35,175 nucleotides of DNA from an uncultured Prochlorococcus sp. GTDB lineage: Bacteria; Cyanobacteriota; Cyanobacteriia; PCC-6307; Cyanobiaceae. Every line of letters begins with the position of its first letter. The stretch's first letter is position 1. Made by a program: the position numbers and the translations under genes. Positions 1 through 35,175 of this stretch are shown here, piece by piece. The stretch lies in contig CACNWH010000012.1 in NCBI GenBank assembly GCA_902624105.1, forward strand, positions 1 to 35,175. The letters are read 5' to 3'. The notes beneath the pieces were generated by a model. The model was given only the letters and a program-made list of their open reading frames with translations. It searched no databases and was not told where the DNA came from.

Positions 1-606
1 AATTTAATTTTGGTAGGTAAAAAAGCAATTGGATATTTCCAAAATAGGAAAGATAAATATGTTATCAAAAGCACTTTTAAAGATCTAGAGCAAGTACCAA
101 CTTCAAAAGATTCAGAGGGGATTACTTCTGAAGTTTTGGCAGAATTTTTATCAGAAAGCTCAGATAGAGTTGAAATAATTTATACAAAATTCATTACACT
201 TGTAAGCTGTGCGCCAGTTGTTCAAACTTTATTACCATTGGATCCACAAGGGATAGCAGAAAAAAATGATGAGATTTTTAGATTGACTACAAAGAATAGT
301 CAGCTACGTGTGGAGAAATCAAATATGGCAAAAACAGAAGGTGATAAATTATCTTCAGATATGGTCTTTGAACAGAGTCCAGATCAGTTATTAGATTCAT
401 TATTACCTTTATATCTCCAGAATCAGATATTAAGAGCACTCCAAGAATCAGCAGCTTCTGAATTGGCTTGTAGAATGACAGCTATGAATAATGCAAGTGA
501 TAACGCTAAGGAATTAGCAAATAATTTAAATCTCACTTATAATAAAGCTAGACAAGCAGCAATTACTCAAGAAATTTTAGAAGTTGTTGGTGGGTCAGCC
601 ACTTAA
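1..606 (+). CDS. atpG: ATP synthase F1 gamma subunit, C-terminal part (5' end outside window)
   Basis: This is the central rotor stalk of the F1 motor, which couples thylakoid proton flow to catalysis in the beta subunits. The frame is open back to base 1, so the gene starts upstream and the TTG at 10 is not its start. The segment LDPQGIAEKNDEIFRLTT lies in the extra loop of cyanobacterial and chloroplast gamma subunits. The C-terminal helix (LACRMTAMNNASDNAKEL, then TYNKARQAAITQEI) is the strongly conserved gamma signature. Beta and epsilon are 8 kb away on the opposite strand, the usual cyanobacterial split of the atp genes. Identity is secure; only the N-terminal part is missing. Confidence 0.96.
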   Translation, partial: NLILVGKKAIGYFQNRKDKYVIKSTFKDLEQVPTSKDSEGITSEVLAEFLSESSDRVEIIYTKFITLVSCAPVVQTLLPLDPQGIAEKNDEIFRLTTKNSQLRVEKSNMAKTEGDKLSSDMVFEQSPDQLLDSLLPLYLQNQILRALQESAASELACRMTAMNNASDNAKELANNLNLTYNKARQAAITQEILEVVGGSAT

Positions 607-627
607 TAACTTTTTTAATTATCGAAA

Positions 628-804
628 ATGCAGTCAATTTATTATGAATTACCATTGCCTGAACATATATTTGCAAAGGATTTAAGAAAATTCATAATCA
701 GTAAAATTTTAAAGAAAGAAGAAATAATTAGATGGTCAATTTACGATATAGTTATTAAAGAAAATAAAAAAATATTAAAAATTAATGCCTTAATTTTAAA
801 CTAA
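628..804 (+). CDS. 58-residue hypothetical protein downstream of atpG
   Basis: An ATG opens 21 bases after the atpG stop and runs 58 codons to TAA. The product is lysine- and isoleucine-rich (begins MQSIYYELPLPEHIFAKDLR), with no membrane segment or motif I recognise. It sits on the same strand as atpG, so read-through from the atp operon is likely. The next gene starts 28 bases further on. I infer a real gene from position and the balanced composition of its first 40 residues; function is unknown. Confidence 0.55.
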   Translation: MQSIYYELPLPEHIFAKDLRKFIISKILKKEEIIRWSIYDIVIKENKKILKINALILN

Positions 805-832
805 ATTCCTTAATAATGTTGTTATCAATATA

Positions 833-1882
833 ATGAGAACCACCCCAACTATTCTTGTAATACCAACAGGTATCGGATGTGAGATTGGTGGCTTTGCAGG
901 TGATGCTCTCCCTGCAGCAAAACTACTTGCATCCGCTTCTGGATGTTTAGTGACTCATCCAAATGTAATGAATGGAGGAGCCCTCTCTGAGAAAAATGAA
1001 AGGATTTTTTATGTAGAAGGATATAGTCTTGATAGATTTGCCAGAGCAGAAATTGGATTAAAAAAAGTGAACCAGCAAAAAATTGGGATAATTTTTGATA
1101 GGAATATTGAGAATGAAATACTCTTAAGGCACTTACAGGTGGCTGATGCATGCGTAGCTACTTTAGGTATTGATATCGCTTCTTATGTGATTACTGATGA
1201 GCCAGTAGGGATAGTTATAAGTGATGAATTTTCAGGCTTTAGTACTGGATATATAAGAAATCCAGAGACATTAATTAAAGCAGGAAAAAGTTTAATTAAG
1301 CAAGGGATCACTGCTGTCGCAATAGTGACTAGATTCCCAGATGAAATAGATGTTGAGAATGTAAATCTTTATAGAGAAGGAAAAGGAATTGACGTTATTG
1401 CTGGAGTTGAGGCAGTAATTAGTCACATTATAAGTAAGTACTTAAAGATCCCTTGTGCACATGCGCCAGCATTAACTCCAATTGATTTGAAAATGAATTT
1501 GGATCCCAGGGCTGCTGCAGAGGAAATAGGTTATACATTTTTACCTTCAGTTCTTATTGGTTTAAGTACTGCTCCAGATCTGATTGATTTACCAGATTTT
1601 AATAATAAGATTACACTCTATCCTAATGAAATTGAGTCTATTGTTGTTCCTAATGGAGCTCTTGGAGGGGAAGCAGTATTAGCATGTATGGAAAGAGACT
1701 TAAATATAATAGCGGTTAAAAATGTAGGATTTTTAAATGTTTCTAGTAAATGGTTTGATTATAAAAAGCTCTTTATAGTGGATAATTATATAGAGGCAGC
1801 AGGTTTATTGATAGCTATCAGAGAAGGTATTAATTATAAATCTATTAAGCGGCCAATAAAATCAATTTACAAATGTCCCTAA
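833..1882 (+). CDS. DUF3326 family protein
   Basis: A 349-residue protein of the DUF3326 family, known mainly from cyanobacteria and with no established function. The glycine-rich start (PTGIGCEIGGFAGDALPAAK, residues 11-30) and the PNGALGGEAVLACMERDLN block near residues 274-292 are the features by which I recognise it. There is no signal peptide or clear membrane helix, so it is probably cytoplasmic. The ATG at 833 is the only sensible start. It converges on nadE with 15 bases between the stops. Family assignment is from memory; no reaction can be given. Confidence 0.8.
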   Translation: MRTTPTILVIPTGIGCEIGGFAGDALPAAKLLASASGCLVTHPNVMNGGALSEKNERIFYVEGYSLDRFARAEIGLKKVNQQKIGIIFDRNIENEILLRHLQVADACVATLGIDIASYVITDEPVGIVISDEFSGFSTGYIRNPETLIKAGKSLIKQGITAVAIVTRFPDEIDVENVNLYREGKGIDVIAGVEAVISHIISKYLKIPCAHAPALTPIDLKMNLDPRAAAEEIGYTFLPSVLIGLSTAPDLIDLPDFNNKITLYPNEIESIVVPNGALGGEAVLACMERDLNIIAVKNVGFLNVSSKWFDYKKLFIVDNYIEAAGLLIAIREGINYKSIKRPIKSIYKCP

Positions 1883-1897
1883 AGATATCAATTCAAC

Positions 1898-3595
1898 TTA
1901 TTTGATGGCTACTGGTATCCTCCAATCATTTCCTAAAGATTGATTGCTTAATTTTAAAATGGGAGGTGCTTGTTTTCTCTTAAACTCTGATTTTTTAATA
2001 AGCCATATTACTCTTGAAATTAAATCATATTTATTTCCCTCTTCCTGAAGTTGTATTAAATCTTTTTTTTCTTCTATAAGTCCTTTTAGTATGATATCTA
2101 GTTGAGTATATGGAGGTAAGAAATCTGTATCTAATTGGTTAGGAGCTAATTCAGCACTGGGTGGTTTATTACAAATTTTATCACCAATTATTTTATTGTT
2201 TAATGGTAAATTATAAATTTTTCTTGCATTGTTAGATAATTCACTATCAATCCAATTACATAATTTAAATAACTTTGTTTTATATAAATCCCCAATAACA
2301 GCTAATCCTCCATTCATATCGCCATATAAAGTACAATATCCAACTGCTAGTTCAGATTTGTTACCAGTAGATAATAATAAGTGATTATTTTTATTAGCTA
2401 AAGCCATAAGTAAACTACCTCTAATTCTGGATTGAATATTTTCGCATACTACACCTTCAATACTGAGATTTATTGAAGCTTCTAAAGTTTCTCTAAAAGA
2501 TTCAAAAAGATTCTCAATTGAAATTACATCAAAATTAATATTAAGTCTTTTAGAAAGTTCTTCTGCATCAATTTGGGAATTTATACTATTCCATTTAGAG
2601 GGCATTGCAATAGAAAAAACATTTTTGCTTCCTAATGCAGCTGCAGCAATAACTGTAACAAGTGCAGAGTCTATACCCCCACTTAAACCTATTAATGCGG
2701 TCTTAAATCCGCATTTTTTTGCATAATCTTTGACTCCTAATACTAAGGCATCAAAAATTGACTCAAGATCAGAAATATTTCTTTCCTTTTTTGGGATTTT
2801 TTTTTGTTTATTCATATCCCAGCAATAAAAATCTTCTTTACATGAACTTAATTGCTTTATTTTCTCCCCATCTTTATCTAGGATAAAACTACTACCATCA
2901 AAGATTAAGTCATCATTACCTCCAATTTGATTCAAGTAAATCATTTTTGTTTTCAGTTTATTAGATGCATTATTTGCTATTTTTAGTCTATTTTTGAATT
3001 TGCCAATAGTGAATGGAGAAGCAGATAAATTAATCAAACAATCTAATTCCTTTGATTCAAAGTCATTAAGTGGATCTCTTTTATGTATACCTCTACCTTC
3101 TATATTCTGATTAACCCATAAATCTTCGCAAATTGTTATTCCTATTTTCCACAATCTTTTATTTATATTTTTCTCTAAAATAGAGACCTTATTGCCTGAT
3201 CTAAAATATCTTTTTTCATCAAAGACCTCATAAGTAGGAAGGATATTCTTCCTTGCTATTACCGACCATTTACCTTTTTCTATTAATGCAATTGAATTAT
3301 ATAAATTTGGAAAGAAATTATCATCTATTGTCTCGGCTATTCCAATGATTATACTTAAATTCCCAAACTTATTTGCAATATCATTAGATAGTTTATTTAA
3401 GATTTTATCCTGTTTTTTAATTAAGCTTCTATTGAAAAGTAAATCTTTAGGAGGGTATCCCCATAATGATAATTCTGGAGTAAGCACTAGGTCTGCAGAT
3501 CTTTTAAATGCATGTAGAGAAATCTCTTCGATTTTTTTGGCATTCCCTTCAAGATCTCCAACGATCGGATTAAATTGTGCAAGATATATTTTCAT
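1898..3595 (-). CDS. nadE: Glutamine-dependent NAD+ synthetase
   Basis: The enzyme converts nicotinate adenine dinucleotide to NAD+ with ATP and glutamine, the last step of NAD synthesis. Residues 1-260 form a nitrilase-type amidase with the catalytic triad visible as E41 (TPELSLWGYPP), K116 (ARKNILP) and C156 (GITICEDLW). Residues from about 280 form the synthetase domain, with the ATP-pyrophosphatase loop SGGIDS at 305-310. The total of 565 residues is normal for the two-domain form. It starts with ATG 17 bases after nadD, the preceding enzyme of the same pathway, as the last gene of a four-gene minus-strand operon. Confidence 0.96.
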   Translation of the reverse strand: MKIYLAQFNPIVGDLEGNAKKIEEISLHAFKRSADLVLTPELSLWGYPPKDLLFNRSLIKKQDKILNKLSNDIANKFGNLSIIIGIAETIDDNFFPNLYNSIALIEKGKWSVIARKNILPTYEVFDEKRYFRSGNKVSILEKNINKRLWKIGITICEDLWVNQNIEGRGIHKRDPLNDFESKELDCLINLSASPFTIGKFKNRLKIANNASNKLKTKMIYLNQIGGNDDLIFDGSSFILDKDGEKIKQLSSCKEDFYCWDMNKQKKIPKKERNISDLESIFDALVLGVKDYAKKCGFKTALIGLSGGIDSALVTVIAAAALGSKNVFSIAMPSKWNSINSQIDAEELSKRLNINFDVISIENLFESFRETLEASINLSIEGVVCENIQSRIRGSLLMALANKNNHLLLSTGNKSELAVGYCTLYGDMNGGLAVIGDLYKTKLFKLCNWIDSELSNNARKIYNLPLNNKIIGDKICNKPPSAELAPNQLDTDFLPPYTQLDIILKGLIEEKKDLIQLQEEGNKYDLISRVIWLIKKSEFKRKQAPPILKLSNQSLGNDWRIPVAIK

Positions 3596-3612
3596 TAATT
3601 TATATTCTTATA

Positions 3613-4182
3613 TCAACTATACAAATTATTTTTTTTAATTATTGGGATTAGGCATTTTGGTAATCCTGAATAATTAATATTTTCTCTAATATTTGAACTT
3701 GAGCTTTTTGGGATTTTAAATAAAGAAATGCTGAAGTTACCATTAAGTTCCTTTATTGTTTTTAAACTTTTTTCTTTTATTGGATAATCTATCCTTGGAA
3801 TTATATAGAGATTAACCTCTTTAAGTAGTTCATTAATATTTTTCCAACCAATTATTTCCTCTAAAAGATCACTACCAATTATGAAATCTATATCAATAAA
3901 ATTATATTTTTTTTTACACTTTCTGATTGATGAAATTGCCCAAGGACTACTTAAATCTTGATCAAATAATATGTTTGGGTTATTAAAATCATTGATTAAT
4001 GTTTTTAATAAAAGACTCCTAAAGTATAAATTTTCTGAATGTTTTTTTGATGGATTATCACTTGCATAAGAAATGACTAAATTATAAATTTTTGATAATT
4101 CTTTAATAATTTCTTTATGACCATTCGAAGGAGGATCTGCACTCGTTCCAAATAATGCGACTTTTTGAATATTTCTTTTCAA
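3613..4182 (-). CDS. nadD: Nicotinate-nucleotide adenylyltransferase
   Basis: It adenylates nicotinate mononucleotide to give the substrate of NadE. The nucleotidyltransferase motif appears as GTSADPPSNGHKEI (residues 12-25), a variant of GxFDPxHxGH, and SSSNIREN near residue 164 matches the C-terminal ISSTxIR motif. The length of 189 residues is typical. The start must be the TTG at 4182, because there is no ATG before the essential N-terminal motif. That TTG overlaps the TGA of the GTPase gene as TTGA, which suggests translational coupling. The first motif departs from consensus (SADPPSN for FDPxHx) but keeps the catalytic-region H. Confidence 0.9.
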   Translation of the reverse strand: MKRNIQKVALFGTSADPPSNGHKEIIKELSKIYNLVISYASDNPSKKHSENLYFRSLLLKTLINDFNNPNILFDQDLSSPWAISSIRKCKKKYNFIDIDFIIGSDLLEEIIGWKNINELLKEVNLYIIPRIDYPIKEKSLKTIKELNGNFSISLFKIPKSSSSNIRENINYSGLPKCLIPIIKKNNLYS

Positions 4183-5450
4183 GGTACAAAAGCTGAATAA
4201 TCCCTATTAAACTTCTTACTACTTATAAAAAATTTACTGGAACATAATATCTCTGGTTCTTTAAAAATAATTTGTTGAATATTTTTAAAAGGCTCTAAAT
4301 TATTTATCATGCTTCTTTGAAGTAATTCCTTAGCAGCCAATTTTCCTAAAATTCTTGTTGTGTGTACAGCTATTACTGCTTGAACTATTGCAACTGGCCC
4401 ATATGGCACTAATGATAAGCCATTCGTGAAAGGAGCTAATATTAAACTTATTTTTTTTATAAAATTAAAAGATGAATGAATACTAATTTGTGTAATTCCT
4501 AATAATATATTATGCCAAGATAATGATTTAAGAAGTGAAATTGCTGATTTATCTTTCACTTTTAATCCATATACCTTGCTTAGTTCATTTATCAAAAGAG
4601 TATCAAGAGTAGCACTCCCTGCCATATCTATAAAAACAATTGGATTTAATGCGACGCTTGAGGCTTTTAAAGTCGCAAATTTACCAATTACCGACTGTGC
4701 TTTTTGCTTCCTTTTTCTTAATCTTTTCTCCTTAATATTGTAAGCTAAATTATTAGCTAATTGATATGTATTATAAATAATTAAACTATATCCAATTCTG
4801 TTTAAAGTGATATTTAAGTAATTAAAGATTTTGTGTTTGTCACATATGTCGTTATTTTTTATTGAATAATTAATTATTGGTATCTTACAATTTATTGGTA
4901 ATTTTTTTCTTATATTATCTTTTATAATATTCGTTTCTTCCCTACTCCAATTATCAATTTTATTAATTACTAATATAACATTTTTCCCTTGTTTTATTAG
5001 CCATAAAAGCTTATCTAGCTCTTGTCTATTTAAGTCTCCTGAAGTTGTAAATAGAATTAAATCAAGAGCTCTAAGATGTTCAATCTCTACCTTATTATCG
5101 TTTGTATTACAAATATCAAATCCTGGATAATCAAACAATTCAACTGATTTTATAAAATTGTTTTTTAAAGAAAATTCTTTTGATTTAGCACTTTTTGTAG
5201 AACCATTTAGGATATCAGTCTGAAAAAATTTTTCTTGCAATATTGTATTGCATATAGAGGATTTTCCTACGCCAGTTTTACCACATACACCAATTCGGAT
5301 AATTTTCTCCTTAAGCCTCAATAATTGTTGATTAAAAGTAATAATTTCATGATTCAAAATGCATTTCTCATAATTTGTAAGTTCTGTGGATTTCCACCAG
5401 TTTTGGAAAAGTAAATAACTTTCATCTACTTTTAGTTGATGTGAATTCAT
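4179..5450 (-). CDS. Era/dynamin-like GTPase, membrane-associated C-terminal region
   Basis: A P-loop GTPase of 423 residues. G1 is GKTGVGKSS (residues 57-65), G3 is DYPG in ELFDYPGFD, and G4 is NKID in VILVINKIDNW. The C-terminal half has weakly hydrophobic stretches (VALNPIVFIDMAGSATLD; SLVPYGPVAIVQAVIAVHTT) resembling the DUF697-type tail of cyanobacterial GTPases, so membrane contact is plausible. I prefer the ATG at 5450: it overlaps the upstream stop as ATGA and follows a purine-rich GGTGGAAG. A TTG at 5462 would add four residues. It lies between a CorC-like gene and nadD in one operon. The cellular process is unknown. Confidence 0.82.
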   Translation of the reverse strand: MNSHQLKVDESYLLFQNWWKSTELTNYEKCILNHEIITFNQQLLRLKEKIIRIGVCGKTGVGKSSICNTILQEKFFQTDILNGSTKSAKSKEFSLKNNFIKSVELFDYPGFDICNTNDNKVEIEHLRALDLILFTTSGDLNRQELDKLLWLIKQGKNVILVINKIDNWSREETNIIKDNIRKKLPINCKIPIINYSIKNNDICDKHKIFNYLNITLNRIGYSLIIYNTYQLANNLAYNIKEKRLRKRKQKAQSVIGKFATLKASSVALNPIVFIDMAGSATLDTLLINELSKVYGLKVKDKSAISLLKSLSWHNILLGITQISIHSSFNFIKKISLILAPFTNGLSLVPYGPVAIVQAVIAVHTTRILGKLAAKELLQRSMINNLEPFKNIQQIIFKEPEILCSSKFFISSKKFNRDYSAFVP

Positions 5451-6424
5451 TTCTTCCACCAACCGGCTAATACAGAAAGTATCGCTTCAGCTCCAATTAA
5501 TCCCACAAATCCGCCAAATTCATCTACTACTACTTTCACTCCTTTATTGTCATTGTCAAATGTAGTCAATAGCTTGTCAATTTTTATCATTTCAGGAATA
5601 TACTCAACAGGCTCACATAATTCAGTAATTAAAGCAGTTTTATTTTGTTTTATTATTGCGGTCAGTAATTTTTCCCTTTTTGCAATACCTTGTATCTTGT
5701 CAACTTTATCTCCCAGCACGACCCACCAAGGAGAAGTATTTGAGATTATTATTTCTGAAAGATTTTCAAGAGTTTCGCAACCATTGATGCTCGGAGCTGA
5801 AACTCTTGGAATCATAAGATCTTTTGCTTTTAGGTCGTTAAGCTGAAAAACTTTTGAAATCATTGCTGCTTCATCAGCCTCTATTAAACCTTTTTGTGAT
5901 CCAATTTTTGCCATTTGTCTAATATCTTCCTCATCAGTTGATATTTCATTTTCTGCTGTTATTACAGGAAATAATTTTTCAATCAGAGTTAAAAAAGGTC
6001 GCATAAGACTATTCAACATTCTTAAAATTGGCACCGATAAAATGGCTATCTGTAGAGAAAATCTTGTGCCAACAGCCTTAGGTACTACTTCTCCAATTAA
6101 AACTACGATTACATAAAAGCCAATTGTGAAGATAGTCATCCCAAATCGATTATTTATCAATAAAGCGCCATAAAAACCTAAAACAAGACTTCCAATAATA
6201 TTAAACCCATTATTAGTTATTGTTATTACAGTTAAGGTTCTCCCTAAATGTTTTCTCAATTTTAATAATTGATTAGCTGATCCTTTCGTTTTTTGTTTTG
6301 TTGCTAATTCGAAAATTCTCATTGAATTTACAGCTAAAAAAGCCGCTTCAACCCCAGAGCAACAAGCGGAACCTATTAGAATTATAAAAATTAGTGTGAC
6401 TAGAATGAGAACATTAGGTTCCAT
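5447..6424 (-). CDS. CNNM/CorC-like membrane protein (DUF21 plus CBS pair)
   Basis: A 325-residue membrane protein. Residues 1-150 carry about four hydrophobic segments of the DUF21/CNNM type (first LILVTLIFIILIGSACCSG; the GEVVPKAVGTR motif is typical). A CBS pair follows from about residue 185 (LKAKDLMIPRVSAPSINGCE) to the end (VVVDEFGGFVGLIGAEAIL). Relatives are implicated in magnesium or other divalent cation export. The C-terminal CorC/HlyC domain of about 80 residues found in many relatives is absent: the protein ends just after the second CBS motif. It is the first gene of the operon leading to nadE, and its stop overlaps the GTPase ATG by four bases. Confidence 0.88.
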   Translation of the reverse strand: MEPNVLILVTLIFIILIGSACCSGVEAAFLAVNSMRIFELATKQKTKGSANQLLKLRKHLGRTLTVITITNNGFNIIGSLVLGFYGALLINNRFGMTIFTIGFYVIVVLIGEVVPKAVGTRFSLQIAILSVPILRMLNSLMRPFLTLIEKLFPVITAENEISTDEEDIRQMAKIGSQKGLIEADEAAMISKVFQLNDLKAKDLMIPRVSAPSINGCETLENLSEIIISNTSPWWVVLGDKVDKIQGIAKREKLLTAIIKQNKTALITELCEPVEYIPEMIKIDKLLTTFDNDNKGVKVVVDEFGGFVGLIGAEAILSVLAGWWKK

Positions 6425-6496
6425 TAACTTGGGGCAAAATTAATATTTACAATTCATTCTTCCATTTTTTATCTAAACACGCCAACCTAATAAGAT

Positions 6497-7822
6497 ATGA
6501 AGAAATTTGATAATCAAATTTTCCAAGATCGGAGAAAAAGTTTTTTATCACAACTTGATGGTAAAGCAGCAATAATTCCTGGAGCAAAGCTAGTACAACA
6601 TCATGCTGATTGCGAATATCCCTTTAGACAAGAAAGTAATTTCTGGTATTTAACTGGTTTTGATGAGCCAGATGCTATTGCTTTATTCTTATCACATAAA
6701 CCGATAGGAGAGAGATATATATTGTTTGTCCAGCCTAAAAATATAGAAAGTGAAGTTTGGAACGGTTTTAGGTGGGGTACAAATGGAGCAGAACAGGTAT
6801 TTAAAGCAGATAAATCACATCCAATAAGTGAATTTGAAAAAGAGTTGCCCCATTATCTTTTTGGGGCAGATGAAATAGTTTTTTCTATTGGTAAATATCC
6901 GGAAATCGAGCCTATAGTATTAAATCTTTGGGCAAGACAAATTGATAATTATTCAAGATTAGGAGTAGCTCCACGAGCAATTCAACCTCCTGGAATCTAT
7001 TTAAATCAAATGAGATTGATTAAAAGTAAATATGAGATAGAAAAAATGAGAGAGGCTGCTCTAATCTCCGCAGAGGCTCATGAATTAGTTAGGCATAATA
7101 TCTGGAGCAAAACTAATGAGAGGCAGATACAAGGGCTCCTAGAGGGCTTCTTTCTTGAGAAAGGAACAAGGGGGCCCGCGTATAATTCAATTGTTGCCTC
7201 TGGAGATAACGCATGCATTTTGCACTACACTTCCAATAACTCAGAATTAAAAAAAGGTGATTTACTTTTAGTTGATGCAGGATGTTCTCTCCAAGATTAT
7301 TACAATGGTGATATTACTAGAACGTTTACTGTAGGTGGAAAGTTTTCAGCAGAACAACGTGCGATTTATGAAATTGTTCTTGAAGCTCAAAAAAAAGCTA
7401 TACAGTCTGTAGTCACTGGAGTCAGTTCTAGTGATATTCATAACGCGGCATTAAAGGTACTCATAGAAGGCTTGTTGGAAATTAATTTGCTAAAAGGGAG
7501 TGTTGATGAAATTATTGAAAATTGCTCTTACAAACACTTTTATATGCATAAAACAGGTCATTGGCTTGGGCTAGATGTACATGATGTTGGGGCTTATAGA
7601 TTAGGTGATTATGAAGTCTTACTAAAGAATGGAATGATCTTAACTGTTGAGCCTGGTATTTACATTAGCGATAGGATGCCAATACCAGAAGGACAACCTG
7701 ACATTCCTGAAAGATGGAAAGGAATTGGTATTAGGATCGAAGATGATGTACTAGTTAATGATAAATGCCCTGAGATTCTGAGCTCTATTGCCTGTAAAGA
7801 GATTTCTGATTTAGAGTTATGA
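6497..7822 (+). CDS. pepP: Xaa-Pro aminopeptidase P
   Basis: A dimanganese peptidase of the M24 family that removes an N-terminal residue preceding proline. The N-terminal creatinase-like domain covers residues 1-170 (NFWYLTGFDEPDA is typical). All five metal ligands of the catalytic domain are present: D260 (LLVDAG), D272 (NGDITRTF), H355 (HKTGHWLGLDVHD), E385 (TVEPGIYI) and E415 (IRIEDDVLV). The length of 441 residues equals that of bacterial PepP. The protein is cytoplasmic, with no signal peptide. It is divergent from the CorC-like operon with 72 bases between starts, so the two share a promoter region. Confidence 0.96.
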   Translation: MKKFDNQIFQDRRKSFLSQLDGKAAIIPGAKLVQHHADCEYPFRQESNFWYLTGFDEPDAIALFLSHKPIGERYILFVQPKNIESEVWNGFRWGTNGAEQVFKADKSHPISEFEKELPHYLFGADEIVFSIGKYPEIEPIVLNLWARQIDNYSRLGVAPRAIQPPGIYLNQMRLIKSKYEIEKMREAALISAEAHELVRHNIWSKTNERQIQGLLEGFFLEKGTRGPAYNSIVASGDNACILHYTSNNSELKKGDLLLVDAGCSLQDYYNGDITRTFTVGGKFSAEQRAIYEIVLEAQKKAIQSVVTGVSSSDIHNAALKVLIEGLLEINLLKGSVDEIIENCSYKHFYMHKTGHWLGLDVHDVGAYRLGDYEVLLKNGMILTVEPGIYISDRMPIPEGQPDIPERWKGIGIRIEDDVLVNDKCPEILSSIACKEISDLEL

Positions 7823-7880
7823 ATTATTTGACTAATCAATATAAAAGGATTTATTTTTTTAATTATTAGTTAAATTTAAA

Positions 7881-8036
7881 ATGTCAGAAGAAAAGTCCTA
7901 TGATTCGAGATTATCTCAAGCACGTGCATTGTCAGGACAATTAGGATTGTTTGCTGAAGAAAATGAAATTCCAAAAGATCTTTGGGATAGACTTGAGTCT
8001 GAAATATATAATTATTATCAGGTAAATCTAAATTGA
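7881..8036 (+). CDS. 51-residue hypothetical protein
   Basis: An ATG 58 bases after pepP opens 51 codons ending in TGA. The product is acidic and soluble (contains LSQARALSGQLGLFAEENEI and a helical KDLWDRLESEIYNYY end). The composition is protein-like rather than the Asn/Ile/Lys-rich translation that AT-rich noncoding DNA gives here, so I treat it as real. I know no named family or function. Confidence 0.6.
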   Translation: MSEEKSYDSRLSQARALSGQLGLFAEENEIPKDLWDRLESEIYNYYQVNLN

Positions 8037-8167
8037 TGAAATTTGATGGATTTATAATTCAGAATACAAATTTAATTTTAAAAATCTTAATACAATTTAA
8101 AATTTGATTATCTTGCCAAAGTACACCCATGAACTGATAAATTATATGGTATCAATTAATTTTTCAG

Positions 8168-8638
8168 ATGACTTCCGAAAGTACTAAAGAGAATATTGCT
8201 GATCAACAACAAAAAGGTGAGACTCAAAATTCAAAAAGTTCAGCTCCAAATTCAGGTTTTATGGGTGCCTCAGCTGTTCTTGCCGCAGCAACAATAGACG
8301 AAGATGGTGTGCCTACTGGCTACACTCCAAAACCTGACGAGGGGAGATTTATTATCAAAATCTTATGGTTACCCGATAATGTGGCATTAGCTGTTGATCA
8401 GATAGTAGGAGGGGGGGCTAGTCCATTAACTGCTTATTTCTTTTGGCCAAGAGAAGATGCTTGGGAAAAATTGAAGACAGAATTAGAAAATAAAGGCTGG
8501 ATAACAGATAATGAGAGAGTGGAAATTCTTAATAAAGCTACGGAAGTTATTAATTATTGGCAAGGTGAAGGAAAAACAAAGAAATTAGAAGAAGCAAAAC
8601 TTAAGTTCCCTGAGGTAACATTTTGCGGTACTGCGTAG
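8168..8638 (+). CDS. ycf65: 30S ribosomal protein PSRP-3 / Ycf65
   Basis: A cyanobacterial and plastid-specific small-subunit ribosomal protein. The diagnostic core lies at about residues 58-124: [20 protein letters not shown], then [19 protein letters not shown] and [13 protein letters not shown]. The first 50 residues are a low-complexity Ser/Gln/Lys extension, longer than in plastid Ycf65, which may be an unstructured tail. It starts at ATG 8168 after a 131-base gap with no other gene, and its stop lies three bases from that of convergent atpC. Confidence 0.92.
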
Positions 8639-8641
8639 AAT

Positions 8642-9046
8642 CTAATTTTTTGATGCTTGTATTCTTGCCTGTGCTTTAGAAACTTCGTTAAGGGCTTTCA
8701 TCTTTTCTGCACTTTTTTCTGTCTCTGATAACTTATTAAGTTCTAATTTTGCTTTATTTAAAGCTTCTTCTGCTTCTTGAGAATTAATTTGAGAACCTAT
8801 CTCTGCACTGTTGACAAGGACAGTAACTTCATCAGATTCAATTTCTGCAAATCCGCCCATTAAGGCTATAGATACCCATTTAGAGTTACTCCTAAGTCTC
8901 AGAACTCCAATATCTATAGCTGTGACCAGAGAAATATGTCCTGGGAGGACACCTAATTGGCCTGTGGTGCTAGGAAGAATAACTTCTTCTGCTTCTCCTT
9001 CAAAAACATTTTGGTTAGGAGCTAAAACTTTTAACGAGATAGTCAT
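8642..9046 (-). CDS. atpC: ATP synthase F1 epsilon subunit
   Basis: A 134-residue subunit of the central stalk that regulates rotation and inhibits ATP hydrolysis. The N-terminal beta-sandwich is clear ([39 protein letters not shown]), and a Lys/Glu/Ala-rich helical hairpin follows from residue 88. It lies 40 bases after atpD (beta), forming the cyanobacterial beta-epsilon operon. Some cyanobacterial annotations call this gene atpE. Confidence 0.97.
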
Positions 9047-9086
9047 TAGTTCTTTAGTTAGAATAATATTTATTAATTAAGAAATG

Positions 9087-10553
<1,467 letters not shown>

Positions 10554-10570
10554 TTAACTTGGTGATGATA

Positions 10571-10588
10571 AGCTGATTTTTTACAGCT
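10571..10588 (-). promoter_or_regulatory. Hairpin in the atpD leader
   Basis: A perfect 5-bp inverted repeat (AGCTG/CAGCT) encloses an eight-base A/T loop and lies 23 bases upstream of the atpD ATG. It would form a small hairpin in the beta-epsilon mRNA leader and could influence stability or translation. The effect is inferred; only the symmetry is seen. Confidence 0.3.
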
Positions 10589-10634
10589 ATTGATGCGAAA
10601 ATAATACCATCCCGAGGGTATATCCGTTAACTGG

Positions 10635-10650
10635 GTTCGGCCACCCGCAC
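10635..10650 (+). promoter_or_regulatory. K-box-like element of the groE promoter
   Basis: The bases GTTCGG-CCAC-CCGCAC fit GTTCGG-NNAN-CCNNAC, which I recall as the K-box of cyanobacterial groE promoters responding to heat and light. It lies 118 bases upstream of the groES ATG in the atpD/groES control region. A CIRCE element, the binding site of HrcA, is not present in intact form, so the K-box may be the main conserved stress element. The match is direct; regulation is inferred. Confidence 0.6.
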
Positions 10651-10671
10651 AGTTAAAGAGTGGTTTAATTG

Positions 10672-10682
10672 CTGCTTAGCAG
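10672..10682. repeat. Palindrome CTGC-TTA-GCAG
   Basis: A perfect 4-bp inverted repeat around TTA in the groES upstream region. Its core GCTTAGC recurs in the second palindrome 60 bases downstream. It could be a protein-binding half of a two-site operator or an RNA hairpin. Confidence 0.35.
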
Positions 10683-10730
10683 ATTATGTTGTTGTTCATA
10701 AGGTTTGAGTTTTACTCATTCCATTTTTTT

Positions 10731-10743
10731 GACGCTTAGCGTC
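10731..10743. repeat. Palindrome GACGC-TTA-GCGTC before groES
   Basis: A perfect 5-bp inverted repeat with a three-base centre, 24 bases before the groES ATG. It is unusually GC-rich for this sequence and shares the core GCTTAGC with the palindrome at 10672. In the mRNA it would form a tight hairpin near the ribosome-binding region, so it could act as an operator or as a thermosensitive leader structure. Confidence 0.4.
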
Positions 10744-10767
10744 CTATTTACGTTCCTGCATTAATCT

Positions 10768-11079
10768 ATGGCAGCTGTTTCACTAACAGTCTCTACAGTA
10801 AAACCACTGGGAGATCGCATTTTTATCAAAGTTTCCGAATCTGAGGAAAAAACTGCTGGCGGCATACTTTTGCCCGATTCAGCTAAAGAAAAACCACAAG
10901 TAGGAGAAGTTGCTCAGGTAGGTCCTGGGAAACTTAATGATGATGGTTCACGACAAACTCCTGAAGTGAGTATTGGCGATAAAGTTCTTTACAGCAAATA
11001 TGCTGGAACCGACATTAAATTGGGAGGAGATGAATACGTCTTACTTTCAGAAAAAGATATTTTGGCTGTTGTAAGCTAA
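10768..11079 (+). CDS. groES: Co-chaperonin GroES
   Basis: The 10-kDa lid of the GroEL folding chamber, 103 residues. The family core is clear: [20 protein letters not shown] with the mobile loop [14 protein letters not shown], and a C-terminal [17 protein letters not shown]. It begins the groES-groEL operon, 51 bases before groEL. Upstream are the K-box-like element and two palindromes, so stress regulation is probable. Confidence 0.98.
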
Positions 11080-11103
11080 ATTATTTGTTTCAAAAATTAT
11101 TAA

Positions 11104-12768
<1,665 letters not shown>

Positions 12769-12796
12769 TTAAATTAATTATTTTAATTTAATGCTT

Positions 12797-12822
12797 AAAG
12801 GGGAGTAAATTTACTCCCCTTT
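12797..12822. terminator. Terminator palindrome between groEL and secG
   Basis: A perfect 26-base palindrome (AAAGGGGAGTAAA and its complement). On the plus strand it is followed by a T run (to 12825), the form of a Rho-independent terminator for groESL. It lies between convergent groEL and secG and may also halt secG transcription, though the T tail on that strand is poor. Confidence 0.85.
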
Positions 12823-12845
12823 TTTAATTTATAATGTATGGATAA

Positions 12846-13070
12846 TTAGATCCAACCAGCACTTAAAATTACTGCAAGTAATAAAAATATTATTAAAACT
12901 GTCCATGTAGCTTTATTGAGAGAGGCTTCAGCACTGCTTGCGCTAGTAAACATGGAACTACCACTAGCAGCTATTCCTCCCATCCCATCACCCTTTGGAC
13001 TATGCAATAAAACAAGCAGAATAAGAAATAATCCAGATAATGCCCAAATCCAGGTAAGAATAGAACTCAT
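12846..13070 (-). CDS. secG: Preprotein translocase subunit SecG
   Basis: A small non-essential partner of the SecYEG channel. The 74 residues have two membrane helices (about 3-24 and 53-73) separated by a loop with the family motif HSPKGDGMGGIAASGSSMFTS. It follows gpmI by 22 bases on the same strand, a pairing I recall from other cyanobacteria, and so is probably cotranscribed with it. Confidence 0.93.
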   Translation of the reverse strand: MSSILTWIWALSGLFLILLVLLHSPKGDGMGGIAASGSSMFTSASSAEASLNKATWTVLIIFLLLAVILSAGWI

Positions 13071-13092
13071 GATTTTTTTTAATTAATTTTAT

Positions 13093-14715
13093 TTAAGCAT
13101 GTTGAAAGACTTTATTCTTGTCTTTTAATTCAATTTCTTTTATGAGAGATTTTCCTGTCATTTCTTTTGGGATGGGTAGATTTAATAATTGTAATAATGT
13201 TGGAGCAATATCTGCTAGTCCTGCATTATCCCTTAAGTAAATATCATTACCCTGGTTAGGAATTTTTCTTTTTTCTCCTTCAATAAAGATAAGTGGAACA
13301 AGATTTGTCGTATGTGCTGTCCATGGTTCACCATTAGAATCCTTCATCATTTCTGCATTACCATGATCAGCAGTGATAAGAATACTACCTCCCATTTCTC
13401 CTGTTGCATTAACAATTTTACCTAAGCACTCATCAACAGTTTCAATTGCTTTTACGGCAGCATCCATATTACCCGTGTGACCAACCATATCTGGATTAGC
13501 AAAATTAATTACTACAAAAGCATATTTGCCGCTTCTAATAGCATTAGAACAGCTTATGGTAAGTTCCTTTGCTGACATTTCAGGCGCTAAATCATAAGTG
13601 GCGACTCTAGGGGATGGTATTAAGTGTCTTTCCTCTCCTTCTAATGGTATTTCGACCCCACCATTGAAAAAATAAGTAACGTGCGGATATTTTTCTGTTT
13701 CAGCTGTTCTATATTGCCTAAGACCATTTTCCGAAACTATTTGACCAATAAAATTATTAAGTGATTCAGGAGGGAATGCAACACTAACAGGTAAATTTAC
13801 TTCATATTGAGTGAAGGTTAGAATTTTTAAATGGGGATTATAACTTCTTTTAAATGACGAGAAATTTCTCTCAGACAAAGCTTTAACAATTTGCCTAGCT
13901 CTATCAGGGCGAAAATTAAAACATATTAAACTATCTCCATCTTTAAGATAATCATTAGTTAATCTTACAGGCTCAAGAAATTCATCTGTAACGTTATTTT
14001 GATAATTCTTTCTTAGAAAATCTTCAGTATTAATTTCCTCAATCTCAATGTCAGGATTAGTGAGATTTAAGAAAGCTTTTTCTGTTCTATCCCATAGTTG
14101 ATTTCTATCCATTATCCAATATCTACCACAAATAGAAGCGATTTTTCCTACCTTGAATTTAGAGATACAAGTTTCAATTTTAGATAAATATTTTGAGGCA
14201 CTTTGAGCAGGAGTATCTCTTCCATCAGTAATAACGTGAATAGCAAGTTTTTTTATTCCAACTTCAGAAGCCCATTTGATTAGGCCAAGCAAATGATCAA
14301 TATGACTGTGAACTCCACCATCAGAACAAAGCCCTGTTATGTGAAGAGTACTATTATTCTTCTTAACATCATCGGCTATTTTCTCTAACTCAATTACTTC
14401 ATTTAGTTGATTATTTTTAACAACATTCGTAATTCTTACTAACTCTTGTTGAATAATTCTTCCAGATCCTATGGTTAGATGCCCTACCTCAGAATTACCC
14501 ATTTGACCATCAGGGAGACCCACATCAGCCCCGCTCGCACTTATAAAAGTATGAGGATATGCATGCCATAAGGCATCCATGTTAGGTGTATTTGCACTCT
14601 TTACAGCATTATCTTTAATTTCTTCACGATGACCCCATCCATCAAGAATAGCTAGTACAACTGGACTCTCAGGAGTATGTTTTCTATTTAAGTTAGCTTC
14701 TTTGATATTGTGCAT
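13093..14715 (-). CDS. gpmI: 2,3-bisphosphoglycerate-independent phosphoglycerate mutase
   Basis: The enzyme interconverts 3- and 2-phosphoglycerate in glycolysis using two manganese ions. From the ATG at 14715 the protein has 540 residues; a TTG at 14748 would add 11 and is less likely. Metal-binding and catalytic segments visible are [28 protein letters not shown] with the phosphorylated serine near residue 75, [19 protein letters not shown] and the late [10 protein letters not shown]. It belongs to the alkaline phosphatase superfamily and is cytoplasmic. It leads the gpmI-secG operon. Confidence 0.96.
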
Positions 14716-14854
14716 ACGTGATTTAATCTGTTGGTTTAGTAGAACCAATCTTTAACTTAGCTTCAAAAGTTAAATTTATACAAATAATTGTTGTATTAGT
14801 TAGCTTTTGCTAATTTAAGAATTCTATCAGAATCTTATTTTTTATTCCTATTTA

Positions 14855-14920
14855 ATGTCAAATCAAGAGAAAAGAAATGAAATAAACAAATTCTTAGTAA
14901 ATATGAAACGCTTAGCTTAA
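14855..14920 (+). CDS. Possible 21-residue micro-ORF ahead of a terminator-like hairpin
   Basis: ATG to TAA gives a charged 21-residue peptide (starts MSNQEKRNEINKFLVNMKRL). It is opposite in strand to gpmI and the Hsp70-like gene and sits between them. A hairpin with a T run begins one base after the stop, which is the reason for noting it. No ribosome-binding site is evident. It may be a small transcript without a coding function. Confidence 0.25.
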   Translation: MSNQEKRNEINKFLVNMKRLA

Positions 14921-14921
14921 G

Positions 14922-14965
14922 TACAGTTTTGAAGGAAAAAATATGAAGAAAATAAAAAAACTGTA
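14922..14965 (+). terminator. Hairpin with plus-strand T run
   Basis: A 9-bp perfect inverted repeat (TACAGTTTT at 14922-14930, AAAACTGTA at 14957-14965) with a 26-base loop is followed on the plus strand by TAAATTTTTT. The orientation suits a plus-strand transcript, although both flanking genes are on the minus strand. The loop is long, so termination efficiency is uncertain. Confidence 0.4.
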
Positions 14966-14982
14966 TAAATTTTTTAATTAAA

Positions 14983-16551
14983 TTAATAAATCGATCCCAA
15001 ATTAAATTCTCCTAATTTGTTATCTGAGAAATCTTTACATTCCACTAGAAGATTTGAGTATTCATTAATAGTAAATACTAACTTTAGACAATCTTTACCC
15101 AGTTTAGCGGGTCTATTTATGGTTAAAATTAAAGGCTTTCTATTCCAGGCTTTAATATTTTCTTCTTTTTGCATTTCTGCTAATTTTGGAATTCCATTTT
15201 CAAAGATTATTTCAAAATCATTATTCTCTATAGTTTCGCCAATTATTATTTCAAATTTAATTTGATCTTTTTTACTAGGTTGCAAAATAAGTTCAAAAGG
15301 GTTCTCAGTTGGCCATGATTGACCTTTATAAAAAATGGGATGCCAAAAATGTTGATTTTCTCTTTTATTAAAAAGTCTTATCAGAAGACTCTTTGATAAA
15401 AGGTCTTTTATTTTTACTCCTGGAGTTAAAGATAATGCTCCTAAAGAAACAGATTCTATTGGAGGTGGATAATTTATATCTAATTCTGGCAATTTATAAT
15501 TAACCCATTTTCTAATTAATGGAATTTGAGTCCCCCCACCAACTAAAATTACAGACCAAATATCTCTTACTCTGCAATCTTTTCCTCTGGCATCGTTTAG
15601 TAAATTTTTTAAAAGAGAGCTTAAAAGCTTTATTAGATTATTCGAAATTAATATTTCTTCTAATATTCTCTTGCTTATTTTAAATTCCTCTCTTTCATTA
15701 TTATTGATAAAAAATGAAGCAATATATTGTTGATCAGACTTAATATTCTCCTCACTTAAGTTACATTTTATTTTTTCTGCTATAGATAAATTTCTAATAT
15801 CTTTATTCAAGGGCACAAAATTTTCAACTATCCATCTATCAATATCTTTTCCTCCAAATTTACATGCAGATTTACTTATTATTTCTGCGCATCTCAGTTT
15901 TTGCTTTGAAATTTGACTTACATCCTTACCGTTAAATTTAAGCAACTCTGCAATTGGTGCTGATTTACCTTCACCTCCTTCAATCTTTACAATATTCATA
16001 TCAATAGTGCTACCACCAATATCAATAATCATTATTTTTGATCCAAAAGGTACATTGATTCCAATAGCCGCGGCAGTTGGCTCATCAACCAATGCTATTT
16101 CTTTAATTGGTAAGTTATTACAAATATTTACGAGCCATTTCCGATAACCTTTATAGGTATCAATAGGAGCTGTTAAAACTAATCTCTTAATCACAAATAA
16201 TTCTGGAATATAGTCCCATAGCCGCTTAAAAAATTTTTCTCCAGCTTCTTCTGGGCTTAAATATTTTTCTGTGTATTCTTCAGATGGATTACCAATTAGT
16301 CGTTTAAAGTTAGAGTAAAAATATTCTTCTTGATTAATTTCATTAATCATTTTTAAGGCTTCCGTTCCTATAAATGTCTCCCCACCTTTATCTCCTTCGT
16401 ACCAAATAGCTGTTGGTACAATTCCAGGTGATTTTGTTATTGAAGGTATATCTAAAAGTATCGGTGTAGAACTTTTTTCACCTTGAAAAGCTAAAACTGT
16501 ATTTGTATTACCTAAATCGATAGCAAGGGTTCCAATTATTTTTTCAGTCAT
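14983..16551 (-). CDS. Short Hsp70/DnaK-like protein
   Basis: An actin-fold ATPase of the Hsp70 family, 522 residues against about 630 for DnaK. The nucleotide-binding domain covers about residues 1-380: phosphate-1 loop LAIDLGNTNTVLAF (9-22), ALVDEPTAAAIG, phosphate-2 loop MIIDIGGSTIDMNI and the adenosine motif ILVGGGTQIPLIRKW. The remaining 140 or so residues are only loosely like the DnaK substrate-binding beta domain, and the helical lid and EEVD-type tail are missing. It is divergent from rpoZ with 91 bases between starts. It is likely an accessory chaperone or a scaffold ATPase; clients are unknown. Confidence 0.85.
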   Translation of the reverse strand: MTEKIIGTLAIDLGNTNTVLAFQGEKSSTPILLDIPSITKSPGIVPTAIWYEGDKGGETFIGTEALKMINEINQEEYFYSNFKRLIGNPSEEYTEKYLSPEEAGEKFFKRLWDYIPELFVIKRLVLTAPIDTYKGYRKWLVNICNNLPIKEIALVDEPTAAAIGINVPFGSKIMIIDIGGSTIDMNIVKIEGGEGKSAPIAELLKFNGKDVSQISKQKLRCAEIISKSACKFGGKDIDRWIVENFVPLNKDIRNLSIAEKIKCNLSEENIKSDQQYIASFFINNNEREEFKISKRILEEILISNNLIKLLSSLLKNLLNDARGKDCRVRDIWSVILVGGGTQIPLIRKWVNYKLPELDINYPPPIESVSLGALSLTPGVKIKDLLSKSLLIRLFNKRENQHFWHPIFYKGQSWPTENPFELILQPSKKDQIKFEIIIGETIENNDFEIIFENGIPKLAEMQKEENIKAWNRKPLILTINRPAKLGKDCLKLVFTINEYSNLLVECKDFSDNKLGEFNLGSIY

Positions 16552-16642
16552 AAAGAAATTTTAACTTCATGAAATTATTTAAAACTGAAATTTCAAATTC
16601 AAAGAATAACCTAATTTTAATGTATAATTAAAATAAAAACTC

Positions 16643-16879
16643 ATGCATATATCAAATAATACTGGCATAGATTCAACTGATCTAGCCAAAAGAGGAGAAA
16701 GCTTAATAAGACAATCTAAAAATAGATATCTAACAACAGTAAAAATTGCTTTTAGAGCTAAACAAAGAAGATTTGATGACTTTGATGGATTATTAGATGA
16801 GTCAACTATTAAGCCTGTACAAAGATCTATCATCGAGTTAAGTGATGAACAAGATCAACCAGATTTACTACCTGGTTAG
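16643..16879 (+). CDS. rpoZ: RNA polymerase omega subunit
   Basis: A 78-residue assembly subunit of RNA polymerase that supports folding of the beta-prime chain. The omega core is seen as [20 protein letters not shown] followed by [15 protein letters not shown], with an acidic C-terminal tail typical of cyanobacteria. It is translationally linked to the next gene: its TAG shares a base with that gene's GTG start. Confidence 0.94.
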
Positions 16880-17253
16880 TGCCAATAAAAAAACAAGATA
16901 ATTGGAGATTAATTAGAAATCCTGAAAAAGGGAAATATTGTTTCTTGATAACCGTTAACAAGTGGTCAATTGAATTACAGAAGCATGAGTTTGTATCACT
17001 TTTCAATTTATTAGAAACATTAATTGACCAAGTTTTGATAATAGAAAATCAATTAATGGATGAAGAATTAATAAATTTAGAATTAGAAAGATTGCCTTGG
17101 TATGCGGAATTAGAAGGCACAAAAAATAATTGGAGTTTAAGAATTATTTTTGAAAGTAATGAGGAAACTCGATCTTTTGAAATGTATTGGCCTTCATCAA
17201 TTTCTAAAGATTTATTTTTTGAAATGAGAAAAATGTGGGAATCCATGCATTAA
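16879..17253 (+). CDS. DUF1818 family protein
   Basis: A 124-residue soluble protein of a cyanobacterial family with no known function. Recognition rests on the N-terminal GWRL-like start (DNWRLIRNPEKGKYCFLITV), the central ERLPWYAELEGTKNNWSLRI and the late FEMYWPSS. The start is GTG at 16879, overlapping the rpoZ stop as TAGTG. The conserved position after rpoZ suggests coordinated expression; it does not show a role in transcription. Confidence 0.85.
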   Translation: MPIKKQDNWRLIRNPEKGKYCFLITVNKWSIELQKHEFVSLFNLLETLIDQVLIIENQLMDEELINLELERLPWYAELEGTKNNWSLRIIFESNEETRSFEMYWPSSISKDLFFEMRKMWESMH

Positions 17254-17555
17254 ACAATTAATAAAATTGGAAGTTTTATTTTTTAATTCCCCCTTTCTAA
17301 ATTTTTTTTTAACAACTTTTCCACATCTTTCATAATAAAAACTAAATAAATATTAGGTCTTGTGGAAAAATCAATATATTTTAAAAAAATCTTAAATTCA
17401 TTAAGAATTATGCCTTTTACTTGTAGATATTTTAAAAACTTATCTATAACAATAATCTTAATTTAATACAAAATGAGACTGTAAAAAAATACAAAATTGA
17501 CTTATTTTAATTTTTGATGAAAACTAATATTTAAATAAATTTTTTAAGTTAACTC
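17254..17555. other. Gene-free AT-rich region
   Basis: This 302-base gap between two plus-strand genes has no ORF worth calling. It is extremely AT-rich, with poly-T and poly-A tracts. Its one distinct element is the inverted pair of DnaA-box-like 9-mers at 17317 and 17361. Confidence 0.6.
17317..17369. promoter_or_regulatory. Inverted pair of DnaA-box-like sites
   Basis: TTTTCCACA at 17317-17325 and its exact complement at 17361-17369 form a 9-bp inverted repeat with 35 bases between. The 9-mer fits TTWTNCACA and equals the form I recall as the cyanobacterial DnaA box. No dnaN or other origin-linked gene is here, so a secondary DnaA-binding site or a DUF2811 operator is more plausible than the origin. 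Chance or a weak hairpin remain possible. Confidence 0.4.
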
Positions 17556-17810
17556 ATGCAGGAAATTGATTTTGATTTTAACGAAGATCTTTTGAAAACT
17601 CATAATGAAATAGTAAGTTTTAATTGCGAATTACATGAGCATCTTCAACAAGCGATGAAAGATTTTATTGATAAGCATCCTAATTGGGACCAATATAGAA
17701 TTATCCAGGCAGCTATAGCCGGATTTTTAATGCAAAATGGATTTCATAATAGAAATTTAACGAGACTTTATATTGGTAATATGTTTTCAATGGATTTTGA
17801 GGGTAAATAA
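17556..17810 (+). CDS. DUF2811 family protein
   Basis: An 84-residue soluble protein of a cyanobacterial family of unknown function. The middle is the recognisable part: ELHEHLQQAMKDFIDKHPNW followed by QYRIIQAAIAGFLMQNG, predicted to be two helices. The start is ATG 17556, downstream of the DnaA-box-like pair. It converges on the EVE-domain gene with four bases between stops. Confidence 0.82.
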   Translation: MQEIDFDFNEDLLKTHNEIVSFNCELHEHLQQAMKDFIDKHPNWDQYRIIQAAIAGFLMQNGFHNRNLTRLYIGNMFSMDFEGK

Positions 17811-17814
17811 AATA

Positions 17815-18276
17815 TTATTTAAGTTTAGAAATAAGAAAATTAGCAGATTTTATTTGTACTGGAAGTATTGATAATCGATTACCCTTTTTAACTACTAAAA
17901 GTTCCTCTTCATTAAATAATGATCTCAATTCTTGTAAGGATATAATTTCTTTTGACTTTAATAAAAATTTTACTTTTACACAATCCCACCTAGGATTTGA
18001 TTTATCAGATTTTGAATCATAATATTTTGAATTCTTATCAAATTGAGTTGGATCTATTATATTTTTACTCACTATCTCCATTAAACCAACTATCCCTGGT
18101 GGTTTACAATTTGAATGATAGAAAAATGCTTTATCTCCTATTCCCATTTTTCTCATAAAGTTCCTCGCTTGATAATTCCTGATGCCATCCCAAATAGTTT
18201 CTTTTTCTTTTTCTAAATTTTCAATACTATATGCATCTGGTTCACTTTTCATTAGCCAGTAGTTTATATCAGTCAT
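17815..18276 (-). CDS. EVE domain protein
   Basis: A complete, stand-alone EVE domain of 153 residues, related to the PUA and YTH folds that bind modified bases in RNA or DNA. The signature is intact: WLMKSEPDAYSIENL at the start, WDGIRNYQARNFMRKMGIGD, then AFFYHSNCKPPGIVGLMEIV and PRWDCVKV. It starts at ATG 18276. A tandem 11-base repeat lies 26-47 bases upstream. The ligand is unknown in this group; base-modification recognition is inferred from the family. Confidence 0.93.
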   Translation of the reverse strand: MTDINYWLMKSEPDAYSIENLEKEKETIWDGIRNYQARNFMRKMGIGDKAFFYHSNCKPPGIVGLMEIVSKNIIDPTQFDKNSKYYDSKSDKSNPRWDCVKVKFLLKSKEIISLQELRSLFNEEELLVVKKGNRLSILPVQIKSANFLISKLK

Positions 18277-18301
18277 AGCAGTTAGTTATAGGAGAGTTAC
18301 G

Positions 18302-18323
18302 ATGTGTAAACAATGTGTGAACA
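18302..18323. repeat. Tandem 11-base repeat upstream of the EVE gene
   Basis: ATGTGTAAACA and ATGTGTGAACA lie head to tail with 10 of 11 bases identical. The period of one helical turn and the place just upstream of a gene start suit an operator for a dimeric or cooperative regulator. Confidence 0.4.
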
Positions 18324-18406
18324 AATGAGATTTTTAATCCTCCCTTATTCAGCTCATTTTATTAGTTTAATTTACCAGTAAAAATTCCTGTAGCCAAACA
18401 GGTGAC

Positions 18407-18440
18407 TTCTCATTAATAATTATTTATGAGAACCTTTTTA
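18407..18440 (+). terminator. Terminator-like hairpin
   Basis: A 7-bp perfect inverted repeat (TTCTCAT at 18407-18413, ATGAGAA at 18426-18432) with a 12-base loop is followed by CCTTTTTA. No plus-strand gene ends near it, so it could close a small transcript starting around 18300. The stem is AT-rich and weak. Confidence 0.35.
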
Positions 18441-18570
18441 TAGCTTAATTATTGCCGTGTATGTTCAAAAAGTATTCATTATCTATAAATACATAAGGTG
18501 TAACTTATGGCTATTAATGTCTTGTTTACTCTCTTCATAGAAGTATGAATCAGAAGCAAAGGAGTAATTA

Positions 18571-18606
18571 ATGGGTTTAATTAGTAAGCGTTTCATATTC
18601 ATCTAA
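18571..18606 (+). other. 11-residue mini-ORF with strong Shine-Dalgarno
   Basis: AGGAG at 18560-18564 lies six bases before ATG 18571, ideal spacing and rare in this sequence. The frame reads MGLISKRFIFI and stops. It may be the surviving start of a lost gene or a leader peptide; a full gene is excluded by the stop. Confidence 0.3.
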
Positions 18607-18924
18607 AACTACTTTAAGGAAATATTTAATTAAAAAGAGTTATTCATCAAATAGGCTAATTAGTTTCTGGGTTACCTTTCTTTGAAGCTAACTCAATGTC
18701 TGTTAATTCTTTTTATAGTATCTATTCTTTCATAGGTTTGTATTATTGTAGTTTCTGAGTTTCCGTAGTTACAAGCTAATCAATAAGCATCAATTCCTCC
18801 TAATATTTGATTTAAAATAAAAGTTGGTAGAATTCGTTACGAATTATATGGTCTACATGGAAATTTGATAAATTTAAAAATAATATTTTATATAAAGAAT
18901 TTTCTGAAATTATTAGATAACTAA

Positions 18925-19221
18925 TTAATCGAAGTCAATTCCTACTTCGTCTTTAATATCTCTATCTAAGTCAGGTAATTTTGTTTCTATCCAATGATCT
19001 TGATTCTCAATTCCAGAATTATTAGCATATCTCATTATATGCTGATCGACTTGTTTATAAATATCATGAAGGTTTAAATCCATTCGAATATCATGGGCTA
19101 TTTCCGCAACCTGTTTTTCTGTTAAACAATGATCAGGATGCAATATATCGCAACAAGGTATCCTTTTCTCTATTAATTCGTTTAAATTGATTTCAATTTT
19201 ATAGTCTTGATAGACAGCCAT
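18925..19221 (-). CDS. 98-residue hypothetical protein
   Basis: A soluble acidic protein (starts MAVYQDYKIEINLNELIEKR) with ATG at 19221. It has two adjacent Cys and a Cys-His cluster (IPCCDILHPDHCLTEKQ, residues 21-37) that could bind a metal, then a long helical part (VAEIAHDIRMDLNLHDIYKQ) and an aspartate-rich C-terminus. I do not recognise a named family. It stands alone, with 648 and 427 bases of noncoding DNA on its sides. Confidence 0.75.
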   Translation of the reverse strand: MAVYQDYKIEINLNELIEKRIPCCDILHPDHCLTEKQVAEIAHDIRMDLNLHDIYKQVDQHIMRYANNSGIENQDHWIETKLPDLDRDIKDEVGIDFD

Positions 19222-19648
19222 TTGATTAATTTTTATTGGTAATATTCTAATTATTTTTGCAAACTTGTATTACTTAAGTCAGAAAAACAAAATTCATTAT
19301 TAGTTTAAAAACAATTAGTAATTACCTTGTGTTTAATAAATTAATCTAATAGTATCTAATTCATTTACGTAAAAATTGTTTATCAATAGCTATAAAAATA
19401 TTAAGTTTGTTTTTTATTGTAATCTTGATAACCTAAAAAATATTGTTATTTGAAGTATTTAGAATGCGGAGATTAATTTAGAAAAATTTAATATGAAGCT
19501 ATTTTTACATATTCAAATGATAAATATTTCTTAGCTAGTAAATTTTATAAGTTAATTATGTATTTTCTGCTATTAAGTAAGTGATGATTTTTCTTGACTA
19601 CAAGAGTTTATGTTTTTAACGTGTAATCTAAATAATATTAATTAATTT
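19222..19648. other. Gene-free region of 427 bases
   Basis: Only very short frames occur here. It must hold the promoter of the minus-strand 98-residue gene and of the plus-strand 35-residue gene. I see no convincing hairpin, repeat or RNA. Confidence 0.5.
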
Positions 19649-19756
19649 ATGCATACCGTTGCTATCTTAGGTTTTTTCTCTTTAGTGGTTGTATTTTTCT
19701 TCACAGGAAGGAATGACTTTGGTTTAAAACCTACCCCTAGAAAAAATGATTCTTAA
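19649..19756 (+). CDS. 35-residue single-pass membrane protein
   Basis: The frame starts at ATG 19649. Residues 2-19 are strongly hydrophobic (TVAILGFFSLVVVFFFTG) and a basic, soluble tail follows (RNDFGLKPTPRKNDS), so the tail is probably on the cytoplasmic or stromal side. Size and design resemble the small subunits of photosynthetic complexes, but the sequence is not one I can match to Psb, Psa, Pet or Ndh peptides. The next gene starts 83 bases later on the same strand. Confidence 0.6.
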   Translation: MHTVAILGFFSLVVVFFFTGRNDFGLKPTPRKNDS

Positions 19757-19839
19757 CAACTTAATAAAGTTAGTGAATAATATTTAAAATGAAATATTTT
19801 TTCTTTTTAAAGTAAAATAAATTTAAAGGTTAATCTCAA

Positions 19840-20070
19840 ATGCATTTTGATATCAGTGAAAATGCCGAATTAGATGATGTTTGGCTAATGATTCTTGAAA
19901 AGCTTGGGAATGATGCTAAAGAGATTTGTTCAAATTCATCGAGTTTTTATACTACACAGGATGGATTAGAGTGTTCATTGAGAAAAATTAATGGAGATTT
20001 AATTGGTATTTGTTACAGAGAAAAAAATAGAAAAAATGGTTTTCGTTGGACAATTAATAAGCATAACTAA
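19840..20070 (+). CDS. 76-residue hypothetical protein
   Basis: An acidic-to-basic soluble protein starting at ATG 19840 (MHFDISENAELDDVWLMILE). It has three Cys and alternating beta-like stretches (LECSLRKINGDLIGICYREK), with no membrane segment. Family and function are not recognised. It follows the 35-residue membrane protein and could be cotranscribed with it. Confidence 0.65.
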   Translation: MHFDISENAELDDVWLMILEKLGNDAKEICSNSSSFYTTQDGLECSLRKINGDLIGICYREKNRKNGFRWTINKHN

Positions 20071-20083
20071 ATCCCCTTAAAAG

Positions 20084-20170
20084 TCATAAAGGATTCGCAC
20101 CAGTTATAACCAAGCCGTAATAAATTATAATTCCTACTATTAGTAGGATCGCTAATAACCGTCCAATCAT
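20084..20170 (-). CDS. Possible 28-residue membrane peptide
   Basis: ATG 20170 to TGA encodes MIGRLLAILLIVGIIIYYGL followed by VITGANPL: one hydrophobic helix with an arginine near the start. The composition is typical of a real membrane peptide, with ordinary Gly, Arg and Pro at the ends. No ribosome-binding site is seen. It converges on the 76-residue gene with 13 bases between. Confidence 0.45.
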   Translation of the reverse strand: MIGRLLAILLIVGIIIYYGLVITGANPL

Positions 20171-20249
20171 ATTTGATTTATAATTAATTCAATCTTACAG
20201 TTTTGCTAAAAATCAATCAAATAATTAAAATAATAAGCTTATGAATTTA

Positions 20250-20852
20250 TTACTTTTTTATGATTCTTTTATTTAAAAAATAGCTAAATGTACCTATAGA
20301 AAAAATCATTAATGCACTAAAAATAAAAACTATTAAAAACTTTTGGTCAAGAGAAGGAAAATCCCCATCAATTATTTGCTTTATTGTTATGTTTTTATCT
20401 TTTAATTCTCTTATGCCGCTTCCGGTTGCAACGAAAGGTAAATCAGAGAGCAAAACACTTAAGAATAATGCACCAAAAAATGTTTTCCATTTTAATTTTG
20501 TAAGACCAACAGCATAACTAACAAAATCAAACCAACCTGTCATAAGACAACCTGTAAGTAAGAAGAAGTTTCTTTCAAGATAATTTTTTGATAGTAATTC
20601 AAATTTATTTAGTAATCTTTTTGGTATGATTTTTTGAATTAATTTTCTTCCATAAAATCTTGAAATTGAAAAACTTAAAGAACATGCTATTAAATCAGCA
20701 ATACAACTAATTAATAATCCATTCACTAAACCAAATAAATATCCAGATATTAATAAACAATATGTTCCAGGCAATATAGGGATAATAATGCTTATTAGTC
20801 TTAAAAGAATTATTACTAATATTCCCCATTCACTTGTGAGAGTCTGTACCAC
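20250..20852 (-). CDS. VTT/DedA-like (TVP38-type) membrane protein
   Basis: A 200-residue protein with about five hydrophobic segments, of the VTT-domain superfamily (DedA, TVP38/TMEM64), whose members are linked to lipid scrambling or transport. Support: the re-entrant-loop-like ILPGTYCLLISGYLFGLVNG near residues 26-45, a long amphipathic stretch, then LTGCLMTGWFDFVSYAVGLT near 99-118, where a G-x-x-x-Y-x-x-G-like pattern is expected. The start is GTG at 20852, with no ATG upstream. It stands alone; its substrate is unknown. Confidence 0.75.
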   Translation of the reverse strand: MVQTLTSEWGILVIILLRLISIIIPILPGTYCLLISGYLFGLVNGLLISCIADLIACSLSFSISRFYGRKLIQKIIPKRLLNKFELLSKNYLERNFFLLTGCLMTGWFDFVSYAVGLTKLKWKTFFGALFLSVLLSDLPFVATGSGIRELKDKNITIKQIIDGDFPSLDQKFLIVFIFSALMIFSIGTFSYFLNKRIIKK

Positions 20853-20987
20853 TTAAATTATTTGTAACTCTACTAATATAAAAAATTAAAATCTTTTTTG
20901 AAAAAATTATTAATTACCAAATTTTCATAAAAAAATCTAAAAATTTTATTTTAAATATATAACTATCTTTTGACTTGCATAAATAAT

Positions 20988-21185
20988 TTATATTTGATCA
21001 TTTTGTTTGTTTTTTGTATTATTTTTTTCAGTAAAATCACTAGCAATTGCATGTAACATTCCTCCAATAAATGAACGTGGACAATCTAGTTTTATTACTA
21101 ATCTTTCAGATAAAAATTTAATATCTTCCCATGCAGGTTTAATATCATCATTAATTTGATCAATTGTAGGTTCAAATTCTTCCAT
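20988..21185 (-). CDS. 65-residue hypothetical protein
   Basis: A soluble protein beginning MEEFEPTIDQINDDIKPAWE at ATG 21185. A central helical stretch (FLSERLVIKLDCPRSFIGGM) precedes a polar Lys/Asn tail of low complexity. It is not a family I know. Its sequence quality is higher than that of random AT-rich translation, so it is likely real. Confidence 0.65.
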   Translation of the reverse strand: MEEFEPTIDQINDDIKPAWEDIKFLSERLVIKLDCPRSFIGGMLHAIASDFTEKNNTKNKQNDQI

Positions 21186-21419
21186 TTATTGCATCTTTAC
21201 AACTTAAGTAATTTAGTATACTGAAGCTAAAATTAAATTTAACTTACAAAAAAATTGTAAAAAAATGACATGTTAAAAATTGAAAAATGTAAAAGATAAA
21301 AAATAAATTTATATAAATTTTATGATTCACTAAATCTTCTTATTAGCTGATAATTTATTATTAAAGCATTAATATTTAAAGTCTAAATTCATAAAGTTAT
21401 TAAATTCTATATAAAAACT

Positions 21420-22625
21420 CTATAAGCTCGCTTTTCTTAAAAAATAACATCCACCTCCTAGAGAAATTAATACTGGCAGCCAAGTCGCAACAATTGGTGT
21501 AATGAGACCCTTGACTCCAAAAGAACTAAATACAAATGACATTACATAATAAATAAGTATAAGAATAACGCTTAAACCAAATCCTTGGCTTCTGGAAGAT
21601 CTAAGATTTGATTTGGACCCTAAACTACTACCAATTAATCCAAAAACTATACATGCAAATGGTAATGTAAATTTTTCTTGAATTCTTACTTGCATCCTCC
21701 TAGTTTCTTTTAGATTTCCAGTCTCTTTGTATATTTTTTCTGCCTTTAACGCTTGCATTAAATTCATGTCATTTGCATCCTTTGGAACTTGAGCCAATTC
21801 CATAGGTCCCTCTGAGAATGGATAATTATATTTTTCGAAATTTATTGTTGTTGTCCTACCTTGAGGATTAATTGACACTATATTTCCATCTATAAATGTC
21901 CAAATTGAATCATTTTTATTAAAAGATGCACTTTTTGCTTTTAATATTTGCTGAATACCTTGTCTTGAAAAATCAAGTACAGTCACACCACTCATTTTGT
22001 TATTTGAAAACCAAGATGCATAAAAAATGTGAGTTAAAAAAGTATTTGTTTTAGTTGGCTTATTTGTTTCTGGGTTTATTCTGGAACCATATCTTGAAAA
22101 CATTATATTATCTTTGCCAACTTCACTAGTAAATGCAGTACCTAATCCAGATCTCAAGGTGCTTTCTGCTAACTTGTTACACATTGGTACCAAGCTGTCA
22201 TTAAAATAAAAAGTTAATCCAGTCATTAATATTGAAATTGCAATAGCAGGGGTTACAATCCTTGTCATCTTTATTCCTAAAGACCTAATGGCTATTAACT
22301 CAGAATTAGAGGATAATTTCCCATAGGCTAATAAAGTTGAAAGTAATACAGACATTGGAAATGATAAAACAAGAAAACTTGGTAAGCTGTAAAATAATAC
22401 TTTTAATGCTAAGAATAATGGCAGGCCAAATTCCACAATTTTTCTTATAAGATCAAACATTACGCCAACTGATAGTGAAATTACGGTGAATGCTGATATG
22501 GCAAAAAACATTGGCGGTAAAATTTGGCCTATTAACCAGCGGTCAATTAAGGGGATAAAATACCATGGAGAAATTATTTTTTTAAGAATTTGTTGTATGA
22601 GCAATGATTGACTTGAAAATTTCAA
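21420..22625 (-). CDS. LptF/LptG family permease
   Basis: A YjgP/YjgQ-type membrane subunit of the lipopolysaccharide export ABC transporter, which extracts LPS from the inner membrane and passes it to the periplasmic bridge. The 401 residues have three membrane helices in the N-terminal part (IDRWLIGQILPPMFFAISAF; a second near 75-95 with PSFLVLSFPMSVLLSTLLAY; a third near 128-148), a periplasmic beta-jellyroll of about 150 residues and three C-terminal helices. Cyanobacteria often have a single such gene in place of an F/G pair; I cannot say which it corresponds to. It is monocistronic here. Confidence 0.88.
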   Translation of the reverse strand: MKFSSQSLLIQQILKKIISPWYFIPLIDRWLIGQILPPMFFAISAFTVISLSVGVMFDLIRKIVEFGLPLFLALKVLFYSLPSFLVLSFPMSVLLSTLLAYGKLSSNSELIAIRSLGIKMTRIVTPAIAISILMTGLTFYFNDSLVPMCNKLAESTLRSGLGTAFTSEVGKDNIMFSRYGSRINPETNKPTKTNTFLTHIFYASWFSNNKMSGVTVLDFSRQGIQQILKAKSASFNKNDSIWTFIDGNIVSINPQGRTTTINFEKYNYPFSEGPMELAQVPKDANDMNLMQALKAEKIYKETGNLKETRRMQVRIQEKFTLPFACIVFGLIGSSLGSKSNLRSSRSQGFGLSVILILIYYVMSFVFSSFGVKGLITPIVATWLPVLISLGGGCYFLRKASL

Positions 22626-22871
22626 AATAAATATCTTTAAGTAATTAAATTTTTATCAATTAAATCAATTATAAAACTTTAAACATTTCTAAATCAACTT
22701 AAATATTTTTCAAAATGTATAAAATCAAATAATAACAATAAATAGATTGAAAATTTTTTATTGAATTTATCTTGTTAATTTAATAAAACCAAAATCTAAA
22801 TTAATTATTATAAATTTATAAGTTAGAGAATTATAGAGATATAAACTTAAATACATCCTTAAAAATACATA

Positions 22872-23021
22872 ATGGATTCAAGAGTAAAGTTCTTTTCAAA
22901 AAATGTAGCAATTTCAAAAAAAGATTTTAATGAAAATTGCGATAAATTAAATTACCAACGTAAGTTAATAAGAGATATTGAGAGAAAGCATAAAGAATGG
23001 GCAAATAATATTGATAATTAA
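22872..23021 (+). CDS. Possible 49-residue basic protein
   Basis: ATG 22872 to TAA gives a highly charged, helical product (MDSRVKFFSKNVAISKKDFN, then a Lys/Arg/Glu-rich end with RDIERKHKEWANN). There is no ribosome-binding site. Charge periodicity favours a real helical peptide. Family unknown. Confidence 0.45.
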   Translation: MDSRVKFFSKNVAISKKDFNENCDKLNYQRKLIRDIERKHKEWANNIDN

Positions 23022-23067
23022 AAAATGGCATATTTTACTATTAGAGACAAAATTTCTAACATATCCA

Positions 23068-23088
23068 TTGATAGCAACTCACTATCAA
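23068..23088. repeat. Inverted repeat TTGATAG/CTATCAA
   Basis: A 7-bp perfect inverted repeat with loop CAACTCA, 46 bases after the 49-residue frame. There is no T run on either strand, so a protein-binding site or mRNA-end hairpin is more likely than a standard terminator. Confidence 0.3.
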
Positions 23089-23243
23089 AGTAAAAAATGT
23101 AAATTAATAATTAAAAATAATTTTTAATTTTTTTAACTAATTAAAGAAGATTTTTTTTAGATTTCAAACTTTGAGTAATTTTACAGGTGCCAAAATATAA
23201 ATATTCATTAACTATTGATATTAAGAATTATTTTTATTGAAAT

Positions 23244-23555
23244 ATGAATGGAGTCGTCAAAGGTAATTCAAAGGATATTCTTGAATGGTTCAACTGGTTA
23301 AATAATAAGTGGAATAATTATGAAGCTTTTGTTCAATATGAGGATGGGGTTAATCCCAAAGAAGTCGCTGAAAATTTTCTAGATTTGAATAAAGGAGAGT
23401 TATTAAAATTTTTAGAGGTTCTTGATAACGACGATATAGATGCCTTGGATCAAATGCAAAAATTAACTGAATCAGAGTTTCATGTTTTCAAAATTATTAG
23501 AGATCAAATACATCTCCGCAAAAAAGTTAAATTTGTAGATTTCAAGAAAAAATAG
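23244..23555 (+). CDS. 103-residue protein, paralogue of the gene at 33988
   Basis: A soluble, acidic protein starting at ATG 23244. Residues 15-93 align without gaps to residues 9-87 of the protein at 33988-34257, with about 25 of 79 identical. Shared features are a tryptophan-rich start (WFNWLNNKW), VAENF with N49, and the helical block KLTESEFHVFK near 73-83. The extra N-terminal 14 residues and the basic tail (KKVKFVDFKKK) are its own. I know no function. The pairing indicates a small lineage-specific family. Confidence 0.8.
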   Translation: MNGVVKGNSKDILEWFNWLNNKWNNYEAFVQYEDGVNPKEVAENFLDLNKGELLKFLEVLDNDDIDALDQMQKLTESEFHVFKIIRDQIHLRKKVKFVDFKKK

Positions 23556-24065
23556 CAATTAAGCTCTATTAGAAAATACTTAATTTATCCTTAATAGATC
23601 GTTAGGTTGAATATACTTTTCGCAAGTTAAATGATTATTTTGATTTATTTGATGAAAATTTATAATATCGCGATGATAGAACTTAATATGAAGACTTATT
23701 GGGATAAATATAAAACAGCATGCTAAGTGAAAGTCATTATTAGTATAAAGTTTGAGAAATTGGAAAGTCTTTATTGGCTTCTTGAGTATTTTTGTAAAAA
23801 CTGATTTCAGCTCTCTTTTATTCTTCTAAATTATGTTTTGTAGAATGTAATTTATACTTTTAATATTGATATTTCAATTCAATATGCAACTTCTTAAATG
23901 CCTTTATTATTCTTATATCTAGTAAAAGTAATCCTTTAGTTTCTAATTTGCTGCTTAAATTAGGGAACCTGGATTTAGTTTATTTGTAAGAAAATTAAAT
24001 ATTTTGTAAAATTTAGATGTTCAGTCGAATCTGTTAGACAAAGCTTCTTAATGCTTAATAGATAT
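23556..24065. other. Gene-free region of 510 bases
   Basis: No ORF with protein-like composition is seen on either strand. A 7-bp inverted repeat (ATATTGA/TCAATAT, 23863-23885) is the only clear symmetry. The stretch is less extreme in AT content than other gaps and may be a decayed gene. Confidence 0.45.
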
Positions 24066-24227
24066 CTATATGGGATCAAATATATTTATATTGTCAGTAT
24101 TGATATTTTTATTTTCTTCTAAATTAGGAATAAAACAATAACCATCTGTGCAAATAATATTTTTATTCTCTTTTTTTATATTTCCAGACAGATTATATTC
24201 TGGATCATTTGTTGTTTTATTTTGCAT
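24066..24227 (-). CDS. 53-residue hypothetical protein
   Basis: ATG 24227 to TAG encodes an Asn/Lys-rich soluble peptide (starts MQNKTTNDPEYNLSGNIKKE). A central CTDGYC (residues 26-31) is a compact pair of cysteines that could bind a metal or form a redox pair. The acidic C-terminus ends NIFDPI. Composition is biased, so the coding call is moderate. Confidence 0.45.
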   Translation of the reverse strand: MQNKTTNDPEYNLSGNIKKENKNIICTDGYCFIPNLEENKNINTDNINIFDPI

Positions 24228-24362
24228 TTAAGAATTTTTTGATCTTATTACTTTAATTATTAACCAACATTCATAAGTAAAGCAATAAATAAATAAGAAT
24301 TTTCACTGATTTACTTTTTTTTTAATTTGAATCAAAATTTAAACATTGATAGGGAGTTCATT

Positions 24363-24515
24363 ATGAAATCTTTCAGAAAATGGTTGTCTAATCTCTTTGA
24401 AGGAATGGCTTTTGCTTTCGTTCATCCTATTAATAATAGCTTGCCTCCTGAAATTGGTGCTCATTCCTATAGAGATAAACCTTATAAGGGCCATAAAAAG
24501 TTATGGTATAGCTAA
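24363..24515 (+). CDS. 50-residue protein with strong ribosome-binding site
   Basis: The start is set by AGGGAG at 24351-24356, six bases before ATG 24363; a TTG at 24327 would add 12 residues but has no such site. The product begins MKSFRKWLSNLFEGMAFAFV and continues with HPINNSLPPEIGAHSYRDKP and a basic end. The first half is an amphipathic helix, so it may sit on a membrane surface. The strong site suggests high translation. No named family is recognised. Confidence 0.7.
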   Translation: MKSFRKWLSNLFEGMAFAFVHPINNSLPPEIGAHSYRDKPYKGHKKLWYS

Positions 24516-24560
24516 AAATGTTTCTAAATAATAATTAACCGAAATTTATTAATTAGATTT

Positions 24561-24659
24561 TTACTTTTTTTGGTTTGGAATATCTCTCCAAAATAGCGCC
24601 AAAATATAAATAAAAAGAGCTATAGAAGAAATATAAAGTATGGAATTTAAATGCATCAT
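24561..24659 (-). CDS. Possible 32-residue single-pass membrane peptide
   Basis: Double ATG at 24659 and 24656, then LNSILYISSIALFIYILALF as a membrane helix, and a soluble end WRDIPNQKK. The layout of a hydrophobic helix closed by a tryptophan-arginine boundary is that of genuine bitopic peptides. It converges on the 50-residue gene. Function unknown. Confidence 0.45.
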   Translation of the reverse strand: MMHLNSILYISSIALFIYILALFWRDIPNQKK

Positions 24660-24856
24660 TGTCAAATGCTATTTTTAAAGCAAAATAAGAAAGATTTTTT
24701 TGCTTCGCTATAATGAATTAATCTTAATTGATAATGTAACTTACTGTTAGATGAAGAATTTATTAATATAAATTATATTTGAAATATGAGTTTTTGAGGC
24801 AAATTAATAATTGAATATTATAGAAATCAGTGAACTTGTTTTAATGCGTCTAGGGA

Positions 24857-25270
24857 CTACCCAAAAGGCACTGTATTATTAAAAGGTGCCACAAAAAGTA
24901 TTTCCATAAATATACCTGTCGCCGCAAAAGGTAAAACCCAAATACCTATAAACCGATGATCAAAAAATCTTAGTTGATCTTTTCCTTGAAAAACTAACTT
25001 TAATGAAGTAAATAATGTTTCAGGTTGCTTATATGATGGCCCATTAGTTGTAGGAGTATAAGGTTTAACAAACACAGAAGAATTTGCGATTTTATTTAAC
25101 TTCTTTATTAAATAGATAGGAATAACCCAGAGAGCAAAAAATCTACCACCTAGCCATTGTCGAGCATTTGGTAAGGCATACTGCTTAATAGATTTATTTT
25201 CCTGAAAACCAGATTCAATGATCTTATAAATATTTTCTATTTCAGAAGGTTTTTTTAAATCTTTAGTCAT
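24857..25270 (-). CDS. 137-residue protein with a duplicated RFxxxWVxP segment
   Basis: The start is ATG 25270. A polar N-terminal region (1-40) leads to two hydrophobic segments that begin alike: RFFALWVIP at 43-51 and RFIGIWVLP at 106-114. They are joined by a soluble loop with YTPTTNGPSY. Each may be a membrane hairpin or helix, giving a small two-pass protein with internal duplication. I cannot assign a family; the aromatic-rich helices recall photosynthetic antenna or assembly proteins, which is only an impression. It stands next to the RNA-like repeat array. Confidence 0.75.
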   Translation of the reverse strand: MTKDLKKPSEIENIYKIIESGFQENKSIKQYALPNARQWLGGRFFALWVIPIYLIKKLNKIANSSVFVKPYTPTTNGPSYKQPETLFTSLKLVFQGKDQLRFFDHRFIGIWVLPFAATGIFMEILFVAPFNNTVPFG

Positions 25271-25363
25271 TTTTATCTCTATTTTGTATATTTTAATATC
25301 ATTATTGTTTTATTTGAAAAAATAATTATCAATAAATAATTAATTTAATAATTGGTAATAAAT

Positions 25364-25461
25364 AATCCTAACTACTAAAATAACAAAAAGCAGTTAGGAT
25401 TATAACGTTAGGCAGGTTATCAAAGACCGTAAATTCGGTAGCAGATTTGCCCAAGATCCAC
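25364..25461 (+). ncRNA. Structured RNA candidate, copy 1
   Basis: A perfect 10-bp hairpin (AATCCTAACT at 25364, AGTTAGGATT at 25392, 18-base loop) is followed by AGGCAGG, TTATCAAAG, a 4-bp hairpin ACCG-TAAATT-CGGT (25426-25439) and GCAGATTTGCCC. TGCC at 25448 could pair with GGCA at 25411. The strand is inferred from the T run after copy 2. The second hairpin is the least regular of the three copies. Confidence 0.4.
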
Positions 25462-25577
25462 AATAATTTTATAAACATTTTTTTGAGATGCGCAAAGTAA
25501 AAAAGATACAAATAAAAAGATAATTTAAATCAATATATTTAATTAATGGTTTTTTCTATTCCTCTGAAATAATTAAA

Positions 25578-25692
25578 CCTCACTCCTTTATTCTTATTTA
25601 AAAGAATTAAGTAGTGAGGAATGGGAGGTTATTCTTAAAACCGTAGTTATCAAAGCTGACGGCGAAGTAGATTTCCCAACATCTACTTTTTT
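25578..25692 (+). ncRNA. Structured RNA candidate, copy 2
   Basis: The first hairpin pairs CCTCACT (25578-25584) with AGTGAGG (25613-25619), with a further ATTCTT/AAGAAT stem inside. GGGAGG and TTATCAAAG follow, then a perfect 8-bp hairpin (AAGTAGAT 25665-25672, ATCTACTT 25681-25688) whose loop is TTCCCAAC. A T run overlaps its 3' arm and ends the unit at 25692, so this hairpin could be a terminator. GGGA at 25623 can pair with TCCC in the loop. Confidence 0.45.
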
Positions 25693-25803
25693 ATATATAT
25701 CTCTGCTTTTTTAACCATGACAAGCAAAATTTATACAATACTAAGTTTGTTTACTAAATATTTATATGAATGAAAAGATAAAACAAGTAAGAAGAATGTT
25801 TAA

Positions 25804-25903
25804 AACCCCCTTTATCTATGCCAAGTAAAGGAGGTTAGAGGGATATTCTCATTAATATTCACAAAGTTTGGATTTGTGAGTTGTAGATTTCCCAGTTTCT
25901 ACA
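25804..25903 (+). ncRNA. Structured RNA candidate, copy 3
   Basis: The first hairpin joins AACCCCCTTTA (25804-25814) with TAAAGGAGGTT (25826-25836), 10 pairs and one mismatch. A second hairpin is TCACAAA/TTTGTGA (25859-25879). The third is TGTAGA/TCTACA (25882-25903) with loop TTTCCCAGTT. GGGA at 25840 can pair with TCCC in that loop, at the same distance as in copy 2. Confidence 0.45.
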
Positions 25904-26011
25904 TACTTATATATATGGTGAATATTAAAAAATTTCAAGCAAAACTTATACATGTATTAAATACAGTTTTTAATTTATTTAGTAACCTATTATCGAAAAC
26001 GAAGTATAAGA

Positions 26012-26191
26012 TTAATTGCTTGATGCTGCATAAGCAGGAATTAACATACCTCCGTCTTGGTCATCATTATCATCATCAATACCTCCACCGAGTAAAAGCT
26101 CGAATATCACTAATATACCTAGAGGATAAAAACACCAAAGTATAGCTAAAAGTGGGGAAATAGAGTAAGAACTATCTATAAAATTTTCCAT
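26012..26191 (-). CDS. 59-residue membrane protein with DDQDGG tail
   Basis: ATG 26191 to TAA. Residues about 12-34 form a membrane helix (PLLAILWCFYPLGILVIFEL), then a glycine hinge LLGGG and an acidic cluster IDDDNDDQDGGMLIP (38-52), with a short end. The acidic motif is shared with the 44-residue protein at 27298, which supports this frame over the opposite-strand ORF covering the same DNA. The aspartates could bind divalent cations. Function unknown. Confidence 0.7.
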   Translation of the reverse strand: MENFIDSSYSISPLLAILWCFYPLGILVIFELLLGGGIDDDNDDQDGGMLIPAYAASSN

Positions 26192-26515
26192 ATTGTTATA
26201 TTAAGTTAAAATTTTAAAATATGTGGATACTGGATATTGCTAAATTTCCCTCGATAAAACGAAACTTATACTTAAACTGTCAAAACATACATAACTTCCG
26301 AGAGGATATTTTCATTTTCGGTAATTTTTTAAATTTAAATGATCTAGAAATTATTTATTCGATTTAATTTTATAAGAGGAGATATCGCATTCTTTGGTTT
26401 TCCTATGAATTTTTTCATAGACATAATGAAAGCCTTAAGTGTGATTTATGTTACTTAACAATAATTGTGTAATTTGGAATCAAAAACTATTATTTATTCT
26501 GGTTTTATTAATTTT
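26192..26515. other. Intergenic region of 324 bases
   Basis: It separates divergent small genes and so should hold two promoters. A 48-codon plus-strand frame (26221-26367) exists but has unconvincing composition. A small hairpin CTATGAA-TTTT-TTCATAG lies at 26403-26420, 96 bases before the next ATG. Confidence 0.4.
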
Positions 26516-26686
26516 ATGTTCTCATTATTCTCTACATTTTCTTTCTCATTTGAACCTCTAGCAGCTATCTTTGGTATTGGAGGTTTAGTAGGTTTCATTT
26601 TCTTTGTAAAAGCAGCTAATGGAGAATCTAGTATTAATACTGGTCCTAAAAAAGAATGGGATGCTGCAAAAATGGAAAAAGAGTGA
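26516..26686 (+). CDS. 56-residue single-pass membrane protein
   Basis: I choose ATG 26516; a TTG at 26465 would add 17 residues ahead of the hydrophobic region. Residues 1-31 are hydrophobic (including AAIFGIGGLVGFIFFVKAAN) and the tail is polar (SSINTGPKKEWDAAKMEKE). The GxGGxxG pattern suggests helix packing in a membrane complex. The last codons form one arm of a terminator-like inverted repeat shared with the convergent gene. The family is not one I can name. Confidence 0.7.
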   Translation: MFSLFSTFSFSFEPLAAIFGIGGLVGFIFFVKAANGESSINTGPKKEWDAAKMEKE

Positions 26687-26702
26687 TTACTTTTTCCATT
26701 TT
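26669..26702. terminator. Bidirectional terminator made of coding sequence
   Basis: A perfect 13-bp inverted repeat (AAAATGGAAAAAG 26669-26681, CTTTTTCCATTTT 26690-26702) with an eight-base loop AGTGATTA. The loop contains the stop codons of both convergent genes, and the arms encode the last residues of each (KMEK- and GKWKK). T-rich arms on both strands suit termination in either direction. Confidence 0.6.
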
Positions 26703-26857
26703 CCTGCTATAAATTTTAAAAAATAATCGATGTCATCCTCTGGACAAGCAGTTGTTTCATGTAGTTGATTACAAATTTCTTTTATTGAATTAAAAGCTTC
26801 TTTAACTTGTTTATTCTTTTGAATAACTTCAAAATATTCATCATCAGAAAAAGACAT
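26687..26857 (-). CDS. 56-residue hypothetical protein
   Basis: ATG 26857 to TAA at 26687 gives an acidic, helical soluble protein (starts MSFSDDEYFEVIQKNKQVKE, then AFNSIKEICNQLHETTACPE and a C-terminal DDIDYFLKFIAGKWKK). It has two cysteines. Its stop directly abuts that of the convergent 56-residue membrane protein, and the two share the hairpin at 26669-26702. Family unknown. Confidence 0.65.
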   Translation of the reverse strand: MSFSDDEYFEVIQKNKQVKEAFNSIKEICNQLHETTACPEDDIDYFLKFIAGKWKK

Positions 26858-27297
26858 AGATAAACTATTACTTTTAAAAGAATACTATTAAAACTAGAAA
26901 TAACATTAAAATTTATTAATTTCAAATTTTATTAGTTACCCATCTTATCTCTAATGTTTTTTTATATTTTTTTATGGACTAATTACAAATTTTTTTGAGA
27001 AGCTTACTAAGTCTCACTAATTAAATTGTAAATATTATTTCTTTAATGTTTAAAGTTATATGTAATTAAAATTGTTTTTTTAAAGTCTTGATAAGATTTC
27101 CTTAACCCGATTTGCTATCATTTTCGATTATGTGGCTTCCACTATATAAGGAACTTACTCAGATTTTTAGAATCCAAATAAATTTGATTTTATGAGTATA
27201 AATATAATTTTTTTATAAACTGACTAATTACTTTTTACATTCTCAATATAATTTAAAAACAATTAAATTAAATTAGACACAATTTTATTAAAAAACA
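26858..27297. other. Gene-free region of 440 bases
   Basis: It contains promoters for the divergent 56- and 44-residue genes. Only frames of about 20 codons with random composition occur (for example 27130-27195). Poly-T tracts are common. I see no convincing structured RNA. Confidence 0.45.
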
Positions 27298-27432
27298 ATG
27301 ATGGATGAGCTCTCAGCTATATCGATATCAATAAGTGTCGCTTCCTTAGGTATTTATCTTATTTTTTTTTATTCTAATGATGATGATGATCAAGATGGAG
27401 GTCAATTAATAAAGAGCAATCAAAAGATTTAA
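27298..27432 (+). CDS. 44-residue membrane protein with DDQDGG tail
   Basis: It starts at ATG 27298 (or 27301). A hydrophobic helix (SISISVASLGIYLIFFYS) is followed by NDDDDQDGGQLI (27-38) and a short basic end. The acidic motif matches the tail of the 59-residue protein at 26012-26191 (DDQDGGMLI). Its TAA overlaps the stop of the convergent 38-residue gene in TTAA. Confidence 0.7.
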   Translation: MMDELSAISISISVASLGIYLIFFYSNDDDDQDGGQLIKSNQKI

Positions 27433-27545
27433 AAAATAAATTTATTAATGAGCGTTAAGTAGGTAAGATAACCAACAAACATACAAGCAGTAAATACTGC
27501 ATATACTTCAACTATACTTAGTGACTTTTTCTTAAGAATTCGCAT
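27429..27545 (-). CDS. 38-residue single-pass membrane protein
   Basis: ATG 27545 to TAA: a basic start (MRILKKKSLSI), then the helix VEVYAVFTACMFVGYLTYLT and a short end. The positive-inside rule puts the N-terminus in the cytoplasm. It overlaps the convergent 44-residue gene by four bases, each stop lying in the same TTAA. Function unknown. Confidence 0.55.
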   Translation of the reverse strand: MRILKKKSLSIVEVYAVFTACMFVGYLTYLTLINKFIF

Positions 27546-27615
27546 AGATACCCTTTAATAATTTAATTTATTTCCTTTTTTTTATTGCTACATGAGTATT
27601 TATTACTTAACTCAT

Positions 27616-28491
27616 TTATAGAAGTATTGAACAAATCCCAATAAATAATAAAAAGGTAGTGAAAATAATTTCATTTGTTAATATTCCTTCCTCTTTTTTC
27701 GTAAAAAGAAGAGAAATAATTGGAGATGTGCTTAATAATGTCCATCCTATGCCTAAGGGGAGAGATTGAAAAACTATTTGTTGAAGGAATATACCAATGT
27801 TTGTTCCCATTAGGACAGATAGTAAAAACTGATTTTTTTCATTATTATCAAAATTATTAATGAAGAACCTTAACTTCATTTTTGTAATTGAGGATAGAAA
27901 TATAATAGATCCAAATAATCTGATCTCAGTTGTAAAAATCGGAGTTAGATCACTCTCTAATAAAACGAAACGTGATAGTAAAGCTGCAATTACAGCACAT
28001 AGTACTGAAAGGAATGCATATATGTATTTGTCTAATGAATTATTATTTACAACCAATTTTGAATCTTTGTCTAAAAGATAATTTTTTTTTCTAATTATTT
28101 TTACAAGTGTTCCTGTAACGATTACTATTCCCAACCAAGTATGAATACTTAAATGGTCATCAATAAATAATGTTCCTGTGATGGCCGCAATTAAAGGAGA
28201 TAAGGCTTCAATAGAGAGAGTCTTTCTTGTTCCTATAAGATTTAAGGATTTTAAATAAAAAGTATCACCTAAGCCTATACCTATAACTCCACTTAAAAAT
28301 AAAATTAGAAAATATTGATAATTAGTGGAATAATCAAAAAATAAAATAACAGGACTAAAAATTATAAAAGCAATAACATTTTTTAAAAAATTGATCTCAA
28401 TAGCTTTGTAAATATAAGTTTGGGTTCTCCAGATCGAACATGCATATGTCCATGATAAAGTTGCTCCAAATGCTGCAAATATTCCAATCAA
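27616..28491 (-). CDS. EamA/DMT-superfamily transporter
   Basis: A 291-residue carrier with about ten hydrophobic segments arranged as two EamA repeats (first near 2-137, second near 155-290). The typical features are the opening helix IGIFAAFGATLSWTYACSIW, the end of the first repeat SPLIAAITGTLFIDDHLSIH with TWLGIVIVTGTLV, and its equivalent LSTSPIISLLFTKKEEGILT. The start is TTG 28491; no ATG precedes the first helix. It probably exports or imports a small metabolite, but the substrate cannot be read from sequence. Confidence 0.85.
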   Translation of the reverse strand: MIGIFAAFGATLSWTYACSIWRTQTYIYKAIEINFLKNVIAFIIFSPVILFFDYSTNYQYFLILFLSGVIGIGLGDTFYLKSLNLIGTRKTLSIEALSPLIAAITGTLFIDDHLSIHTWLGIVIVTGTLVKIIRKKNYLLDKDSKLVVNNNSLDKYIYAFLSVLCAVIAALLSRFVLLESDLTPIFTTEIRLFGSIIFLSSITKMKLRFFINNFDNNEKNQFLLSVLMGTNIGIFLQQIVFQSLPLGIGWTLLSTSPIISLLFTKKEEGILTNEIIFTTFLLFIGICSILL

Positions 28492-28509
28492 AATAAAATT
28501 TATATCTTC

Positions 28510-28608
28510 TTAATTAGTGGTTTGTGAAATGATTAATAGTATTAAATAAAAGATTACAATACAACCAGGTAAGTACTGAATATAATTTTTGATGTCATTT
28601 AATTTCAT
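28510..28608 (-). CDS. Possible 32-residue membrane peptide upstream of the DMT gene
   Basis: ATG 28608 to TAA gives MKLNDIKNYIQYLPGCIVIF followed by YLILLIISQTTN, with one hydrophobic helix. It lies 18 bases upstream of the transporter and in the same frame, separated by one TAA. It may be an independent bitopic peptide or a leader for the transporter. Confidence 0.4.
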   Translation of the reverse strand: MKLNDIKNYIQYLPGCIVIFYLILLIISQTTN

Positions 28609-28692
28609 TACTTATAATTATAATTCGTAATACAATTATTAATTTAATCAAAAAATACTAATATCGTTAATTAAAATTCAGAAAATTTTTTA

Positions 28693-28875
28693 TTATTTAT
28701 TTTTACTTGGATATAAACTTTCTAATTTTCTTCTTCTTTCAGTTTTTGCCTTAATGCGAGCTTGTTTTTCTTTCATCTTGTTGTCATCACTTATTTTGTT
28801 TTTTCTATAGCCAAGCCACAATAAGATCCATATACTTGTAGTTATAACTAGTAAGGCAAAGTATTCATTACTCAT
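28693..28875 (-). CDS. 60-residue membrane protein with basic coiled tail
   Basis: I prefer the ATG at 28875, preceded by GAGG; an ATG at 28923 would add 16 residues. One membrane helix (YFALLVITTSIWILLWLGYR) is followed by a long, highly charged helix (KMKEKQARIKAKTERRRKLE) that could be a coiled coil or bind nucleic acid or lipid head groups. The basic tail is expected on the cytoplasmic side. No named family is recognised. Confidence 0.65.
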   Translation of the reverse strand: MSNEYFALLVITTSIWILLWLGYRKNKISDDNKMKEKQARIKAKTERRRKLESLYPSKNK

Positions 28876-29069
28876 TTGAAAGCTTGCCTCAGAATATTTG
28901 ACGTAAGAAAATAGTTTTATCATCACATTAAGTTAATGCAAAAAAAGTATTAATGGGTATTTAATGAAATTATTAAAATTCAATTTAAAAAAAATCTATT
29001 AACTAATCTGTTATCAAAAATCCATGAAATTGCTAATATTTGTTTTGAAGTTAAATGTAAAAAATCACT

Positions 29070-30296
29070 TTGGATGTTTTCGATCTAATAGTCGTAGGTG
29101 GAGGGGCTTCAGGTTTTATGTCATCAATAACTGCAGCAGAAAATGATGTTAAGAAAATAACCATACTTGAGTCATCTACAAAATTATTAGAAAAAGTCAG
29201 GATTAGTGGAGGTGGTAGATGCAACGTTACTAATGCTTCTTGGGTACCAAGTGAATTTATTGATAATTACCCTAGAGGTAAAAAAAAACTTATTGAGTCT
29301 TTTAGTCGCTTCGCAACTGGAGATGTATTCGAATGGTTTCAAGAGAAAGGTGTGAAATTAAAAATAGAGGATGATCTCAGAGTTTTTCCAACATCAGATT
29401 CATCTTTAGATATCGTGAATTGCCTTAAAAATTCAGCCAAAAATTTGGGAATAGAAATTTCAACCAAAAAATTTGTTAAGAGAATACAAAGAGTGTTTGA
29501 GGATGGTTTGTTTCAAGTGTTTACATCTACAGATGAATTCTTTTTAACCAAAAAGTTATTAATCTCTACAGGTGGCCATTCCAGTGGATATAGATTAGCT
29601 GAATCGCTTGGGCATCGAATTATTAAACCAGTTCCATCACTTTTTTCATTTACTTGTAGAGACGAAAAGCTTAAGGAATGTAGAGGTGTAGCAGTAAAAA
29701 ATGTATCTTTAGAAATTTATCTTAATAACAAACGCTTCAAGAGTCAGGGTGACTTATTAGTTACTCATTGGGGTTTTAGCGGACCAGCTATATTGAGATT
29801 ATCTTCTGAAGCCGCAAGAGATCTTTATGAAAAAAAGTATAAATTTAAATTACGTATTAATTGGACAAATTTAGATTTTTCTGAATTAAACAATAGGATG
29901 CATATGTTGAGAGAGACCAATGGAACTACTAATATTTGTAATTTGAGACCAATCCCGTCATTGACTAAAAGATTATGGGTTTATCTATTAGATAAATTAG
30001 AAATAGATAATGCTAAAACCTGGTCTGAATTATTTTCGACGGAAAGATATAAGATTACAAATATATTGTTGAATGATGAATATCAAATCTCTGGTAAGGG
30101 GCCTTTTGCAGATGAATTTGTGACATCAGGAGGAGTCTCCTTAGATGAAGTAAGCTTTAAAACTATGGAAAGTTTTATCTGCAAAGGATTATATTTTACT
30201 GGAGAAGTTTTAGATGTTGACGGTATTACGGGGGGATTTAATTTTCAACATTGTTGGACAAGTGGTTGGTTAGCAGGAAAGGCAATTTCCAATTAA
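29070..30296 (+). CDS. YhiN/HI0933-family FAD-dependent oxidoreductase
   Basis: A flavoprotein of 408 residues. The dinucleotide fold opens the protein (FDLIVVGGGASGFMSS), and the family hallmark KVRISGGGRCNVTNASWVPS follows near residues 42-61. LISTGGHSSGYRLAESLGH and the closing FTGEVLDVDGITGGFNFQHC with GWLAGKAI complete the pattern. The reaction of most members is not known. The start must be TTG 29070: an in-frame stop lies 15 bases upstream and the next ATG would cut the FAD motif. Confidence 0.9.
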   Translation: MDVFDLIVVGGGASGFMSSITAAENDVKKITILESSTKLLEKVRISGGGRCNVTNASWVPSEFIDNYPRGKKKLIESFSRFATGDVFEWFQEKGVKLKIEDDLRVFPTSDSSLDIVNCLKNSAKNLGIEISTKKFVKRIQRVFEDGLFQVFTSTDEFFLTKKLLISTGGHSSGYRLAESLGHRIIKPVPSLFSFTCRDEKLKECRGVAVKNVSLEIYLNNKRFKSQGDLLVTHWGFSGPAILRLSSEAARDLYEKKYKFKLRINWTNLDFSELNNRMHMLRETNGTTNICNLRPIPSLTKRLWVYLLDKLEIDNAKTWSELFSTERYKITNILLNDEYQISGKGPFADEFVTSGGVSLDEVSFKTMESFICKGLYFTGEVLDVDGITGGFNFQHCWTSGWLAGKAISN

Positions 30297-30402
30297 TTAA
30301 GTAACAAAAGACTAAGTTTCATCTTAATTTATTAAGTATTAGATAAAAAAGATAATATATTTTTGCTCTAATCTTAAAGTCTTAAGATATTAGATAATAA
30401 AA

Positions 30403-31128
30403 ATGGCTAATCTTATTACTGATAAAGATGAAGAAGGAAGAAGATTAAAAGCCTTAGCTGAATATAGAATTCTTGGTACTGAGCCTGAGTCATGTTATGA
30501 CGACATAACTCAAATAGCAGCGAGAACTTGCCATGTACCTATCTCTTTAATGACTCTTGTTGATAAGGATAGGCAATGGTTTAAATCTAAGGTGGGATTT
30601 CAAAAAAATGAAACTAGAAGAGATTGGTCATTTTGCACTCATGCTATTAAAGAAAATAATCCATTAGTTGTTAATGATGCCTGCTTAGACAAAAGATTCA
30701 TTAATAATCCTCTAGTAACTGGAGATCCAAAGATTCGTTTTTATGCTGGATTCCCCTTGAAGAATAATGATGGAAATAAGTTAGGAACTTTATGCGTTAT
30801 AGATAGAAAACCTGGAAGTTTGGACTCAGAACAATGCTCCATCATGGAATTATTGGCTAAACAGATTGTATCTTTCTTGGAATTAAGAAAACGCTCTCTT
30901 AATTTATTAGATGCATTATCTCACTTGCATCATCAAGAAGGCATATTATCTGTTTGCTCTTATTGCAGAGAAGTAAGGAATAAAGATGGTGATTGGCAAC
31001 ATATTGAAAAATATTTATCAAATGTAAGTGATATTAAATTTAGTCATGGAGTTTGTGATAGTTGCATGGAAAGACATTTCCCCGATGTTGTAGAGGCATG
31101 GAGTAAGAATGAATATATGCCTACTTAA
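30403..31128 (+). CDS. GAF-domain protein with zinc-ribbon-like tail
   Basis: A 241-residue soluble protein. Residues about 12-165 are a GAF domain of the kind found in phytochrome-like and histidine-kinase proteins (RLKALAEYRILGTEPESCYD; SLMTLVDKDRQWFKSKVGF; WSFCTHAI with C78; FYAGFPLKNNDGNKLGTLCV). The tail has CSYC at 185-188 and CDSC at 218-221 flanking DGDWQHIEKYLS and FSHGVC, a module usually placed at the end of two-component and PAS proteins. No kinase, cyclase or DNA-binding output is present, so it must act through a partner. The start is ATG 30403. Confidence 0.88.
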   Translation: MANLITDKDEEGRRLKALAEYRILGTEPESCYDDITQIAARTCHVPISLMTLVDKDRQWFKSKVGFQKNETRRDWSFCTHAIKENNPLVVNDACLDKRFINNPLVTGDPKIRFYAGFPLKNNDGNKLGTLCVIDRKPGSLDSEQCSIMELLAKQIVSFLELRKRSLNLLDALSHLHHQEGILSVCSYCREVRNKDGDWQHIEKYLSNVSDIKFSHGVCDSCMERHFPDVVEAWSKNEYMPT

Positions 31129-31234
31129 ATTACAAACATAAACAAAGAATACAAACTAATTAAAATTCATCGAAATTTAGGAAGTAACGATCCCTATATT
31201 AAAAAGCTAGCATTGTATAAATTTTTACTGCCGT

Positions 31235-31726
31235 ATGTTATCTAAGCTTTTAGTATTCAATGATGTCTCTACGAGTGCCCTGGTCGCTTATGTCCATTAT
31301 CTTGGTATTATTCTTTGCTTTGGAGCATTAATGTTTGAAAGGATTATTTTAAAAATAAATCTCAGCAAAAATGAAACAATATCTATAATAATCGCCGATG
31401 TAATTTATGGAATTGCAGGCCTAGCTATTTTAATAACAGGAATTTTAAGAGTTAAATATTATGGTCAAGGTGGGGAATTTTATACTAGCAATCCTATATT
31501 TTGGGTCAAAGTTTCACTATACATTTTAATTGGATTGATATCTCTTTATCCTACAACTACATATATATTATGGGCAATTCCTCTAAGTAAGAATAAATTG
31601 CCAATTATTTCTGAAAATCTTGTCAAGAGATTCAAGCTAATAATAATGACAGAGTTAGTTGGTTTTGCAGTAATTCCTTTTTTTGCCACATTAATGTCTA
31701 GAGGAATTGGCTTAGTTCAAAATTAA
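31235..31726 (+). CDS. DUF2214 family membrane protein
   Basis: A 163-residue protein with four membrane helices. The first two carry the family pattern VAYVHYLGIILCFGALMFER and IADVIYGIAGLAILITGILR, followed by KYYGQGGEFYTSNPIFWVKV and a C-terminal pair. The histidine and arginine inside helix regions suggest cofactor or proton handling, but no function is established. It follows the GAF gene by 106 bases on the same strand. Confidence 0.82.
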   Translation: MLSKLLVFNDVSTSALVAYVHYLGIILCFGALMFERIILKINLSKNETISIIIADVIYGIAGLAILITGILRVKYYGQGGEFYTSNPIFWVKVSLYILIGLISLYPTTTYILWAIPLSKNKLPIISENLVKRFKLIIMTELVGFAVIPFFATLMSRGIGLVQN

Positions 31727-31883
31727 TAATTAAATTATTACTTACGAAATTTTGGTTTTTGTTGAAATAATAAGGTTAAACATATCTATTTAATCTTTAA
31801 TTAAATAAGTTAGAAAAGATAATCAATAATTCTTATATTTATAACTAAAGTATAATAAAAATCCAATTATGTTATTATAGATT

Positions 31884-32012
31884 ATGGCAAACTCTAAGCA
31901 GCATTTAAAACTAAATAATCTTCAAGTAAAAGCTGAAAAGTGTGTTTCTAGAAAAGAAGCAAAAAAAATTCTAGTTAAGGCTAATAAAGCTCAGGATAAA
32001 ATTAATAAATAA
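31884..32012 (+). CDS. 42-residue basic protein
   Basis: ATG 31884 to TAA. The product is lysine-rich and helical (MANSKQHLKLNNLQVKAEKC, then VSRKEAKKILVKANKAQDKI). It may bind nucleic acid or the ribosome. The pattern VSRKEAKKIL is reminiscent of small basic proteins of marine picocyanobacteria, but I cannot name it. Confidence 0.6.
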   Translation: MANSKQHLKLNNLQVKAEKCVSRKEAKKILVKANKAQDKINK

Positions 32013-32051
32013 TAAAAAATTTAATTGTATTAAAACTACTATTTTAATTTC

Positions 32052-32360
32052 TCAAGATCCTTTCTTAAAACCTTGTAATGCTTGCAATGCCATATTTAGA
32101 TAAACTTCCATCGCACCAAGTGCCATAAGAGAATTTGATGATTTGTCCTGTAAATATTTTTCATTCCTACCAGATATTTTCTTTAGTAAAGATTTAGTAG
32201 TTGATTCCCAATTATCTAACTCCGTGAGTAATTCATCCTGTAATTTGTTGTTTTGATCACTTTCATCTGAACTTGTAAATTTATCTTTTTGAGCATTCAA
32301 AAGTAAAAAAGATAATTTCTTGTGACTTATGGCTTGTGGTAATTTATTTGATTCGTTCAT
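32052..32360 (-). CDS. 102-residue hypothetical protein
   Basis: A soluble helical protein from ATG 32360 (MNESNKLPQAISHKKLSFLL). A polar central part is followed by ELDNWESTTKSLLKKISGRN and the C-terminal NSLMALGAMEVYLNMALQAL, an amphipathic helix that may mediate oligomerisation. It follows murD on the same strand by 99 bases with a hairpin between. Family unknown. Confidence 0.72.
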   Translation of the reverse strand: MNESNKLPQAISHKKLSFLLLNAQKDKFTSSDESDQNNKLQDELLTELDNWESTTKSLLKKISGRNEKYLQDKSSNSLMALGAMEVYLNMALQALQGFKKGS

Positions 32361-32413
32361 ATTAATAATATATCTAAATTAAATTTAACTTTTAAAATAA
32401 AAATAGTGCTAGT

Positions 32414-32436
32414 TCGGTCTAGGTTGTAATGACCGA
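32414..32436 (-). terminator. Hairpin downstream of murD
   Basis: A 6-bp GC-rich inverted repeat (TCGGTC 32414-32419, GACCGA 32431-32436) with an 11-base loop, 24 bases after the murD stop. An AGGT/ACCT pairing offers an alternative fold. The T run on the minus strand is 16 bases away (ATTTTTATTTT), so it is an imperfect terminator, or a leader structure of the next gene. Confidence 0.45.
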
Positions 32437-32459
32437 CCTCAAGAGTTTTACTTAATTTT

Positions 32460-33863
32460 TTAAAAGGTGATCTTTTGGGGTAAATAATTTTTTACCAAAT
32501 ATTTAAAATAGTTTCCTCTTTCTTCATAATCCATAAATTGATCAAAACTTGAACAGGCAGGGGAAAATAATAATATCCTTAAATTTTTTTTCTTTATATA
32601 AGTTAAAGCTTCAGGAATTAAATCTTTAAGTTCATTATGTATGAATATATCTTCTGTAAAACCAGCTTTTAATAAAATTATTTTTAATTCTTTTGAACTC
32701 TCTCCATAAATAAAAACACCTTTGCATTTTTCTAAAATAATACTTGACCATAAATCAGAATCGCCCTGTTTTATTCGACCTCCAATAATAATTATTTGTC
32801 CTTTATCTAAGGATTTAATACCAGAAAATGATGAATCAAAGTTAGTTGCTTTACTATCGTTTATTATTTCCAGATTTTTTGTGTTATGAATTATTTCTAA
32901 TCTATGAGGTAATTGTTTATACGTTTTTAAAGAATTCTTGATATCTTTTCCAGTTAAACCTATCTTCCTCGCTGCAGCGGTTGCAAGTAATAAATTTATG
33001 GTATTGTGTTCACCTTTTAGTTTCAGAGCATCTGAATGAAATAGTGTTATTCCTTTTTCGACTATGTATCCTTTTTCGTTTAACCAGAAATCACAATCTT
33101 CAATAATTTTATTTTTATAATCCAATGATACCCATATCCCTTTAGCAAGTTTTTTATAACAAGATTTTAAATAGTCATCGTCATAATTATAAATTCTAAT
33201 TTCAGAGCTTTTTAAAAGATGATTTTTAATTTCAAAATAATTCTCTAATGTTTTATGTCTATCGAGATGATCAGGAGTGAAAGTAGTCCAGATACCAATT
33301 TTAGGTTTTATTTCACAAGCTATTTCAATCTGGTAACTACTTAATTCGGCAATAATCCAATCAAGTTTTTTATTCAAATTGTAATCATAAGCATATTTGC
33401 AAAGTGGTGTTCCAATATTCCCAGCGGAGGGAGCTTCCAAGTTATTTTGGCTAAGAATATGACTTAATAAATGAGTTACGGTTGATTTCCCATTTGTACC
33501 TGTAATTCCTACCCAATTAATATCTTTTAAATAATTCCAACCTATATTTGCTTCACCTAAAACTTTGATGCCTGCATTTTTCAATTTTAAGACAGTTTGA
33601 TTTTCAATATCAATAGCGGGACTTAAAATAACGTAATTTATATTATTAATCCAGTGATAAATTTTTTCGTATTTGAATGGAAATTCTAAAAAAATTTCTA
33701 CGCCAATATTTTCTAAATCTTTTTTATAAATTGCTAGTTGATCATTAAATTTTTCTTCTAAGACTATTACTCTCTCACCTTTTCCGTTTAAAAATTTTGC
33801 AGCCCAATATCCTGATCTACCTAAACCAATTATTAGAGTAATTTTATTTCTAATTATTGTCAT
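32460..33863 (-). CDS. murD: UDP-N-acetylmuramoylalanine-D-glutamate ligase
   Basis: This cytoplasmic enzyme adds D-glutamate to UDP-MurNAc-L-alanine in peptidoglycan synthesis. Of 467 residues, the N-terminal domain has IIGLGRSGYWAAKFL (11-25), the ATPase has GITGTNGKSTVTHLL with the P-loop at 122-128, and the Mur-ligase pattern continues with FTPDHLDRHKTLENY, LPHRLEIIHN and INDSKATNFDS. Length is normal. It starts at ATG 33863 and is divergent from the gene at 33988 with 124 bases between. Confidence 0.96.
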   Translation of the reverse strand: MTIIRNKITLIIGLGRSGYWAAKFLNGKGERVIVLEEKFNDQLAIYKKDLENIGVEIFLEFPFKYEKIYHWINNINYVILSPAIDIENQTVLKLKNAGIKVLGEANIGWNYLKDINWVGITGTNGKSTVTHLLSHILSQNNLEAPSAGNIGTPLCKYAYDYNLNKKLDWIIAELSSYQIEIACEIKPKIGIWTTFTPDHLDRHKTLENYFEIKNHLLKSSEIRIYNYDDDYLKSCYKKLAKGIWVSLDYKNKIIEDCDFWLNEKGYIVEKGITLFHSDALKLKGEHNTINLLLATAAARKIGLTGKDIKNSLKTYKQLPHRLEIIHNTKNLEIINDSKATNFDSSFSGIKSLDKGQIIIIGGRIKQGDSDLWSSIILEKCKGVFIYGESSKELKIILLKAGFTEDIFIHNELKDLIPEALTYIKKKNLRILLFSPACSSFDQFMDYEERGNYFKYLVKNYLPQKITF

Positions 33864-33987
33864 ATATATTGCTTTAAATTAAATATTTATCATTATATTT
33901 GAATTTAAAAAATCAGCACATTTAAAAATTTAACTTTTACTTAGTAAATAATTATTATGATTGTAGAAATTATTTTGCATATATTTT

Positions 33988-34257
33988 ATGAATAATAACT
34001 CAAGTAAGATGTGGTTTAAATGGTTTTATAAAAATTGGGAGAAATTTTCTCCAGGAGAATTAATAGAAAATGGTTTATTACCATCCCAAATTGCCGAAAG
34101 ATTCGTAGAAGATAATCAGGATAACCTAATTGCACTCGCAAATAAATTTGATGATAACAATGAAGAGGCTCTAGAGGAATTTATGAAACTTTCGGAGAGT
34201 GAATTACATATAATAAAGTATTTTTTAAAACTTATTCAATTAAAAAAAATTAAATAA
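33988..34257 (+). CDS. 89-residue protein, paralogue of the gene at 23244
   Basis: A soluble protein starting at ATG 33988. Residues 9-87 align without gaps to residues 15-93 of the protein at 23244: WFKWFYKNW, then P32, IAERF, N43, D55, AL 61-62 and KLSESELHIIK near 67-77. This copy lacks the basic C-terminal extension. It overlaps the end of the convergent short-chain dehydrogenase gene by eight bases. Function unknown. Confidence 0.8.
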   Translation: MNNNSSKMWFKWFYKNWEKFSPGELIENGLLPSQIAERFVEDNQDNLIALANKFDDNNEEALEEFMKLSESELHIIKYFLKLIQLKKIK

Positions 34258-35164
34258 ATTCTTCGATTATTGCAAGGCTTTTATTCCATAAGTTTTTTCT
34301 TTCATTAGTATTTAAAGCAGAAGGAGAAGTCTTAGACAATTTCGGGTAACCTCTAAAATTAAATTTAGGGCCATAATGATCTCCACTTTTTACTAAATTA
34401 GAAGTGGCTGCATATAGCTGAGGCAAGGCACCCATCTCAGCGGACTGAAAGATAGGACTAAATAATTCCAATGAAAACTTTTCTATTTTACTTGGATTAG
34501 GCCTTTGAGCATTAAAAAGATTTGTTTTTGCGATCCCAGGATGCGCAGCTACAGATAAAATATTTTTTTCTTTAAGTTTTTGACTTAACTCTAATGCAAA
34601 CATAATGTTGGCTAACTTACTAGTCGCATAAGATTCTTGTTTATTATAGTAATCTTCAGCTTTAAGATTTTTCCAACCAACCTTTCCAAAAAATTGTGCT
34701 AGGGAAGTAACAGTTACTATTCTTGAGTTTTTAATTTTTTCTAATAATGGTAATAGTTTTAAAGTCAACAGCATATGAGATAAATGATTAACTGCGAATT
34801 GAATCTCATATCCCTGAGAATTTAAAGTTTTAGGGGGATGCATAATCCCTGCGTTATTAATTAATAAATCGAGATTGTCATATTCATTAGATATTTGATC
34901 ACACTTGCAAGAAACATTATTAAAATCTGATAAATCTATTTCTATGGTGCTTAATTGAGCTTGCGGGATTAATTTTTGTAATTTATTTTTCGTAGCAATT
35001 GATTTTTCTGGAGTTCTACATGAAAGTATTACATGACAATTATTTTCAGCAAGTGCTTTTGCCGTGTAATAACCTAAGCCACTATTAGAGCCAGTAATTA
35101 AAGCTGTTTTACCTATTAAGTCAGGAATATTTTTTGTATCCCAATTTTTTGTAATATTGCTCAT
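34250..35164 (-). CDS. Short-chain dehydrogenase/reductase
   Basis: A 304-residue NAD(P)-dependent oxidoreductase with a complete active site: cofactor motif TGSNSGLG (24-31), NNAG (103-106), S154, and Y179 with K183 in YATSK. The arrangement TGSNSGLGYYTAKALAENNC and the insert near ENLKAEDYYNK-type positions resemble the protochlorophyllide reductase/retinol dehydrogenase branch. It lacks the features that would make it the true light-dependent POR, so the substrate is open. It starts at ATG 35164, 11 bases from the window end; its upstream context is not visible. Confidence 0.9.
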   Translation of the reverse strand: MSNITKNWDTKNIPDLIGKTALITGSNSGLGYYTAKALAENNCHVILSCRTPEKSIATKNKLQKLIPQAQLSTIEIDLSDFNNVSCKCDQISNEYDNLDLLINNAGIMHPPKTLNSQGYEIQFAVNHLSHMLLTLKLLPLLEKIKNSRIVTVTSLAQFFGKVGWKNLKAEDYYNKQESYATSKLANIMFALELSQKLKEKNILSVAAHPGIAKTNLFNAQRPNPSKIEKFSLELFSPIFQSAEMGALPQLYAATSNLVKSGDHYGPKFNFRGYPKLSKTSPSALNTNERKNLWNKSLAIIEEFI

Positions 35165-35175
35165 GAGTGAATCAA

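Follow-up and report, generated by a model that had tools for sequence, protein, structure and literature searches.

What is encoded by the three tandem repeats that occupy an intergenic region of an uncultured Prochlorococcus sp., and on which strand? Prochlorococcus is the most abundant photosynthetic bacterium of the ocean, and the stretch analyzed here, contig CACNWH010000012.1, positions 1 to 35,175 (hereafter, the window), carries the repeats at positions 25352-25953, between two minus-strand open reading frames (ORFs) for proteins of 137 aa (24857-25270) and 59 aa (26012-26191). The initial annotation had proposed a repeated structured RNA with possible pseudoknot covariation, encoded on the plus strand. 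We found that the region consists of three tandem paralogous structured RNA units (a, b and c) in which the pseudoknot indeed covaries, whereas the plus-strand assignment was not supported. The reading that we favor, with modest confidence, is that this is an array of three paralogous minus-strand sRNA genes, each organized as promoter, pseudoknot and terminator and each transcribed separately.

Direct reading of the sequence bore out the reported three tandem copies with a period of ~220 nt, the hairpins denoted P1 starting 216 and 226 nt apart, and a repeat search of the window recovered parts of the same pattern. Read on the minus strand, each unit contains a hairpin, P4, the loop of which base-pairs with a strand further downstream to form an H-type pseudoknot around an inner hairpin (P3), and then a long hairpin (P1). 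The P1 stems, which had been described as differing among the copies and still pairing, do so in all three cases quoted. The near-invariant loop strings (GATTTGCC, GATTTCCC and GATTTCCC in the three copies) were likewise found as described, as were the complementary tetranucleotides GGCA/TGCC in copy 1 and GGGA/TCCC in copies 2 and 3. In the latter two copies, the loop string sits inside the hairpins AAGTAGAT/ATCTACTT and TGTAGA/TCTACA; however, such a hairpin is not restricted to these copies, because copy 1 has one too, with G.U pairs on the minus strand. The three-copy folding pattern exceeds chance on either strand, with z-scores against shuffles of -3.93, -4.49 and -2.08 for the copies as plus-strand RNA and of -4.44, -3.12 and -2.15 for slightly different stretches as minus-strand RNA. 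A protein-coding repeat, which the initial annotation had named as grounds for abandoning the RNA, was rejected because no reading frame persists from copy to copy and from genome to genome. A stop-free frame spanning the whole unit was found on the minus strand in 38 of 67 a copies, 1 of 63 b copies and none of 8 c copies, and on the plus strand in 15, 2 and 1 of these copies, respectively. For unit a, the distance classes modulo 3 numbered 33/11/8 and 44/7/1, and ATG was present in 36 of the 52 distinct parsed copies.

To assess the distribution of the family, we combined DNA searches with covariance models. The DNA search recovered relatives in 7 of 60 genomes, including that of the window. 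Model R1, based on 6 sequences of copy a and containing P1, P3 and P4 but not the pseudoknot, matched 129 of 266 Prochlorococcus genomes and 56 of the 87 that are at least 90% complete. Model R3, built from 15 b and 8 c sequences, again without the pseudoknot, matched 128 of the 266 genomes (again 56 of the 87). Across the order, R3 matched 84 of 399 genomes, all of them in a single genus of 44, Prochlorococcus. Furthermore, R1, which contains copy a only, matched copy b elsewhere (E 5.6e-5 to 0.1), and R3 matched copy a (E 0.0018-0.0055); thus, copies a, b and c are homologous.

The R1 survey covered 70 sources, the window and 69 loci, and its 141 matches include reverse-strand hits of the self-complementary P1; the 69 copy-a loci were retained, and L051, cut at a contig end, was left out. 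Copy b was picked in 63 of the 69 loci by a pattern fixing part of P3 and one arm of P4, and copy c in 8 of the 69 by a pattern fixing the P1 loop, so that the invariance of the pattern-fixed stretches in b and c is partly by construction. Two loci, L050 (rearranged) and L052 (P1 only), were dropped from the consensus-folding, wobble and frame tests. The latter (G146:C6:23734-23831) is a P1 copy in an unrelated place that lacks the pseudoknot core; it may be left over from recombination or be a terminator put to new use. Most of the matching genomes carry a and b, including those that we take to be MIT9312, AS9601, MIT9215 and MIT9515, and 8 of the 266, that of the window among them, carry a, b and c; R3 found c copies in the same eight genomes as the pattern applied to the 69 loci and in no other. 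The c-bearing genomes include two that we take to be HNLC1 and HNLC2 (G079 and G081), representatives of the HLIII/HLIV clades of iron-poor waters. Neither R1 nor R3 matched G015, presumably the MED4 genome, and MED4 thus appears to be without the array locus.

In G096, a complete genome, the set is present twice (L102 and L103, at 1.10 Mb and 1.46 Mb) in opposite orientations, each time with the 137-aa gene, RNAs a and b, a long psbF (see below) and genes for 61/62-aa and 122-aa proteins, which suggests that the set moves as a unit. No tRNA was found in 14 loci or in the window, and a tRNA-borne island was accordingly rejected. A phage origin was rejected as well: neither 50,697 phage records nor viral contigs contained a protein match, three DNA patterns had no match in the viral contigs, and the single match in the phage DNA search, which covers 41 bases (6% of the query) and lies in a faecal phage that carries no annotation, was taken as chance. 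The 59-aa protein encoded next to unit c matches PHROG 7843 (function unassigned, E 1.2e-18) and therefore has phage relatives.

The helices were examined in structure-blind MAFFT alignments of a (n=18), b (n=18), c (n=8) and b+c (n=23), the a and b sequences having been hand-chosen for diversity. All four helices, P1, the pseudoknot (P2), P3 and P4, are supported in each of the four alignments. On the minus strand, 95.5% of the cells of unit a pair (18 sequences), compared with 33.5-51.2% in slid controls, and the covariation score is 0.183 against a shuffle mean of 0.115. For b and c together (26 sequences), 94.7% of the cells pair, compared with 46.6-48.6% in slid controls, the covariation score is 0.305 against a shuffle mean of 0.137, and 11 pairs are changed on both sides. 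Related sequences inflate both the pairing and the covariation counts, and therefore the slid controls carry most weight. Given that the models and patterns used to gather the copies contain P1, P3 and P4 in part, these helices are favored by the search, whereas the pseudoknot is not. The pseudoknot, omitted from every search model, itself covaries: in b and c, one pair is G-C in 20, A-U in 4 and G-U in 2 of 26 sequences, and in a, a single genome has C-G at one pair in place of U-A. As weaker points, 8 of the 18 sequences of a do not form the innermost pair of the pseudoknot, and the outer A-U/U-A pair of b, split across alignment columns, was left out of the counts. Nested folding on the minus strand yielded P4 in 3 of 5 units tried, units a and c of the window showing the pseudoknot strand in its place, and consensus folds were likewise split between P4 and the pseudoknot strand.

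Unit a would span ~149 nt of the minus strand (25352-25500, ends estimated; R1 match at 25359-25477, 110.7 bits). From 5' to 3', it comprises a -10-like box, TATCTT (25503-25508; HL consensus TATATT), within a motif at 25494-25512 (minus); P4 (25441-25461; 97.6% of cells paired in 18 sequences), whose loop carries the first pseudoknot strand (TGCC on the plus strand, 25448-25451); P3 (25426-25439; 95.8% paired, with one pair changed from G-C to C-G in 8 of 18); the second pseudoknot strand (GGCA on the plus strand, 25411-25414; 85.5% paired); and the terminator-like P1 (25362-25403; 97.4% paired, three pairs changed on both sides), which ends in a T-rich tail. The stretch from the box to P1 is conserved in HL genomes.

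Unit b, of ~160 nt (25565-25727, minus strand, ends estimated; R3 match at 25576-25698, 100.3 bits), is preceded by the candidate promoter box TATAAA (25730-25735), inside TTGTATAAATTTTGCTTG at 25721-25738 (minus), the source of the motif pattern. Its P4 (25665-25688; 88.4% paired in 26 b and c sequences) exposes TCCC (plus strand, 25674-25677) to the second pseudoknot strand (GGGA on the plus strand, 25623-25626; 94.2% paired). Three of the 4 pairs of P3 (25641-25662) are changed on both sides, in copies selected with a pattern in which a portion of this helix is fixed, as are four pairs of the terminator-like P1 (25578-25619; 99.6% paired).

Unit c (~149 nt, 25794-25942, minus strand, ends estimated; R3 match at 25804-25914, 99 bits) has the putative box TATAAG (25945-25950), where the b motif matches at 25936-25953 (minus) with 2 mismatches. 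P4 (25882-25903; 97.9% paired, also supported in the b+c alignment) carries TCCC (plus strand, 25890-25893), the second pseudoknot strand is GGGA (plus strand, 25840-25843; 96.9% paired), and 3 of 8 pairs of P3 (25858-25880) are changed on both sides. P1 (25804-25836; 93.2% paired) is again terminator-like and was also obtained when the sequence was folded as minus-strand RNA. All 8 sequences of unit c, selected with a pattern that contained the P1 loop, are identical in this loop, a possible pairing site.

The borders of the units were assessed in 52 HL loci; the 7 loci of the group to which the window belongs were shown apart, and the rest were left out. In the HL loci, conservation begins ~10 nt outside P1 and, past P4, extends with gaps for ~50 nt to AAAGTAAATAATATACA in a or to the TTTTATACA box in b; the conserved flank thus reaches a TATACA box on the plus strand, which is -10-like on the minus strand. 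By contrast, the b-a spacer varies, the unit cores being far more conserved. Conservation bounded at P1 and at the box, together with the variable spacer, points to separate units. On the minus strand, the order in each unit is a -10-like box, a short A/U-rich leader, P4, P3, the pseudoknot strand, P1 and a T-rich tail, and we infer that each unit reads from promoter to terminator on this strand.

The motif defined on the box of b has two further matches in the window, at 14748 (minus) and 31235 (plus), each just upstream of a same-strand ORF. Genome-wide, it has 9 near-matches compared with 6 for a reversed control, and 2 of the 7 matches outside the array precede a long ORF within 150 nt; the motif thus cannot be called a general promoter with any clarity. 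The final T is missing from the boxes of b and c, and no conserved -35 element was found upstream of the units. In a generic scan for promoters and terminators, neither a minus-strand promoter nor a terminator was called at the array; the one plus-strand site that it gave, on the box of b (25711-25739), is within chance numbers. The promoters and terminators are therefore putative, and the promoter reading is weak. Beyond unit c, CTTATAC (25945) is followed ~50-60 nt further on by GTATAAG (~26003), as also in several genomes of the same group; the two may be opposite-facing boxes or an inverted repeat.

The gene directly downstream of unit a encodes a protein of 137 aa with two hydrophobic stretches and, in seven sequences, a net charge of +5 to +9, a predicted small membrane protein. 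Twenty-two homologues align over their length, and the closest of 80 named relatives of the window protein, from assembly AH-321-P05, is 96% identical. The window protein had no match in Pfam (E up to 0.01), NCBIfam (E up to 0.1), PHROG or PADLOC, and no solved structural relative at the limits used; Pfam gave six weak matches for the 22 homologues, the best being BBH37 (E 0.031, in 3 of 22), and the predicted structure (mean pLDDT 54.9) is too low in confidence for a fold search. The RNAs and the gene co-occur: among the 266 genomes, both are present in 126 and neither in 133, while 3 have the RNA only and 4 the gene only. The seven exceptions are accounted for by contig ends (G013, G106, G032 and G177), a decayed gene (G069 and G092) and a partial element elsewhere (G146). 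In G069, presumably MIT9301, a single gap of ~2 kb relative to L056 removes the RNAs, leaving no RNA match, and about half of the 137-aa gene; physical linkage thus explains part of the co-occurrence. The gene is also absent from G015.

This association raises the possibility, which we consider real though on balance unlikely, that the units are tandem attenuators, that is, the 5' leader of the 137-aa gene, in which the pseudoknots would sense a ligand or protein and control P1, much like tandem riboswitches, and all of which would have to be read through for the gene to be expressed. A cis-acting ligand- or protein-binding role, the other option of the initial annotation, is conceivable above all for unit a. 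The units lie on the strand of the gene and directly upstream of it, unit a beginning 28-88 nt before the start codon (L050 left out); in some genomes, the gap is 28-31 nt, which suits a leader. The succession of pseudoknot and terminator-like hairpin resembles the layout of riboswitches, the presence of RNA and gene together in 126 genomes would follow, and separate promoters for the units are weakly supported. Moreover, no conserved gene promoter is visible in HL genomes between P1 of unit a and the start codon. In the window's group, however, the gene may have a promoter of its own in a conserved A/T-rich stretch that immediately precedes it. Each unit also has its own conserved -10-like box at the 5' end, the spacer between b and a varies, and adjacency alone explains co-loss, as in the G069 deletion. 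No antiterminator pairing was noticed on informal inspection. Under the favored reading of separate sRNA genes, transcription would start at the -10-like box of each unit, ~150 nt would fold into the pseudoknot and P1 would terminate the transcript, yielding a discrete sRNA of ~145-160 nt from each unit. The members of such a multi-copy family could act by base pairing through conserved linker or loop stretches, or by protein binding, in a function shared with the downstream membrane protein, and unit a may in addition attenuate the 137-aa gene.

The neighborhood offers a further hint at such a function. In the HLI/HLII loci read (L058, L059, L054, L102 and L103), the RNAs and the 137-aa gene adjoin the gene for a 98-aa long form of PsbF (cytochrome b559 beta), and the shorter core psbF is a separate gene at ~0.29-0.31 Mb; a 61-aa paralogue of the N-terminus of long PsbF adjoins long psbF in the same loci. 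Of the 266 genomes, 122 have both the RNA (R1) and long PsbF and 134 have neither; the RNA occurs alone in 7, of which G083, G150 and G178 are at least 95% complete, and long PsbF alone in 3 (one partial, two incomplete genomes). In HNLC1 and HNLC2, the RNAs and long psbF lie 0.65 and 0.78 Mb apart, and both are kept. One TAA was flagged in the long-PsbF match of HNLC1 and five other genomes, that of the window among them, and G015 and G069 have the core psbF match only. This pattern is suggestive of a tie between the RNA and long PsbF. We offer, as a distinctly doubtful extension, the notion of a class of tandem pseudoknot sensor RNAs, in which two or three serial promoter-pseudoknot-terminator modules would set the level of a small Prochlorococcus-only membrane protein functionally tied to the accessory long PsbF at a non-core locus, with the third module in HNLC-type lineages.

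The strand from which the RNA is made was addressed by the type of wobble change tolerated in the helices. If the RNA were made from the plus strand, tolerated wobble pairs should appear as G.U on that strand; if from the minus strand, they should appear as A.C on the plus strand. Over all distinct sequences (55 of a, 44 of b and 8 of c), A.C was found in 144 cells and 28 pair columns, compared with 9 cells and 5 columns for G.U (sign test over columns, 6.6e-5, columns and sequences not being fully independent). By copy, the ratio of A.C to G.U cells is 122 to 1 in a, 12 to 6 in b and 10 to 2 in c; thus, unit a supplies most of the signal. The RNAalifold energies of the three full sets are also lower on the minus strand (-44.0 vs -35.2, -43.7 vs -41.9 and -46.9 vs -41.3), and P1 is stronger on this strand in the three examples folded, clearly so in a and c. 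The strand tests are not unanimous. A structured RNA on the plus strand, as the initial annotation had it, would draw on the fact that the helices form there too (86.0%, 90.8% and 93.9% of cells in a, b and c) and on two 8-sequence subsets for which RNAalifold slightly prefers that strand (a, -48.7 on minus vs -49.4 on plus; b, -37.8 vs -39.6). The T counts in the 9 nt after P1 on the minus strand and after P4 on the plus strand (a, 5.65/5.74; b, 4.54/6.05; c, 5.25/4.38) do not favor the minus strand in a and b. However, the excess of A.C over G.U and the conserved flank, which lies on the side of a minus-strand promoter and hence on the wrong side for a plus-strand RNA, do not support that reading, which we consider very unlikely; the RNA is probably made from the minus strand.

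A type III toxin-antitoxin-like system, in which the tandem pseudoknot RNAs would guard against the product of the gene past the terminator, is highly improbable. It would share the layout of tandem pseudoknot RNAs, terminator-like hairpin and protein gene, and the RNA and the gene are patchy and jointly distributed. Yet the copies repeat every ~220 nt and each has a terminator-like hairpin of its own, and searches of the window protein against Pfam, NCBIfam and PADLOC gave no ToxN/CptN/TenpN-type endoribonuclease; its two hydrophobic stretches and the lack of a family match at the limits used leave no sign of a ToxN-like RNase. Finally, the notion that three terminators or inverted repeats without any RNA function have persisted by chance in A/T-rich intergenic DNA fits the strength of P1 as a hairpin on its own and the lone P1 of G146. 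It is scarcely credible, however, because four helices, the pseudoknot among them, show compensatory changes in divergent clades and because the unit cores are far more conserved than the b-a spacer in the 52 HL loci.

According to a survey of its sRNAs, Prochlorococcus has few protein regulators, and the MED4 sRNAs include clade-limited and multi-copy kinds, with 9 of 21 located in genomic islands (PMC2518516). The family described here is found in about half of the genus genomes examined, including several cultured strains, whereas the earlier sRNA studies considered worked largely on MED4, which appears to be without the locus. An RNA that accompanies a membrane protein and usually a paralogue of a photosystem II subunit provides a testable handle on regulation in natural high-light populations.

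Regarding known families, Rfam 15 gave no match in the window. On 25300-26000, 8 matches were obtained at E up to 10, each below the gathering score, and on 12 related loci, 3 matches at E up to 1, none of them on the units. Membership in an Rfam family (Yfr families, glutamine riboswitches, 6S and others) was rejected on the gathering score, in agreement with the earlier statement that no known family was recognized. The Yfr13 sRNA (RF02364, 102 bits) was found at L059:821-919 (minus), ~1.1 kb from the array, in a genome that we take to be MIT9515. Identity with Yfr19, suspected from the context and from its MED4 map position, was rejected, G015 having no R1 or R3 match. In the open-licence literature, supplementary tables excepted, no description of the array RNA was found, and it is apparently undescribed so far. 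A study of environmental Prochlorococcus sRNAs could have missed it, because reads were reassigned to NATL2A and MED4 (PMC7368042).

Several known systems resemble the array. The ToxI RNAs of type III toxin-antitoxin systems are tandem pseudoknot RNAs that precede a terminator and a protein gene; the array differs from them in its period, in the terminator-like hairpin of every copy and in the type of protein. The Glutamine-II (Downstream-peptide) riboswitch occurs in cyanobacteria; its model matched neither the window stretch (E up to 10) nor the 12 related loci (E up to 1). It, too, is a pseudoknot RNA (PMC6698751). Yfr103 likewise has several paralogues per genome, a conserved structure and a picocyanobacterial distribution; however, it is 290-328 nt long and is reported from Synechococcus and from Prochlorococcus SS120, NATL1A, NATL2A, MIT9303 and MIT9313 (PMC5069720), whereas R3 places the array RNA in 1 of 44 genera, so that the two are set apart by description. 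The array units have no Rfam match, although Rfam includes at least one Yfr family (Yfr13), and the family has no R1 or R3 match in G015, the presumed MED4 genome, whereas Yfr2-Yfr5, Yfr10/12/18 and Yfr11/Yfr16 were mapped in MED4; nevertheless, these Prochlorococcus RNAs are likewise clade-limited, multi-copy structured sRNAs (PMC2518516).
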